Assembly: GCF_018687535.1 (NCBI RefSeq)
Contig: NZ_CP061295.1
Span: 1,736,001 to 1,800,000, forward strand
Length of the DNA stretch: 64,000 bases
DNA from: Polynucleobacter sp. MWH-S4W17
GTDB lineage: Bacteria; Pseudomonadota; Gammaproteobacteria; Burkholderiales; Burkholderiaceae
Reading direction: 5' to 3'
Shown here: in pieces, positions 1-64,000 of the stretch
How the letters are laid out: the number at the start of each line of letters is the position of its first letter
Position numbering within the stretch: position 1 is the first letter of the stretch
Translations under genes and position numbers: made by a program
The notes under the pieces: model-generated
Database searches by the model: none
Seen by the model: only the letters and a program-made list of their open reading frames with translations
Told to the model about the DNA's origin: nothing

Positions 1-624
1 ACGAAGACGCATGTCTACCCTAAAAACAAACCCATTGGCGTCGTGCTCAGCAAGCAGCTTAATTAAGCGTTTGCCCAATCTCGTGAACCATTCCTGGTTG
101 GATAAATTCTTAGGCCCACCAGTAGTTTCACCCTCATGCTCATAGAGAAAAATCAAATCGATATCTGATGACAGATTGAGTTCAAGGCCGCCCAATTTAC
201 CCATGCCGACAACCATGAGCGGCATCTCTGATTGCGTTGCATTACTCCAAGGCAAGCCGAAACGGGCTTTGAGGTCCTCCCTAATAAAGGCAATCGATGC
301 GGAAACTGCTAATTCAGCAAAATGGCTCAGCGCCTGAGTCACTTCTTGCAAGGCGGCCATGCCATTTAAATCTCGAAATGCAACCCAGAGCATCAAACGC
401 TGCCTGGCCAAGCGCAAATTGGTCATCCATAGGGCCTCGTCTTGCGCATCAGCCCGCTCATCGACACCACAGTCTTTTAGCAAGGCCTTGATGCTCTGTA
501 TATCGACTTTTTTCTGCCCTTGAATACGGAGCCACTCAAGCCATTCAGGGTGAGCACTTAGCCAACGTCGCGCATAAGTCGAGTGTTGCTCTAAAAAATC
601 GATTTGCCGGGAAAAATCATCCAT
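1..624 (-). CDS. glnE: Glutamate-ammonia ligase adenylyltransferase (partial, C-terminus outside window)
   Basis: The first 208 codons of GlnE, which adds and removes AMP on glutamine synthetase in response to nitrogen status (signalled by PII). The start ATG at 624 is preceded in frame by a stop a few codons upstream, so it is the only reasonable start. Around residues 140-160 the read-through gives the nucleotidyltransferase signature GMGKLGG...ELN followed by D-x-D (Asp154 and Asp156), the metal-binding pair of the N-terminal (deadenylylating) domain. The second catalytic domain lies beyond the left edge. The gene is divergent from yhdP with only 68 bp between start codons, an arrangement I associate with Burkholderiaceae. 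Seen: motif and start. Known from family: function. Identification is firm although the gene is cut. Confidence 0.93.
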   Translation of the reverse strand, partial: MDDFSRQIDFLEQHSTYARRWLSAHPEWLEWLRIQGQKKVDIQSIKALLKDCGVDERADAQDEALWMTNLRLARQRLMLWVAFRDLNGMAALQEVTQALSHFAELAVSASIAFIREDLKARFGLPWSNATQSEMPLMVVGMGKLGGLELNLSSDIDLIFLYEHEGETTGGPKNLSNQEWFTRLGKRLIKLLAEHDANGFVFRVDMRLR

Positions 625-692
625 TCCCCCATCTTAATCCGACCCCAAGGCCCAAGCCAGAAGCTTGTCGATCAGGCTGGGGCTGAAGGATA

Positions 693-3600
693 ATGGAGCT
701 CATGCTGCAAAACATCATCCCGCCTCGCCTCAAGAGCGTGCTTGCTAAACGTCCTCAAGGTTCGAACGGGGCTTGGCGTAAGCGTGCCCTCATCTTAACG
801 GGCGTTGTTTTAGCTCTTTGTGTACTGGTGCATGTGGGCGTGCGGTTTGTTCTGTGGCCGCAAATTGAGAAATCTAAAGCCTCGGTTGAGAGGCTCATTA
901 GCGCTCGCATTGGTGCAGATGTATCTATGGACTCTCTACAAGTTTCATGGACGGGCATGAGACCTAATTTTGAAATTGAAGGTTTGCGCTTCAACGCGCC
1001 CGATAAAGCGAAACCGCTCTTATTCATTCAGAAAATTGATGGGCAACTCAGTTGGGCAACTTTTTATCACCTAGCCCCATTCTTTCATGAGCTCAATATC
1101 GAGGGTGCTGAAATTTATGGGCAACGTAATGGCAAAGGCGTCATTACAGTTGCCGGCATCCCCATAGACGGAAAATCCAATGATTACTCCGCTGAGAATT
1201 GGCTCTTTGCTCAAAATGAGATTCGTGTCAGCGATGTCAAATTATTTTGGGATGATCAACTCAAAAAGAAAGCCATTACTTCAATAGATATTCAAAACCT
1301 TTCTCTTAGCAACGGCATTCGTAGCCATCAAGGCTCGCTGAGCGTCATTACCCCCTGGACCAAAGGACCAGTCTCGCTTGATATTGATCTTGTGCACCAT
1401 ATCGGTGGCCAAGCGGGCAATTGGCGCGATTGGATCGGGACTATCTCTTGGAATTTAAATGAACTCCAGCTCACTCAAATAGCAAATGAATTTGCCCTCC
1501 CTCTAAATACGCTTGAGGGAGTGGTGAACTCCAATGGAAAATTAAAAATTGACAACGGCAAACCTGATGGTGGAGAAATTTATCTTGCCGCCGATCGTTT
1601 AACTATTCAACTATCTAAAGGTGAAGATGCCATTGCTCTTGGAAGGCTAGAAACCAACCTGGTTCAAGAAACTGATAATGGCTTGATATCCGTTACTACC
1701 AAGACATTTTCCTGGCGAGATATTGAGAGTCCAGCATCTACCCCCCTCGAGAATTTAAGCCCAATGACTTTCCGCTGGAGACCACCAGCGGGAGACGGGG
1801 AAATTAAAGAATTTGGTTTTTCATCGCCAAAGATTTCGGTTGAGGATGTTGCCTTATTTGCCCTCAACCTGCCTTTATCTAAAAAAGTTCATCAGTGGAT
1901 TAAAGCCTCACAAGCTGATGGTGAGTTACAAGATCTCGATATCAATTGGTCTGAAAGTAAATCACCCTTATCTGCCCTCAATATTCCTGGCGGATGGTTT
2001 AAGTCGAACAAAGTAGACTTTACTGTGAGTGGAAAACTGATCGACCTCAGCTTTGTTGGCATCAATAAAGCGATGCCTTCAGTATCCAAACTGTCTGGCT
2101 TCCTTTCTGCCGACCAAAACAAGGGCAGCCTCTCGATTAAATCAAGCGATCTAGAGCTTGAGGTTAACGATCTATTGGTTGATCCAAAAATCAAGCTTGA
2201 TCAAGCCAATGGTCAAATTTCTTGGGCAAAACAAAAAGGGAATTGGGTCATTAATGCAAAGCAGTTAGCACTTAGTAATTCTGAGATTTCAACCACGCTC
2301 AATCTCAATTACATCATTGGTGAAGGTAAAAATCCTGACTTTATGAACCTGGACATAAATTTTGCTCAGGCTGATCTCAAAACCGCCTATCGTTATTTGC
2401 CTGTTGGCATGGGTAGCGATGCCAAATCCTATCTAAGCAAAGCCTTTGACGCAGGCATCATCAAAAATGGTAGCTTGCATATCAAAGGTGATCCCAATGA
2501 AGTACCCTTCCCTAAAGTAGGCTCAGGAGAATTCACACTCAAGCTACCGATTAATGGCGCCACTTTCAGCCCAGTGCCAAGCTCATCAATCGCACAAGGT
2601 GTTTGGCCCCCATTTAATAGGGTAAACGGCTTGATCAATATGCAGAATGCTAACTTCACGGTAGATATTGATCAAGCAAGCTACAAACAAGTTGCACTGA
2701 GTAAATTTCACGCAGAAATTCCTAGTGTGAGCGCAAAGCTATTACTTCTGACGGTGAATGGTGAGGCTGAAGGTGATGCCCCACAACTACTCGAATATCT
2801 ATTTGCCTCACCTGTTGGTAAAAAGCAAATTGCACTTGAGCGCAATCTAAAGGTTACAGGACCAACCAAGCTCAGCTTGGCCCTTAGCGTTCCCCTATCC
2901 GGTAACGGGGACACCAAAACTGACATTCAACTCAATTTTCCTGGCAACAGGGTCCAGTGGGACGACTTGCCGCCTCTGGATAACCTCAAAGGAAAGATTC
3001 GTATAACTGAGATCAATCCTGAATTCGAAGATATCACCGCTAATTTCCTTGGTGGCGCTATTAAGATTTCAAGTAAAACGCCAAATCAAGGGGGCCCGAG
3101 CTACAACATCTCAGGCGATATTAGCGCTAGCTTTATTAAAAACTACTTTGCAAAAGATTCATCGGTTCAGGTACTTCCGATTTTGCAAGCAATAAGCGGC
3201 GTTGCGAGATATGAGGGCGCCATTCATTTCAATAAAGGCAATAGCGAAACCAATCTCAAGATCGATATGCGTGATTGGGCTAGTTCAGCACCAGCCCCCG
3301 CGAAAAAGCAGATGGGGACACCCATGTCAGGCCAATTAACCCTGAAATCCTTTGCGAAATCACCCTCCACATCCAGTCGATTTACATGGGATGGAAAAAT
3401 TGGTGACACCTACTTTATTCAAGGTGAGCTTGGCAGTGATGACGCTCTTCGTCATGCGGTAGGAATCGGCACTGGCGCAGCACTCCCGAACCAAGGCTTT
3501 CAGCTTAATCTTGCCACTTCAGAGCTGAATCTCGATGTATGGCAAGATTTTTTAGAAAGCCAAAAGAAGAAAGGTTCTTCTAAAGCGGAAGAAAATAATC

Positions 3601-4853
3601 CAAGCAATATTCAAATTGCTGCCCAAGTAAAAAAAGTCATTTTGTTTGAGCGCAATTGGCAGGATATGAATTTTTCAGCAAGCAATAAAAATGCCGCTTG
3701 GCAAATGCGCATTAATTCACCCTCCATCGCCGGTCAACTGCAATATACAGAACCCAATAAGTCACAACTAAGCGGTTTGATTAGTGGGCGCTTAGCGCGA
3801 CTCAAGTTTCCCGAGAAAGTCAGCACTCCAATTGAGGTCAAAAAGCCAGCCTCAAAAAATCTTCCTGCCAAAACTGCGATTAATCCTGACTCCATTCCTA
3901 GTATTGATTTAGCTATTGATGACTTCAGCTGGGGTAAGGCTCAGCTTGGTCAGATGAAAATTAAAACCAGGACAAATAACAACGTCCTCAATGTGGATTC
4001 CATCCAATTTAATAATCCCCAAGGCAGCTCTGCTTTAACTGGGCGCTGGGTTGGCGCCACCCAGAATCAAGCTGAACACACAACGGTGAATGTTGATTTA
4101 GACATTAAGGATGCTGGTCAAATTATTGGGCATTGGACCAGCCAAAAATCAGTGGAAGGCGGCCAAGGCAAATTGACCAGTAACGTGGAGTGGGATGGCA
4201 CTCCTTTCGTACCTCAATTCGATACCCTAGCCGGTAAGGTAACCTTGAATCTTGAAAAAGGTCGATTGTTAGAGGTGAATACCAGCGGCGCCAAGCTGCT
4301 TGACGTACTCAGCCTACAAAGTTTATTTAGATTTGCTACTCTGGACCTCCAGGGAAGCTTGGGCAATATTGTGACCAAGGGAACGCCATTTAATTCCATT
4401 GATGCTTCTTTTGATATTAGCTCCGGAGTTGCTCAAACGAAGCAATTCACAATGGGTTTAGACCAAGCACGGGTTGCCATGAATGGGCAAATCAATATCC
4501 CCAAACAAACGCAAGATTTACGTGTCACCATATTTCCAACAATTGATGCAACAGCCGGCTCATTGGCTGCCTTCGCCATTAATCCTATCGTAGGTCTGGG
4601 CGCATTGGTTGGGCAGTATTTAATTACCAGTCAAATCAATCGTAATCTCCAATCAGACTATCTGGTCCAAGGCTCTTGGGATGATCCAGAAGTGATCCCC
4701 CTTGACCAAAAGGGTCAGCCAATTGACTCGAAAACTTTAGATACTATTCGCAGTAAAGAGTTGTTGAAAGAGCAAAGCAAGCCGAATAATAGTAACTCTG
4801 GGCCACAAAGCACTCCGAGTAATTTAGGTAGCCCCAATAAAATTGCTAACTAA
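693..4853 (+). CDS. yhdP: YhdP family AsmA-like envelope protein
   Basis: A 1386-residue protein with one N-terminal membrane segment (about residues 31-54) and a very long, probably periplasmic, beta-rich remainder that ends in a Ser/Asn/Pro-rich low-complexity tail. This is the layout of the YhdP/TamB/AsmA-like bridge proteins, which in E. coli help move phospholipids from the inner to the outer membrane. The C-terminal AsmA-like region (about 1180-1340) contains the family-typical pattern of a long amphipathic segment followed by NPIVGLGALVGQYL. It is slightly longer than E. coli YhdP (about 1270 residues). ATG 693 has a good AAGGA box; an ATG three codons later is possible. It starts a close-packed run with the nitrilase, tldD and aroG. 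Function is transferred from the family, not read from a catalytic motif. Confidence 0.88.
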   Translation: MELMLQNIIPPRLKSVLAKRPQGSNGAWRKRALILTGVVLALCVLVHVGVRFVLWPQIEKSKASVERLISARIGADVSMDSLQVSWTGMRPNFEIEGLRFNAPDKAKPLLFIQKIDGQLSWATFYHLAPFFHELNIEGAEIYGQRNGKGVITVAGIPIDGKSNDYSAENWLFAQNEIRVSDVKLFWDDQLKKKAITSIDIQNLSLSNGIRSHQGSLSVITPWTKGPVSLDIDLVHHIGGQAGNWRDWIGTISWNLNELQLTQIANEFALPLNTLEGVVNSNGKLKIDNGKPDGGEIYLAADRLTIQLSKGEDAIALGRLETNLVQETDNGLISVTTKTFSWRDIESPASTPLENLSPMTFRWRPPAGDGEIKEFGFSSPKISVEDVALFALNLPLSKKVHQWIKASQADGELQDLDINWSESKSPLSALNIPGGWFKSNKVDFTVSGKLIDLSFVGINKAMPSVSKLSGFLSADQNKGSLSIKSSDLELEVNDLLVDPKIKLDQANGQISWAKQKGNWVINAKQLALSNSEISTTLNLNYIIGEGKNPDFMNLDINFAQADLKTAYRYLPVGMGSDAKSYLSKAFDAGIIKNGSLHIKGDPNEVPFPKVGSGEFTLKLPINGATFSPVPSSSIAQGVWPPFNRVNGLINMQNANFTVDIDQASYKQVALSKFHAEIPSVSAKLLLLTVNGEAEGDAPQLLEYLFASPVGKKQIALERNLKVTGPTKLSLALSVPLSGNGDTKTDIQLNFPGNRVQWDDLPPLDNLKGKIRITEINPEFEDITANFLGGAIKISSKTPNQGGPSYNISGDISASFIKNYFAKDSSVQVLPILQAISGVARYEGAIHFNKGNSETNLKIDMRDWASSAPAPAKKQMGTPMSGQLTLKSFAKSPSTSSRFTWDGKIGDTYFIQGELGSDDALRHAVGIGTGAALPNQGFQLNLATSELNLDVWQDFLESQKKKGSSKAEENNPSNIQIAAQVKKVILFERNWQDMNFSASNKNAAWQMRINSPSIAGQLQYTEPNKSQLSGLISGRLARLKFPEKVSTPIEVKKPASKNLPAKTAINPDSIPSIDLAIDDFSWGKAQLGQMKIKTRTNNNVLNVDSIQFNNPQGSSALTGRWVGATQNQAEHTTVNVDLDIKDAGQIIGHWTSQKSVEGGQGKLTSNVEWDGTPFVPQFDTLAGKVTLNLEKGRLLEVNTSGAKLLDVLSLQSLFRFATLDLQGSLGNIVTKGTPFNSIDASFDISSGVAQTKQFTMGLDQARVAMNGQINIPKQTQDLRVTIFPTIDATAGSLAAFAINPIVGLGALVGQYLITSQINRNLQSDYLVQGSWDDPEVIPLDQKGQPIDSKTLDTIRSKELLKEQSKPNNSNSGPQSTPSNLGSPNKIAN

Positions 4854-4859
4854 ATCATC

Positions 4860-5693
4860 ATGAACTCATCAGTAAATAGCGCAGACCTCAAGATTGCCTC
4901 CATTCAGATGGTCTCCACACCTGATTTGCGGGAGAACTTATCTACAGCAAGCAGACTCGTCGTCGCAGCTGCAGCCGAAGGCGCACAACTTGCTGTCTTA
5001 CCAGAGTATTTTTGCTTAATGGGCCTCAAGGACACCGATAAAGTTCGGGCCCGCGAAAGCATTGGTAGTGGGCCCATCCAAGAGCAACTTTCGGATATTG
5101 CACAACAAAATAATATTTACCTAGTGGCAGGTACTATTCCACTGGAAGCAAAAGATTCTAATAAAGTACTTAATACAAGCCTTGTTTTTAATCCTGCTGG
5201 CGAGCAAATTTCTCGTTACGACAAAATTCATTTATTTGGTTTTCAAACAGCAACTGAGCGTTATCAAGAATCCGAAACAATTGAGGCTGGCAATGCGCCG
5301 GGCCTCTTAAAAATTTCAATTGGCGGAAATGATTGGACCTTTGGTTTGAGTATTTGCTATGACCTGCGCTTCCCAGAGCTCTATCGCGCCCTTGGACAGG
5401 TAGATTGCCATATCATCCCAGCCGCCTTTACCTATACAACTGGCAAGGATCATTGGGAAATTCTCTTACGCGCTCGCGCTATCGAAAACCAATGTTACGT
5501 GTTAGCCTCCGCCCAAGGCGGCATTCATCAAAATCAACGACGTACTTGGGGCAATAGTATGTTGATTGATCCTTGGGGCAGCATCTTGGCCAACCTCCCC
5601 GAGGGTGAAGGCTTTATTTCTGGGGTTTTGTGCAAAGATAAATTAAACGAGGTACGCTCTAAGTTACCCGCACTTGCGCATCGCAAGCTTTAA
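4860..5693 (+). CDS. Carbon-nitrogen hydrolase (nitrilase superfamily, Nit-type)
   Basis: A 277-residue single-domain nitrilase-superfamily enzyme. The catalytic triad is visible: Glu49 in LPEYF, Lys122 in RYDKIHLF and Cys166 in [13 protein letters not shown]. Length and motif spacing match the NitFhit/Nit2-like branch, whose best-known members are omega-amidase and deaminated-glutathione amidase; the exact substrate cannot be told from sequence. It begins 6 bp after yhdP and is followed closely by tldD, so it is probably cotranscribed with both. Seen: triad and length. Known: hydrolysis of a C-N bond through a cysteine thioester. Inferred: metabolite-repair role. Confidence 0.9.
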
Positions 5694-5713
5694 AGAAAGA
5701 TTTGCTGAATCAC

Positions 5714-7204
5714 ATGAATGCACCAGAAGCACTATTCCCTGCCAATTGGACGAAAGCCAAAAAGCAAGCAGACCTTATCAAGTTAGCCAAATCTATTTTG
5801 CTCGAACCAACCGGCTTATCCGAGCAAGACTTACATGGTACCTTTGGCAATCTATTTGCCCATCGCCTTGATGATGCAGATCTCTACTTCCAACATACTC
5901 GGAGTGAGAGCTGGAGTCTTGAAGAAGGCATTGTTAAGTCCGGCAGCTTTAATATTGATCAAGGCGTTGGTGTGCGCGCTATTTATGGCGATAAGACAGC
6001 TTTCGCTTATTCAGATGAAATTAATTTAGAAGCTTTAAATAAAGCAGCTAAAGCTACTCGAGTGATTGGGCCCGAGGGTGGTAAGCAGGCGGTTGCCAGC
6101 AAACTTTTTAATCCCATATCCAATAAGCTCTACTCGGATGTCAATCCTTTAGATTCTCTTCAGCCCAAAGAAAAAATTGCCCTTCTGGAAAGCATAGAAC
6201 GTCGCGCTAAAGCACGTGACCCACGGATCATCCAGGTTATGGCCAGTCTGGCCGGGGAGTTTGATGTTGTATTGGTTGTGCGTGCGGATGGCTTGTTGGC
6301 GGCAGATGTACGCCCGTTAGTGCGCGTTTCGGTACACGTTATTGCAGAACAGAATGGTCGGCGTGAATCAGGCTCCTCTGGCGGCGGCGCACGTCATGAC
6401 TACCTCTACTTCAATACTGATTTGATTAATCGCTATGTTGATGAAGCTGTTGACGGAGCCCTATTAAATCTCGAATCGCGCCCAGCACCTGCTGGCCCAA
6501 TGACAGTGGTCATGGGGCCGGGCTGGCCAGGCGTTCTATTACATGAGGCAGTTGGTCATGGTCTCGAGGGCGACTTTAATCGCAAAGGATCCTCTGCTTT
6601 TGCTGGTCGTATTGGACAGCGCGTTGCAGCTAAAGGTGTCACCGTTGTGGATGATGGAACCTTATCTGGACGTAGAGGCTCTTTAAATATTGATGACGAA
6701 GGAACTCCCACTCAATGCACCACCTTAATTGAAGACGGCATTTTGAAGGGCTATATTCAGGATAGCCTGAATGCCCGACTCATGAATATGCCCCTCACTG
6801 GCAATGGTCGGCGTGAAAGTTTTGCCTCACTACCAATGCCGCGCATGACAAATACCTACATGTTGGCCGGTAAAGATGATCCTCAAGAAATTGTCGCCAG
6901 CATCAAGCGCGGTTTATACGCAGTGAACTTTGGCGGCGGTCAGGTTGACATCACTAGCGGCAAATTTGTATTTTCTGCTTCAGAGGCCTATTGGGTTGAG
7001 AACGGCAAAATTCAATATCCCGTCAAAGGCGCGACCATTATTGGTAGCGGGCCAGAATCCCTAAAACAGGTTTCTATGATCGGAAATGACCTAAAACTAG
7101 ACGGTGGGGTTGGGGTTTGTGGCAAGGAAGGGCAAAGTGTTCCAGTCGGGGTTGGGCAGCCTACCCTGAGGATTGATAGCCTGACTGTGGGTGGGACTGC
7201 CTAA
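5714..7204 (+). CDS. tldD: TldD metalloprotease subunit
   Basis: A protein of 496 residues belonging to the TldD/PmbA (U62) family. The zinc-site motif HEAVGH followed by Glu lies near residues 277-283, as expected for the catalytic subunit TldD, which pairs with TldE/PmbA to degrade unfolded peptides and to process antitoxins and modified peptides in some bacteria. The partner gene is not in this window. I chose ATG 5714; a TTG at 5702, better spaced from an AAAGAAAGA stretch, would add four residues, so the start is not settled. The gene follows the nitrilase by about 20 bp and precedes aroG by about 30 bp. Seen: HExxxH. Known: heterodimeric protease. Confidence 0.93.
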
Positions 7205-7234
7205 TATTGGCTAATTACGGCTTAAAATAGCCAG

Positions 7235-8359
7235 ATGAGCCAACAAAATACGAATCCCGCTAATTGGTACTCTGCTGTCGACAAGACCTCAGATACTGAC
7301 GATCAACGCATTGACAACATTTCTGTTCTGCCTCCGCCAGAGCATTTAATTCGCTTCTTTCCGATTTCTGGAACGCCTACTGAAGCGTTGATCAGCAACA
7401 CTCGCAAAAAGATCCGCGACATTATTCATGGCAAGAATGACCGCTTACTCGTGATCATCGGACCATGCTCCATTCATGACCCAAAAGCAGCGTTGGAATA
7501 TTGCCAACGCCTCTTAGTTGAGCGCGAGCGTTTTGCTGGTGAATTAGAAATTGTGATGCGCGTATATTTTGAAAAGCCACGCACTACTGTTGGCTGGAAG
7601 GGTTTGATTAACGACCCGTATCTGGATGAAAGCTATCGCATCGAAGAAGGTCTACGCCTTGCGCGCCAAGTACTGATGGAAATCAATCGCCTTGGCATGC
7701 CAGCTGGTAGCGAATTCTTGGATGTGATTTCTCCGCAATATATTGCGGATCTGATTTCATGGGGTGCTATTGGTGCGCGTACTACTGAAAGCCAAGTTCA
7801 CCGCGAACTTGCATCTGGCTTGTCTGCACCTATCGGATTTAAGAACGGTACTGATGGCAACATCAAAATTGCTACCGATGCGATTCAAGCAGCAGGTCGC
7901 CCACATCATTTCTTATCCGTTCATAAAAATGGTCAAGTATCGGTTGTGGAAACTAAAGGCAATAAAGATTGCCATGTGATTTTGCGTGGCGGCAAAGAGC
8001 CAAATTACGAGGCTCAATTTGTGCAAGCAGCCTGCTCTGAGCTTGAAGCGGCCAAGCTTCCAGCCAGTTTGATGGTTGATTTATCCCATGCCAATTCAAG
8101 CAAAAAGCATGAGCGTCAGATTGTGGTTGCCGACGATGTAGCTCAGCAAATTGAGTCTGGCTCACACCAGATTTTTGGCGTGATGGTTGAGAGTCATTTA
8201 AATGATGGCGCCCAGAAATTTACACCCGGAAAAGATGACCCAAGTAAATTGGAATACGGCAAGAGTATTACTGATGCCTGCATCAACTGGGATGACTCTG
8301 TGAAGGTACTAGAGCGTCTAGCTACAGCCGTTAAGAAACGCAGAAGCAAGAAGAAGTAA
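7235..8359 (+). CDS. aroG: 3-deoxy-7-phosphoheptulonate (DAHP) synthase, class I
   Basis: A 374-residue class I (AroFGH) DAHP synthase, condensing phosphoenolpyruvate and erythrose 4-phosphate in the first step of the shikimate pathway. Visible family segments include IIGPCSIHD, RVYFEKPRTTVGWKGLINDP, GARTTESQVHRE, GFKNGTDG and VDLSHANS, which together hold the metal and substrate ligands. The N-terminal extension before the barrel is the part that carries feedback control in E. coli AroG; which amino acid inhibits this copy cannot be decided by eye. It ends in a Lys/Arg-rich tail and is followed by a strong terminator. No clear Shine-Dalgarno sequence precedes the ATG. Confidence 0.95.
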   Translation: MSQQNTNPANWYSAVDKTSDTDDQRIDNISVLPPPEHLIRFFPISGTPTEALISNTRKKIRDIIHGKNDRLLVIIGPCSIHDPKAALEYCQRLLVERERFAGELEIVMRVYFEKPRTTVGWKGLINDPYLDESYRIEEGLRLARQVLMEINRLGMPAGSEFLDVISPQYIADLISWGAIGARTTESQVHRELASGLSAPIGFKNGTDGNIKIATDAIQAAGRPHHFLSVHKNGQVSVVETKGNKDCHVILRGGKEPNYEAQFVQAACSELEAAKLPASLMVDLSHANSSKKHERQIVVADDVAQQIESGSHQIFGVMVESHLNDGAQKFTPGKDDPSKLEYGKSITDACINWDDSVKVLERLATAVKKRRSKKK

Positions 8360-8388
8360 TACTGCAGTATTTTTTAAGCGCTGGTGAT

Positions 8389-8420
8389 AAAAGAGACTAA
8401 TTTATTTAGTCTCTTTTTTT
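8389..8420. terminator. Bidirectional intrinsic terminator between aroG and the adenosyltransferase gene
   Basis: A perfect 12-bp stem (8389-8400 with 8406-8417), loop TTTAT, A-run on one side and T-run on the other, so it can act in both directions. It lies between convergent aroG and the cobalamin adenosyltransferase gene and overlaps the last codons and the stop of the latter. Confidence 0.9.
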
Positions 8421-8971
8421 TCATGCTTCCACAATACATCTGCGCCACCAGCCGCACGATTCAAAATACGCGCAAGCACAAAGAGTAAATCAGATAGGCG
8501 GTTGACATATTGACGAGGGGAGTCATATAAAGGCTCTTCCCAACCCAAGCGAACAATCGAACGTTCGGCCCTGCGACATACAGTGCGACAAACATGGGCT
8601 TGCGCAGCAGCGCGAGTACCACCCGGCAAAATGAATTCAGTCAAAGGGGGTAATTGTTTGTTGTATTTTTCGAGCCAAACATCTAGCTGCACTACATGCT
8701 CAGGATTGAGTAGTTTGTAATTAGGGATGCAAAGTTCACCCCCTAAATCGAATAAATCATGCTGCACCTGCAGAAAAAGCTCCTGTAATTCAGCAGAAAT
8801 GCTTGCTGGGATGTCCTCGGTCATTAAAACCCCGATTTCAGAGTTCAACTCATCGATATCGCCCATGGCGCAGACCCGTAGGTGGTCCTTCTCTACGCGA
8901 CTTCCGTCACCCAAGCCCGTCATTCCTGCGTCACCGGTTCTAGTGGCGATTTTTGATAGTCGATTTCCCAT
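8402..8971 (-). CDS. Cob(I)yrinic acid a,c-diamide / cob(I)alamin adenosyltransferase, PduO type
   Basis: A 189-residue PduO/MMAB-type ATP:cob(I)alamin adenosyltransferase, which makes adenosylcobalamin. The N-terminus reads SKIATRTGDAGMTGLGDGSRVEKD, the conserved ATP-binding start of the family, and the C-terminal part contains RTVCRRAERSIVRL and YVNRLSDLLFVLAR with the conserved Arg and Asn residues. Length is normal. It converges on aroG, with the shared terminator reaching into its last codons (KKETK), and is divergent from glcD with only 18 bp between start codons. No cobalamin riboswitch is visible in that short gap. Function is firm by motif; the cobalamin-dependent partner enzyme is not in the window. 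Confidence 0.93.
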   Translation of the reverse strand: MGNRLSKIATRTGDAGMTGLGDGSRVEKDHLRVCAMGDIDELNSEIGVLMTEDIPASISAELQELFLQVQHDLFDLGGELCIPNYKLLNPEHVVQLDVWLEKYNKQLPPLTEFILPGGTRAAAQAHVCRTVCRRAERSIVRLGWEEPLYDSPRQYVNRLSDLLFVLARILNRAAGGADVLWKHEKKETK

Positions 8972-8989
8972 AAGCTTAATTATAGGTAA

Positions 8990-10504
8990 ATGGCTAAAAT
9001 GATTCTTATGAATATGGTGACCCCACCCCCCGAATTAGCCGCTATTAGCGCCCTTCAGTCCAAATTGGTTGCGGCCTTGCGCCCAATCCTGCCGGAACAT
9101 GCCCTTCTATGGGAGCCAGAAGACACTATTCCCTATGAATGTGATGGTCTGGCCGCCTACCGTCGGATGCCTTTGGCAGTAGCTCTGCCAGAAACAGAAG
9201 AGCAAGTTGCCCAAATTCTGAAGATTTGCTACGCGATGCAAATCCCCGTAGTGCCTCGCGGATCAGGAACCGGCCTCTCGGGTGGCGCAATGCCTCTTTC
9301 TCAGGGATTGGTGCTGTCCCTAGCCAAGCTCAAGAAAATTATTAGCATCGATCCATTTACCCGCACTGCAGTCGTTCAGCCTGGTGTTCGCAATCTTGCT
9401 ATTTCTGAAGCAGTTGCCCACCTCGGTTTGTATTACGCTCCGGACCCCTCCTCTCAGATTGCCTGTTCGATTGGCGGCAACGTCAACGAAAACTCTGGTG
9501 GCGTGCACTGTCTTAAATACGGCCTCACTCTGCACAACGTTCTGCGTGTGCGCGGAATACTCATGAATGGTGAGATCATTGAATTTGGCGGCTTAGCACC
9601 AGATGCACCTGGACTCGATCTTCTCGCCATCATGATGGGTAGCGAAGGCATGCTCGCAGTGGTTACTGAAGTTACAGTCAAGTTAGTGGCGAAACCAAAA
9701 TTGGCTCGCGTGATTATGGCAAGTTTTGATGATATTGAAAAAGGTGGTAACGCAGTTGCTGCCATCATTGCAGCTGGCATTATTCCTGCTGGTTTGGAGA
9801 TGATGGATAAAGCTACCACTCGCGCTGTAGAAGAATTTGTGCACGCAGGCTATGACTTAGACGCTGCAGCTATTTTGCTCTGCGAGTCTGATGGCACTCC
9901 AGAAGAAGTTGCCGAAGAAATTGAGCGCATGACCAAAGTACTTGAAGAAGCTGGTGCAAGCGGAATACAGATTTCTAAAGATGAAGGTGAACGCTTGAAG
10001 TTTTGGAGTGGTCGTAAGAACGCTTTCCCAGCTGCGGGTCGCTTGGCCCCAGACTACTATTGCATGGATGGTACTATCCCTCGTCGCCATATTGCTACGC
10101 TCCTCAAGCGCATTCAGGGCATGGAAGAAAAGTATGGTCTTGGCTGCCTAAACGTTTTCCATGCGGGTGATGGCAATATGCATCCCCTGATTTTATTTAA
10201 TGGTGCCGACCAAGAAGAATGGCATCGTGCAGAAGAGTTCGGCACTGAAATATTAGAAGCCTGCGTAGAACTCGGTGGCACGATCACTGGTGAGCATGGT
10301 GTTGGTATCGAAAAAATTAATTCGATGTGTGTTCAGTTTGGTGAAGGTGAGCGCGAATCTTTCTGGGGTGTGAAAAGCGCCTTTGATCCAGAAAAATTAC
10401 TCAACCCAGATAAAGCCATCCCAACTTTAAGTCGCTGCGCAGAATATGGTCGTATGCGCATTAGCGGCGGTCAATTGCCTCACCCAGAATTGGAGCGCTT
10501 CTAA
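8990..10504 (+). CDS. glcD: Glycolate oxidase subunit GlcD (FAD-linked oxidase)
   Basis: A 504-residue FAD-linked oxidase of the GlcD family. The PCMH-type FAD-binding segment shows VVPRGSGTGLSGGAMP (about residues 85-100), SIGGNVNENSGG and GSEGMLAVVTEV, and the C-terminal oxidase domain shows FHAGDGNMHP and GGTITGEHGVG. With GlcE and GlcF it oxidises glycolate to glyoxylate and passes electrons to the respiratory chain. In planktonic freshwater bacteria this would fit use of algal glycolate (inference). Several ATGs follow one another (8990, 8999, 9008, 9014), so the exact start is uncertain. The stop overlaps the glcE start by one base. Confidence 0.93.
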   Translation: MAKMILMNMVTPPPELAAISALQSKLVAALRPILPEHALLWEPEDTIPYECDGLAAYRRMPLAVALPETEEQVAQILKICYAMQIPVVPRGSGTGLSGGAMPLSQGLVLSLAKLKKIISIDPFTRTAVVQPGVRNLAISEAVAHLGLYYAPDPSSQIACSIGGNVNENSGGVHCLKYGLTLHNVLRVRGILMNGEIIEFGGLAPDAPGLDLLAIMMGSEGMLAVVTEVTVKLVAKPKLARVIMASFDDIEKGGNAVAAIIAAGIIPAGLEMMDKATTRAVEEFVHAGYDLDAAAILLCESDGTPEEVAEEIERMTKVLEEAGASGIQISKDEGERLKFWSGRKNAFPAAGRLAPDYYCMDGTIPRRHIATLLKRIQGMEEKYGLGCLNVFHAGDGNMHPLILFNGADQEEWHRAEEFGTEILEACVELGGTITGEHGVGIEKINSMCVQFGEGERESFWGVKSAFDPEKLLNPDKAIPTLSRCAEYGRMRISGGQLPHPELERF

Positions 10505-11649
10505 TGAGCCACTCCCATCCGCAAATCAATGCATTCCGCGAGCAAATTCTCAATGCAGCTAAAAATAAAACCCCGCTCTCGTTTGAAGGCGGTGGCACCA
10601 AATCTTGGTACGGCAATCCGAATAGCTATACCAAACTAGATACACGTACTTACTCCGGTATTTTGGAGTACCAGCCAGAAGAATTAGTCATCACCGCTTG
10701 TGCTGGCACTCCACTAAAAGAAATTGAAGCAGCTCTCAAAGAAAAGAATCAGGTGCTTGCTTTTGAACCACCACACTTTGGTGAGAATGCAACTTTTGGT
10801 GGCGCTATTGCTGCTGGGCTTGCTGGTCCAGGGCGTATTACCGTTGGTAACTTTCGTGACTTTGTATTAGGCGCTCGCATTATCGATGGCAAAGGCCAAG
10901 ATCTTTCCTTTGGCGGGAAGGTAATGAAGAACGTAGCGGGATATGACGTCTCTCGTTTGCTGCCTGGCTCTTTAGGAACGCTTGCTCTTTTGTTAGAAGC
11001 CTCAGTCAAGGTCTTACCTAAACCTGCGGCGACCGCAACCTTACGTTGCCAAATCTCCCAAGAGAAAGCGCTCAAAATATTGAATGAATGGGCTGGACAG
11101 CCACTACCTTTATCTGCAAGCTGCTGGATTGGTTCCACTACGGGTGGTGATGGAGAGCTAACTTTCCGTCTCGCTGGTGCGGCAGCGGCTGTAAAGGCTG
11201 CAATTCCTCTCATGAGCTCTTTGGTTATGGCCACTGAGGTTAATCCTGAAACTGCAGAACATTTCTGGAATGATTTACGTGAGCAATATCTTTCTGCATT
11301 TGCTAATCTAGGTGCTGATCAAACACTTTATCGTTTAGCGCTACCTGCAGCCTGTGGGCCACTTACTATCACTGGCGCCTCAGATGAAATTGTTCTGGAG
11401 TGGCACGGTCAACAACGTTGGATTACAGCGCCTGGCGATGAAGCTACCTTTAAAGCCATCAAGGCCATTGCCAATTCCCATGGCGGACATGCAACTCGCT
11501 TTAGACAAGGTGCCAATGTAGACCCTAGCAATCAGCGCTTTACTTTGTTATCAGAGCAAGCCCACTCCTTTGCCCTTGAGGCAGTGCAAGAACGCCTGAG
11601 ATCAGCTTTTGATCCCGCAGGTGTTTTCGCCACTAAACGTCTTCCATAA
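10504..11649 (+). CDS. glcE: Glycolate oxidase subunit GlcE
   Basis: A 381-residue protein with a GlcD-like but shorter FAD-binding domain: LSFEGGGTKSWYG, FGENATFGGAIAAGLAGPGR and GGKVMKNVAGYDVSRL are recognisable conserved GlcE blocks. GlcE is the second flavin-domain subunit of the glycolate oxidase complex and is needed for activity. Its ATG overlaps the glcD stop (TAATG), indicating translational coupling, and glcF starts 8 bp after its stop. Length is close to the family norm. The order glcDEF with no glcG or glcB nearby and no glcC-type regulator differs from the E. coli operon. Confidence 0.93.
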   Translation: MSHSHPQINAFREQILNAAKNKTPLSFEGGGTKSWYGNPNSYTKLDTRTYSGILEYQPEELVITACAGTPLKEIEAALKEKNQVLAFEPPHFGENATFGGAIAAGLAGPGRITVGNFRDFVLGARIIDGKGQDLSFGGKVMKNVAGYDVSRLLPGSLGTLALLLEASVKVLPKPAATATLRCQISQEKALKILNEWAGQPLPLSASCWIGSTTGGDGELTFRLAGAAAAVKAAIPLMSSLVMATEVNPETAEHFWNDLREQYLSAFANLGADQTLYRLALPAACGPLTITGASDEIVLEWHGQQRWITAPGDEATFKAIKAIANSHGGHATRFRQGANVDPSNQRFTLLSEQAHSFALEAVQERLRSAFDPAGVFATKRLP

Positions 11650-11657
11650 GTCTTTCT

Positions 11658-12935
11658 ATGCAAACTCAACTCGCCCCTCAATTTGTCAACACGCCGGAAG
11701 GAATCGAGGCAGCCCGCATTCTGGGTAAATGTGTTCACTGCGGCTTTTGTACAGCCACCTGCCCTACCTATCAAATACTGGGTGATGAGTTAGATGGTCC
11801 TCGCGGACGTATCTATCTCATTAAGCAGATCGCCGAAGGTCAAGCGCCCACCGAAAAGACTCGCCTGCATTTGGATCGCTGCTTAACTTGTCGTAATTGT
11901 GAGAGCACCTGTCCGAGTGGTGTGCAATACGGCAACCTAATAGACATTGGTCGCAAGTGGGCAGAAGAAAATACGCCTGAGCGCCCAATCGGCCAACGCC
12001 TGACTCGTTGGGCCCTAAAAGAAGGTTTAACTAAGCCCGCTTTATTTAATACAGCAATGACTCTGGGTCGTTTAATTCGCCCATTGATGCCAAGCGGTAT
12101 CAAACGCAAGATTCCACTGACTGTAAATAAGGCATTGGCCAATACCACTAATGCTTATGCAAGACCTACTGCAGCTCATCAGCGCAAAATGGTTTTGCTA
12201 GAGGGTTGCGTACAACCTGGAATGCTCCCAAATATCAATTCAGCAACAGCGCGCGTTCTTAATGCGTTAAAGATACAAATGATTAGCGCGCCCAATGCCA
12301 CTTGTTGCGGAGCGCTACGCTATCACCTCAATGATCAAGCTGGAGGCTTGGGTAATGCCAAGCAAAATATTGATGCGTGGTGGCCTTTAGTTGAAAGTGG
12401 CGTGGAAGCTATTGTCATGACCGCATCTGGTTGCGGTGTGATGGTGAAGGACTATGGCCACCTGTTTGCCAATGATCCTGTCTATGCAACCAAAGCGAAG
12501 AAGATTTCAGATCTGACTAAAGATATCTCTGAAATACTACCTTCCCTACAAAATGAGCTGATGCAGCTGGTAGGCACCGATCCAAAGCCAGGCGTCGTAT
12601 ATCACCCACCTTGCACCTTGCAACACGGCCAACAAATTCGTGGCAAGGTTGAGGGATTGCTTTCTAGTATTGGTATTGGTGTGCGTTTATGTGCCGACAG
12701 CCATCTTTGCTGCGGCTCTGCAGGCACTTACTCCGTTACTCAACCAGAACTCTCTGAGCAACTTCGTAAAAACAAGTTAACTCACCTAAATACTGCCTGC
12801 GAGGAATCAGGCGCAGAGGTCATTGTGTCTGGAAACATTGGCTGCATTACCCACCTGCAGCAAGAAGACACTCCAGTAGTGCATTGGATTGAAATCGTAG
12901 ACCAATTACTTAGCAAATCTTCTAAGGTCTCATGA
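11658..12935 (+). CDS. glcF: Glycolate oxidase iron-sulfur subunit GlcF
   Basis: A 425-residue iron-sulfur protein. Two ferredoxin-type cysteine clusters are present near the N-terminus, CVHCGFCTATCPT (about residues 26-38) and CLTCRNCESTCPSG (about 75-88), each expected to bind a 4Fe-4S cluster. They are followed by two cysteine-rich CCG domains (GCVQPGM...TCCGALRYH and CTLQH...CCGSAGTYS) typical of GlcF and heterodisulfide-reductase-like subunits. It passes electrons from the GlcD flavin to the quinone pool at the membrane. The stop overlaps the next gene (yggS) by 4 bp (ATGA). Identification is firm. Confidence 0.95.
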   Translation: MQTQLAPQFVNTPEGIEAARILGKCVHCGFCTATCPTYQILGDELDGPRGRIYLIKQIAEGQAPTEKTRLHLDRCLTCRNCESTCPSGVQYGNLIDIGRKWAEENTPERPIGQRLTRWALKEGLTKPALFNTAMTLGRLIRPLMPSGIKRKIPLTVNKALANTTNAYARPTAAHQRKMVLLEGCVQPGMLPNINSATARVLNALKIQMISAPNATCCGALRYHLNDQAGGLGNAKQNIDAWWPLVESGVEAIVMTASGCGVMVKDYGHLFANDPVYATKAKKISDLTKDISEILPSLQNELMQLVGTDPKPGVVYHPPCTLQHGQQIRGKVEGLLSSIGIGVRLCADSHLCCGSAGTYSVTQPELSEQLRKNKLTHLNTACEESGAEVIVSGNIGCITHLQQEDTPVVHWIEIVDQLLSKSSKVS

Positions 12936-13657
12936 ACTCCATTGTTGTCAATTTGATGCAAGTCAGAACAAGAATTGAGCTTGCTGCCCTAGCAGCAAAG
13001 CGTGAGCCCGAAGAAATCGAGCTTCTGGCAGTGAGCAAGACTTTTCCTGCTGCTGCCGTTGAAGAAGCTATGCATGCTGGACAATCAGCTTTTGGTGAAA
13101 ACTATGTGCAAGAGGCCGTTGAAAAAATTGAGAAGTTAGCCAAACTACGCCCTTGGTTGACCTGGCATTTTATTGGCCCTTTACAGAGCAATAAAACCAG
13201 AGAAGTAGCGCAACACTTCGATTGGGTTCACAGTGTGGACCGCCTCAAAATTGCAGAACGCCTATCCGCTCAACGCGGCGAGTTTCCAGATTTACCGCCA
13301 TTGATGGTTTGCGTACAAATCAATGTTAGCGAGGAGGAGAGCAAAAGCGGCATTTCTCTGGTTGAAGTTGAAGAACTCTGTAACGCTATTACCTCTTTAC
13401 CAAACTTAGTTCTGCGGGGCTTGATGGCAATTCCCGCACCTAATCCAGACCCTGTCTTGCAACGCCAGGCTTTTGCAGCCGTACAAGATTGTTTCAAGCG
13501 CATACAAGCCAGCCATTTCACTGAACTTGGTTACCAGTTCTTTGACACCCTTTCGATGGGCATGTCCGATGATTTAGAGGCCGCCATCGCTGAAGGCAGC
13601 ACTTTAGTTCGCGTTGGTACAGCCATTTTCGGGAAGCGCGATAAGATTAGCAAATGA
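12932..13657 (+). CDS. YggS family pyridoxal phosphate homeostasis protein
   Basis: A 241-residue member of the YggS/PROSC (PLPBP) family, a TIM-barrel protein that binds pyridoxal 5'-phosphate and keeps the cell's PLP and amino-acid pools balanced. The PLP lysine lies in AVSKTFP (about residue 37). Other conserved blocks are FGENYVQEA, WHFIGPLQSNK and the phosphate-binding SMGMSDDLEAAI...VRVGTAIFG. It overlaps glcF by 4 bp and proC by 4 bp. The yggS-proC pairing is common in bacteria; the coupling to glcF is a local feature. Function is from the family and no enzymatic reaction is known. Confidence 0.93.
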   Translation: MNSIVVNLMQVRTRIELAALAAKREPEEIELLAVSKTFPAAAVEEAMHAGQSAFGENYVQEAVEKIEKLAKLRPWLTWHFIGPLQSNKTREVAQHFDWVHSVDRLKIAERLSAQRGEFPDLPPLMVCVQINVSEEESKSGISLVEVEELCNAITSLPNLVLRGLMAIPAPNPDPVLQRQAFAAVQDCFKRIQASHFTELGYQFFDTLSMGMSDDLEAAIAEGSTLVRVGTAIFGKRDKISK

Positions 13658-14523
13658 GCACAAACAAAATCGCACAAAATAATAGCAACGCGCACATCAC
13701 CTTTGTTGGCGGTGGCAATATGGGGCGTGCCCTTATCAGCGGCCTTCTTGCTAGTGGATTCGAACCTAATCAAATCTCTGTTGTAGAAGCAAATGCTGCA
13801 ACTGCCCTAAAGTTACATGAAGATTTTGGTGTTCAGGGCATTGGCGCTCTGGAGCACATCGCTTTTGATTTCTCTAGAAATAATGTGCTTGTCATGGCGA
13901 TCAAACCACAAGACTTTAATGTCGTTGCCAAAGGTTTAGCGTCTAAGTTAAAGCATGCGAGCGAGCCCGGTCCACTCATTCTGAGTATCGCTGCGGGTAT
14001 TCGCCTAAAAGATATGAGTCGCTGGCTTGATCACACACGCTGTGTACGCGCTATGCCAAATACTCCAGCCTTAATTGGTAAAGGGATTACCGGTCTTTTT
14101 GCAGATACCGCTGTAGATCAATCTGATCGTGCCTTAGCTGAAACCATTTGTAATGCGGTAGGTCAAACCGTTTGGGTAAAAGAAGAAAAATTGATGGATG
14201 CAGTAACTGCTGTTTCTGGTAGTGGTCCAGCCTATGTCTTTGCATTTTTAGAGGCAATGCAATCTGCTGGAGAGAAGCTCGGTCTTGATTCAGAGACAGC
14301 GCGCAAGCTGGCTTATGCCACTCTTGAGGGCGCTACACAGCTTGCCCATGACTCTGATGAACACGCTGGCGTTCTCCGCGCGAGAGTCACTTCAAAGGGT
14401 GGAACCACTGCTGCTGCTCTAGATGTCATGAAACAACAAGGTTGGCATGAAATTTTAGAAAAAGCGATTGATGCAGCCAGTCAGCGCGGTAAAACAATGG
14501 GCGATGAACTCGGCCAGAGTTAG
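13654..14523 (+). CDS. proC: Pyrroline-5-carboxylate reductase
   Basis: A 289-residue ProC, which reduces 1-pyrroline-5-carboxylate to proline with NAD(P)H in the last step of proline synthesis. The Rossmann start is [16 protein letters not shown] (about residues 16-31). The C-terminal signature includes [19 protein letters not shown] and [16 protein letters not shown], which hold substrate-binding residues. The ATG overlaps the yggS stop. Its own stop overlaps the stop of convergent ubiA by a few bases, leaving no room for a terminator between them. Length is slightly above the usual 265-280, with the extra residues at the N-terminus. Confidence 0.96.
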
Positions 14524-15383
14524 TTAATACCTATACCCAGCACAATTCCCAGAAATAAAAATCCGCCTAACCAGTTGTTATGGCGGAATGCTTTAAAACA
14601 ATTTTCTCTATTGCGTGTTGAAACCAACTTTAAGTGATATATCGCACAAGCCAATGCTGCGAACCAACCCACTAAAAAATAATTGCTTAAGTTAGCCAAT
14701 TGCGCCACCCATAACTGACTCAGAAAAAGCATCCCATAGCTTATTGCTATAGCGACGACATCGTACTGACCAAAAGTAATGGCCGATGTTCTCAACCCTA
14801 GGCGCAGATCATCATCGCGATCAACCATGGCATAGGCTGTGTCATAAGCGATCGCCCAAAAAATGTTTCCAATAAATAAGAACCAGGCCTCTAGGGGGAT
14901 AGAATCCAAAATAGCCGCATACGCCATCGGAATGCCAAAGCCAAAGGCAATGCCTAAGACAGCTTGGGGCATGGCAAAAAAGCGTTTGGTAAAGGGATAG
15001 AGGAAGGCTACTAGCAAAGCAAGCACGGATAGTTGTTTTGTAAATACATTCAGGGGCTGAATGAATAAAAACGCAATCAAGGCCAATACTCCAGCCACAG
15101 CTATGGCCTCTTTGCCCGAGATTTTTCCACTTGTGACTGGGCGATCTTGGGTACGGTTAACATGACGATCAAAATCACGATCAGCATAGTCGTTGATTGC
15201 ACAACCCGCACTACGCATTAAAAATGTGCCGACAGTAAAGATCAACAAAATAGATAAATCAGGCACACCACTGCTTGCCAACCAAAGAGCCCAGAGCGTA
15301 GGCCATAACAGTAATAGCGTACCAATCGGCTTATCTAGCCTGATTAGATGGCCATAAGAAATAAAACGATCTTTTACATTCAT
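14520..15383 (-). CDS. ubiA: 4-hydroxybenzoate polyprenyltransferase
   Basis: A 287-residue, highly hydrophobic protein with about eight or nine membrane segments. Both Asp-rich prenyl-diphosphate motifs of UbiA are present: [19 protein letters not shown] (about residues 65-83) and [15 protein letters not shown] (about 185-200). It attaches the polyprenyl tail to 4-hydroxybenzoate in ubiquinone synthesis at the inner membrane. It lies downstream of recG on the same strand with a 10-bp gap, so the two may be cotranscribed, and it runs convergent into proC. UbiC is not nearby. Identification is firm from motifs and length. Confidence 0.95.
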
Positions 15384-15393
15384 AAGGTAATTA

Positions 15394-17481
15394 TCAAGCC
15401 TTTAGAAATTCCGCTCGAGATCCGAGCCAGCGCTCTAAATGACGCTCCACCAGATCTGCATGCTCAGCGAGCAAGCGCTCGGCCGCCTGTTGGGCTAACT
15501 CAATTAACCAGGCATCGCGTTGCAAATCGACAAAGCGCAACATAGCATCTCCTGATTGCTTCGCGCCTAGCAATTCACCCGGACCACGCAGTGATAAATC
15601 TCGCTCAGCAATCACAAAACCATCTGAGGTCTCACGTAAAGTTTGTAGACGTTCCTTGGCAGCCATTGAAAGCGGCTCGGCGTACATCAAAATACAGACC
15701 GAATCCGCAGAACCCCTGCCCACGCGCCCGCGCAATTGATGGATCTGGGCATAACCAAAGCGCTCAGCATGCTCAATCACCATTAACGCCGCATTAGGTA
15801 CGTCTACCCCAACCTCAATTACCGTAGTCGCAACTAAAAGCTGAACCTCATTTGCCTTAAAGGCGGCCATGACTGCTGCTTTTTCTTCTGCTTTTAATCT
15901 GCCATGCACTAAGCCAACCTTAAAGTCAGGTAAAGCCTGAGTCAGTTGCTCGAAGCTCTCAACTGCTGTTTGCAATTGCAGTACTTCAGATTCTTCAATC
16001 AGAGGGCAAACCCAGTACGCTTGCAAGTCCTTGGATAACCAACTTTGCAAACCACCGATCACCTCATCACGGCGGCCGGCTTTAACTACCTTGGTAGCAA
16101 TCGGTTTTCGACCAGGAGGCAATTCATCGATGACAGAGACATCTAAGTCAGCATAGTAGGTCATCGCTAAAGTGCGTGGTATTGGTGTCGCAGACATCAT
16201 TAATTGATGGCAGTAAAACAATTCCGACCCAACGCGCTGCTGAATCTCTAAACGCTGCCTCACTCCGAAGCGATGTTGCTCATCAATCACTGCGAGGCCA
16301 AGTTTGGCAAAGCTCACGTTTTCTTGAATAAGAGCATGCGTACCAATAATGAGTTGGGCTTGCCCATTTTCGATTACCTCTTGTGCCAATCTTTTTTCTT
16401 TGGCTTTCAGACTCCCTGACAGCCAAGCGATTCGTACCCCTAAAGGCTCAAACCATTCCTTCATTTTGAGATAGTGTTGCTCAGCCAATATTTCCGTAGG
16501 CGCCATGATGGCAGCTTGATAGCCATGATCCATTGCCCGCGCTGCAGCCAAGGCCGCTACTACAGTCTTGCCGCTACCTACGTCCCCTTGTAAAAGGCGA
16601 TTCATCGGGAATGATTGAGAAAGGTCATGACTCATTTCAGACCAAACACGATCTTGAGCATTAGTTAATTTAAAAGGCAATACTTTCAGCAAGCCCGCTT
16701 CAAAGCTTTGCCGCTCTTTCTTGCCCTTACTCTCATCTTTATTTTTTACAAAACTAGGTGCATGCCGCTCCCGACGAATCGCATGCGCACGCTTTAACGA
16801 AATTTGCTGAGCAAGGAGTTCCTCAAACTGCACTCGACGCCAAGCAGGATGAGTACGCTCTAGCAATGCCTGAGTATTGGCATCGGCAGGCGGTTGATGT
16901 AAATAGATAATCGCCTCTTGCAAGTTTGGCCAATCATGACTAGGCAGTAGCTCTGCCATCAGCTCTTTGGGCAAGAACTCAGCCAGACTATCTTGCAGGC
17001 TTGGGTCACGTAAGGCTTGTGACACTGCTTTACGAATAATGGTTTGCGAGACTCCAACACTTGCTGGATAAACTGGAGTCAAACTAGCAGGTAAAGGTGT
17101 ATCTGGAGCGACAGCTCTCACCGTAGGGTGCACCATCTCTGGACCCTGAAAACCTTCACGCACTTCACCGCGGACTCGAATATTGACCCCGACAGCCATT
17201 TGTTTTTGCTGGCTAGGGTAGAAGTTCAGGAAGCGTAGATTTAAGGTTTCAGTCTCATCCTCGATGGTCACCACCATCTGCCTTCTGGGCCTAAATAAGA
17301 CCTGATTGCGAATAACTACACCCTGGGTCTGGGCTGAGTTAAATCTACCCTGATGTATGGCCTCCTCGATCGTGAGCAGCTCGGTCTCATCCTCATAACG
17401 GGATGGCAAGTGCAAAGCAAGGGCCATAGGGCTGTCTAAACCCATCTTTTGGAGTGTACTTGGCGCTTGTTTAGTAGTCAT
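15394..17481 (-). CDS. recG: ATP-dependent DNA helicase RecG
   Basis: A 695-residue RecG, the branched-DNA helicase that regresses stalled replication forks and processes Holliday junctions. An N-terminal wedge/OB region (about residues 50-150) is followed by the SF2 motor: motif [12 protein letters not shown] (about 300), motif [12 protein letters not shown] in place of DEAD, motif [16 protein letters not shown], and motif [11 protein letters not shown]. The C-terminus contains the RecG block [20 protein letters not shown]. The length is typical. It is divergent from queA with a 30-bp gap between start codons, so the two promoters must overlap or lie inside the opposite coding region. Confidence 0.96.
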
Positions 17482-17511
17482 CGTTAAAATCTAATACCTG
17501 ATGGTAATGCT

Positions 17512-19712
<2,201 letters not shown>

Positions 19713-19718
19713 TAGCCC

Positions 19719-19741
19719 TACAGGGGGCAAAACCCCCTGTA
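19719..19741. terminator. GC-rich hairpin after tgt, without T-run
   Basis: A perfect 9-bp stem (19719-19727 with 19733-19741) with loop CAAAA directly after the tgt stop. There is no following T-tract, so it is either a weak terminator or an mRNA 3'-end or processing element before yajC. Confidence 0.5.
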
Positions 19742-19846
19742 AATCACCTCCAAAGCCCCACACAGTTTAGAATTGCGGGTTACGGCCACCGGTTTAAAGG
19801 TCGAAAAATATCGCAGTTTTTAATTGGTAATTAACGGAGGTTTTGT

Positions 19847-20173
19847 ATGTGGATTAGTAACGCTTTTGCCCAAGCTCCTGCAGCGGGCGCAGATTCCAGT
19901 GGCTTGATGAGCTTTCTCCCTTTAATTTTGATGTTTGCAGTTTTGTACTTCATCATGATTCGCCCACAAATGAAGCGTCAAAAAGAAACTAAGGCAATGC
20001 TCGAGTCATTAGGCGTTGGTGATGAGGTTGTTACTGTTGGCGGCATCATGGGCAAAGTAACAGCATTGAAAGACCAAGTGGTTACCGTTGAAATTTCTGC
20101 TGGTACTGAAGTGCACATGCAAAAAGGTGCTATCACTACAGTATTGCCAAAAGGCACCCTAAAGTCTGCTTAA
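19847..20173 (+). CDS. yajC: Preprotein translocase accessory subunit YajC
   Basis: A 108-residue YajC: an N-terminal membrane helix (about residues 24-43, FLPLILMFAVLYFIMIRPQMKRQK) followed by a small soluble domain containing VGDEVVTVGGIMGKVTAL. YajC associates with SecDF at the inner membrane and supports Sec-dependent export. A strong ACGGAGG ribosome site precedes the ATG. It is followed by secD after 25 bp and secF after that, the standard order; the upstream tgt-queA pair is the standard neighbour as well. The 130-bp gap before it probably holds a promoter, though I cannot pick hexamers with confidence. Confidence 0.95.
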   Translation: MWISNAFAQAPAAGADSSGLMSFLPLILMFAVLYFIMIRPQMKRQKETKAMLESLGVGDEVVTVGGIMGKVTALKDQVVTVEISAGTEVHMQKGAITTVLPKGTLKSA

Positions 20174-20198
20174 TTTATTTGTTTAAAAGTATCTCAAT

Positions 20199-22058
20199 AT
20201 GAATCGCTACCCTCTCTGGAAATATCTAGTCATTGCCGTTGCATTACTAATCGGCGGACTATATTCATTACCCAATTTCTATGGTGAGGCTCCAGCGGTT
20301 CAAGTCTCGTCTGCCAAGCCAACCATCAAGGTTGACTTGGCAACGCAGGCTCGTGTCGAAAAAATTCTGACGGAAGCCAACATTAGTAATACCGGTCTCT
20401 TCTTCGAAGTCGCTGGCAATGTAGGCTCTATCAAAGTTCGCTTCAATAACACTGACATTCAGTTGCGCGCACGTGATCTCTTGCAACAGAAATTAAATGT
20501 TGATCAAAATGATCCCAACTACACCGTTGCCTTAAACCTGCTATCCAATACACCGGGCTGGTTAAGTGCAATCAACGCATTACCAATGCCACTAGGTCTT
20601 GATTTGCGTGGCGGCGTCTATTTCCTCTTGCAAGTGGATATGAAGGGCGCAGTCCAGAAAAAAGTGACTTCCTTGGCAGGCGATATTCGCAGTCAATTAC
20701 GTGACAAGAGCATTCGCCATCAAGGTATTGAGCGTGGCGCTGATTCCATATCGATCAATTTCGCCAATGTCGAAGATGCTGAACAAGCACGCTCATTGCT
20801 AACAACGGCACAACCTGAACTAATTTGGCTTATTAAATCAAATGGCTCGTTACCTAAGCTAGTAGGTGAATTTAAACCATCCGCCCTTAAAGCCATTCAA
20901 GATAACGCCGTTAAGCAAAATATCATTACCCTGAATAAGCGTGTGAACGAATTGGCGGTTAAAGAACCAGTGATTCAACAACAAGGTGCTGAGCGCATTG
21001 TGGTGCAGTTACCTGGCGTACAGGATACCGCTCGTGCCAAAGACATCATCGGTCGTACAGCAACTCTAGAGTCTCGCTTAGCTGACCCCTTGGCGTCTAC
21101 CATCGGCTTAGGCGAAACTCCTCCTCCAGGCATGGATACTTTCCGCTTTGGTGAAAATCGCTTGGGTGTATTTAAAAAATCAGTGATCTTCAGTGGAGAT
21201 CGCATTACGGATGCTAGCGCTGGCTTTGACCAAAACCAACGTCCTGCTGTAAACATCTCCCTAGATGCTGCTGGTGGTCGCGTTATGCAGGAAGTGACTC
21301 GCGAAAATATCGGTAAGCCGATGGGCATGATCTTGTTTGAAAAAGGTAAAGGTGAAGTACTCACAATCGCTACCATTCAAAGTGAGTTTGGCTCTAAGTT
21401 CCAAATCACTGGTCAACCAACTACCGAGAGCGCTAATGACTTAGCGCTGCTCTTGCGCGCTGGATCATTAGCAGCACCAATGGAAATCATTGAAGAACGT
21501 ACTATTGGACCAAGCCTTGGAGCAGAAAATATTGAGAAGGGCTTTAAGTCGCTCTTGATCGGGTTTACTGCGATCGCGATTTTTATGATGGTCTACTACT
21601 TACTGTTTGGCACTTTCTCCGTTGTCGCTTTAGCGGTGAACTTGTTCTTACTCATCTCAGTGCTATCGATGCTGCAAGCCACACTCACTTTGCCGGGCAT
21701 CGCTGCAATGGCCTTAGCTCTGGGTATGGCGATTGACTCCAACGTGTTAATTAACGAGCGTATTCGTGAAGAATTACGTAACGGAGCTTCACCACAAACA
21801 GCCATTTCTGTCGGCTTCGACAAAGCCTGGGCAACGATTCTGGACTCTAACGTAACGACTTTGATTGCTGGTCTAGCCTTATTGGCATTTGGATCAGGCC
21901 CCATCAAAGGCTTCGCAGTAGTTCACTGTTTAGGTATTCTGACTTCAATGTTCTCGGCTGTCTTCTTCTCACGTGGCCTTGTTAACCTCTGGTATGGCAG
22001 ACATAAGAAGATTCAAAAACTCGCTATTGGCCAAGTTTGGCGTCCACAGGAGAAATAA
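20199..22058 (+). CDS. secD: Protein translocase subunit SecD
   Basis: A 619-residue SecD, an RND-superfamily membrane protein that uses the proton gradient to complete preprotein export on the periplasmic side. An N-terminal membrane helix (about residues 7-25) is followed by a large periplasmic P1 region with the signature LGLDLRGGVYFLLQVDM (about 133-149), and then five C-terminal helices starting near residue 455. The segments GIAAMALALGMAIDSNVLINERIREE and ATILDSNVTTLIAGLALL are the conserved SecD helices with the functional Asp residues. It is 3 bp from secF and translated with it. Confidence 0.97.
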   Translation: MNRYPLWKYLVIAVALLIGGLYSLPNFYGEAPAVQVSSAKPTIKVDLATQARVEKILTEANISNTGLFFEVAGNVGSIKVRFNNTDIQLRARDLLQQKLNVDQNDPNYTVALNLLSNTPGWLSAINALPMPLGLDLRGGVYFLLQVDMKGAVQKKVTSLAGDIRSQLRDKSIRHQGIERGADSISINFANVEDAEQARSLLTTAQPELIWLIKSNGSLPKLVGEFKPSALKAIQDNAVKQNIITLNKRVNELAVKEPVIQQQGAERIVVQLPGVQDTARAKDIIGRTATLESRLADPLASTIGLGETPPPGMDTFRFGENRLGVFKKSVIFSGDRITDASAGFDQNQRPAVNISLDAAGGRVMQEVTRENIGKPMGMILFEKGKGEVLTIATIQSEFGSKFQITGQPTTESANDLALLLRAGSLAAPMEIIEERTIGPSLGAENIEKGFKSLLIGFTAIAIFMMVYYLLFGTFSVVALAVNLFLLISVLSMLQATLTLPGIAAMALALGMAIDSNVLINERIREELRNGASPQTAISVGFDKAWATILDSNVTTLIAGLALLAFGSGPIKGFAVVHCLGILTSMFSAVFFSRGLVNLWYGRHKKIQKLAIGQVWRPQEK

Positions 22059-22061
22059 GCC

Positions 22062-23036
22062 ATGGAATTTTTCCGAATCAAAAAAGATATTCCCTTTATG
22101 CGCCATGCATTGGTGCTTAATGCGATTTCTTTAGTTACTTTTTTAGCTGCAGTCTTTTTCCTCTGGCATAACGGCCTGCATCTCTCCATCGAATTTACTG
22201 GTGGAACGGTGATGGAAGTCAGCTATCCACAAACTGCACCCTTGGACTCTATTCGTACCAAGGTTGAGAAGTTGGGCTATGCAGATACTCAAATTCAGAA
22301 CTTTGGTAGCTCACGCGATGTCATGATTCGCCTACCATTACAAAAAGATGCTGAAGGCAAATTGATTTCTTCTGCTGATCAGAGCACGGCAGTAATGCAA
22401 GCGCTTGAACCAGCAACGACTGGCGTGAAATTGCAGCGCGTTGAGTTTGTTGGCCCACAGGTGGGTCAAGAGTTGGCTATTGACGGCTTAAAAGCACTCA
22501 TCTTTGTAATCATTGGCATCGTGGTGTATCTATCCTTCCGTTTTGAGTGGAAGTTTGCGCTTGCCGGCATCATTGCAAACTTGCATGACGTTGTCATCAT
22601 CTTGGGTTTCTTTGCCTTCTTCCAGTGGGAGTTCTCCCTCTCAGTATTGGCAGCCGTTCTTGCGGTTCTTGGCTATTCAGTAAACGAATCCGTCGTGATC
22701 TTTGACCGTATTCGCGAGAACTTCCGCAAATATCGCAAGATGAATACCCGTGAAATCATTGATAACGCGATTACGAGCACCATTAGCCGTACTGTTATTA
22801 CCCACGGCAGTACTGAGATGATGGTCCTGGCAATGCTGGTCTTTGGAGGCCCAACACTCTTCTACTTTGCATTAGCACTGACCATTGGTATTTTGTTTGG
22901 TATCTACTCTTCAGTCTTCGTGGCTGCAGCATTAGCCATGTGGCTCGGTGTTACACGTGAAGATTTGGTGAAGGGCGATAAAAAGCCAGATGATGATGCC
23001 CGCAAAGATGATCCGAACTACGGAGCGCGGGTCTAA
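22062..23036 (+). CDS. secF: Protein translocase subunit SecF
   Basis: A 324-residue SecF with an N-terminal helix (about residues 17-36), a short periplasmic domain beginning LSIEFTGGTVMEVSY, and five further helices. The conserved VLGYSVNESVVIFDRIREN (about 204-222) and ISRTVITHGSTEMMVLAMLVFGG identify it; the usual VNDTIV is VNESVV here, a common variant. It forms a complex with SecD and YajC. The C-terminus is a charged tail. It converges on waaA with only 15 bp between the stop codons and no obvious terminator. Confidence 0.97.
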   Translation: MEFFRIKKDIPFMRHALVLNAISLVTFLAAVFFLWHNGLHLSIEFTGGTVMEVSYPQTAPLDSIRTKVEKLGYADTQIQNFGSSRDVMIRLPLQKDAEGKLISSADQSTAVMQALEPATTGVKLQRVEFVGPQVGQELAIDGLKALIFVIIGIVVYLSFRFEWKFALAGIIANLHDVVIILGFFAFFQWEFSLSVLAAVLAVLGYSVNESVVIFDRIRENFRKYRKMNTREIIDNAITSTISRTVITHGSTEMMVLAMLVFGGPTLFYFALALTIGILFGIYSSVFVAAALAMWLGVTREDLVKGDKKPDDDARKDDPNYGARV

Positions 23037-23051
23037 CTCAGTCTTTTTAGT

Positions 23052-25855
<2,804 letters not shown>

Positions 25856-25878
25856 TCAGGATGGCTATACTTGAGCCC

Positions 25879-26493
25879 ATGAAACTTATCGGATCCCTAA
25901 CCAGCCCCTATGTACGTAAAGTACGCATTGTTTTTAACGAGAAAAAGGTCGATGTTGACCTCGAATTAGAGAATGTTTGGGCTGCAGACACCAAAATAGC
26001 CCTTACCAACCCCCTGGGGAAGGTTCCCTGCCTCATGGCTGACGATGGAGAGGCTATTTATGACTCCCGCGTTATCGCCGAGTACGCTGATGGCCTAAGC
26101 CCAGTCAGCAAGCTCATTCCGGCTGATAACCGTGAGCGCGCTGCCGTGAAAACCTGGGAGGCACTGGCAGACGGAGTGATGGATGCCGGCATTTTGGCCC
26201 GTTTAGAGCGCACCTTACGCCCAGCAGAACAACAAAGCCAAGCTTGGTATGACCGCCAGATGGGCAAGATTAATGACGCCCTACGTCAAATGTCTGAACA
26301 GCTGGGTGGTAATGCTTGGTGTCACGGCAATCAAATCACCTTGGCAGATATCGCCGTAGGTTGCGCAATCGGATATTTATTATTTCGCTTTCCAGAAGTG
26401 AAATGGCAAACCCAATACCCAAATTTAGATCGTCTGTATCAAAAATTATTACAGCGACCTTCCTTTATTGAAACTGAACCACCGGCCGCCTAA
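25879..26493 (+). CDS. Glutathione S-transferase family protein
   Basis: A 204-residue GST. The thioredoxin-fold N-terminus reads MKLIGSLTSPYVRKVRIVFNEK, with Ser at the position expected for the activating residue, then NPLGKVPCL and DSRVIAEYAD, the glutathione-binding parts. The helical C-terminal domain contains ITLADIAVGCAIGYL, the N-capping Asp motif. It resembles the small bacterial YibF/beta-like GSTs; the substrate is unknown. ATG 25879 gives the normal N-terminus; a frame open back to 25828 would add 17 residues unlike a GST. It is divergent from purB and ends at a terminator shared with mnmA. Confidence 0.9.
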   Translation: MKLIGSLTSPYVRKVRIVFNEKKVDVDLELENVWAADTKIALTNPLGKVPCLMADDGEAIYDSRVIAEYADGLSPVSKLIPADNRERAAVKTWEALADGVMDAGILARLERTLRPAEQQSQAWYDRQMGKINDALRQMSEQLGGNAWCHGNQITLADIAVGCAIGYLLFRFPEVKWQTQYPNLDRLYQKLLQRPSFIETEPPAA

Positions 26494-26511
26494 TTCACTT
26501 ACCGCTTAATT

Positions 26512-26545
26512 AAAAAATGCCAATCAAAACTGATTGGCATTTTTG
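26512..26545. terminator. Bidirectional intrinsic terminator between the GST gene and mnmA
   Basis: A 10-bp perfect core stem (26517-26526 with 26531-26540), loop AAAC, flanked by an A-run on the left and T-run on the right. It lies between two convergent genes and should stop transcription from both. Confidence 0.9.
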
Positions 26546-26568
26546 TATCCGCTGCTTGCTGATTAAAA

Positions 26569-27684
26569 TTATGAAGAAATAATTCCACCACCTAAACAAA
26601 CGTCTCCGTCATAAAGAACAGCGGATTGTCCAGGTGTAACAGCCCACTGCGCTTCTGGAAAACTCAAGTCAAAACTCAGCGCTTCATTACCAGAACTCAA
26701 TATACAAGCAGAATCTGCTTGCCGATAACGAGTCTTAGCAGAATAACTTCCAGGTGTTGGTACCACACCAGAAACCCAACTGGCATCCATGGCAGCAAGC
26801 TGATTAGCCAATAGCCACGGGTGTTCGTGGCCTTGGGCCACATACAAAGTGTTATTAGGAACGTCCTTGCGCGCCACATACCAAGCATCACCATTGCCGT
26901 CTTGACTGCCACCCAAACCAATGCCCTTGCGCTGACCTAAGGTAAAGAAGGCTAAGCCCATATGCTCACCAACCGTCTTACCTTCGGGAGTTTTAATCGG
27001 GCCAGGTACGCGCGGTAAATAACGATTTAAGAATTCTCTAAAAGGACGTTCACCAATAAAGCAAATACCGGTGGAGTCTTTCTTTTTAGCGTTGTGCAAA
27101 CCAATTTGCTCTGCAATTTTTCTGACTTCCGTTTTGGGAATTTCTCCAAGCGGGAACATCACGTTTGCTAATTGTTGCTGCGTTAAACGATGCAAGAAAT
27201 AACTTTGATCTTTACTGGCATCGACAGCTTTTAACAACTGCACCCTGCCACCTTCATGCCGCACGCGCGCATAGTGGCCAGTAGCAATCGCATCCGCACC
27301 CAAACTCATGGCGTGATCTAAAAAAGCCTTGAACTTAATTTCGGCGTTACATAAAACATCGGGATTGGGTGTTCGCCCTGCGGCGTACTCACGCAAGAAA
27401 TCAGCAAATACACGCTCACGGTATTCGGCAGCAAAATTGACTGCTTCGACGTCTATTCCGATCATATCGGCGACCGAGACCACATCGAGCCAGTCTTGAC
27501 GAGCAGAACAGTACTCGTCGTTATCGTCATCTTCCCAATTTTTCATAAAAAGGCCAATAACTTCAAAGCCTTGCTCTTTTAGCATCCAGGCAGCAACTGA
27601 CGAATCTACCCCTCCAGACATGCCAATAACGACTTTCTTGGGCTGTGAGGGCGGGATTGAGGAAGAATTGAGCGGGATCATCAA
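26569..27684 (-). CDS. mnmA: tRNA-specific 2-thiouridylase MnmA
   Basis: A 371-residue MnmA, which puts sulfur on uridine 34 of Lys, Glu and Gln tRNAs. The PP-loop is [13 protein letters not shown] (about residues 21-33). The two catalytic cysteines are visible in [13 protein letters not shown] (about 108) and [15 protein letters not shown] (about 208). Other blocks are ATGHYARV and [10 protein letters not shown]. The start (MMIPLNSSS) gives a slightly longer N-terminus than usual; the PP-loop spacing would also fit a later start, but none is obvious. It stands alone, divergent from pntAA. Identification is firm. Confidence 0.96.
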
Positions 27685-27858
27685 AAAATGCGAGAATTCA
27701 ATATAAGCTTACAGACCATATTGTAGAAGTCTTAGCCTGATTCCACAGAATTTCGGGCAAAAACCAAGCAAAAGGACTTAGGGGTGAGTAAATAGGCGCA
27801 ACAAGCCCTATTTAACTAAAATAGATTTTTTATAAATTTTTGCTTTTGGAGACATGCC
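27685..27858 (+). promoter_or_regulatory. Upstream region of the pnt operon (divergent from mnmA)
   Basis: A 174-bp non-coding gap between the divergent mnmA and pntAA starts. The last 60 bases are AT-rich with TATAAA at about 27831-27836 and a GGAGAC ribosome site just before ATG 27859. A promoter for pntAA is likely here, but I cannot assign -35 and -10 boxes with certainty. Confidence 0.4.
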
Positions 27859-28989
27859 ATGCGCATAGGAGTGCCACTGGAAACAAGGCCCGGGGAAACT
27901 CGAGTAGCCGCCACACCAGAAACCGTTAAAAAATTAATTGGTCAAGGTCATACCGTCGTGATTCAAAAAGACGCCGGGGTAAAAGCCAGTCAACCTGACT
28001 CTGCATTCGAGGCTGTCGGCGCAACCATTGGCAGCGCTGCAGATGCATTCGGTGCTGAGATTGTGCTCAAAGTACGTGCGCCTGAGGCGGCTGAACTCAA
28101 GCAAATTAAATCCGGTGCCGTGCTCTTAGGCATGCTCGATCCGTTTGATAACGACATGATTGCAGCCATGGCAGCGCAAGGCGTTACTGCATTCTCTTTA
28201 GAGGCTGCACCACGCACAACGCGCGCACAAAGCATGGACGTTTTATCTTCACAGGCAAATATTGCTGGTTACAAAGCAGTATTGGTTGCCGCAAATGAAT
28301 ATCAACGCTTCATGCCAATGCTGATGACTGCTGCGGGAACTGTTAAAGCGGCTCGCATACTAATCCTGGGTGCTGGTGTTGCAGGCTTACAAGCAATCGC
28401 TACAGCAAAACGTCTTGGCGCTGTGATTGAAGCATCTGATGTTCGTCCAGCCGCTAAAGAACAAATTGAATCATTGGGCGCCAAGTTTGTTGACGTTCCT
28501 TACGAAACTGATGAAGAGCGTGAAATTGCAAAAGGCGTTGGTGGCTATGCCCGCCCAATGCCTGAGGCCTGGATGAAGCGTCAAGCGGCCTTGGTTGCAG
28601 AGCGTGCGCAACAAGCTGACATCGTGATCACAACCGCATTGATTCCTGGACGTAAACCTCCAGTCCTATTACATAGCGACACTGTTGCCAATATGAAGCC
28701 AGGCTCGATCGTGATTGATTTGGCCGCTGGCAAAGGTGATAACGGTTCAGGTAACTGCCCGTTAACGCAAGCAGACAAAGTAATTGATGTAAATGGCGTG
28801 AAAATTGTTGGCTACACCAACTTAGCTAGCATGGTTGCCGCAGATGCTTCTGCACTGTACTCACGTAACTTGCTCGATTTCATGAAACTCATTGTGGATA
28901 AAGAAGCCAATTTAGTTATCCCAAGTGATGATGACATCGTTACTGCTTGCTTAATGTGTCGTGATGGCCAAGCCGTCCGCAAAAACTAA
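27859..28989 (+). CDS. pntAA: NAD(P) transhydrogenase subunit alpha part 1 (domain I)
   Basis: A 376-residue soluble NAD(H)-binding subunit of the proton-pumping transhydrogenase, in the split form where E. coli PntA is two genes. The N-terminus MRIGVPLETRPGETRVAATPETV is shared with alanine dehydrogenase. The Rossmann segment is ARILILGAGVAGLQAIATAKRLGA (about residues 165-188), and the mobile-loop region follows with GYARPMPEAWMKRQ. It passes hydride from NADH to NADP+ together with PntB, driven by the proton gradient, supplying NADPH. It is followed by pntAB after 25 bp and pntB after 33 bp. No stretch of membrane helices is present, as expected for part 1. Confidence 0.95.
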   Translation: MRIGVPLETRPGETRVAATPETVKKLIGQGHTVVIQKDAGVKASQPDSAFEAVGATIGSAADAFGAEIVLKVRAPEAAELKQIKSGAVLLGMLDPFDNDMIAAMAAQGVTAFSLEAAPRTTRAQSMDVLSSQANIAGYKAVLVAANEYQRFMPMLMTAAGTVKAARILILGAGVAGLQAIATAKRLGAVIEASDVRPAAKEQIESLGAKFVDVPYETDEEREIAKGVGGYARPMPEAWMKRQAALVAERAQQADIVITTALIPGRKPPVLLHSDTVANMKPGSIVIDLAAGKGDNGSGNCPLTQADKVIDVNGVKIVGYTNLASMVAADASALYSRNLLDFMKLIVDKEANLVIPSDDDIVTACLMCRDGQAVRKN

Positions 28990-29014
28990 TAGTAAAAAAT
29001 ACTAAGGAAATACT

Positions 29015-29353
29015 ATGGATCTCGCTGCCTTTCAAAGCATCCTCACCGTTCAAAACATTACCGTGTTTGTATTGGCCATCTTTGTTGGCTATCACGTCGT
29101 TTGGAATGTTACGCCAGCATTGCATACGCCTTTAATGGCGGTGACCAATGCCATCTCCGGCATCATCATTGTTGGCGCATTGCTCCAAACTGAAGTTATC
29201 GGTGGCGATGAAATCACCCTCACCAGCATTATTGGTGCAGTAGCGGTATTCCTCGCGTCTATCAATATTTTTGGTGGCTTTATGGTCACCCGTCGCATGC
29301 TTGAAATGTTCAAGAAAAAAGCTCCCAAAGCTGATGCGGCTGGAACCAAATAA
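29015..29353 (+). CDS. pntAB: NAD(P) transhydrogenase subunit alpha part 2 (membrane domain)
   Basis: A 112-residue membrane subunit with three to four predicted helices: [18 protein letters not shown] (about residues 15-32), [12 protein letters not shown] (about 46-57) and [22 protein letters not shown] (about 68-89). The segment [19 protein letters not shown] is the conserved signature of the C-terminal membrane part of PntA. In the split type, found in many alpha- and betaproteobacteria, this is a separate polypeptide that forms the proton channel with the PntB membrane domain. It ends in a Lys/Ala-rich cytoplasmic tail. The order with its neighbours is standard. Confidence 0.95.
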
Positions 29354-29386
29354 ACCTAGAACAAGACCTATATAGAGACCAAAACT

Positions 29387-30754
29387 ATGTCAAACATAAC
29401 CGCTATTTCTTATCTCATTTCATCGGTGTTGTTCATCCTCGCTTTGCGTGGCTTGTCTTCACCAACCACTTCACGTCAAGGCAACACCTTCGGCATGATT
29501 GGTATGTTGTTAGCAGTCATCACCACTTTCTTCATTCCTGATTTCAAACCAGTCATCTCTTTGATCGGCGTTGCCATTGTTGGTGGCGCGATTATTGGAA
29601 CCATTGCCGCTAAGCGCGTGCAAATGACTAAGATGCCTGAGTTGGTTGCTTTGATGCACTCCTTCGTAGGTTTGTCAGCTGTGTTAATTGCGATCGCTGC
29701 TGTATTTAATCCAGCGCATGACCATACTGGTGCACAGAAGATTGAGCTCTTCATCGGCGCATTCATTGGTGCTATTACCTTCACTGCATCCGTGATTGCA
29801 TTCGGCAAGCTATCTGGCAAGGTCAGTGGTAAGCCAGTGACTTTTGCTGGTCAACATTTGCTGAACTTGATTTTGGCTATTTCGATGGTTGGTGCCGGCG
29901 TTGCTTATTACATGGGTGACAGCCACGCAGCCTTCTTGGCAATGTGTGCCATTGCCTTGATATTGGGCGTAACCTTAATCATCCCTATCGGCGGTGCTGA
30001 TATGCCGGTGGTTGTATCCATGCTGAACAGCTATTCAGGTTGGGCAGCGGCCGGTATTGGCTTCACCTTAAACAACCCAGTATTGATTATTGCGGGTGCT
30101 TGCGTAGGCTCATCTGGTGCGATTCTGTCTTACATCATGTGTAAGGCGATGAACCGCTCCATCCTGGCTGTATTGCTTGGCGGCTTTGGTGCTGAAGCTG
30201 CTGCAGGCGGTGGCGATGATGGCGGCCCTAAGAACTACAAAACAGGATCGCCTGAAGATGCGGCTTTCCTCATGGAAAATGCTGACACTGTGATCATTGT
30301 TCCAGGTTATGGCTTGGCAGTGGCTCGCGCTCAACATGCATTGAAAGAATTGACTGAAAAGTTGACTCATCATGGTGTGACAGTGAAGTATGCGATTCAC
30401 CCAGTAGCAGGTCGTATGCCTGGTCATATGAATGTACTCTTGGCCGAAGCTGAAGTTCCATACGACCAAGTATTTGAGATGGAAGATATCAATAGCGACT
30501 TTGGTCAGGCTGATGTTGTATTGGTGCTTGGTGCAAATGACGTGGTAAACCCTGCTGCACGTACGCCAGGTAGCCCAATTTTTGGTATGCCAATCTTGGA
30601 AGCATTTAAAGCTAAAACCATCATCGTGAACAAACGTTCGATGGCGGCTGGATATGCCGGCCTAGATAATGAACTCTTCTACATGGATAAAACCATGATG
30701 GTCTTCGGTGATGCGAAGAAGGTAGTTGAAGAGATGGTTAAGGCTGTTGAGTAA
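29387..30754 (+). CDS. pntB: NAD(P) transhydrogenase subunit beta
   Basis: A 455-residue PntB. The N-terminal 260 residues hold about nine membrane helices, including PELVALMHSFVGLSAVL with the conserved His used in proton translocation. The C-terminal NADP(H)-binding domain III shows VIIVPGYGLAVARAQHAL, IHPVAGRMPGHMNVLLAEA and VLGANDVVNPAA, then KRSMAAGYAGLDNELFY. It completes the enzyme encoded by the two upstream genes and is followed by a strong terminator, so pntAA-pntAB-pntB is a closed operon. Identification is firm. Confidence 0.97.
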   Translation: MSNITAISYLISSVLFILALRGLSSPTTSRQGNTFGMIGMLLAVITTFFIPDFKPVISLIGVAIVGGAIIGTIAAKRVQMTKMPELVALMHSFVGLSAVLIAIAAVFNPAHDHTGAQKIELFIGAFIGAITFTASVIAFGKLSGKVSGKPVTFAGQHLLNLILAISMVGAGVAYYMGDSHAAFLAMCAIALILGVTLIIPIGGADMPVVVSMLNSYSGWAAAGIGFTLNNPVLIIAGACVGSSGAILSYIMCKAMNRSILAVLLGGFGAEAAAGGGDDGGPKNYKTGSPEDAAFLMENADTVIIVPGYGLAVARAQHALKELTEKLTHHGVTVKYAIHPVAGRMPGHMNVLLAEAEVPYDQVFEMEDINSDFGQADVVLVLGANDVVNPAARTPGSPIFGMPILEAFKAKTIIVNKRSMAAGYAGLDNELFYMDKTMMVFGDAKKVVEEMVKAVE

Positions 30755-30781
30755 GTCAACCCTTCAGGTCATTAAATAATT

Positions 30782-30806
30782 AACCGCCTTCGGGCGGTTT
30801 TTTATT
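30782..30806 (+). terminator. Intrinsic terminator of the pnt operon
   Basis: Stem ACCGCC/GGCGGT (30783-30788 with 30793-30798) closed by the stable TTCG tetraloop and followed by a T-run. It lies 28 bp after the pntB stop. Confidence 0.93.
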
Positions 30807-30856
30807 ACACTAAACAAACTTATCAATATAGCCACACCACCTTACGAGAGCTTGGT

Positions 30857-31648
30857 ATGAATTATTTTCTTGGGAATCACCTCGGCATTGTTAAATATGC
30901 GCCCCTCATATTTTTTTCATCCATCCTGACATTCTTATTGATAGGTTGGCTATATGGCAGATATCGGGCTCGCACTTCCGAACATGTTGTTGTCCGCGAT
31001 TCATTGGCAACAGCAATTTTTGGGCTTTCAGCGTTAGTGCTTGGCTTTACTTTCTCAAATGCTGCCGATCACTTTGATACTCGAATGCGTGTCATACGTG
31101 ATCAGGCAAATAGTGCGAAGCAAGTCTATCAATCTAGCAGTTACCTAAACCCTAAAGATCAGGCTATTGTTAAAGATACATTACAGCAAATGATTACCTT
31201 GAGAATTTCTGTATATGAAGACATCAAAACATTTGATGATCTCGACGGCAAGCTCGATGCCATGGGAAAACTATTAAACAAGTTAAATAAAGAAATTAAT
31301 GAGTCAATACCTCGCGCACCAGCTAGTACCAAGGATTTAGCCAATACCGTTTTAAGACCCCAGCTCACTCACCTTTTAGACATTTACCAAGAGGGGATAC
31401 TCAATGCAAAACACCATCCCCCTGCAATTATTGAACGCTTTTTATTTGCTCTACTCTCAATAGGGGCCTTGCTAAGCGGCTACTCGATGGCAGTTAAGAA
31501 AGAGGAGGACTGGTTCCTGACGGCCCTGTACTTAGGTTTAATGGGATTTGCACTGTACGTGATTTTTTCTTTGGAATTTCCACATCAACTACAGAGCTCG
31601 GAATACATTAATGCCGACTTTTTGAGACTTCAAAAGGCTTGGCAGTAA
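30857..31648 (+). CDS. Four-helix membrane protein, DUF4239 / bestrophin-like
   Basis: A 263-residue protein with two N-terminal membrane helices (about residues 17-35 and 50-67), a long soluble middle, and two C-terminal helices (about 194-214 and 222-245). The second helix and following segment (LVLGFTFSNAADHFDTR...RDQANSAKQVYQSSSYL) match my memory of the DUF4239 bestrophin-like family, where a helix ending in FT(F/L)S is followed by a residue pattern of Asp/Arg and Glu-Ala-Asn. No function is established for that family. It follows the pnt terminator, so it should have its own promoter, and it converges on the next gene with a 10-bp gap. Naming is tentative; topology is clear. Confidence 0.6.
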   Translation: MNYFLGNHLGIVKYAPLIFFSSILTFLLIGWLYGRYRARTSEHVVVRDSLATAIFGLSALVLGFTFSNAADHFDTRMRVIRDQANSAKQVYQSSSYLNPKDQAIVKDTLQQMITLRISVYEDIKTFDDLDGKLDAMGKLLNKLNKEINESIPRAPASTKDLANTVLRPQLTHLLDIYQEGILNAKHHPPAIIERFLFALLSIGALLSGYSMAVKKEEDWFLTALYLGLMGFALYVIFSLEFPHQLQSSEYINADFLRLQKAWQ

Positions 31649-31658
31649 CATCACAACA

Positions 31659-32393
31659 CTACCTTCTCTTGTAGCTATTGGATAAATTGTCCTGCAGTAC
31701 ATAGGCAATGCCATTGGCTACCAAAGAAAGCTCTTGATCGAGTACTCGGCTGCGGTAAGTCCAACCAGCAGGTAATTTCAACTGCTCGCCCAATACTGGA
31801 AGATCTTTCATATTGAGAGCAGGATTAACGATTTGTGAATAAGATTGCATCACATACACGTCACCTCCAGGGGAGGTGAGTTCATAGACAGCGCTACCAA
31901 CTCTATAAATGAAATTAGTAGTACGAGAAATTTCATTGGGGGTGTATTGTTTGCTACCCATCAATTGCTTGAGCAAGCTCAACTGGATAGTTGCCCGTAA
32001 ATTCATCTCTATACCATCAAAGGATTCTTTGACGTCATTGACAGTGCTGCCTGCCGCCTGTATTTCATCCATCGTCCAATAACGAGGACCATTTAACAGG
32101 ACAAAGGACGCATCAAATTTTTTAGAAATAGAGTCTTTAGTTAACTCTTTCCACTGGGCTTCAGGGCAAAGATTAAGTCCTTGCGTATTAAATACCTTTA
32201 CTTCCAAATTAAGCCAAGCTCGCTTGCCCACCAGAACTTCGCAATAACGCTGATTACGCAGATTTGAGACACTTTTCTGAAATACCAGCTGAGAGTCAGC
32301 GGATTGAGCAATTGCACCCCCACAAAGAAGGATAGAACTCAGAAAGAGTGAGCCCATTGAAATGAGGAGACTTGCTTGAGTGCGACCGGTCAT
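31659..32393 (-). CDS. Secreted protein of unknown function
   Basis: A 244-residue protein with a signal peptide: charged start, hydrophobic stretch at about residues 9-29 and a likely AIA/Q cleavage near residue 30. The mature part contains two cysteines (in RYCEVLV and LNLCPEAQW), possibly a disulfide, and an alpha/beta mix with VFNTQGLNLCPEAQW, VLLNGPRYWTMDEIQAAG and AVYELTSPGGDVYVMQSYSQI. I do not recognise a family, though the pattern 'GPRYWTMDEI' looks conserved rather than random. It lies between the DUF4239-like gene and groEL and shares no obvious operon. Export to periplasm or outside is the only inference I can support. Confidence 0.7.
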   Translation of the reverse strand: MTGRTQASLLISMGSLFLSSILLCGGAIAQSADSQLVFQKSVSNLRNQRYCEVLVGKRAWLNLEVKVFNTQGLNLCPEAQWKELTKDSISKKFDASFVLLNGPRYWTMDEIQAAGSTVNDVKESFDGIEMNLRATIQLSLLKQLMGSKQYTPNEISRTTNFIYRVGSAVYELTSPGGDVYVMQSYSQIVNPALNMKDLPVLGEQLKLPAGWTYRSRVLDQELSLVANGIAYVLQDNLSNSYKRR

Positions 32394-32440
32394 CTTGAAG
32401 CCCGTTCCAGTGGTAATGTTGGGTACAGCTTACTCCTATA

Positions 32441-32476
32441 AAGAAAAAGCGCCTGGTCTTTTGAACCAGGCGCTCT
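32441..32476 (-). terminator. Intrinsic terminator of groES-groEL
   Basis: A perfect 10-bp GC-rich stem (32448-32457 with 32465-32474) followed on the minus strand by a T-rich run. It lies 40 bp after the groEL stop. An A-rich right flank is lacking, so it works mainly for the minus strand. Confidence 0.92.
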
Positions 32477-32514
32477 TATTTCTACAGCCAGATAGCTGTG
32501 GAAAGTAACGGCTA

Positions 32515-34179
<1,665 letters not shown>

Positions 34180-34192
34180 TTAAATACCGAAA

Positions 34193-34483
34193 TTACTTCT
34201 GTACAACAGCCATGATGTCGTCTTCACGCATCACGATGAGTTCTTCGCTGTCAACTTTTACTGTTTGACCTGCATATTTGCCAAACAACACGCGATCGCC
34301 TACTTTGACGTCAGGTGCGTTTAATTTGCCGCTGTCATCGCGCTTGCCCGGTCCTACTGCCAAAACTTCACCTTGATCAGGCTTTTCTGCAGCAGCGTCA
34401 GGAATAATGATTCCGGAAGCAGTTTTTGATTCTTGATCTAAACGCTTGATGATTACGCGATCATGTAAGGGACGCAAATTCAT
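34193..34483 (-). CDS. groES: Co-chaperonin GroES (10 kDa)
   Basis: A 96-residue GroES, the lid of the GroEL cage. It starts [18 protein letters not shown], has the mobile loop [22 protein letters not shown] (residues about 18-40) that contacts GroEL, and a dome segment near residue 50. Length is standard. The mRNA leader is long, roughly 125-130 nt from the proposed start site to the ATG, and includes the CIRCE element at its beginning and a small hairpin at 34568-34587. Identification is firm. Confidence 0.99.
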
Positions 34484-34564
34484 CTCTTCTCCTATGTTAG
34501 TAAGTGTTAACTATTTAAATAAACTATATAAATCAATGCTTTGTAATCTCTCACACGCAAACTA

Positions 34565-34578
34565 AGGCTGATTTATCT
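34565..34578 (-). repeat. 14-nt leader element, copy in the groES leader
   Basis: On the groES transcript this reads AGATAAATCAGCCT, identical to 34724-34737 in the leader of the divergent operon and in the same orientation relative to transcription. It overlaps the 3' arm of a possible hairpin (34568-34587, 7-bp stem with one G-U pair). Confidence 0.75.
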
Positions 34579-34592
34579 AAAAACCAGCTGTT

Positions 34593-34619
34593 TTAGCACT
34601 CGCGTGTAGGGAGTGCTGA
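34593..34619. promoter_or_regulatory. CIRCE operator (HrcA-binding inverted repeat)
   Basis: The sequence TTAGCACTC, nine spacer bases, GAGTGCTGA matches the CIRCE consensus TTAGCACTC-N9-GAGTGCTAA with one mismatch in the last positions. It lies at the beginning of the groES transcript and touches the -10 box, the usual place for HrcA repression of groESL. Confidence 0.95.
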
Positions 34620-34648
34620 TTATATAGGTCTCATTCCTGGGATTTCAA
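34619..34648 (-). promoter_or_regulatory. groES-groEL promoter, sigma32-like and sigma70-like boxes
   Basis: On the minus strand CTTGAAA (34643-34649) is followed after 14 bp by CCTATATA, close to the sigma32 pattern CTTGAAA-N(11-16)-CCCCATnT. The same DNA also gives TTGAAA-N18-TATAAT (34643-34648 and 34619-34624), a good sigma70 promoter. The -10 box abuts CIRCE. Heat-shock activation and HrcA repression are both likely. Confidence 0.8.
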
Positions 34649-34665
34649 GGGCGGATCACCATAAA

Positions 34666-34695
34666 TTCTTTAAGGATTTAGCCTATTTTTATAAT
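34666..34695 (+). promoter_or_regulatory. Candidate promoter of the degenerate-EAL / two-component operon
   Basis: A perfect TATAAT at 34690-34695 with a weak TTCTTT 18 bp upstream (34666-34671). Transcription would begin near 34702, exactly at the left arm of a stem-loop (34702-34737). The -35 match is poor, so an activator may be required. Confidence 0.45.
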
Positions 34696-34701
34696 GGGGA
34701 C

Positions 34702-34737
34702 AGGCTGGTAGGCCGATTCCTACAGATAAATCAGCCT
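34702..34737 (+). promoter_or_regulatory. 5'-leader stem-loop of the degenerate-EAL operon
   Basis: Outer arms AGGCTG/CAGCCT and inner arms GTAGG/CCTAC, separated by an 8-nt bulge (AGATAAAT), make an imperfect stem-loop at the predicted 5' end of the mRNA. The bulge and right arm together form the 14-nt element also present in the groES leader. Confidence 0.5.
34724..34737 (+). repeat. 14-nt leader element, copy in the degenerate-EAL operon leader
   Basis: AGATAAATCAGCCT, the perfect inverted copy of 34565-34578. The two copies flank the divergent promoters, about 145 bp apart, each downstream of its own promoter and in the same orientation relative to its transcript. Confidence 0.75.
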
Positions 34738-34799
34738 AAAGCCCTTACCGCTCCAATCCGTCCTGCCTAGACTGGATAGCCACCGACTGGAGAATGCTG

Positions 34800-35642
34800 A
34801 TGAGCCCGAAATCCCGGCTGTACACGCTTGTAAAGGCATGGAAGAACAAACCCTTCCAAGAAGTACGAGACGCCTGTGGCGACCCCTGGCTTGGACTTAG
34901 TAACCAAGCCCTTGAAGAACACCAATCCTGGTCTAAACGACAAGCGATTAGTTATGAACCCATTTTTAACTGCAAGGGAACCAAACTGACAGGATCTTTA
35001 TTTAGACCATTACTGACTGCCTCTGACATGCAATTGCTGCGCCTTTTTATGGAAGGCTTAGACACCATCGCATATTGGTATCGCAGTGGTCGCTTTATTC
35101 CTGGCATTTTGCCAATACCAACACATGCCATAGCCTCAAGCCGCTACGTGGATGCAATGAGTGAACTCATTCTGAACTCACGCCTACCAGTGGGCTTGGT
35201 AAGTATTGGCATTCAAACAATTCCTGAGCCTGACATCGCCGATGCTTGTAAAGAAGGGTTGCTGCGTTTACGACGGCTTGGCATCTTGCTACATTTTCTG
35301 AAATTCACCGGAAGCATTGAAGAGTTGCAGTGGATCACGGAAATGCAATTAGAGGGCGTTCATATCGATATGAGTCAAATACGTGAACGCGAGCTGGCAA
35401 GCAATGTGCTTTCTCAACTCAGACAATCGCCCTACTCACCAACACAATTTTATGCCGGCAATATTGGGTTAGTAAAGGATTTAGAAAACGCTTCCACTCT
35501 GATTGCCGACCATTCCTATGGTGGTCTCATGATGTCGCCTGTAAGTCGCCATCAGATGCTGCAGATTAACGATAGTCGTATCGCTAAAGCCATTTTTTCG
35601 CTGCACCCTCATCCACACCCAAACCAAAACGGAGACAAGTAA
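34800..35642 (+). CDS. Degenerate EAL-domain regulatory protein
   Basis: A protein of 280 residues whose overall pattern follows the EAL fold: YEPIFNCKGTKLTGSLFRPLL near the start corresponds to the canonical QPIVDL..G..GFEALVRW, and later LQWITEMQLEGVHIDMSQI corresponds to LKxLPVDGIKIDxSFV. The catalytic residues are gone: no E-A-L, no DDFG(T/S)G and no ELTE-type metal ligand, so phosphodiesterase activity is not expected. It may still bind c-di-GMP or act through protein contacts. I prefer ATG 34800, six bases after GGAGA, over ATG 34794. The stop overlaps the response-regulator start (TAATG). By position it recalls Bordetella BvgR, an EAL-family protein linked to bvgAS. Fold assignment is by eye and tentative. 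Confidence 0.65.
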   Translation: MSPKSRLYTLVKAWKNKPFQEVRDACGDPWLGLSNQALEEHQSWSKRQAISYEPIFNCKGTKLTGSLFRPLLTASDMQLLRLFMEGLDTIAYWYRSGRFIPGILPIPTHAIASSRYVDAMSELILNSRLPVGLVSIGIQTIPEPDIADACKEGLLRLRRLGILLHFLKFTGSIEELQWITEMQLEGVHIDMSQIRERELASNVLSQLRQSPYSPTQFYAGNIGLVKDLENASTLIADHSYGGLMMSPVSRHQMLQINDSRIAKAIFSLHPHPHPNQNGDK

Positions 35643-36265
35643 TGAGAAAACGCGTGATGTTGGTAGATGACCATCCGGCAATGCTGATGGCTCTTAAAAG
35701 TATGTTGCAGGACCAGTTGCTTTTTGAGATCGCAGGGCAAGCCCAGAATGGTGAGGAGTGCCTTAGGTCCATGAAGGAGGTGAACCCCAATATGGTGATC
35801 CTGGATCTCGATATGCCCAAGACGGATGGCTTTGATGTCATACGCCGTATCGGATTAATGTATCCCGAGGTTCGAATGCTTGTTCTTTCCAGCATGGACG
35901 AGGCTGTTTATGGCGGGAGAGTACGCTCATTAGGCGGGCATGGTTTTGTAAACAAAACTGCAGGTGCAGATGTCATCCTAGCTGCTTGCGTTGCCATATC
36001 CCAAGGCTATAACTTTTTCACTCATGGCAAAAATGGCAATAGCTCATTAAGTGACAACGATAAGCTTGCGTTAATTTCTGATCGTGAGTTACAGGTTATG
36101 AAATATCTGGGCAAAGGTAACTCCAATCAGCAGATCTCTGAAATGCTGCATATCAGCAATAAGACAGTAGCTACTTATAAGACCAGAGTCTTTGACAAAC
36201 TAGGCATTAACAATATTGCAGACTTGATTTTGTTCTGTCGCATGAACAATATTATCGAAAGCTAA
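35642..36265 (+). CDS. NarL/FixJ-type (LuxR HTH) response regulator
   Basis: A 207-residue two-domain regulator. The receiver (about residues 3-120) has the acidic pair in MLVDDHP, the phospho-acceptor Asp55 in VILDLDMPKTDG, the Ser/Thr position in LVLSSMD and the conserved Lys in GFVNKTAG. The C-terminal LuxR-type HTH (about 142-200) reads ISDRELQVMKYLGKGNSNQQISEMLHISNKTVATYKTRVFDKLGI. It is BvgA/EvgA-like in size and domain order. Translation is coupled to the degenerate-EAL gene upstream, and the sensor kinase begins right after its stop, so the kinase's Hpt is its probable phosphodonor. Target genes are unknown. Confidence 0.92.
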   Translation: MRKRVMLVDDHPAMLMALKSMLQDQLLFEIAGQAQNGEECLRSMKEVNPNMVILDLDMPKTDGFDVIRRIGLMYPEVRMLVLSSMDEAVYGGRVRSLGGHGFVNKTAGADVILAACVAISQGYNFFTHGKNGNSSLSDNDKLALISDRELQVMKYLGKGNSNQQISEMLHISNKTVATYKTRVFDKLGINNIADLILFCRMNNIIES

Positions 36266-36271
36266 TTGAGC

Positions 36272-38698
36272 ATGCGTCGGTCCATCACCCGTATTGCCCT
36301 TTTTATCCTATTAAATGGGATATTAAACAATACCTATGCGAACTTACTGAATTCAGCAGAGCAAAGATGGATCGATGCTCATCCCATAGTACGTTTTAGT
36401 ATTCATGAAAAATATGCGCCTTACTTAGATGTGAATGGAAAGGGTGAGTCTGGAGTTTTTCATAGCCTTCTAAAAAAGCTCAGCGAATTTACCCAACAGG
36501 AGTTTTTACCGACGTGGCGAAAGAGTGATCAGGAGGGGCTTGAGCAACTAGCCAATGGAGAGGTAGATTTCATCATTGATCCGCCCGCTATAGATAATGA
36601 GTATCTGATGTTTGGGTCCTTATCAGAAGCAATCTTTTGGGGGCATGACGCTATTCTGACTAAACGGTCAAAAAACGATACGCCTATTGAGCCAATTAAT
36701 ATTGCCTACTTTGACCGTGGCTTTGAAAACCCGCCAATACCCAATCACCCCCAAGCTAGCGTATCCGGTCATGCAGAAAAATTAGTATTTGATCTTCTCA
36801 AAAATGATATTGAGGCGCTTGTCATACCGCTTCGTCTTGCGCAACAACTGATTCAGAAATTTAACGTAGATAAGTTACAAATTGATGGGCTTTACAGAAG
36901 AGAGCCCTTCAAATACCGTTGGCTTATCTCCAATCAAGATGAAGCTTTGCATGGAGTGCTTGAGCATTTTCTCAATAATCTAGATCCAATCGCATCACGA
37001 GGTCTTTTTAACATCAACGCATCTACTTTTGAAAGAGTCCACCCATCTGCACCCAACCATTTACCTTGGCTCTCCACTTTGGCAATCCTAGTGATAGGCT
37101 CTACCTTGCTTTGGCGCATGCATCAGAAACAATCACTTCAAAAGGAAGAGGCTCAAGAACTCATTTCATCGAAAGAGCAGGCAGAAAATGCAAACGCCGC
37201 AAAGTCTGCCTTCCTTGCCACCATGAGCCATGAAATTCGCACGCCCATGAATGCCATTTTAGGGGTGCAGGAGTTATTGCTTAGCAGCCCCCTACCTACA
37301 AATGAAAAAACTTTACTCAAGAGCGCGCACTCTTCAGCAGAATCTCTTCTAGGAATCCTAAACCAGGTTTTGGATCTATCAAAGATAGAGGCAGGCAAGC
37401 TTACGCTCAATATTGAGCCCTGCAATCTCAATGCTTTGATTGATGACATCGGTTCGGCATTCTCGACCGTGGCCCATAGACAGAGTCTCAAGCTACATAC
37501 CTCAAAAGATCCACGCATTGCAGAAGTCTTGTTGTTAGATTCTTTACGTCTACGCCAAATACTGCAGAACCTGATTAGTAATGCCATTAAGTTCACCGAT
37601 CATGGCGAAATCTACTTCTCTATCAGCGTGCTTGCAGATGATCATGCGGGGCAACTGATTGAATTCAGAGTCATTGATACCGGTGTTGGCATGTGTACAG
37701 AAGAAATTACCCTAGCACTGCAAGCTTTTGAGCAAATTCCGGGTAATAACGAACAAGTGAATGGCACTGGGCTTGGCCTAACCATTACCAATCACTTAGT
37801 TACCTCCATGAACAGCCAACTCTACTTTGAGAGCGCGCCTGGCTTTGGTAGCAATATTCATTTTTGCGTTGCGTTCCCACGTACCAGCATTGCTGCAACC
37901 AGAGCCTCTAGACCTGAACATTGCAATATATCCAGAAAGCTTGTCTCCAAGTGTGCTCAAAATAATGAGCGTCCATTACAAGCATTAGTTGTTGAAGATC
38001 ATGCCGCAAGCCGCCAAATTATCTTTCTTCAACTTCAGGCGCTGGGTATTGAAGTATCAGTTTGCGATAACGCTACCACAGCTCTGGATCTCATCAGTCA
38101 AAAGTATTTTGATCTTCTGCTAACCGATCAGTCTATTCCAGGCATGCAGGGTTCAGAGCTTGCCAAACACATACGCAATACAGGCAATCAAGATCTCATC
38201 ATCATCGGCATTACGGCAGATATCTATGCACTAGATTCGCGTCATCAATTCTTGGAGGCTGGCATGAATGGTGTTCTGATCAAACCATTAAGCCTCATGA
38301 CTTTAGAGAATGAGCTTACTCGCTATTTCCAAGTCGAAGAATTAACTGGACCTCCAACTCAAACCAGAGGTCTGGAGGAGTATTCATTTGACGCCTTCGG
38401 AAATCTCCTCAGAAATAGCCCAGAGTACATTCTGGTCATTCTGGAAGAAATTAAAAAGGTGCATGATGAGACCCTTCTTTCACTGAGAAATGAAGCCGTA
38501 GATGAAGACGCCTTCAGAAGTATGATTCATAAAGTCAAAGGAGGGGCACAGCTCCTCAATGCCGAATACTTTACTAGAGCATGCGAAGCCCTAGAGCAAG
38601 AGAAGAATTTAGATACTCGAATTACCACCTTCATTCAATTACTGGAGGACCAAAATCTAATTATTACTAGGTATCAATCTCAATATGCAAAGCTTTAA
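36272..38698 (+). CDS. Hybrid sensor histidine kinase with periplasmic solute-binding-like domain (BvgS/EvgS-like)
   Basis: An 808-residue phosphorelay kinase. Order: signal/TM segment (about 6-22), one periplasmic Venus-flytrap-like domain (about 25-260, beginning with the BvgS/EvgS-like pattern AEQRWIDAHPIVRFSIHEKYAPY), TM helix (about 266-284), short coiled coil, HisKA with His320 in MSHEIRTPMNAILG, HATPase with NAIKFTD, DTGVGM and GTGLGLTI, receiver with Asp619 in LLLTDQSIPGM, and a C-terminal Hpt with His753 in IHKVKGGAQLL. BvgS and EvgS have two flytrap domains and BvgS a PAS domain; here only one flytrap and no PAS are seen. ATG 36272 is chosen over a TTG six bases earlier that directly follows the regulator stop. 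The ligand is unknown. Confidence 0.9.
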   Translation: MRRSITRIALFILLNGILNNTYANLLNSAEQRWIDAHPIVRFSIHEKYAPYLDVNGKGESGVFHSLLKKLSEFTQQEFLPTWRKSDQEGLEQLANGEVDFIIDPPAIDNEYLMFGSLSEAIFWGHDAILTKRSKNDTPIEPINIAYFDRGFENPPIPNHPQASVSGHAEKLVFDLLKNDIEALVIPLRLAQQLIQKFNVDKLQIDGLYRREPFKYRWLISNQDEALHGVLEHFLNNLDPIASRGLFNINASTFERVHPSAPNHLPWLSTLAILVIGSTLLWRMHQKQSLQKEEAQELISSKEQAENANAAKSAFLATMSHEIRTPMNAILGVQELLLSSPLPTNEKTLLKSAHSSAESLLGILNQVLDLSKIEAGKLTLNIEPCNLNALIDDIGSAFSTVAHRQSLKLHTSKDPRIAEVLLLDSLRLRQILQNLISNAIKFTDHGEIYFSISVLADDHAGQLIEFRVIDTGVGMCTEEITLALQAFEQIPGNNEQVNGTGLGLTITNHLVTSMNSQLYFESAPGFGSNIHFCVAFPRTSIAATRASRPEHCNISRKLVSKCAQNNERPLQALVVEDHAASRQIIFLQLQALGIEVSVCDNATTALDLISQKYFDLLLTDQSIPGMQGSELAKHIRNTGNQDLIIIGITADIYALDSRHQFLEAGMNGVLIKPLSLMTLENELTRYFQVEELTGPPTQTRGLEEYSFDAFGNLLRNSPEYILVILEEIKKVHDETLLSLRNEAVDEDAFRSMIHKVKGGAQLLNAEYFTRACEALEQEKNLDTRITTFIQLLEDQNLIITRYQSQYAKL

Positions 38699-38729
38699 TC
38701 TTTGATGCGGTGGGTTTATCCTATGGGGG

Positions 38730-40259
38730 ATGCGTTTTTCTCTTCTTCGCCCATCCGCTTTTATCGCAATCCTCCTTTGGACGGCTAGTTCTTTAGCCTT
38801 TGCCGGCGAGACTGCATCCCCAGTAATTCCACCATCCGTAGCGAGTAGCCTCGAGCGCAATCAAATACCTCTTGATGCCGTAAGCATTTCAGTTGTCGAG
38901 ATCGAGCCTGCTCGCCCCGGAAAGAATGTAGCTAAGAAAGTTTTAGATTGGCGCGGTGGCGATCCAATGAACCCCGCTTCAACGATGAAGTTATTAACAA
39001 CGCTTTCTGGTTTAGATGTCCTGGGTCCGCAATATCGTTGGCGCACTAATGTCTATACAGATGGAGTGATTCGTCAGGGGGTATTGAAAGGCAATCTCTA
39101 TTTACAAGGTACGGGTGATCCAAAACTCGTTCCGGAAGAGCTAGCCAAGATGATGAAAGACCTTCAGGGTCTTGGTATTCAGAAGATTGATGGCAATCTA
39201 TTCTTTGATCGTAGTGCTTATGCAGCTAGTGTCATGGAGCACAACACTATTGATGGCGAAGCTCTACGTGCATACAACGTTCCGCCAGATCCTCTGCTCT
39301 ATGCATTTAGAACCCTGTCGTTTCAACTAGGTAAGTCACGCACCGCGGATTTTATTGACATTAGTTACACCCCTCCCCTCTCCCAGCTAAAGGTATCTAA
39401 CCAAATGCAGTTGGTTGATCGCTCATGCGATAACTGGAAAAGCAATATCCGCTTTAATTTAGATCCGGAAGGTGTCACCAATACTGATCAGCCTTTAACT
39501 GCACAGTTCTCTGGGGCGTTCCCAAGCTCCTGTAAGGGAGTGAACTTTAACGTTGTTGCGCTTGATGCCAACACCTTTCTAACGCAAGGATTTGCTGCTG
39601 CCTGGGAATTAGCTGGTGGCAGCTGGGCACAAGCTCCTATCGGCAAAGATGGCTCAGTTCCTTTAGCCGCTCGACTTCTATTGCAATTTGAAGGCAGCAA
39701 ACTTGCCGATGATGTTGTAGACATCAACAAGTACTCCAATAACGTCATGGCTCGCCAAGTTCTTTTGACTATGGCTCTAGATAAGATGGGCAAACCTGCA
39801 ACCACTGCCAATGGTGAGTTAGTCATTCAGAGCTGGCTCAAACAAAATGGTTTGGACTTTGAGGGCCTGGTGATCGAGAATGGTTCTGGCTTATCTCGCA
39901 ATGAAGCAATCTCTGCAAGTCAGATGAATCAGCTCTTGCTCACTGCTCGCAATTTACCGGTAGGTGATATTTTTTATAGCAGTTTACCAATTGCTGGAAC
40001 TGATGGCACGATGCGCAATCGACTGATGGTTCAACTGCGCAAGTTTTTACATCTCAAGAAAAAACCAGAAGCCAGAATTAAAACGGGCTCTCTTGCAGAT
40101 GTGCGAGCGATCTCAGGCTATGTAATGAGTAAATCCGGAAAGATGTATGCAGTGACTTCATTCATCAACCACCCCAATGCCTGGAGGGGTCTAGAGGCGC
40201 ACGATCAGTTGCTGTCGTGGCTGCTTGAAGATGGGCCAGAACCAAAGCATGCGCGCTGA
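38730..40259 (+). CDS. dacB: D-alanyl-D-alanine carboxypeptidase/endopeptidase (PBP4 family)
   Basis: A 509-residue S13-family penicillin-binding protein exported by an N-terminal signal peptide (about residues 1-26, ending AFA-GE). Catalytic motifs are Ser84-x-x-Lys87 in NPASTMKLLT, Ser-x-Asn in KYSNNVMARQ and Lys-Thr-Gly in RIKTGSLADVRA. It trims or cleaves peptidoglycan cross-links in the periplasm and is not essential in E. coli. It begins about 30 bp after the sensor kinase and could be read from that operon or its own promoter. Its last 55 bp overlap the convergent sua5 gene. Confidence 0.94.
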   Translation: MRFSLLRPSAFIAILLWTASSLAFAGETASPVIPPSVASSLERNQIPLDAVSISVVEIEPARPGKNVAKKVLDWRGGDPMNPASTMKLLTTLSGLDVLGPQYRWRTNVYTDGVIRQGVLKGNLYLQGTGDPKLVPEELAKMMKDLQGLGIQKIDGNLFFDRSAYAASVMEHNTIDGEALRAYNVPPDPLLYAFRTLSFQLGKSRTADFIDISYTPPLSQLKVSNQMQLVDRSCDNWKSNIRFNLDPEGVTNTDQPLTAQFSGAFPSSCKGVNFNVVALDANTFLTQGFAAAWELAGGSWAQAPIGKDGSVPLAARLLLQFEGSKLADDVVDINKYSNNVMARQVLLTMALDKMGKPATTANGELVIQSWLKQNGLDFEGLVIENGSGLSRNEAISASQMNQLLLTARNLPVGDIFYSSLPIAGTDGTMRNRLMVQLRKFLHLKKKPEARIKTGSLADVRAISGYVMSKSGKMYAVTSFINHPNAWRGLEAHDQLLSWLLEDGPEPKHAR

Positions 40260-41311
40260 AGACGATCTCTAACACCATCCCACTCCTCGCCCGCTGGCGG
40301 CTCAGGGAACAAAATCAAATCCCAGCCTTGCTGATCTAAATCACGCAAGGTGCGATATAGCTTACTAGCAAATGCGGTTGGATCGCTAGACACAATCACC
40401 TCTTCAACATCTGTTGAAGGATGGTCCTCTAAAACCAAAGAAGACTCAGAATCCCATACCGCTACAGCGACGCGCGATTTAATATCCGGATATTCACTCA
40501 AGGCATCCAAGACACGACCTGGTGCATATAGGCGCAAAGGGGTAGTTGGTGCGTAATGGGCTTTGAGACTTCCAGATACCCTTGGTACATCTGCCACCGC
40601 TTCATTGGCTGCTTCATTCCCTTTTACTTCTCCAGGCTGATAAACCTTCACACCTGTCTTAGCAAAGATTTCACTTGGAGTGATCGCGCCGGGTCTGAGT
40701 AGCACAGCCTTATCGCCAGATGACAAATCAATAATGGTTGACTCGATCCCGACTTCACAATCGCCACCATCTAGGACCATTAAATCCAACATACCCTCGA
40801 ACTCATTACGGACGTCTGCAGCACTCGTAGGAGACACCTTACCAAAGCGGTTGGCTGATGGCGCAACAACTCCGCCTTTAAATTTACGCAATAACTCTTG
40901 AGCAACAGGATGAGAAGGAGCCCGAATCGCTACCGTATCTTGGCCGCCAGTCAGCTCATTTAAAACACTTTTATCTTTCTTGAAGACCAAGGTTAATGGT
41001 CCCGGCCAAAAAACATTAATGAGCTTTAAAGATTCCTCGGATAAATCTCTTACCCACGGCGCCAAGAGCGCAACCCAGTCAACTTGAGTTTGATCAAATT
41101 TATCTGGCGCAGCTACGTGAACAATTAAAGGGTGATTTGATGGACGACCCTTAGCGGTAAAGATTTTCTTAATCGCTTCAGGATTTTTAGCATCCGCGCC
41201 CAAGCCATAAACAGTCTCAGTAGGAAAGGCAACCAACCCACCGTCACGCAAGCTTTGTACTGCCTCATTAATCACTACAGTAGATTGCAAGTGGTTACTG
41301 TCTGCGGACAT
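40205..41311 (-). CDS. L-threonylcarbamoyladenylate synthase, Sua5 type
   Basis: A 368-residue two-domain Sua5 (YwlC) protein. The N-terminal YrdC domain (about residues 10-205) contains GGLVAFPTETVYGLGADA, KGRPSNHPLIVHV, VAIRAPSHP and GIESTIIDLS; the C-terminal Sua5 domain (about 240-355) begins PRVSGSLKAHYAPTTPL, the linker signature. It makes threonylcarbamoyl-AMP from threonine, bicarbonate and ATP for the t6A37 modification of ANN-decoding tRNAs. The C-terminus (SSSSHDSN) overlaps dacB on the other strand by 55 bp. It is 2 bp downstream of purK. Identification is firm. Confidence 0.95.
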   Translation of the reverse strand: MSADSNHLQSTVVINEAVQSLRDGGLVAFPTETVYGLGADAKNPEAIKKIFTAKGRPSNHPLIVHVAAPDKFDQTQVDWVALLAPWVRDLSEESLKLINVFWPGPLTLVFKKDKSVLNELTGGQDTVAIRAPSHPVAQELLRKFKGGVVAPSANRFGKVSPTSAADVRNEFEGMLDLMVLDGGDCEVGIESTIIDLSSGDKAVLLRPGAITPSEIFAKTGVKVYQPGEVKGNEAANEAVADVPRVSGSLKAHYAPTTPLRLYAPGRVLDALSEYPDIKSRVAVAVWDSESSLVLEDHPSTDVEEVIVSSDPTAFASKLYRTLRDLDQQGWDLILFPEPPAGEEWDGVRDRLQRACFGSGPSSSSHDSN

Positions 41312-41313
41312 TT

Positions 41314-42498
41314 CTAGGGCTCGATCCCTAATTCAGTAGCAACAGCTGCGCAATTTTGGCGAGCTTCATTGAGGGCTTCACCTAAGCAGTTAATGTGACC
41401 CATTTTTCTACCAATGCGTGGCGCAGACTTGCCATATAGATGCAGCTTTGCATCGGGGTGAGCGAGTACTTTATTCCAAGCAGGCTCTTTTGGTTGGTCT
41501 TCACTACCTTCAAACCAAAGATCGCCCAATAAGTTCAACATGGATACGGGCGCTAACTGACGGGTATCACCCAATGGCAGCCTAGCCATGGCTCTCACCT
41601 GCTGCTCAAACTGGCTGCTCACACAAGCATCCATGGTGTAGTGGCCTGAGTTATGTGGGCGTGGCGCGATTTCATTAGCGACGATGTCGCCGTTCTTCAG
41701 TACAAAGAATTCCACACAAAGAACACCAACGTAATCGATCTTCCGAATGAGCGCCTTTGCTGCATCAATGATTTTCTTTTCTTGAGCAGGCTTCAGTGAA
41801 GGGGCTGGCACAGTCGAGGTATGCAAAATACCATCGCGATGGATGTTTTGGGCTACCGGATAAGCCACCACAGCATCATCATAACCACGCACTACCAAAG
41901 CCGACACTTCAAAATCCAATTCCATGCGCTTTTCTAAAACGCAAGGTACGCGCCCGAACGCATTCCATGCAGTAGTTAACTCTTCTGCGCTATACACAGT
42001 CGCCTGACCTTTACCGTCATAGCCCATGCGCGCAGTCTTTAAGATTCCGGGAAAGAGCTCCTTTGGAGTATGGGCAATATCAGCCTCATGCTCAATCACA
42101 AAGTTAGGAGCCGGACCAATATTGGTTTCTGACTTCCAAGTGGCTAAGAAATTTTTCTCAGCAATGCGATTTTGGGCAAGAGAAACACAGCTACTGCGTG
42201 GCGCCACAAATACACCCAAGGATTCCAACTCATCCAAGGCTTGTGCTGGAACATTTTCAAATTCAGTGCTCACTGATGAACACAATGCAGCCATCTCTTT
42301 TAAAGCGGCGCTGTCAGTGTATTGCGCTTGAATAAATTTTTCGGCAATGGAGCCTGCGGGACTATCAGAACCAGGGTCGAGCACGCAAACCTTGTAGCCC
42401 ATTGCTTGAGCGGCCTGAGTAAACATCCGCCCCAATTGACCGCCACCTAAAATTCCTAAATACGAACCCGGCAAAATGGGTTCCATACGATCTGCCAT
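41314..42498 (-). CDS. purK: 5-(carboxyamino)imidazole ribonucleotide synthase
   Basis: A 394-residue ATP-grasp enzyme converting AIR to N5-CAIR with ATP and bicarbonate. The N-terminus LGILGGGQLGRMFTQAAQAMGY and the blocks ILKTARMGYDGKGQ, VLEKRMELDFEVSALV and VEFFVLKNGDIVANEIAPRPHNSGHYT are typical of PurK. It acts with PurE, encoded 4 bp upstream in the same transcript, and PurC one gene further up. Order in the transcript is purC, purE, purK, sua5. Length is a little above E. coli PurK (355) but normal for Burkholderiales. Confidence 0.96.
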   Translation of the reverse strand: MADRMEPILPGSYLGILGGGQLGRMFTQAAQAMGYKVCVLDPGSDSPAGSIAEKFIQAQYTDSAALKEMAALCSSVSTEFENVPAQALDELESLGVFVAPRSSCVSLAQNRIAEKNFLATWKSETNIGPAPNFVIEHEADIAHTPKELFPGILKTARMGYDGKGQATVYSAEELTTAWNAFGRVPCVLEKRMELDFEVSALVVRGYDDAVVAYPVAQNIHRDGILHTSTVPAPSLKPAQEKKIIDAAKALIRKIDYVGVLCVEFFVLKNGDIVANEIAPRPHNSGHYTMDACVSSQFEQQVRAMARLPLGDTRQLAPVSMLNLLGDLWFEGSEDQPKEPAWNKVLAHPDAKLHLYGKSAPRIGRKMGHINCLGEALNEARQNCAAVATELGIEP

Positions 42499-42502
42499 GT
42501 AA

Positions 42503-42997
42503 TTAATATCCCGGCAAATTCATTGAACGCGCGGTATCAGACTGCTTGGCACGGAAATCTTCTAAGCGCTTTGCTAAATCAGCATCATGCAAAGCTAAAC
42601 CAGCAATCACATGCAAGGCAGCATTCGCTGCACCAGCTTCACCAATCGCAAAAGTAGCAACCGGAATACCTTTAGGCATCTGCACAATAGAGAAGAGAGA
42701 ATCTTCACCACGCAAATATTTACTGGCAACAGGTACGCCATAAACAGGAACAATCGTTTTTGATGCGAGCATGCCTGGTAAATGGGCCGCACCACCTGCT
42801 CCAGCAATGATTGCCTGCAAGCCATTAGCTTGGGCTTTTTCTGCATACTGAAACATATCATCTGGCATGCGATGTGCGGAGAGTACTTTTGCCTCGTGCG
42901 CAATACCAAATAGCTCAAGCATTTGAGCAGCGTGCTGCATGGTGTCCCAATCTGAATTGGATCCCATCACTATTCCGACGATTGGCTTCTTGCTCAT
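42503..42997 (-). CDS. purE: N5-carboxyaminoimidazole ribonucleotide mutase
   Basis: A 164-residue class I PurE that moves the carboxyl group of N5-CAIR to give CAIR. The phosphate-binding start VGIVMGSNSDWDTM, the SAHRMPD motif with the catalytic His (about residue 45) and GAGGAAHLPGMLAS are all present. It is followed by purK 4 bp later. Length is that of the E. coli enzyme (169). Identification is firm. Confidence 0.97.
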   Translation of the reverse strand: MSKKPIVGIVMGSNSDWDTMQHAAQMLELFGIAHEAKVLSAHRMPDDMFQYAEKAQANGLQAIIAGAGGAAHLPGMLASKTIVPVYGVPVASKYLRGEDSLFSIVQMPKGIPVATFAIGEAGAANAALHVIAGLALHDADLAKRLEDFRAKQSDTARSMNLPGY

Positions 42998-43046
42998 TTA
43001 CCTCTCCAAATGCCTTATAACCATTAAGGGCTCTATTATCCCTGAC

Positions 43047-43946
43047 TCAAGAAGTCTCAGTAAGACGGGTAAGCGCTTCACGATACTTCTGGGCAGTCTT
43101 TTCAATCACATCCGCTGGCAATTGCGGCGCAGGAGCGGTTTTAGGCCATAACTTACCATTCACCATAGCAGTTTCAAGCCAATCGCGCACAAACTGCTTG
43201 TCATAAGAAGGTGGGTTTGAACCTACATAGTAGGTCTCCGCAGGCCAAAAACGTGAAGAGTCAGCCGTCAGGATCTCATCCATCAATACCAATTGTCCAT
43301 TGGCATCAAGTCCAAATTCAAACTTGGTATCGGCAATGATGATTCCACGAGTAGCAGCGTACTCAGAAGCCTCTTTGTACAAACGAATACTGACTTCACG
43401 AATTTGATTGGCTAACTTTTCACCAATGAGTTCGATGACTTTTTCAAATGAGATATTTTCATCATGCTGACCAAACTCCGCTTTAGCTGCAGGAGTAAAA
43501 ATAGGCTCAGGTAATTTCTGGGCATTCTCCATGCCTTCCGGCAAAGCAATACCGCAGACCTTGCCAGTTTCTTTGTAGTCTTTCCAGCCACTACCAGCTA
43601 AATAACCACGAACTACTGCCTCAACCAAAATTGGCTTTAAGCGTTTAGCAACTACCGCACGACCTTTGACTTGGCTAATCTCATCCACTGCCACTACAGT
43701 AGCTGGATCAATACCAGTTAAATGATTGGGAATCACAGCAGCCAATTTATCGAACCAAAAATTAGCCATTTGATTGAGAACTACGCCCTTCTCTGGAATG
43801 GGCTCGCCCATCACCACATCAAACGCAGAAAGACGGTCAGTAGTAATCATCAGCAACTTGTCGTCATCTAATGCATAAACATCGCGCACTTTGCCTTTAG
43901 ACAACAAAGGCAATGACTTAATAGAGGTAGCGTACAAAGCGGACAT
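43047..43946 (-). CDS. purC: Phosphoribosylaminoimidazole-succinocarboxamide (SAICAR) synthase
   Basis: A 299-residue SAICAR synthase, joining aspartate to CAIR with ATP. The N-terminus [43 protein letters not shown] is the longer, yeast-like PurC type, as is [19 protein letters not shown], and [29 protein letters not shown] holds the metal and substrate site. E. coli PurC is shorter (237). It lies between fba and purE on the same strand; the gap of 49 bp before purE shows no terminator. Confidence 0.97.
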
Positions 43947-43953
43947 ATTTAAA

Positions 43954-45018
43954 TCACTTCACAATTTGAGTTAATTTGCCGCTCTTATATAGCTCAGCCA
44001 TCTTCTCTAAAGAAATCGGTTTAATTTTGGAGGCTTGACCAGCAGAACCAAAAGCCTGGAAACGCGCAATACAGACCTTCTTAGCGGCTTCACGGGCTGG
44101 CTTCAAATAATCGCGTGGGTCAAACTTGCTTGGATTTTCAATCAAATAACGACGAATTGCACCAGTCATTGCTAAGCGGATATCCGTATCGATATTGATC
44201 TTGCGCACTCCATTCTTGATGCCCTCTTGAATCTCTTCAACAGGTACGCCATAGGTCTCTTTCATATCACCACCAAATTCACGGATCTCAGCGAGCAACT
44301 CTTGCGGAACACTAGAAGAACCATGCATTACCAAATGTGTATTGGGAATACGCGCATGAATTTCTTTAATGCGATCGATTGCCAAAATATCGCCTGTTGG
44401 CTTTTTGGTGAACTTGTATGCCCCATGGCTAGTACCAATCGCAATAGCTAAAGCATCGCACTGAGTGGCCTTCACAAAATCAGCAGCCTGCTCAACGTCA
44501 GTCAGTAATTGCTCACGAGTCATCTTGCCGTCAGCGCCATGACCGTCTTCTTTGTCACCTTGCATAGTCTCTAGCGAGCCCAATACACCTAATTCAGCCT
44601 CAACCGTAACTCCAATAGAGTGAGAGAACTTCACCACTTCTTTGGATACGTCGACGTTGTACTCGTAGCTAGCAACACTTTTACCATCGGCCTCTAAGGA
44701 ACCATCCATCATCACACTGGTAAAGCCACTCTTAATCGCAGCCATACACACTGCCGGGCTTTGGCCATGGTCTTGATGCATTACAACCGGAATATGCGGG
44801 TACGCCTCAACCGCAGCAGAAATCAGGTGGCGCAAGAACGCCTCACCAGCATATTTACGTGCGCCTGCTGAAGCTTGCATGATGACTGGGGAGTCTGCTT
44901 CATTTGCTGCTTCCATAATCGCCGTTACTTGCTCTAAGTTGTTCACGTTAAATGCTGGTAGGCCGTAACCGTTTTCAGCAGCATGATCCAAGAGTTGTCT
45001 TAAAGATACTAAAGCCAT
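43954..45018 (-). CDS. fba: Fructose-bisphosphate aldolase, class II
   Basis: A 354-residue zinc-dependent aldolase of the class IIB (Calvin-cycle/CbbA-like) subtype, interconverting fructose 1,6-bisphosphate with DHAP and glyceraldehyde 3-phosphate. Metal and catalytic residues lie in [11 protein letters not shown] (about residues 76-86), [14 protein letters not shown]-type segment, [10 protein letters not shown] and [18 protein letters not shown]. It is 7 bp upstream of purC and 66 bp downstream of pyk. Grouping with pyk and pgk is common in Burkholderiales. Whether it runs in glycolysis or gluconeogenesis here cannot be told from sequence. Confidence 0.97.
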
Positions 45019-45084
45019 GATGTTCTCTTAATAAATAGTAATGAAGTTAAAAATAAATCTGTTTTGAATCTTTTTCAATGTGAA

Positions 45085-46521
45085 TTACTTCACATGAATA
45101 ATTTTGAGCGTATTGGTACCACCGGGCTCACCCATGGGCTCACCTGAAGTGAGCACAACGGTATCGCCCTTTTTGACTGCGCCCGATTTTTGCAAGCAGG
45201 CCTCGACCTCTTGCAAAGCAGTGTCACGATCCTTGGTGTAATCCAAACCGATCGGAGTGACGTTGCGATAAGTGCTTAACGCCCTCTGTGTGGCGATCTT
45301 GGAGGTCAATGCAAAAATCGGGACGTGAATATTGTGACGACTCATCCAAATGGCTGTTGAACCAGAGTCAGTTAAAGCTGCGATAGCATCGGCATTTAAA
45401 TGATGGGCAGTAAACAGGGCTCCCAGGGCAATCGTTTGATCGATGCGAGTAAAGGTCTGATCCAAGAAGTCGGTGTCGAGTTTCACGCGATCTGACTTTT
45501 CTGCTTCAACACAGATCTCTGCCATCGCTTTAATAGTTTGCACTGGATACATGCCAGCAGCAGACTCAGCAGACAACATGACTGCATCAGTGCCGTCCAA
45601 TACTGCATTAGCAACGTCGCTAACTTCAGCACGTGTTGGTACTGGCGCATTAATCATCGACTCCATCATTTGCGTAGCGGTAATCGTAAATTTGTCCGCC
45701 TCACGCGCCCAAGCAATCATGCGCTTTTGTAATGCAGGCACTGCTGCATTACCCACTTCAATAGCGAGATCCCCACGAGCAACCATGATGCCGTCACTCT
45801 CAGCAATAATGCTTTTAAGGGCTTCAGGCTCAATCGCTTCAGCGCGCTCTACCTTGGCAATGGTTCTGACTTTACCAACACCATACTTAGCGCTAGCGGC
45901 ATCAGCCAACTTACGAGCATAGGCCATATCAGCGCCATCCTTAGGAAAGCTGATTGCTAAGAAATCTACGCCCATTGAAATTGCGGCATCTAAGTCAGCA
46001 ATATCTTTTTCGGTAAGCGCAGGTGCAGTCAAACCACCACCAGCACGATTAATACCTTTGTTATTGGAGAGTGGTCCACCCTGCTCAACGAGAGTAAATA
46101 TCTCACCACCCTTAACGCTCTCAACTGTCAGCACCACTAAACCATCATTTAACAAAAGACGGTCGCCCGGCTTTACATCGCCTGGTAACTCCTTGTAGTC
46201 AAGACCAACGCACCCTTGGCTACCCATCTCGCAATTAACATCGAGAGTAAATTTGTCCCCTTCTTTCAGAAGGATTTTGCTATCCGCAAATTTACCCACA
46301 CGAATTTTGGGGCCCTGTAAGTCGGCCATGATGCCAACCTCTTTGCCCACTTCAGCGGAGATAGCTCGCACCAAGTCATGACGAGCTTTATGGTCAGCAA
46401 CAGTACCGTGAGAGAAATTCATGCGCACTACATCTACACCCGCACGAATCATGTCACGCAACACTTCAGGCCTTTCAGAAGCAGGTCCTAAGGTTGCAAT
46501 AATCTTGGTTGCTCTCAACAT
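45085..46521 (-). CDS. pyk: Pyruvate kinase
   Basis: A 478-residue pyruvate kinase making ATP and pyruvate from phosphoenolpyruvate. Conserved parts are RATKIIATLGPASE at the N-terminus, MNFSHG, MADLQGPKIRVG, the signature IMVARGDLAIEVG (about residues 240-252), and ITATQMMESM. It starts only 2 bp after pgk, so the two are probably coupled. Length and motifs match the PykA type; the allosteric effector cannot be deduced by eye. Confidence 0.97.
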   Translation of the reverse strand: MLRATKIIATLGPASERPEVLRDMIRAGVDVVRMNFSHGTVADHKARHDLVRAISAEVGKEVGIMADLQGPKIRVGKFADSKILLKEGDKFTLDVNCEMGSQGCVGLDYKELPGDVKPGDRLLLNDGLVVLTVESVKGGEIFTLVEQGGPLSNNKGINRAGGGLTAPALTEKDIADLDAAISMGVDFLAISFPKDGADMAYARKLADAASAKYGVGKVRTIAKVERAEAIEPEALKSIIAESDGIMVARGDLAIEVGNAAVPALQKRMIAWAREADKFTITATQMMESMINAPVPTRAEVSDVANAVLDGTDAVMLSAESAAGMYPVQTIKAMAEICVEAEKSDRVKLDTDFLDQTFTRIDQTIALGALFTAHHLNADAIAALTDSGSTAIWMSRHNIHVPIFALTSKIATQRALSTYRNVTPIGLDYTKDRDTALQEVEACLQKSGAVKKGDTVVLTSGEPMGEPGGTNTLKIIHVK

Positions 46522-46523
46522 AT

Positions 46524-47735
46524 TTAGTCTTTCGCTCTTTCGGCAAGTACTGCAAAGGCTGGCAAAGTTTTACCTTCCAAGAATTCTAAGAAGGCGCCGC
46601 CACCAGTGGAGATGTAATCCACTTGATTCTCGATACCGTACTTCGCAATTGCCGCCAAAGTATCGCCGCCACCAGCAATCGAAAATGCAGGTGAGTGCGC
46701 AATCGCAGCAGCTAACATCTTGGTGCCACCGCCAAATTGATCAATTTCAAATACACCCAATGGGCCATTCCAAACAATCGTGCCAGCATGAGCGAGCATG
46801 ATGGATAAACGTGCAGCTGTCTTTGGGCCAATGTCCAAGATCATGTCATCTTCTGCAACCTGATCCGCAGGTACGCGGTTTGCACGGGCTAACGGAGACA
46901 ATTCATTTGCAACCACAACATCCTCCGGAATCGGCACATGAGCGCCACGCTTTTCCATGATCTCCATAATCTCTCTCGCTTCATCAACTAAATCAGGCTC
47001 AGCGAGGGATTTACCAATAGGCAAACCTTTGGCCAGCATGAAGGTGTTCGCAATGCCGCCACCAACGATGAGCTCATCCACTTTCTCAGACAAGGCCTTC
47101 AAAATAGTAAGCTTGGATGAAACTTTAGACCCAGCAACAATGGCAACTAGAGGACGTTTTGGGCTGGCTAATGCGCGACTCAGCGCATCTAATTCGGCAG
47201 CCATCAAAGGGCCGGCACACGCTACTGGCGCAAACTTTGCTACACCGTAGGTAGTAGCCTCAGCACGATGTGCAGTACCAAATGCATCGTTGACATACAC
47301 ATCACACAATGCAGCAATTTTTTTGGCCAGCTCGTCACTATTTTTTTTCTCACCGACATTCAATCGGCAGTTTTCCAGTAGGACTACCTCGCCTGGATTG
47401 ACTTCAAAGCCACCATTTACCCAATCACTAATTAATGGAACTTTGCGATTCAGCAAAGCGGCAATACGATCGGCCACAGGCGCCAAACTATCTTCGGGTT
47501 TAAATTCTCCTTCGGTTGGACGACCTAAATGCGAAGTCACCATCACTGCCGCTCCAGCATCCAAACACATCTGCACAGCAGGCATCGATGCCCGAATACG
47601 CGTGTCTTCTGTAATGTTGCCTGCCTCATCTTGCGGAACGTTCAAATCGGCACGGATAAATACCCGCTTACCCTTTAATTGACCTGATTGGGCTAATTCA
47701 CTTAAACGCTTAACTTTAAATAAGGATTCCGGCAT
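46524..47735 (-). CDS. pgk: Phosphoglycerate kinase
   Basis: A 403-residue PGK, transferring phosphate from 1,3-bisphosphoglycerate to ADP. Seen: [16 protein letters not shown] (residues about 22-37), [11 protein letters not shown], the C-terminal nucleotide-binding block [17 protein letters not shown], and [12 protein letters not shown]. It is the first gene of the minus-strand pgk-pyk-fba-purC-purE-purK-sua5 series. The start ([14 protein letters not shown]) is about 10 residues longer than in E. coli. It is divergent from ilvE across a 209-bp gap. Confidence 0.97.
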
Positions 47736-47944
47736 GAGTTTTGGTAAATAAGTGGTTTATGGGGAATGTTCCATTCTAAAGGCTGTGGCCCATCCACACC
47801 CGAGGATCCAAGCCGACAGACTCCCCTGCCTGCTCTACAATAAGGACTTAAATGCATTCTGGGCCGGAAGACCAAAAACTGCCAGCCTAGTGCTCTGCTT
47901 AAACCGCTTTTACAGATACTTAATAGACACAAAAGGTAAAGAAA
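47736..47944. promoter_or_regulatory. Divergent intergenic region pgk / ilvE
   Basis: A 209-bp gap between two divergent starts. An AAAGG ribosome site precedes ilvE. Promoters for both directions must lie here, but no pair of boxes stands out and I see no hairpin attenuator or leader peptide of branched-chain residues before ilvE. Confidence 0.4.
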
Positions 47945-48868
47945 ATGTCGATGTCCGACCGCGATGGCTTTATTTGGACTGATGGGAAGCTAATTCCTTG
48001 GCGCGAGGCCAATATTCACGTGTTAACCCATAGCCTGCACTATGGAATGGGCGTATTTGAGGGTATTCGAGCCTATAAAACCCCCCAGGGAACTGCGATT
48101 TTCCGCCTCCCAGAGCATGTAAAGCGCCTTTTTAACGGCACTAAGATCTTCCAAATGAACATGCCTTATAGCCCAGAAGAGATCACCAAGGGCATTATTG
48201 ACGTGGTCAACAGCAATAAGCTCGAAGCCTGCTATATCCGCCCAATTATCTTTATCGGCTCCCAAAAACTGGGAATCTCCCCTAAAGGCAACAGCATCCA
48301 CACCTCAATCGCCGCTTGGGAATGGGGTGCCTATTTGGGTGAAGATGGCCTAAATAAGGGTATTCGGGTTAAAACCTCCTCATTTACACGTCATTTCGTC
48401 AATTCTTCACTAGTTCGTGCCAAGGCATCGGGCTACTACATCAACTCCATTTTGGCCAACCAAGAGGTGACAGCCAATGGATATGACGAGGCTTTATTGC
48501 TTGATACCGAAGGTTACGTATCTGAAGGCTCCGGTGAAAACCTCTTTATGGTTCGCAACGGAGTTGTTTACACACCAGATTTAGCCTCATGCTTAGATGG
48601 CATCACACGTGACTCCGTTATCCAGATCGCCAAAGATCTTGGCTATGAAATTCGTGAAAAACGTCTGACTCGCGACGAAGTCTATTCTGCTGATGAGGCT
48701 TTCTTCACTGGTACTGCTGCTGAAGTAACTCCTATTCGCGAATTAGACGACCGCACCATTGGTGATGGCAAGCGTGGTCCTATCACTGAGAAAATTCAGA
48801 AGACGTATTTCGATGCGGTGTACGGCAGAAATGACCAATACAAATCTTGGCTCACTTACGTTAAATAA
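47945..48868 (+). CDS. ilvE: Branched-chain amino acid aminotransferase
   Basis: A 307-residue class IV PLP aminotransferase for valine, leucine and isoleucine. Conserved parts include VLTHSLHYGMGVFEGIRAY, the PLP lysine in RAKASGYYINSILA (about residue 158), EALLLDTEGYVSEGSGENLFMV and TGTAAEVTPIRELD. A closely spaced second ATG (47951) could also be the start; AAAGG is better spaced for 47945. It is followed by the small zinc-finger gene and waaF on the same strand. Confidence 0.96.
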   Translation: MSMSDRDGFIWTDGKLIPWREANIHVLTHSLHYGMGVFEGIRAYKTPQGTAIFRLPEHVKRLFNGTKIFQMNMPYSPEEITKGIIDVVNSNKLEACYIRPIIFIGSQKLGISPKGNSIHTSIAAWEWGAYLGEDGLNKGIRVKTSSFTRHFVNSSLVRAKASGYYINSILANQEVTANGYDEALLLDTEGYVSEGSGENLFMVRNGVVYTPDLASCLDGITRDSVIQIAKDLGYEIREKRLTRDEVYSADEAFFTGTAAEVTPIRELDDRTIGDGKRGPITEKIQKTYFDAVYGRNDQYKSWLTYVK

Positions 48869-48891
48869 TTTCAGCAATTAGGAAACAGCAC

Positions 48892-49080
48892 ATGACTCAA
48901 GCTCAAGTGGTTATGGTGGATGGCAAAGATTTACCTTTACATTGCCCCACCAATAAAACCCCAGCATGGAACTCACATCCACGCGTTTTTCTAGATATCA
49001 CTGAGACCGGTGAAGCCAAGTGCCCATACTGTGGCACTGAGTACAAGCTCATCCCCGGCACTGAGCCGCACGGTCACTAA
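48892..49080 (+). CDS. Small zinc-finger domain protein (CHCC type)
   Basis: A 62-residue protein with metal-binding residues in LHCPTNKTPAWNSHPRVFLDI and AKCPYCGTEYKL, giving the Cys-His-Cys-Cys pattern of the CHCC zinc-finger family, to which the complex I subunit NDUFS6 also belongs. In betaproteobacteria this small gene regularly lies between ilvE and waaF. Its role is not known to me. It follows ilvE by 23 bp and is followed by a perfect hairpin and then waaF. Confidence 0.88.
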   Translation: MTQAQVVMVDGKDLPLHCPTNKTPAWNSHPRVFLDITETGEAKCPYCGTEYKLIPGTEPHGH

Positions 49081-49086
49081 GCCTTA

Positions 49087-49111
49087 TCAGCACCTCTTCT
49101 TGAGGTGCTGA
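49087..49111. terminator. Hairpin between the zinc-finger gene and waaF, without T-run
   Basis: A perfect 10-bp stem (49087-49096 with 49102-49111) and loop TTCTT. No T-tract follows on either strand. It may be a partial terminator or an mRNA stability element within the ilvE-waaF transcript. Confidence 0.5.
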
Positions 49112-49126
49112 GTCGGGATACATCAC

Positions 49127-50167
49127 ATGCACGGTATTCTGATCATTGCCCCAAACTGGATTGGGGATGCTGTGATGACTCAGCCATTATTGGCATCCCT
49201 CAAAGAACAATATCCAGAAGCCAACATTGATGTACTAGCCAGCACTTGGGTTGCTCCAATTTATCGTGCCTGCTCTGAAGTACATGAAGTTATCGAAGCT
49301 AAGTTTGAACACAAACAGCTACAGTGGAACTTACGCAAACAACTAGCAAAAGAGTTAGCGACAAGAAAATATCAAGCCTGCTTTGTTTTACCTAATAGCC
49401 TTAAGTCAGCACTCATCCCCTGGCTTGCTAATATTCCTTTTCGGGTTGGCTATCGCGGTGAATTACGCTTTGGCTTAATTAATTTATCACTAGATAACCC
49501 AAGCAAGGTAAATCGCCCACCTATGGTGGAGCACTATCTTGCATTAAGCCAACTTCTCAATGAAGGGCAGATTGCATCAACAGTCAGCAATTTTGTACCC
49601 AAGTTAAATGTATCCGCTACCGCCGATCAATCGGTACAGACCAAATTGCTCAATGCCAAAGTTGATCCAACTAACCTCTACGTGATGTGCCCAGGCGCTG
49701 AATACGGCCCAACTAAACGCTGGCCCACAAGTCACTTTGCACAATTGGCGCAAAAACTCATTGCAAGCAATCCCCGTAGTCAAATCATTCTTTTGGGTAG
49801 CAAAGGTGACCACGCACTTGCCCAAGAAATTCAGTACGAGACAAAGCAAGATAGTCACATTCATAACTGGTGCGGGGATACTTCGCTTGATGAGGCGATT
49901 GCCCTGATTGGCATGAGTAAGGCGATTATCAGTAATGACTCCGGCTTAATGCATATTGCGGCAGCCCTCAGAACCCCTCAAGTTGCCATTTTTGGATCAA
50001 GCGACCCAGCCCATACCCCACCCTTGTCAGACAAAGCTAAGGTAATTTGGTTAAACCTCCCTTGTAGTCCCTGCCATAAAAGAGAATGTCCACTGGGTCA
50101 CTTAAAGTGTCTAAACGACATCTTGCCGGAACAAGTATTCGCTACACTCAATACATCGCAGCAATAA
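49127..50167 (+). CDS. waaF: Lipopolysaccharide heptosyltransferase II
   Basis: A 346-residue GT9 glycosyltransferase adding the second heptose to the LPS inner core. The N-terminus ILIIAPNWIGDAVMTQPLL, the middle CPGAEYGPTKRWPTSHFA and the donor-site segment SKAIISNDSGLMHIAAALRTPQVAIFGSSDPAHTPP are typical of WaaF. The Cys-rich CSPCHKRECPLGHLKCL near the C-terminus is also family-typical. With waaA at 23-24 kb it indicates a conventional Kdo-heptose inner core. The NTF2-like gene follows after 17 bp. Confidence 0.95.
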   Translation: MHGILIIAPNWIGDAVMTQPLLASLKEQYPEANIDVLASTWVAPIYRACSEVHEVIEAKFEHKQLQWNLRKQLAKELATRKYQACFVLPNSLKSALIPWLANIPFRVGYRGELRFGLINLSLDNPSKVNRPPMVEHYLALSQLLNEGQIASTVSNFVPKLNVSATADQSVQTKLLNAKVDPTNLYVMCPGAEYGPTKRWPTSHFAQLAQKLIASNPRSQIILLGSKGDHALAQEIQYETKQDSHIHNWCGDTSLDEAIALIGMSKAIISNDSGLMHIAAALRTPQVAIFGSSDPAHTPPLSDKAKVIWLNLPCSPCHKRECPLGHLKCLNDILPEQVFATLNTSQQ

Positions 50168-50184
50168 CTCAGGAACAGTAAGCC

Positions 50185-50619
50185 ATGACCAAACTTGCCA
50201 GACTCTTTCATAGTGCGGATGATGTTGTTGAGGCATGGCGAGATGCCTTACGTCATCGTGATATTCAAGGTGCTTTGGATATTTGGTTGGATGATGACTC
50301 CATTACCTGTGTTCTACCGGAAGGTCATCGCCTAACAGGTCATACAGAAATTCGTGAAGGCCTAGAGAGACTATTAGCCAAGCAACCTTTATTCTTAGAG
50401 CCTATTGCCTGTATTAGCCATTCCGTTTTAGGTGCTGCGGTATACGACACTACTGAAGCAGTTCATCTGAGAGCTGATCAAGTGGAAGCAGAATTTTTTC
50501 TGAATATCACTCTCGTGCTTTTACAAGACAGTCAAGGCTGGCGTATCGCGCATTTACATGCCAGTCACTCCACAGAAGATACCTTTGACGCGCCGTCTAC
50601 ACCACACGGTTTGCATTAA
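50185..50619 (+). CDS. NTF2/SnoaL-like protein
   Basis: A 144-residue single-domain protein with the NTF2-like cone fold pattern: an N-terminal helix VVEAWRDALRHRDIQGALDIWLDDDSITCVLPEG, then LTGHTEIREGLERLLAKQP, and C-terminal strands ending GWRIAHLHASHS. This matches the SnoaL/DUF4440-type families, which range from enzymes to ligand-binding or stress proteins. No catalytic residue can be named. It sits between waaF and a conserved unknown with gaps of 17 and 5 bp, so it is part of that transcript. The role in LPS, if any, is inference. Confidence 0.8.
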   Translation: MTKLARLFHSADDVVEAWRDALRHRDIQGALDIWLDDDSITCVLPEGHRLTGHTEIREGLERLLAKQPLFLEPIACISHSVLGAAVYDTTEAVHLRADQVEAEFFLNITLVLLQDSQGWRIAHLHASHSTEDTFDAPSTPHGLH

Positions 50620-50624
50620 ACATC

Positions 50625-51251
50625 ATGGATGATCAAGTGCTTCGGTCACTCATAAAGTGGCCTAATGTACCTGATTGCTATGGTTGGCTTGCTTTAGATC
50701 GCCGCGGTCAATGGCGCATGCGGGATGAGTTCACGCAACAAAATTATCTTCCTGGGCAAGTGATTCAACATGCTAGCCTCAATGAATTCATTATTCGAAA
50801 CTATGCTTGCGATGAGATTGGCAGATACTTCTTCCAGAATGGCCCGCAACGCGTTTTTATTACCCTAGATGCAACCCCTTGGATAGCTCGAATCACCCCA
50901 AGTGAAACCGGTCAGCATCTGATAAATCAATGCCATCAAACCATGGAGCCTGCTGCTGCACTAAGCGATGAAAAAGGCAATATTTATATTGTTGGCACAG
51001 TAGATCAAACGATTTATGGCAACAATAAAAGCATTAGCAATAACAATCAATTTATTAGAAGAGATAGCCAAACGGTCGCCTTATTGCATGACCATGATTT
51101 AGAGCATTTTTCTGAGCTAGCTAAGTTACGCGAAGAGGCTTGTAGCTTTGGCGGCTCTTGGAATTGGCAAGGAAAACAACTGCCTCTAGACCCCATTCAT
51201 TCTGATGAACTCGCCTCTCGCTTTAACTATATAGCGCAGCCACGGCCTTAG
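50625..51251 (+). CDS. Conserved protein of unknown function
   Basis: A 208-residue soluble protein with no signal peptide or membrane segment. Its N-terminus SLIKWPNVPDCYGWLALDRRGQWRMRDE and the segment IIRNYACDEIGRYFFQNGPQRVFITLDATPWIARI look strongly conserved, and I recall similar proteins next to waaF in other Burkholderiales, but I cannot give a reliable family name. The Asn-rich middle (NNKSISNNNQ) looks like a loop. It follows the NTF2-like gene after 5 bp and its stop overlaps the stop of the convergent protease gene by 4 bp. Function unknown. Confidence 0.75.
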   Translation: MDDQVLRSLIKWPNVPDCYGWLALDRRGQWRMRDEFTQQNYLPGQVIQHASLNEFIIRNYACDEIGRYFFQNGPQRVFITLDATPWIARITPSETGQHLINQCHQTMEPAAALSDEKGNIYIVGTVDQTIYGNNKSISNNNQFIRRDSQTVALLHDHDLEHFSELAKLREEACSFGGSWNWQGKQLPLDPIHSDELASRFNYIAQPRP

Positions 51252-52948
51252 CCAGGCATCTGCTTGCCTTGCTCCTTGAGCTCATCTTGATACTGGCGCT
51301 GCATTTCTCGTAAACGGGCATCAATGCTCGAGCCTTGATAAAAATCGGCGCCACCTGCTGATCTAGCAATACGGAGTTGTTCAATTGCCGAAGGCCAAGC
51401 GCCCTCAAGAGCGTATTTTTCTCCGAGCGCGTAATGACGCATGGGAATATTGCCGGCTTGATCATAGGATTGAGATAGTAGATTCCACCACACTACTTCG
51501 TTAGGCTGAGCTCTCGTGCGCGCCTTTAACCAAGTAATCGCATCATTGGTGCGGCCGAGTTTTAAATCCGCATTAATCATGGCGGCACCAGCAGCGTATG
51601 ACTGGGGGTAAGCACGCAAAGTCGCTTGGGCTATTTGCAATGCCTCCTCCCCTTTGCCTTTTGCCAGGGCAAGCTCAGAGGCAGTGATATCCAGAGATAG
51701 ACTCTGTCTTTGAATAGGTGATCCTGGTGCACTTGCCTTCTGAGCTAGATTGCGGGCTTGCTGCAAATCAGCCTCTGCTTGGTCTATTTTTCCTTGGCGC
51801 TGCGCTATCAAGGCTAGTCCATAAAAACCCTCTAACTGCTTACCAATCGGCTGCTGTTTACTCAAACTCTCAAAGGTATTTTTTAAGTCGTACATTCCAC
51901 TAGATGTTCCAGCCTGCTCCATGCGCGCACGAGCCTTAATGAAATAGAACTCGACCGACGTAGGCACATTACGCGTTGCAACAGTGCGCGCCCTATCTTG
52001 CATATCTGCAATACGGTCGGTTGTTAAAGGATGGGTGCGCACGTAAGTAGGCACCCCCTTATCCATAATGCCGGTGGCTTTTTGTAAGCGTTGAAAAAAT
52101 CCTGGCGCGCCATTGACATCATATCCACTGGCATCTAATATCTGAAAGCCAACACGATCAGCCTCGCGCTCGGCGTCTCTCGAATAAGAGAGTTGATTAT
52201 TCACTGCCACTGCTTGCCCACCTTGCATCAAGCCAGCTCCGGCCTGCGGGTTGCGAGACATTGCCAATGCACCGAGCACCATACCGGCAATGGCAATCAT
52301 GGTATTGGTTGTTTGCTTATCCATCTGACGTGCCAAATGGCGCTGCAAAACGTGGCCAGTTTCATGACCCATTACAGAGGCAACTTCAGAATCCGATTCG
52401 GCACTCACAATCAAACCCGTATGAAATCCAATAAATCCACCAGGTAATGCAAACGCATTTATGCTGCTGTCTTTAACAGCAAATACCTCAAAGTTATAGG
52501 CGCCACTTCCCTGCTCATTAGCGCCACCAAGTTGTAACTTTTTAGCGGCTTGTAATAAGCGACGCTCCATCTGATTTAAAAAATCGTAGAGCGGCAAATC
52601 ATTTGAATAATCGGGATCTGGACGAATCTGGCGCATGATCATCTCGCCATACTTACGCTCGTCCACTCGACTTAAGGCATCGCCACCTGGATCACCCATA
52701 TCTGGCAAAACAATAGTGGGCTGACTTTGAATCGTGCTACGCGTCAGCGCATTAGTAGGGCGAGCGTCTGGTGATTGCATTGCCCTACCGATATTCTGAA
52801 TAGCGGCTGAATTACCCTCTACTGACACATCACCAGCAGGGGTAGCTGCATATGCAGGGAACCCAGAGCAAGCCAATCCCAGCATCAGCTGAATAGCCAA
52901 AGCGCGGTACAAAAAAGAGGTTTTTGGAACTGACTTCATGTCTTGCAT
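51248..52948 (-). CDS. BepA-like M48 family periplasmic metalloprotease with TPR region
   Basis: A 566-residue exported protease. A signal peptide (about residues 1-35, ending AYA-AT) is followed by an M48 catalytic domain with the zinc motif HETGH in [17 protein letters not shown] (about 193-209) and the third ligand region in [16 protein letters not shown]. The C-terminal 250 residues form helical TPR-like repeats. This is the BepA (YfgC) layout: chaperone and protease for outer-membrane protein assembly, notably LptD. Two starts are possible, ATG 52948 and ATG 52939; with only 23 bp to the moaC start, the second may be real if a promoter lies in the gap. Confidence 0.92.
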
Positions 52949-52971
52949 CTCTATATGGTAAAACTTATCCC

Positions 52972-53448
52972 ATGAACAAACTAACTCATTTTGATGCCAG
53001 CGGGCAAGCCCACATGGTAAACGTTGGCGATAAACCGAATACCCACCGCATAGCCATTGCCACCGGCAAGATCACCATGTTTCCCGAAACCTTCAAGATG
53101 GTAGAGGCTGGCACCCACAAAAAGGGTGATGTTTTAGGAATCGCCAGAATTGCAGGTATTCAGGCATCCAAGAGAACATCAGACCTCATTCCTTTATGCC
53201 ATCCGCTTGCGCTAACTCACGTTAGCCTGGAGTTCCAAACCAATCCAAGTGAAAACAGCATCAGCTGCCAAGTCAGAACAGAAACCACCGGGCCAACCGG
53301 CGTAGAAATGGAAGCGCTCACTGCAGTCCAAGTCGCCCTTCTCACAATCTACGATATGTGCAAAGCAGTAGACCGAGGGATGGTCATGGGTGATGTCAAA
53401 CTACTTGAGAAAAGTGGCGGCAAGAGCGGGGAATGGAAGGCCGCTTGA
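52972..53448 (+). CDS. moaC: Cyclic pyranopterin monophosphate synthase
   Basis: A 158-residue MoaC, which forms cyclic pyranopterin monophosphate in molybdenum cofactor synthesis after MoaA. Conserved parts are [25 protein letters not shown], the [30 protein letters not shown] block with the active-site Lys and His, and [30 protein letters not shown] 52972 gives the standard N-terminus; the upstream open frame lies inside the protease gene. No other moa gene is nearby. It ends at a good terminator. Confidence 0.96.
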
Positions 53449-53462
53449 ATTCTCCAATTCAA

Positions 53463-53497
53463 CAATAAAAAGCCGCTCATGAAGCGGCTCTTTATTT
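53463..53497. terminator. Bidirectional intrinsic terminator between moaC and the prepilin gene
   Basis: Stem AGCCGCT/AGCGGCT (53471-53477 with 53483-53489), loop CATGA, A-run before and T-rich run after. It separates convergent moaC and the pilin gene and should serve both. Confidence 0.88.
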
Positions 53498-53503
53498 AGT
53501 TCC

Positions 53504-54016
53504 TTATTTACTTATTCTGCATTCTGAAGGCAGTAACTGCGGTATCAGATTAGTCTCCGAAGACCTACATGACCAACCACCCGCCCAAGTTGCTCCCTCT
53601 GGCCTGGACAAATCAATGGGCTTAGGCGAATTTGCATCCGGCTCGTTAGTTGGCACTAAATGAAGTGTATTTTTACCCTCAGGCGCCACGCTGACTTGAT
53701 AGTCAATCGCAATCGCACCCGAGGGTGTGATCTCAATTAACTTAACGCTGCGTGTTGGCGTAAAAGTAAAACCGCCATTCGTTGCATCATCCATCGGAAC
53801 AGTGCCGCGACTTGCAAAAGCTTCTGTCACCGCAAGCTTAGCGCTTGAGGATAAATTCATACCTTCTACAACCCTACTTCGAGCAATGTAGTCTTGATAC
53901 TGAGGAACGGCTACCGCAACCAAAATGCCAATGATGGCCACAACCACCATTACCTCAATCAAGGTAAATCCAACTTCTTCACTGTTTTCTAGTTTTTGAA
54001 TATCTTGAATCTGCAT
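53504..54016 (-). CDS. Type IV prepilin (major-pilin-like)
   Basis: A 170-residue type IV prepilin. The leader [16 protein letters not shown] is cut by prepilin peptidase before [27 protein letters not shown], and Glu5 of the mature protein is present. The C-terminal disulfide-bonded loop is marked by the cysteines in WSCRSSE and PSECRIS. The long charged leader is unusual but has a good GGGAGC ribosome site 8-9 bases upstream of the ATG. It stands alone between moaC and the terC-type gene; no pilus assembly genes are in the window. It may be PilA or a minor pilin, which I cannot decide. Confidence 0.9.
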
Positions 54017-54085
54017 ATTTTCTAGCTCCCGGGGTCAAATGCCTCATCATCGAGTCTAAACCTTTAATTCTCAAGATATTCAGTC

Positions 54086-54120
54086 GTAAAAAAAGCCAGC
54101 TTTTATCGCTGGCTTTTCTG
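54086..54120. terminator. Intrinsic terminator after the terC-like gene
   Basis: A perfect 10-bp stem (54091-54100 with 54108-54117) with loop TTTTATC. On the minus strand it is followed by a T-run, so it terminates the TerC gene before the prepilin gene. Confidence 0.88.
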
Positions 54121-54143
54121 ATTCGGGAGAAGGCTGAAGAATC

Positions 54144-54845
54144 TTATGCTTTAGCGCGATTCTTTTTCTTCAAATAGGTACCAAGCAAGATCACAATAGC
54201 AACTCCAATGCCCTCAAAAATCATGTGAGCATCTTCCATTGCGCCTTGAATAGAATCTTTGATTGCCGGGTCTTCCACCAACATACCGCCAGCCAATAGA
54301 CCTAATAAACCAGCCCCCAAAGTAATGATGACAGGGAAGCGATCCATCACCTTTAAAAGCATAGTGCTACCAAAGATGATCAACGGGATAGAAAGACCAA
54401 GACCAATGATTAAAAGGGCTAAACGAGTTTCTTCAGGACCCTTTTGAGCAGCGGCAGCTACAGCAATAACGTTGTCCAAACTCATCACTAAGTCAGCTAC
54501 CAATATTGTGCGTATCGCGCCCCAGATATTAGAGTGGCCATCCATCTCAGCTTCATCATCGCTATCAGCTAATAATTGCACGCCAATGTAGACCAGCAAA
54601 ATAGCGCCAACGATTTTTAGATAAGGAAGACTGAGGAGTTGTACCGCAGTGATTGTCAAAATCACACGTAAAATAATGGCTGCTGCACTACCCCAAAAAA
54701 TTGCTTTCTTTTGTTGATTTGCTGGCAGATTGCGTGATGCCAATGCAATCACTACTGCGTTATCACCAGATAACAAAATGTTGGCAACAATGATTGACAA
54801 AAGTGCAGCCCAAAATGCAGGGCCTGAAAATACTGAAAAATCCAT
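54144..54845 (-). CDS. TerC family integral membrane protein
   Basis: A 233-residue protein with about seven membrane helices. The family-specific acidic motifs within helices are LLSGDNAVVIALASRNLP (about residues 25-42) and DLVMSLDNVIAVAAAAQKG (about 117-135). TerC/YjbE/Alx proteins are linked to tellurite resistance, to manganese export and to metal loading of exported proteins in different bacteria. The length fits the YjbE-like group. It has its own terminator and lies downstream of sucD with about 90 bp between. The substrate, likely Mn, is inference. Confidence 0.9.
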   Translation of the reverse strand: MDFSVFSGPAFWAALLSIIVANILLSGDNAVVIALASRNLPANQQKKAIFWGSAAAIILRVILTITAVQLLSLPYLKIVGAILLVYIGVQLLADSDDEAEMDGHSNIWGAIRTILVADLVMSLDNVIAVAAAAQKGPEETRLALLIIGLGLSIPLIIFGSTMLLKVMDRFPVIITLGAGLLGLLAGGMLVEDPAIKDSIQGAMEDAHMIFEGIGVAIVILLGTYLKKKNRAKA

Positions 54846-54934
54846 GAGTCGTCTCCCTACGTTATTTTTATGTTTTAACTGCTGACACTACAAAAAGGAT
54901 GCTGTTTTATCAGCACCCTTTTCCTTATTACTAA

Positions 54935-55828
54935 TTACAACATTGCCTTTAGTAAAGCAGCCATCTCTGAAGGGTTCTTCGTTACTTTGAAGCCACACTC
55001 TTCCATTACAGCAAGCTTGGCATCCGCAGTATCCGCACCACCAGAAATCAAGGCACCTGCGTGACCCATACGCTTGCCTGGAGGGGCTGTTACACCGGCG
55101 ATAAAGCCAACTACCGGCTTCTTCATATTGTCTTTGCACCAGCGAGCAGCTTCCGCCTCGTCTGGACCGCCGATTTCGCCAATCATGATCACAGCATCTG
55201 TTTCTGGATCTTCATTGAACATTCTCATGATGTCGATGTGCTTTAAGCCGTTAATTGGGTCGCCACCAATACCAACTGCTGTGGACTGACCTAAGCCAAT
55301 AGCTGTCAACTGACCAACTGCTTCATAAGTCAATGTACCGGAACGGCTAACAACACCAATGCGGCCTTTCTTATGAATATGGCCAGGCATGATGCCGATC
55401 TTGAGTTCGTCTGGAGTGATGATGCCTGGGCAGTTAGGGCCCAGTAATAAAGTCTTCTTACCTCCAGCAGCTTCCTTAGCATGCATCTTGTTACGCACTT
55501 CAAGCATGTCGCGTACTGGAATGCCCTCAGTGATACAGATCACAAAGTCGAGGTCAGCTTCAACAGCTTCCCAAATCGCAGCAGCAGCACCAGGAGGCGG
55601 AACATAGATAACGGAAGTCGTTGCACCAGTTTGCTGAGCAGCTTCTTTAACAGTCCCATAAATAGGAATATTAAAAATAGACTCACCCGCTTTTTTAGGA
55701 TTTACACCTGCAACAAAACAATTTTTACCGTTTGCGTATTCCTGACATTTTTCAGTATGGAACTGACCGGTCTTACCAGTAATACCTTGTGTAATGACTT
55801 TGGTGTTTTTATTGATCAAAATAGACAT
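54935..55828 (-). CDS. sucD: Succinate-CoA ligase (ADP-forming), alpha subunit
   Basis: A 297-residue SucD. The CoA-binding Rossmann part has [16 protein letters not shown] (about residues 14-29), the phospho-histidine lies in the [14 protein letters not shown] segment (about 246), and [20 protein letters not shown] is the second conserved block. With SucC it converts succinyl-CoA to succinate with substrate-level phosphorylation in the TCA cycle. It starts 15 bp after sucC. Identification is firm. Confidence 0.98.
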
Positions 55829-55843
55829 ATTGAAATTCCTGGA

Positions 55844-57013
55844 TTATTTGTTTTTGGCAACAGCAGCAACTACCTTGGTAGCAGCTTCAGCCATTGAATC
55901 GGCGCTAATAATTGGCAAACCAGAGTCTGCAAGAATTTTCTTGCCTAGCTCTTCATTTGTACCTTTCATACGCACAACCAAAGGTACTGTTAGGTTGACT
56001 GCTTTACATGCAGTCACAACGCCGTCAGCAATCACGTCGCAACGCATAATGCCGCCGAAGATGTTGACCAAAATTGCCTCAACACTCTTGTTCTTCAACA
56101 TGATCTTGAATGCTTCAGTTACTTTTTCTGCTGTAGCACCGCCACCAACGTCCAAGAAGTTCGCTGGCTCGCCACCGAACAACTTAATGGTGTCCATTGT
56201 CGCCATCGCCAAGCCTGCACCGTTCACTAAACAGCCGATATTGCCGTCTAATGAGATGTAAGCGAGGTCAAATTTAGATGCTTCAATTTCAGCAGCATCT
56301 TCTTCATCAATGTCGCGGTACGCAACGATTTCTGGATGACGGAACAATGCGTTTGGATCAAAGTTGAACTTCGCGTCCAAAGCCTTGATCTTGCCGTTAC
56401 CCTCAAGAATCAATGGGTTGATTTCAACCAGTGAAGCATCGGTATCCCAGTAAGTCTTGTACAAGTTCTTAAATACATCGCGAGCCATTGGGATGGATGC
56501 CTCGGGCACGCCAATACCTTTAGCAACGATATCGCAATCCGCATCTGTCAAGCCAACCATTGGATCAACAAATACTTTAATAATTTTTTCTGGATGAGAT
56601 TCGGCAACTTCCTCAATATCCATACCACCTTCGCTAGAAGCCATGATCACATTCTTCTGTGTTCCGCGGTCTGTAACGATGCTGAAGTAATACTCTTTTT
56701 TAATGTCAGCGCCATCCTCAATGAGGAGACGATTTACTTTTTGACCTTCTGGTCCAGTTTGATGCGTCTTGAGTTGCATGCCCAAAATTTCAGAAGCGTA
56801 TTTTTTCACTTCATCCATGCTTCTTGCTAACTTCACGCCGCCACCTTTACCGCGACCACCAGCATGAATCTGGGCCTTCACAACCCATACTGGGCCACCC
56901 AGTTTTTCAGCAGCCTTCACCGCCTCATCAACACTGAATGCAGGGATGCCATTAGGAACTGGCACATTAAATTGGCGAAGAAGTTCTTTGCCTTGGTACT
57001 CGTGAATTTTCAT
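55844..57013 (-). CDS. sucC: Succinate-CoA ligase (ADP-forming), beta subunit
   Basis: A 389-residue SucC with the N-terminal ATP-grasp domain: [22 protein letters not shown], then [18 protein letters not shown], and the C-terminal ligase domain with [28 protein letters not shown] and [13 protein letters not shown]. Length matches E. coli (388). It is first in the sucCD operon; the 188-bp gap upstream toward recX must contain the promoter. Confidence 0.98.
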
Positions 57014-57201
57014 AATTACTCCGAAACGGTATCTTTTTTAGCAAGCGATGAGGATTAGTTAAACCGATGTTGCCTTGCTCCCATACTTACTCTAGAAATA
57101 GCTAAATTAGCCAAATTTGAATAAATGCGAACGGCTTGACCGACTTCATAAGTCTAGCATGCTGCAATGCCGCAAATTGCCTCTACGGATCCGTAATTGC
57201 C
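57014..57201 (-). promoter_or_regulatory. recX-sucC intergenic region
   Basis: A 188-bp non-coding gap. It holds a perfect 12-bp palindrome TACGGATCCGTA (57184-57195) just after the recX stop, with no T-run. The sucC promoter must be here; no pair of boxes is convincing by eye. Confidence 0.4.
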
Positions 57202-57723
57202 CTAATCTGGGCTTTGACCGCCAATCACTTTTGCCACCACTTCCGAGCCAAAACCCTTCGATGCCAAGAAGCGGTACTGCCTAGCCCTCTCCTTTTGGTC
57301 CTGAGCGCGTATGCCGTATTTCCTGGTCCAGAGATCAAAGGCGCGCTGAAACTCGGTCTCTTTTAAGGCCCCAAGGAGTACAGCTGACTTTTTGGCATCC
57401 ACCCCAGCCCTATCGAGTTCATCGGCAATCTTTCTCATCCCGTAGCGCTCGCTACGGCGGCGAACCAGCGCTTCAGCAAAACGCTCGTCAGACAACCAGC
57501 CTCTTGCCTCAAAGTCGTCCAAAACCGCTTCAATCTGAGAATCTCTGGATTCAGGCGTTTGCTCAGCCTGCTCACCGCCTAACTTACCCCATCTTGCTTC
57601 TGATTCTGCCAACTTTGCGGCTAAGCCTTTGCGACTGTATTCTCGCTGCGACAAAAGGCGCAAAGCCCGAGCTTTGAGACTCGGGCTTTGTTTAACCTTC
57701 TGATTACTACTTAACTCTTGCAT
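57202..57723 (-). CDS. recX: Regulatory protein RecX
   Basis: A 173-residue RecX, which binds RecA filaments and limits their growth and activity. The helical repeats show ALRLLSQREYSRKGLAAKL (about residues 19-37), GWLSDERFAEALVRRRSERYGMRKIADEL and RYRFLASKGFGSEVVAKVI, the three-helix RecX modules. It begins 4 bp after recA and must share its SOS-controlled transcript. Length is normal. Confidence 0.95.
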   Translation of the reverse strand: MQELSSNQKVKQSPSLKARALRLLSQREYSRKGLAAKLAESEARWGKLGGEQAEQTPESRDSQIEAVLDDFEARGWLSDERFAEALVRRRSERYGMRKIADELDRAGVDAKKSAVLLGALKETEFQRAFDLWTRKYGIRAQDQKERARQYRFLASKGFGSEVVAKVIGGQSPD

Positions 57724-57727
57724 CGAA

Positions 57728-58819
57728 TTATTCGACTTCCTCTTCCTCGCTCAGCACATCCGTTACTACTGCTGAACCGGATTTAACGCCTAATTTCTCG
57801 CGAATTCTTGCTTCGATATCTTTAGCAATGGCTGGGTTCTCTTTTAAGAACTCGCGCACATTGTCTTTACCTTGACCAATGCGATCACCGTTATAGCTAT
57901 ACCAAGAGCCTGACTTTTCAACGAGGTCAGCTTCTACACCCATATCAATAATTTCACCCTCTCTAGAGATGCCAGCACCGTACATAATGTCAAAAATTGC
58001 TTCGCGGAATGGAGGGGAAACTTTATTCTTCACAACCTTCACACGGGTTTCATTACCAACAACCTCATCGCCTTTTTTGATGCTACCAATACGACGGATG
58101 TCTAAACGCATAGAGGCGTAGAATTTCAGCGCATTACCACCAGTAGTAGTTTCTGGGGATCCGAACATCACACCAATCTTCATACGAATCTGGTTAATGA
58201 AGATCACAGTAGTGTTGGTACGCTTGATAGCACCAGTTAACTTACGCAAGGCCTGACTCATCAAACGGGCTTGTAAGCCTGGTAAAGAATCGCCCATATC
58301 GCCTTCGATCTCAGCCCTTGGAACCAAAGCAGCAACAGAGTCAATGACGATTAAATCAATAGAACCTGAGCGAACTAATGCATCTGCAATTTCTAATGCC
58401 TGTTCGCCAGTATCCGGTTGAGAGATCAACAAATTATTTACATCCACGCCGAGACGAGATGCGTACTGCACATCTAATGCGTGCTCTGCGTCAATAAACG
58501 CGCAAGTGCCGCCAAGCTTTTGCATTTCTGCAATCGCATGCAATGTCAAGGTGGTTTTGCCAGAAGATTCTGGGCCGTAGATTTCAATCACGCGACCGCG
58601 CGCAAGACCACCAACTCCAAGAGCGATATCTAATCCGAGTGAACCGCTAGACACCACCTGAATGTCTTGGCTAATTTCGGCATCGCCCAATCTCATGATT
58701 GAGCCTTTACCAAACTGTTTCTCAATTTGTGCCAGTGCTGCAGTTAATGCTTTTTGCTTGTCTCCGCTCATTCCTTCAAATTCTGAAGAGGCTGATTGCT
58801 TTTTGTTATCCAAGGCCAT
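57728..58819 (-). CDS. recA: Recombinase RecA
   Basis: A 363-residue RecA. Walker A is [10 protein letters not shown] (about residues 80-89), the [23 protein letters not shown]-type start, Walker [11 protein letters not shown], loop L1/L2 segments [18 protein letters not shown] and [28 protein letters not shown], and an acidic C-terminal tail (SEEEEVE). It catalyses strand exchange and stimulates LexA self-cleavage. A LexA box lies 72 bp upstream. Identification is beyond doubt. Confidence 0.99.
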
Positions 58820-58890
58820 TTTTTATTCCCTTTTCGCTATGTACTGGGCTTTTTCCCGAAGTTTTATCTACTGTGTAACAACTTAGGAGT

Positions 58891-58920
58891 TACTGTATAT
58901 AAAAACAGTGGTCTTTGCAA
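58891..58920 (-). promoter_or_regulatory. recA promoter with LexA (SOS) box
   Basis: CTGT-N8-ACAG at 58893-58908 is a LexA box with the AT-rich core close to the consensus CTGTATATATATACAG. On the minus strand it overlaps the -10 box TACAGT (58892-58897), with a candidate -35 TTGCAA (58915-58920) and 17-bp spacing, as needed for repression. Confidence 0.9.
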
Positions 58921-58927
58921 GCGTCTT

Positions 58928-59470
58928 TTAAACTGAATTTACGGATTTTTGACTAGGTTGCACTTGATTGACTCGATCCCAATAGAAAAAGAGGGGTATA
59001 GCAACAGCCCAGACCACCCCTACTAGGATAAATCCAGTGATTTCGCCACCAGGAACCCAGGATCCGGCGCCCATCCGAATACCAGCCTCATAGGACATCG
59101 GACCAGCAATACCTCCTAAAACAGCCCCTAAAACAGGTCTGCCGCGCAACCAAGTCAAGGAGCCATTAATGGTGGTTGCCACCAAAACCCACAAGACCCA
59201 CATCCAGAGAGGCGACAAGTACGGTGACGGCCAATCATTCCGAAAATCCAGGTAGCCCAGATGCATGATGAGAGTATCGGCCACCAAACCAAAGACAAAG
59301 GCTTTAAATAAAAGGCTGATTTCTGTTTTGGGAGAAGGTGAGCGCCAGGCGTGGAAAGCAATGTAGGCTAGGGTAGCAACTACCGCCCAAAGCACATCTT
59401 TATTGGCTGCGCCCAATACACAGGCAAACCAACCAAGCTGGAAAATAACAAAGTTCCAAAATTTAGCCAT
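58928..59470 (-). CDS. DUF2878-like inner membrane protein
   Basis: A 180-residue protein with five to six hydrophobic segments, beginning FWNFVIFQLGWFACVLGAAN, which I associate with the DUF2878 family of small inner membrane proteins. No enzymatic motif is visible and no function is known. It lies between recA and tRNA-Met on the minus strand. Downstream, its stop is close to the recA SOS promoter; upstream of its start is the tRNA gene. Confidence 0.75.
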   Translation of the reverse strand: MAKFWNFVIFQLGWFACVLGAANKDVLWAVVATLAYIAFHAWRSPSPKTEISLLFKAFVFGLVADTLIMHLGYLDFRNDWPSPYLSPLWMWVLWVLVATTINGSLTWLRGRPVLGAVLGGIAGPMSYEAGIRMGAGSWVPGGEITGFILVGVVWAVAIPLFFYWDRVNQVQPSQKSVNSV

Positions 59471-59524
59471 ATACCTAGCAACCTAAGAAAAAGGCCACTG
59501 CCGAGGGGCAATGGCCTTTAGATT

Positions 59525-59601
59525 TGGTGGCGAATCAGGGATTTGAACCCCGGACCTGCGGATTATGATTCCGTCGCTCTAACCAGCTGAGCTAATTCGC
59601 C
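59525..59601 (-). tRNA. tRNA-Met (anticodon CAT), CCA encoded
   Basis: Reading the minus strand from 59601: 7-bp acceptor arms GGCGAAT/ATTCGCC, D-arm GCTC...GAGC, anticodon arm GGA-ATCATAA-TCC giving anticodon CAT, T-arm with GGTTCAAATCC, discriminator A and an encoded CCA at 59525-59527. The G1-C72 pair and D-loop fit elongator tRNA-Met better than the initiator. A lysidine-modified Ile2 tRNA also carries CAT and cannot be excluded by eye. Confidence 0.93.
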
Positions 59602-59679
59602 GAACTCGTTATTGTAAATGATCGGCATGCATCTGTCTAAACGAATCAAGCCTTTTTGCCTTCAGGGGCGTCTAAGCGC

Positions 59680-60111
59680 CTATTTGATCTGAAAGGTGCT
59701 GACAGCCTCATCTCGGCCATAAAGGACATTAAATTCGATTTTCTTGGCTAAAAAGAGCTTTTTCAGGACCCCATCCTTGTTCTCAAACACAATCGCGGTT
59801 TGATCAGGGTAATGCGAAAAAGGGTCGCTATTAACGTCTACTGCCACCCCATCAATCTTGATTTGCTTGATTGAGCGTTTATAAAACTTATCGGGACGTA
59901 TAAAAATGAGGCGCTTTACATACTTATCTAAAACGAGCTTTTGACCCTGGTCGTTGGTCTTGAAGTAATAGACCAACTCCTCTTTGCCATTGGTAGTCAT
60001 GTCGCGCTCTTCATCCCACTTAGCGTAAATACTTGAACTCGCTATGGCACAAATAAATATCAAGGCCAATTGGCTCAATACAAAAACAGATTTCTTTTGA
60101 GAGGAATTCAT
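59680..60111 (-). CDS. Secreted protein of unknown function
   Basis: A 143-residue protein with a signal peptide (about residues 1-30, hydrophobic VFVLSQLALIFICAIASSSIYA, cleavage after IYA). The mature part is charged and rich in Lys, Asp and Tyr (YYFKTNDQGQKLVLDKYVKRLIFIRPDKFYKRSIKQIKIDG) and has no cysteine. It looks like a small beta-rich domain. I recognise no family. It is divergent from the repeat-protein gene, with about 60 bp between the starts, so the two may share a control region. Confidence 0.65.
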   Translation of the reverse strand: MNSSQKKSVFVLSQLALIFICAIASSSIYAKWDEERDMTTNGKEELVYYFKTNDQGQKLVLDKYVKRLIFIRPDKFYKRSIKQIKIDGVAVDVNSDPFSHYPDQTAIVFENKDGVLKKLFLAKKIEFNVLYGRDEAVSTFQIK

Positions 60112-60171
60112 CCCGTGATCATATCAGCCAGATGAACACCTAAAAAGTAGAAAGCGTAATATTCTCAAATA

Positions 60172-60492
60172 ATGAATTCATTTCTCTTGCGCCTTCTCAG
60201 TTTCCTGCTCTTGAGTAACTGCATCCCTATCGCCGCTTCTGCAGCCCAAATCTTCATCACCAATTACCCATCAGAGGCCAATGCCAAAGTCTTTGTCACA
60301 AAGTACCAATCCGAAGCAAACTGCATTGTGTATGACACCCAATACTCCAGTGATAACGATCCGGGTGTTTGGTTCTATACAAAATACAAGGGCGATGCCC
60401 GTGCCGTGATTTATTACACCCAATATAAGTCTGAAGCTGATCTCATTGTGTATTTCACTAAGTACAAAAGTGAAGCTCGCTGCCGTTACTAA
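60172..60492 (+). CDS. Secreted 13-residue-repeat protein (DUF6150-like)
   Basis: A 106-residue protein: a signal peptide (about residues 1-24, ending ASA-AQ), then six tandem repeats of 13 residues (one of 14) filling residues 26-104, with the pattern [IV]-[FYW]-x-x-T-x-Y-x-[SG]-[ED]-A-x-x. Examples are KVFVTKYQSEANC and IVYFTKYKSEARC. The regular alternation suggests a small beta-structured periplasmic or secreted protein. I recall comparable proteins under DUF6150, with no known function. Three cysteines occur in the mature part. The start has no strong ribosome site. It is followed 30 bp later by the MOSC gene. Confidence 0.7.
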   Translation: MNSFLLRLLSFLLLSNCIPIAASAAQIFITNYPSEANAKVFVTKYQSEANCIVYDTQYSSDNDPGVWFYTKYKGDARAVIYYTQYKSEADLIVYFTKYKSEARCRY

Positions 60493-60521
60493 TAAATATC
60501 TCTTAAGCCCCCATTCATCTC

Positions 60522-61133
60522 ATGAGACTTCTTTCTATATCCACCGGCAAAGTAGCTCCTTTATTTGGCAATCACCACCCTAATTACAAATCAGTTGCTT
60601 CAGCCATTCGCAAGAAGGTGGTCAGTGATTTAGAAAATCCTGTTCTAGTTGAAATTACTCCACTGGGCATTAAAGGTGATGAGCAAGCTGACCTATCAGT
60701 ACACGGCGGAATTGAAAAAGCCATTTATGTTTATCCAGCAGAGCATTACATTTTCTGGAATCAACTACTCACCAGAGAAACTAAGCAGCCAGTTGGTTTG
60801 CAATATGGTGCCATCGGTGAGAACTTCACGATCGAAGGCCTGCTAGAAACAGAAGTGTTTGTTGGGGATAAATTGGTTGTTGGCGAGCTTGAATTTGCTG
60901 TAGTCAAACTACGTGAGCCTTGCTTCAAATTCAACGCTGCCGTTGGTTATAAGGGTGCAAGCAAAGCCATGCTGCAGTCTGGCTTTAGTGGTTGGTATTT
61001 GCGGGTACTCAAAACTGGAGCTCTCACTGCTGGAGCTGAAATTACTTTAATTCCAGGTTCAAGAGAAATCTCTATTGCCCAGCAAAATCAAAAGCTTTTA
61101 AACGGTCGCAATCAAAAAGATTTGTGGGAATAA
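60522..61133 (+). CDS. MOSC domain protein (YiiM-like)
   Basis: A 203-residue MOSC protein, related to the C-terminal sulfur-carrying domain of Moco sulfurases and to YiiM. Visible: LLSISTGKVAPL, GIKGDEQADLSVHGGIEKAIYVYP, QYGAIGENFTIEGL and the presumed cofactor Cys in LREPCFKFN (about residue 131). E. coli YiiM works on N-hydroxylated compounds as a molybdenum enzyme; similar activity here is inference. It fits with moaC elsewhere in the window. It ends at a terminator shared with the transporter gene. Confidence 0.9.
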   Translation: MRLLSISTGKVAPLFGNHHPNYKSVASAIRKKVVSDLENPVLVEITPLGIKGDEQADLSVHGGIEKAIYVYPAEHYIFWNQLLTRETKQPVGLQYGAIGENFTIEGLLETEVFVGDKLVVGELEFAVVKLREPCFKFNAAVGYKGASKAMLQSGFSGWYLRVLKTGALTAGAEITLIPGSREISIAQQNQKLLNGRNQKDLWE

Positions 61134-61168
61134 AAAAACCCGACCATTTCTGATCGGGTTTCTTATTT
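61134..61168. terminator. Bidirectional intrinsic terminator between the MOSC and transporter genes
   Basis: Stem AAACCCGA/TCGGGTTT (61136-61143 with 61154-61161), loop of 10 nt, A-run before and T-rich run after, between convergent genes. Confidence 0.85.
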
Positions 61169-61186
61169 GATGCAGACTAAAACTGC

Positions 61187-62857
61187 TTAGTCACGTGCGT
61201 AGATATCTACGTCTTTAGTTTCACGTACAAACAGTGTACCGATTACCAATGTCATCGCAGCGATGATGATTGGGTACCAGAGACCGTAGTAAATGTTACC
61301 GTTTTGCGCTACCAAGGCGAAGGAGATCGTTGGCAACAAGCCACCGAACCAACCGTTACCAATGTGGTATGGCAAGGACATAGAGGTATAACGAATACGA
61401 GTTGGGAACATCTCAACTAACATCGCAGCGATTGGGCCATAAACCATGGTTACCAAGAGCACTAAGTACACCAATAAGCACAACACAGCAAAGTAGTTAA
61501 TCTGTGCTGGATCAGCCTTAACAGGATAGCCTTCCTTGTTCAAAGCCTCACGAATTGCCTTCTTAAACTCAGCATCTTTCGCTTTTGCTTCAGCAGGATC
61601 AATGCCCTTAGATGTATATCCAGGGATTTCGATATCGCCAATTTTCACAACAGCAGTGGCACCAGCTGGAGCCGCAACAGTTGTATAGCTAGCAGAGTTC
61701 GAGGCCATCACTTGTTTTGCAATATCGCAAGAGCTTGTGAACTTCGCTGTACCAGTTGGGTTGAACTGGAATGTACATTCAGCTGGGTCAGCAGTAATAG
61801 TTGCTGGCGCTGTTGCCATTGCCTTTTCCAACGCTGGGTTAGCAAAGTGTGTCAAAGCATTAAACACGGAAACAGGGGTGTTAGGGATGTAAGTAATTAC
61901 AGCCAATAACAAACCGCCCATGATGATCACTTTACGACCGATCTTGTCAGACAAGCTACCAAAGACCACAAAAAATGGTGTGCCGATTACTAATGAACCA
62001 GCAATCAACAAGTTCGCTGTCTTAGCATCTACTTTCAACACTTGTGTGAGGTAGAACAAAGCGTAAAACTGACCTGTGTACCAAACCACCGCTTGACCTG
62101 CAACCAGACCAAACAATGCCAAGATCACAATCTTCAAGTTCTTCCATTGACCGAATGACTCTGTCAAAGGCGCTTTAGACAATTTGCCTTCTTCTTTCAT
62201 CTTCTTGAAAGCTGGAGATTCATTCATGGACAAACGAATCCATACAGAAACTGCCAACAACCCAATAGAAACGATGAAAGGAACGCGCCAGCCCCAAACG
62301 TCAAAGTCTGGACCAGTGAATTCACGTGTGAACAAAATCACGAGCAAGGAGAGGAACAAGCCTAAGGTAGCTGTTGTCTGAATCCAAGCTGTGTATGCAC
62401 CACGACGACCATGAGGAGCGTGTTCTGCAACGTAAGTAGCAGCACCACCGTACTCACCGCCCAAAGCCAAACCTTGAAGCATACGCAATGCGATCAAGAT
62501 CACTGGAGCAGCAACGCCGATGGTTGCATAGTTAGGCAGAATACCCACGATGAAAGTTGCGCCGCCCATCAATAAGATGGTTACCAAGAAGGTGTATTTA
62601 CGGCCAATCAAATCGCCGAGACGACCAAACACCAACGCGCCAAATGGACGCACGATGAAACCAGCAGCAAACGCTAACAAAGCAAAAATGAAGGCAGAGC
62701 CAGCATCTAGGCCAGAGAAGAATTGCTTAGCAATAATTGCCGCAAGTGAACCGTAAAGATAAAAGTCGTACCACTCAAAAACCGTACCTAAAGATGATGC
62801 AAAGATAACTTTGCGTTCTTCAGCGGTCATTGGGGCTGCTTTAGTTGATGTTGACAT
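61187..62857 (-). CDS. MHS-family MFS transporter with periplasmic insertion
   Basis: A 556-residue major facilitator of the metabolite:H+ symporter (ProP/KgtP/ShiA) type with 12 predicted helices. Seen: FEWYDFYLYGSLAA in helix 1, VFGRLGDLIGRKYTF between helices 2 and 3, the RMLQGLALGGEYGGAATYVAEHAP block and FGSLSDKIGRKV after helix 8. MHS proteins are usually about 430-460 residues; the excess is an insertion of roughly 105 residues between helices 9 and 10 (about 335-440), which should be periplasmic. It contains two cysteines (AECTFQF and SSCDIAK) that could pair. The substrate, likely a carboxylate or betaine-like compound, is unknown. Confidence 0.9.
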   Translation of the reverse strand: MSTSTKAAPMTAEERKVIFASSLGTVFEWYDFYLYGSLAAIIAKQFFSGLDAGSAFIFALLAFAAGFIVRPFGALVFGRLGDLIGRKYTFLVTILLMGGATFIVGILPNYATIGVAAPVILIALRMLQGLALGGEYGGAATYVAEHAPHGRRGAYTAWIQTTATLGLFLSLLVILFTREFTGPDFDVWGWRVPFIVSIGLLAVSVWIRLSMNESPAFKKMKEEGKLSKAPLTESFGQWKNLKIVILALFGLVAGQAVVWYTGQFYALFYLTQVLKVDAKTANLLIAGSLVIGTPFFVVFGSLSDKIGRKVIIMGGLLLAVITYIPNTPVSVFNALTHFANPALEKAMATAPATITADPAECTFQFNPTGTAKFTSSCDIAKQVMASNSASYTTVAAPAGATAVVKIGDIEIPGYTSKGIDPAEAKAKDAEFKKAIREALNKEGYPVKADPAQINYFAVLCLLVYLVLLVTMVYGPIAAMLVEMFPTRIRYTSMSLPYHIGNGWFGGLLPTISFALVAQNGNIYYGLWYPIIIAAMTLVIGTLFVRETKDVDIYARD

Positions 62858-63033
62858 CAGTAGCTCCTAACTATTTTTATTAAATAAATAACAACGGGTC
62901 GATTATGCTTTGAAAAAATTCAAAGAAATCCACTAGTTAGGGTAATTCCCCATCAAATAGGATCGGGGTTTTCCCGAGATATTTGGGAATTAGAGGTAGC
63001 TACGCAACACCTATGAGCCCAGCGTTGATGCAA
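62858..63033. promoter_or_regulatory. Non-coding region upstream of the transporter gene
   Basis: A 176-bp gap. An inverted repeat CTTTGAA-AAAA-TTCAAAG (62908-62925) lies about 50 bp upstream of the transporter start and could be an operator. A second, weaker symmetry involves GGGTAATTCCCC near 62940-62951. No promoter boxes are assigned. Confidence 0.35.
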
Positions 63034-63663
63034 TTAACGCGTTTTAGTAATAAACATTTTGGGTACGTGCAGATCCCAATAAATAGCAGCTGCGCGCAGT
63101 CCAAAAATTCCGAGCATACAGATCACGGAGCCCTCAACAACATACTGAGGCAAGAAGTTCAGCACCAGAACATAGACGCAACAACCCAAAGTCACCGGAA
63201 TGGCATAAAGCTCATGCGACATGATGAGCGTTTTTCTGCCAGCCAAGACATCGCGCAATAAGCCACCGCCAATGGCAGTAATCACACCCAAAATGACTGG
63301 CGCAATAGGCAGACCATAACCCATGCCCCATGCCTTATCAGCACCCTGAATCGCAAAGAGAGCAGCACCAAATCCGTCGATATACAGCATCCACCGATAA
63401 ATTTGCGGTTGGGTAAAGAAAGATTCTGCAAAGAAGGTGAGGATGCTAGCGCCGAGTGCAAGCCACACATACATTTGGTTCTCAGACCAGAAAATGGGTG
63501 CTTCTAAAATAATGTCGCGAATAGTGCCGCCGCCAATGGCGGTAATTAAACCCAGTACCAAGACGCCAAAGAGGTCTACGCCACGATCTGCAATAGCTAA
63601 GACACCCGTTACCGCAAAGGCCATGGTTGCAATGATGCCAATCCAGAAATTAATGTCTTCCAT
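63034..63663 (-). CDS. Trimeric intracellular cation channel (TRIC) family protein, YicG-like
   Basis: A 209-residue protein with seven predicted helices in two repeats. The paired Gly-rich motifs VLGLITAIGGGTIRDIILEAPIFW (about residues 30-53) and VILGVITAIGGGLLRDVLAGRKTL (about 115-138) mark the UPF0126/TRIC family; bacterial members form cation-selective channels, and E. coli YicG is one such member and YadS another. ATG 63663 gives the usual N-terminus (MEDINFWIGIIATMAFAVTG); the open frame reaching 63879 runs through the promoter side of the divergent gene and is not family-like. Confidence 0.93.
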   Translation of the reverse strand: MEDINFWIGIIATMAFAVTGVLAIADRGVDLFGVLVLGLITAIGGGTIRDIILEAPIFWSENQMYVWLALGASILTFFAESFFTQPQIYRWMLYIDGFGAALFAIQGADKAWGMGYGLPIAPVILGVITAIGGGLLRDVLAGRKTLIMSHELYAIPVTLGCCVYVLVLNFLPQYVVEGSVICMLGIFGLRAAAIYWDLHVPKMFITKTR

Positions 63664-63753
63664 AACATTGAGTCTAATGCACTTTGTCTGAGCACAGACT
63701 TGAATGACCATCCTCAATATACTGTCAGCTATGTGTGCAAATAAGGTGTTGAT

Positions 63754-64000
63754 ATGACCTCCAAGCTGTATAGCTTTTGGCGCAGCTCCGCCGCTTTTCG
63801 GGTTCGCATTGCCCTCAATCTCAAGGGTATGGATTATCAAATCATTCCCGTACATCTCGGTAAAAATGGTGGAGATCAATTGGGCGAGGAGTATGGCAAG
63901 AAAAATCCCAGTCGCCTAGTGCCTCTTCTAGAAGATGGCAAAAAAAGTATTCATCAATCCTTAGCCATTATTGAGTACCTCGAAGAGATTCAATCTGAGC
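63754..64000 (+). CDS. Zeta-class glutathione transferase / maleylacetoacetate isomerase (partial)
   Basis: The first 82 codons of a GST-fold protein cut by the window edge. The start KLYSFWRSSAAFRVRIALNLKG carries the zeta-class SS motif (usually SSCS..RVRIAL, here SSAAFRVRIAL), followed by EEYGKKNPSRLVPLLEDGK and IHQSLAIIEYLEE, typical of maleylacetoacetate isomerase. The Cys usual in SSC is Ala here. AAGGTG lies 9-10 bases before the ATG. Its pathway (tyrosine/homogentisate breakdown) cannot be confirmed because the remainder and its neighbours lie outside. Confidence 0.82.
   Translation, partial: MTSKLYSFWRSSAAFRVRIALNLKGMDYQIIPVHLGKNGGDQLGEEYGKKNPSRLVPLLEDGKKSIHQSLAIIEYLEEIQSE

Follow-up and report, generated by a model that had tools for sequence, protein, structure and literature searches.

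A conserved element, TAGG-N4-TTCCTACA-NANAAATCA, lies at positions 34709-34733 of the window (the whole 64,000-nucleotide stretch of Polynucleobacter sp. MWH-S4W17 DNA that was analysed), in front of an operon whose genes encode a degenerate EAL-domain protein, a response regulator and a hybrid histidine kinase. Judged from sequence comparison, it is most likely an autoregulatory operator, through which the regulator governs expression of the operon that encodes it. The element is absent from the description in the initial annotation, which dealt with a 14-mer, AGATAAATCAGCCT, repeated exactly at 34565-34578 (minus strand) and 34724-34737 (plus strand). The repeat is real and occupies the positions given there, and it probably pairs a conserved operator region with a chance match on the groES side. 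The probability of this reading of the control region, i.e. a conserved operator of the EAL-regulator-kinase operon, self-regulation by the operon's own regulator and a coincidental copy at groES, is put at roughly 0.77.

The prediction supplies an operator that can be tested, together with part of the regulon, for a sensor system that most of the sampled species in a widespread freshwater genus have retained. It also suggests that DNA recognition of the BvgA type, known from work on a pathogen, operates in free-living relatives with small genomes as well. In addition, the case illustrates how an exact repeat, however striking, may consist of one functional site and one chance match.

The operon and its predicted operator

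Gene 1 of the operon (34794-35642, plus strand; the start may be 34800) encodes the degenerate EAL-domain protein. The Pfam EAL model matched 13 of 31 homologues of this protein, the source-genome protein not being among them, and EAL-domain structures were on top in a Foldseek search with a low-confidence model (mean pLDDT 59.2). A family-level search outside the genus gave no convincing match to gene 1, the two weak ones having E values near 1e-3. Gene 2 (35642-36265, plus strand) encodes the response regulator, the presumed binder of the box, with REC and LuxR-type HTH domains (Pfam). Its best PDB match is EvgA (5f64; 115.8 bits, compared with 48.4 bits for RcsB), and its recognition helix, SNKTVATYKTR, is nearly identical to that of EvgA, SNKTVSTYKSR. 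By its two domains and by its closeness to EvgA, the protein is of the EvgA/BvgA type; its best NCBIfam model is likewise EvgA, but with 137.8 bits it falls below the 251-bit cut-off and is not classed as an EvgA equivalog. Gene 3 (36266-38698, plus strand) encodes the hybrid kinase, in which HisKA, HATPase_c and REC score above the Pfam cut-offs and a weak Hpt (E 7e-4) below; its N-terminal 311 residues gave no credible Pfam match when Venus-flytrap domains were sought. The system thus resembles EvgA/EvgS of E. coli in the best structural and NCBIfam matches and the recognition helix of its regulator, and is unlike it in that the regulator stays well below the EvgA cut-off and gene 1 is EAL-like.

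Gene 1 was detected in 137 of the 151 genomes of the genus. The upstream regions compared comprise a main set of 122 (30 loci from the gene-1 search and 92 further ones fetched) and a diverged group of 12, with three fragmentary matches (G028, G057 and G125) excluded. When the box is defined as TAGG-N4-TTCCTACA with at most two mismatches, it is present in 104 of the 122 main-set regions. In these 104 promoters the TAGG and TTCCTAC columns are 97-100% identical, and A34726, A34728-A34730 and T34731 are invariant. In 104 of 104, TAGACT or TAAACT begins 59 bp downstream of the box start, and in the complete regions the gene-1 protein match begins at a variable 85-92 bp from the box. The candidate primary operator (34709-34722, plus strand) has an extension on its 3' side, at 34723-34737, a stretch that includes the plus copy of the 14-mer. 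That copy is exact in 21 of the 104 promoters and has one to five mismatches in the rest. The earlier suggestion that the repeat could bind the adjacent response regulator is therefore best restated: TAGG-N4-TTCCTACA together with the AAAT within the 14-mer is conserved and predicted to be bound, and the 14-mer as such is not.

The promoter belonging to this arrangement consists of the -35 TTACCG at 34745-34750, of which TTAC is 94-100% conserved, and, after a 17-bp spacer, the -10 TAGACT at 34768-34773 (both plus strand). A possible second -10, TATAAT/TATACT, is located upstream at 34690-34695 (plus strand); it is 76-87% identical in five of six columns in the main clade and is not evident in the outer groups. 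If this upstream -10 is used, the box would be transcribed, and a role as a repressor site or within RNA would be conceivable.

In the proposed mechanism, the operon's own EvgA/BvgA-like regulator would, as a phosphorylated dimer, bind the inverted heptads TAGGNNN|WTTCCTA, which read TAGGCCG|ATTCCTA in the window and are centred at 34715.5. A second, weaker dimer would probably bind 22 bp downstream, at 34731-34744 (plus strand; centre 34737.5), where the BvgA geometry would place it against the poor -35, and would bring RNA polymerase to TAGACT, so that the autoregulation would be positive. The plus copy of the 14-mer would then span the 3' flank of the first site together with the left portion of the second. 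The second site ends directly before TTACCG. Because its sequence resembles the heptad poorly, we infer the second dimer, as we do the identity of the binder, activation rather than repression, and a transcription start near 34780.

BvgA belongs to the same regulator type as EvgA, and in Bordetella the EAL protein BvgR is linked to bvgAS. The order of the present operon, with an EAL-like gene, a BvgA/EvgA-like regulator and a hybrid kinase, recalls that arrangement. The primary BvgA site of Pfha is TAAGAAATTTCCTA, BvgA dimers are centred 22 bp apart with the last one abutting the -35 (PMC7250471), and the BvgA heptad is TTTCCTA (PMC4314077). The box has the TAAG/TAGG-N4-TTCCTA form with TTTCCTA-like inverted heptads, matching in form the TAAGAAA|TTTCCTA of the Bordetella operator, and the sites of G027 and G141 contain the identical BvgA Pfha 14-mer. 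The coordinates of the inferred second site also fit the BvgA array, with 22-bp spacing and a promoter-proximal dimer against a poor -35, the likeness of that site to the heptad being poor. The box differs from the BvgA operator in its left heptad, which is usually TAGG only, and in an extra conserved ACA-NA-NAAATCA; furthermore, the source genome has one predicted site. The RcsAB box of enterobacteria, with the consensus TaAGaatatTCcta in a figure legend of PMC4325325, is approached by the box of G099, which reads TAAGAATATTCCTA, but the regulator is far closer to EvgA than to RcsB by the bit scores given above. As to a published EvgA box, a search for literature on EvgA with TTCCTACA gave no match, and the available part of PMC4222967 gave no box. 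No description of this locus was recognised in the accessible portions of the Polynucleobacter literature on two-component systems or response regulators, on groES, or on Bvg and Evg names, PMC12826045 being unrelated to the locus in the part available.

Occurrence of the box across the genus

The 18 main-set regions without the box consist of 14 from the clade whose gene 1 is the most diverged in the main set (the box is found upstream of the operon in none of the 14), three cut by contig ends (G086, G101 and G111), and G035, in which an island stands between the promoter and the gene and the box remains on the groES side. In the diverged group the box is present in 12 of 12 regions with 0-3 mismatches, at 59 bp (10 regions) or 60 bp (two) before TAGACT, and the regulators of this group are 47-60% identical to that of the source genome in the six genomes measured.

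With one mismatch allowed, the 25-nt pattern matched in 123 of the 151 genomes, and a reversed control pattern gave one match overall. About 32 of the sites, by hand count, lie away from the operon. Among 20 off-operon sites examined with their flanks, the neighbours include a flavoprotein operon, an HTH_17 gene next to a gene read as 2-oxoglutarate-dehydrogenase-like, and genes for a low-molecular-weight phosphatase, a CNNM/CorC-type protein and a transglycosylase/transpeptidase. The flavoprotein operon, encoding an FAD/NAD(P)-binding protein and an MFS transporter, has a strong match in 10 of the 151 genomes, the source genome not included. Nine of the ten carry the box at a constant position, 76 bp ahead of codon 1 as extrapolated from the protein match; in the tenth it is decayed. 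The core promoter of this operon was not identified, the best -10 candidates not lying 59 bp after the box. The source genome itself contains the exact box once, and near copies are not in excess (79 with at most two mismatches, compared with 186 for the reversed control), and therefore only autoregulation is predicted in it.

Genomes that have lost the regulator also bear on its link to the box. The orthologue is missing from four genomes that are 99-100% complete (G069, G084, G132 and G135), their best-scoring matches being 29, 26, 23 and 25% identical, respectively. In G069 and G084 a relic box remains; in each, the A of TTCCTA is altered, a base that never varies among the 104 promoters. 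In the stretches examined of G132 and G135 no box was found. In G017 and G023, gene 1 is broken and the regulator intact, and the box is intact.

These distributions bear on the question of which protein binds the box. Binding by another LuxR-type regulator of the cell, rather than by the adjacent one, would be compatible with the further, weakly similar regulators encoded in the genome, and with the box-less-operon clade, several genomes of which have boxes at other genes. It is nevertheless improbable, considering that box and regulator occur at one locus in most genomes, that the four regulator-less genomes yielded only a decayed box or none, and that the heptad fits an EvgA/BvgA-type helix. 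It is similarly unlikely that the plus-strand region serves as a structured RNA leader, transcribed from the upstream TATAAT and folding into the hairpin AGGCUG-GUAGG...CCUAC-CAGCCU, even though this hairpin is predicted to be stable and conservation of the TATAAT/TATACT is good within the main clade. The inner stem is nearly invariant and never covaries; the outer stem is 64.8% paired, compared with 50.3% in the best slid control, but its 21 double-change cells are no commoner than the 8-25 of the slid controls; and a better conserved promoter lies downstream. With compensatory changes thus wanting and no match in Rfam, the RNA element that had been envisaged was rejected for the plus side. 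The operon's own regulator stays the preferred binder of the box.

At four loci (L282, L285, L286 and L293), from several genomes of a diverged clade, the box precedes a transglutaminase-type gene and a permease-like gene. In the first three of these a second TTCCTACA follows the box, which suggests arrays.

The groES leader and the repeated 14-mer

The groES gene (34193-34483, minus strand; Pfam Cpn10), detected in 141 of the 151 genomes, has a promoter at 34619-34648 (minus strand), read from the sequence as TTGAAA (34643-34648), an 18-bp spacer and TATAAT (34619-34624). Beside it at 34593-34619 (minus strand) lies the CIRCE of groESL, TTAGCACTC-N9-GAGTGCTGA, one mismatch from the consensus TTAGCACTC-N9-GAGTGCTAA, and the genome encodes HrcA with a score above the family cut-off. 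The elements of ordinary CIRCE/HrcA control of groESL are thus present, and they concern the groES side only.

The minus copy of the 14-mer was compared in 130 CIRCE-bearing groES leaders (13 of the 143 sources had no usable one), with the 60 nt after CIRCE scanned. It is exact in two of them, those of the source genome (G000) and of G035. The next best match has two mismatches (G137), two leaders have three, and the other 125 have at least four, including those of the close relatives G004, G007 and G071, whose gene 1 is 94-95% identical. The copy at groES also lacks the TAGG/TTCCTAC core. Alignment of the gap among relatives, which had been proposed as a check on both copies, accordingly separates them: the plus-strand locus is conserved and the groES-side copy is not. 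The sequences said to precede the two copies, CAGCTGGT and CAGGCTGGT, are variable across species on both sides.

The repeat is locally rare. A further check that had been proposed, a search of the 2.05-Mb complete genome, gave no third exact copy of AGATAAATCAGCCT and two copies with one mismatch. When the 310-bp intergenic region was shuffled 20,000 times with dinucleotides preserved, an inverted pair of at least 14 appeared three times, and the initial estimate that chance would seldom place such a match across a 145-bp gap is therefore fair. In shuffled 64-kb windows, however, inverted pairs within 300 bp number 0.14 on average and direct ones 0.11, and a second inverted pair occurs in the real window, so that the 14-mer pair is only mildly surprising once a search of the whole window is allowed for. 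The 14-mer common to both sides is probably due to chance.

That one cis element, either an operator or an RNA element, is shared by the two copies and co-regulates groESL and the two-component operon is accordingly very unlikely. The rarity of such a pair in the shuffled intergenic region speaks for it, as do the groES-side copy in one other species (G035) and a divergent gene order that is common in the genus. These points are outweighed by the near absence of the groES copy from other leaders (exact in 2 of 130, with one more at two mismatches, and not in the close G004, G007 and G071), by its lack of the core, and by the large inserts that part groES from the operon in G148, G035, G076 and G145. 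Nor is a link between chaperone and sensor expression borne out, with groESL having its own CIRCE and HrcA being encoded. A related possibility is that the regulator's influence extends to groESL, at a distance of about 100 bp, so that one envelope signal would govern both a c-di-GMP-type output and the chaperonin, with the groES-leader copy adding a contact in the source species and in P. parvulilacunae (G035); this, too, seems highly improbable. From the leader comparison, the groES-side copy is probably a coincidental match; it lies in the 3' arm of a hairpin that follows CIRCE and evolves fast.

A stem-loop with the 14-mer as its 3' arm can be drawn for both copies, as had been claimed, the folds having z values of -1.6 to -1.7 in short pieces and of -1.2 and +0.35 in longer ones. 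It is doubtful that both copies lie in transcribed leaders, because the best-conserved promoter of the operon leaves the plus copy upstream of transcription.

On the groES side, the segment 34561-34592 and the same place in the 130 leaders fold better than shuffles though the sequence varies. The first 32 nt after CIRCE have a mean z of -1.05 relative to shuffles (119 distinct sequences, folded singly), and the next two stretches of the leader have means of +0.07 and +0.13. Among 29 distinct sequences, a pre-selected subset, pairing in the four outer pairs is 72%, and sliding lowers it to 52% or less; no structure came out of a consensus fold of 81 distinct main-clade leaders. These results do no more than suggest a groES-leader hairpin whose structure may be conserved, perhaps serving mRNA stability.

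The second inverted 14-mer pair of the window, AAAAATGCCAATCA at 26513-26544 (starts at 26513 and 26531, 18 bp apart), is the sole other exact one within 300 bp, and is perhaps a terminator hairpin.

Insertions between groES and the operon

In several genomes the region between groES and the operon is occupied by inserted DNA. In G148 (L161, G148:C1:59428-78500), positions 13114-18516 hold a Tn7-like transposon with TnsA-like, Mu-transposase, TniB and two TniQ genes. The same left and right ends are found in G145, on two loci (L343 and L119) beside groES and the operon, hinting at a preferred target near groES. A different island, read as carrying a TnsA/TnsB/TnsC/TniQ-like set, is present in G035 (L162, G035:C1:197383-216190, positions 1636-7450); it is situated just inside the start of the EAL gene, which is thereby truncated, with both box and promoter left on the groES side. 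In G076 (L163, G076:C1:1737118-1752500), about 15 kb that reads as genes for branched-chain amino-acid transport and an aldehyde dehydrogenase separates groES from the operon. The groES-operon region looks like an insertion hotspot.

Follow-up and report, generated by a model that had tools for sequence, protein, structure and literature searches.

The window (a stretch of 64,000 nucleotides from Polynucleobacter sp. MWH-S4W17) contains three forward ORFs between groES and dacB, at 34800–38698. The first (34800–35642, plus strand) encodes a degenerate EAL-fold protein of 280 amino acids, the second (35642–36265, plus strand) a NarL/FixJ-type response regulator of 207 amino acids, and the third (36272–38698, plus strand) a hybrid sensor kinase of 808 amino acids counted from the ATG at 36272, or 810 from an in-frame TTG at 36266. 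The EAL-like stop and the regulator start share one base (TAATG) and the kinase ATG lies 6 nt past the regulator stop, in agreement with the overlapping or touching three-gene operon proposed in the first-pass annotation. A second ATG for the EAL-like gene lies at 34794, 6 nt upstream of 34800; the latter start is favored because of its GGAGA spacing and the homologues. The upstream neighbor groES (34193–34483, minus strand) is divergent from the triad, and dacB, the 3' neighbor, begins at 38730. A CIRCE-like element recognized by its sequence, TTAGCACTC-N9-GAGTGCTGA (34593–34619, no strand assigned), belongs to the divergent groES promoter and lies outside the triad; it is kept in every aligned relative with an intact groES side.

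The product of the first gene had been described as a non-catalytic EAL-like protein, and its AlphaFold model (pLDDT 79.9) and structural alignment agree with that description. A short conserved N-terminal helix is followed by an EAL fold at approximately residues 49–260. The top 50 Foldseek matches of the model are all EAL domains (E 1.5e-12), and VIA-align of the model against an EAL domain gives a Z score of 22.8 and an rmsd of 2.9 over 211 residues. Neither Pfam nor NCBIfam matches the window protein itself, and Pfam finds no Response_reg domain in it, with ~48 residues preceding the EAL fold; same-locus orthologues do pass the PF00563 cutoff of 31.3 bits (G009, 34.3; G078, 32.3; G010, 31.4). 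All nine of the reliably aligned metal- and substrate-binding positions (9/9) are substituted, namely the N, both ExTE glutamates, both DDFG aspartates, the K, both AEGVE glutamates, and the Q, so that the reliably alignable catalytic and c-di-GMP-contact residues are gone. The metal- and substrate-contact positions are not conserved inside the EAL-like family either. The N-terminal EAL motif was placed in register by the predicted strands: MAFFT aligns E53 with the E of this motif, but we did not count that E as kept, since strands 52–57 and 63–68 match YEPIF to YQPxV. The gene itself is under purifying selection (computed pN/pS ~0.09–0.34).

Pfam matches to Response_reg (receiver, residues 5–115) and GerE (helix-turn-helix, residues 145–198) confirm the assignment of the second product to the NarL type. 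Its closest NCBIfam model is EvgA, under the cutoff (137.8 versus 251 bits), and it is an EvgA/FimZ-like, NarL-type regulator that is 92%–100% identical throughout the window's main clade, with one locus at 81%. The kinase reaches 215.7 of the 1995 bits of the NCBIfam EvgS equivalog cutoff. On the plus strand, it comprises a single periplasmic Venus-flytrap domain (36335–37030), a transmembrane helix LPWLSTLAILVIGSTLLWRM read from the sequence and from hydropathy in homologues (37064–37123), HisKA with the phospho-acceptor SHEIRT (37199–37396; 64.8 bits), HATPase_c (37538–37873; 72 bits), a receiver domain (37985–38311; 69.3 bits), and an Hpt domain with the motif HKVKGGAQLLN (38435–38599; 20.2 bits, under the Pfam cutoff of 24.6). 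The HKVKGG motif is intact in this Hpt, and the kinase of a relative (L122) passes the same cutoff with 31.2 bits. The flytrap is missed by Pfam SBP_bac_3 and was found by profile search (EvgS, E 8.9e-9; BvgS VFT2, E 6e-5) and by Foldseek, where BvgS VFT2 is the best match (E 1.7e-10); no PAS domain is matched by Pfam in the window kinase. Phosphorelay motifs are intact in both regulator and kinase, and phosphate would presumably pass His-Asp-His along the kinase to the NarL-type regulator encoded in the same operon.

The EAL-like gene is present in 92 of 101 Polynucleobacter genomes and heads the triad, ahead of the regulator, at every same-genus locus fetched. Eight of the nine EAL-negative genomes likewise lack the regulator, and the remaining one is a contig end. 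The triad arrangement persists in relatives whose EAL protein is as little as 24% identical, which argues against chance. The proposal that the EAL-like gene is an intrinsic member of the system is thus upheld within the genus, where a survey of neighborhoods found it far from missing at most homologous loci. Searches at the family and order levels found no ortholog outside the genus, only marginal or multidomain EAL matches. A few genomes (G023/L037, L120, and L100) retain regulator and kinase beside a broken EAL gene, and hence the gene is not indispensable to the locus. These same genomes are what would be expected if the EAL-like gene were merely a co-transcribed neighbor of unrelated function, a reading we regard as very doubtful given the genus-wide order, the start-stop overlaps, and the joint absence of EAL gene and regulator. 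Two apparent exceptions were set aside: an EAL gene near a NarL regulator in G084 (L160) encodes an EAL protein of a different type (432 amino acids), which has canonical EAL-type motifs and sits in a flagellar neighborhood, and is unrelated to the operon, and an apparent 2.7-kb gap between regulator and kinase at L127 consists of masked N and is no insertion.

The single-flytrap, PAS-less kinase noted in the first-pass annotation is what the window contains, with a flytrap of EvgS/BvgS type, but it does not describe the whole genus. In two deep clades the kinases have two TM helices or no sensor, and the EAL-like gene is still present. The flytrap is therefore a clade trait and not a fixed part of the system, and the locus consists of one relay core with three sensor states. 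That the EAL gene is kept in every sampled clade whose kinases are sensor-less or two-TM, and that it is translated first in the operon, could indicate that its product feeds into the kinase from the cytoplasm and replaces sensing where the flytrap was lost or never present. We consider this unlikely, as the gene is equally conserved in flytrap clades, and the unrooted tree does not tell whether sensors were gained or lost.

The operon is a variant within the Bvg/Evg/Roc kind of system. It shares with BvgAS-BvgR of Bordetella a NarL-type regulator, a hybrid kinase of flytrap-HisKA-HATPase-REC-Hpt layout, and a non-catalytic EAL-fold protein; BvgR is without 12 of 13 residues (PMC11537037). BvgS, however, has a PAS domain and a tandem pair of flytraps, whereas the Polynucleobacter kinase has one flytrap and no PAS match, and here, unlike in BvgASR, the EAL gene comes first in a single operon with overlapping starts. 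Expression of the EAL gene depends on the regulator in BvgASR, and the Polynucleobacter operon has a candidate box upstream. EvgAS of Escherichia coli is similar in that the regulator is nearest to the EvgA model and the flytrap nearest to EvgS, but both proteins fall far under their equivalog cutoffs, the flytrap is single here, and an EAL-like protein is added. The Roc system of Pseudomonas aeruginosa (RocS1-RocA1-RocR) likewise combines an SBP_bac_3 hybrid kinase, a NarL-type regulator, and an EAL protein as one set. The kinase of the window has the Roc-type layout (SBP_bac_3-type sensor, HisKA, HATPase, REC, and Hpt, with a NarL regulator), its Hpt below the cutoff, and the EAL domain of RocR ranks with the top hits of the EAL-like protein in both profile and fold searches. 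RocR is an active phosphodiesterase that carries a receiver domain (PMC12051241); the Polynucleobacter protein has neither receiver nor catalytic residues, and its kinase differs in having no PAS match. The link to BvgR drawn earlier survives as a functional analogy and goes no further, the Roc system being an equally close parallel.

In working out the mode of action of non-catalytic EAL proteins such as BvgR, the usual confounder is the surrounding c-di-GMP network. BvgR has been modeled as a c-di-GMP effector, whereas the Polynucleobacter EAL-like gene persists in 29 genomes with no detectable GGDEF cyclase, including the single-contig, 99%–100% complete G004, G081, and G082. This disfavors a role in c-di-GMP signaling. 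The EAL-like protein might nonetheless be a c-di-GMP receptor of the LapD/FimX or proposed BvgR type, linking c-di-GMP level to the phosphorelay: binding is still possible in degenerate EAL domains, and the genome that the window comes from matches GGDEF twice and Pfam EAL not at all. The cyclase-free genomes weaken this reading, as does the loss of contact residues, and we judge it improbable. Because the protein is kept without active-site residues, even where GGDEF enzymes are absent, its probable mode of action is to bind other proteins. We lean toward the view that the locus is an autoregulated three-component phosphorelay with a dead EAL-fold adaptor. The kinase would sense a periplasmic ligand via its single flytrap in the window's clade, and the EAL-fold protein would tune output by direct contact with the operon's regulator or kinase, with no need of c-di-GMP. 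A more tentative extension is that it represents a genus-specific relay component in which an EAL fold has moved outside c-di-GMP signaling to serve as protein adaptor and as input for sensor-less kinases. YdiV (RflP) has an EAL fold without catalytic activity and works through contact with FlhD. Neither YdiV nor BluF is known to be encoded in a phosphorelay operon, and both target other regulator families. BluF is a dead EAL fold acting by contact with the regulator BluR (PMC3509220), and the putative adaptor may work in a manner like YdiV-FlhD or BluF-BluR. With its small genomes and ~29 sampled cyclase-free members, the genus offers a clean test of a c-di-GMP-independent EAL role.

The autoregulation in the preferred phosphorelay reading is suggested by an inverted repeat, GTAGGCCGATTCCTAC (GTAGG-N6-CCTAC; 34708–34723, no strand assigned), which phylogenetic footprinting marks as a candidate regulator box; 76 nt separate its end from the EAL-like start. 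An exact copy of the box stands at the operon in 13 of 13 genomes and is almost absent elsewhere in each of them; of 17 further genomes, 8 have it at the operon. The P. rarus clade has a full palindrome, TTGTAGGAANNTTCCTACAA, in the same operon-upstream position, and the operon of the sensor-less clade is without the box. The GTAGG-N6-CCTAC box resembles the UvrY/GacA box TGTAAGN6CTTACA (PMC3171408) and the RcsAB box TaAGaatatTCcta (PMC4325325). Scans of the G000, G004, and G038 genomes allowing two mismatches gave fewer matches than a control with the pattern reversed, and no other strong conserved site came up. A conserved match at C1:1362893 (GTAGGTTTGACCCTAC) was dropped solely because its sequence looks like a tRNA 3' half, and a further one falls within a proB-like gene. 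The regulator would bind GTAGG-N6-CCTAC boxes. The clearest is in the promoter of its own operon, and a second target is probable between an HTH_17 gene and sucA, where a related box is found at 79–91 nt in nearly all genomes sampled. The regulon, previously left open, is so only in part, the near-unique operon palindrome and the conserved sucA site being candidate leads that make the question concrete and autoregulation testable. In 11 of the more divergent genomes the HTH_17/sucA box scores 15–18 of 18, the best of 1020 shuffles scoring 13. It is also retained in G069, from which the regulator is absent, and hence another protein may bind it.

Three forward genes lie between groES (minus strand) and dacB in the single-contig, 2.05-Mb genome of Polynucleobacter sp. 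MWH-S4W17: an EAL-like gene (window 34800–35642), a NarL-type regulator gene (35642–36265) that has one base in common with the EAL-like stop, and a hybrid kinase gene whose ATG (36272) begins 6 nt past the regulator stop. The overlapping and abutting arrangement read in the first-pass annotation is thus borne out. In Pfam the regulator matches Response_reg and GerE, and the kinase matches HisKA, HATPase_c, and Response_reg; Hpt falls under the cutoff in the window kinase and over it in the kinase of a relative (L122).

That annotation had also taken the EAL-like gene for an intrinsic part of the system, and homologous loci uphold this. Among 101 genomes sampled from the genus, 92 yielded the gene (76/79 among the better ones), and it is followed by the regulator in 39/39 fetched regions of sufficient length and 46/46 profile-fetched loci, with the kinase coming next in these regions and loci (broken in L038). 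Eight of the nine EAL-negative genomes, some of which are incomplete assemblies, also miss the regulator, and in the ninth the regulator lies at the end of a contig. A family-level search of 200 genomes returned just two marginal EAL-like matches outside the genus, and the non-genus matches of an order-level search were partial and lay inside EAL proteins, mostly long multidomain ones. In four loci (L037, L038, L100, and L120) the EAL-like gene is broken or shortened beside an intact regulator; the kinase is intact in all of these except L038. A triad operon with groESL was also seen on a contig titled as a Thermoflexus hugenholtzii MAG (L134, CALPOM020000058.1), which is probably misbinned, as the operon is nearly identical to those of betaproteobacterial MAGs (L135/L136).

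The window EAL-like protein alone has no matches in Pfam or NCBIfam. PF00563 is above cutoff for orthologues at the same locus, and a 27-member family profile found RocR and other PDB EAL domains (best E 0.001–0.03). With an AlphaFold model (42 sequences, pLDDT 79.9, pTM 0.74), the entire Foldseek top 50 consists of EAL domains; VIA-align gives Z 22.8 against the DcpA EAL domain (rmsd 2.9, 211 residues) and Z 21.9 against RocR. Compared with canonical EAL domains, the window protein has substitutions at N, K, and Q, at the two glutamates in each of ExTE and AEGVE, and at the two aspartates in DDFG. The N-terminal EAL motif is less easily placed: MAFFT aligns E53 with the motif E, while the predicted strands favor pairing YEPIF with YQPxV, in which case a serine stands in for that E. 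Residues conserved instead in the family include Y92, W93, P130, G132, R159, H188, G241, M245, and H251-Q252. Fold and replacements together support the earlier claim of a non-catalytic protein. Its gene is under purifying selection, as pN/pS against six relatives is 0.09–0.34; the regulator is the most constrained part of the operon (0.02–0.07) and the kinase sensor the least (0.20–0.49).

One possibility is that the protein acts as a c-di-GMP effector, as modelled for BvgR. GGDEF matches occur in 70/101 genomes, two of them in the MWH-S4W17 genome, which has no Pfam EAL match. Comparison of presence lists shows 29 genomes that keep the EAL-like gene with no GGDEF match, among them three single-contig genomes that are 99%–100% complete (G004, G081, and G082). 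These GGDEF-free genomes speak against the effector mode for this protein family. An adaptor, tuning the regulator or kinase by protein contact without c-di-GMP, is our best inference, with a slightly better than even chance of being right.

Judged by its anatomy, the operon functions most nearly as BvgAS-BvgR, EvgAS, and Roc do, but for each of the three the defining features that were tested fail. The window kinase lacks the two flytraps and PAS of Bvg, the window proteins do not reach the Evg equivalog cutoffs, and the EAL-like protein, unlike that of Roc, is not an active receiver-EAL phosphodiesterase. The single flytrap described earlier holds for the window kinase, where it is nearest EvgS by profile (E 8.9e-9), also matching BvgS VFT2, and nearest BvgS VFT2 by fold (model pLDDT 69). 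It does not hold across the genus: kinases on the P. rarus/kasalickyi side lack a periplasmic domain and carry two TM helices, and those of another clade are sensor-less, with at most one TM helix. In the regulator tree a single branch sets each sensor state apart from the rest; since this tree is unrooted, sensor gain and loss are not separable. The 709-aa kinases of a third group (L034, L035, and L036) seem to lack residues ~108–266 of the window kinase, about half the flytrap.

The spacer upstream of the operon holds a CIRCE-like element, TTAGCACTC-N9-GAGTGCTGA (34593–34619), kept in relatives, and, between it and the EAL-like gene, a phylogenetically conserved inverted repeat, GTAGG-N6-CCTAC (34708–34723), kept even where the relatives' spacer has mostly diverged or been deleted. 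The pattern GTAGGNNNNTTCCTAC is found at the operon in 13/13 flytrap-clade genomes, with one off-operon match among them (G076; a second listed match in G016 is the same site on the opposite strand), and at the operon and no other place in 8/17 further genomes. The P. rarus clade operon carries a longer form, TTGTAGGAANNTTCCTACAA. In layout the repeat is similar to the UvrY/GacA box, TGTAAGN6CTTACA (PMC3171408), and to the RcsAB box (PMC4325325), and because both are bound by NarL/FixJ-type regulators, the operon's own regulator is by analogy the likely binder.

The sensor-less genome G005 lacks GTAGGNNNNTTCCTAC at the operon and has three sites elsewhere, one of them between sucA and a divergent HTH_17 gene of 232 aa. 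The same intergenic region in MWH-S4W17 has GTAGGAAAGTTCTTAT at C1:860142, near the minus-strand HTH_17 gene (L208:1260–1955, that is, G000:C1:859359–860054). Nearly every one of 34 aligned genomes has a box of the operon form 79–91 nt from the start of the HTH_17 gene, and in 11 of the more divergent genomes it scores 15–18/18 against a consensus derived from the operon box (maximum 13 in 1020 shuffles). This region is put forward, on sequence grounds, as a candidate target; with the operon box it gives a possible entry to a regulon for which the first-pass annotation had no target. Regulator-less genomes offer one case each way, which is not a test: G069 retains the box, against control by the regulator, and G084 has a broken HTH_17 gene and a box changed to GCAGG, in favor of it. 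The other two palindromic boxes in G005 (L225 and L228) lie ahead of a 191-aa ORF and between a TonB-receptor-like and a CorC-like gene. Some genomes without the regulator have a broken HTH_17 gene or none at all, and the C-terminal part of the HTH_17 protein reads like a degenerate receiver.
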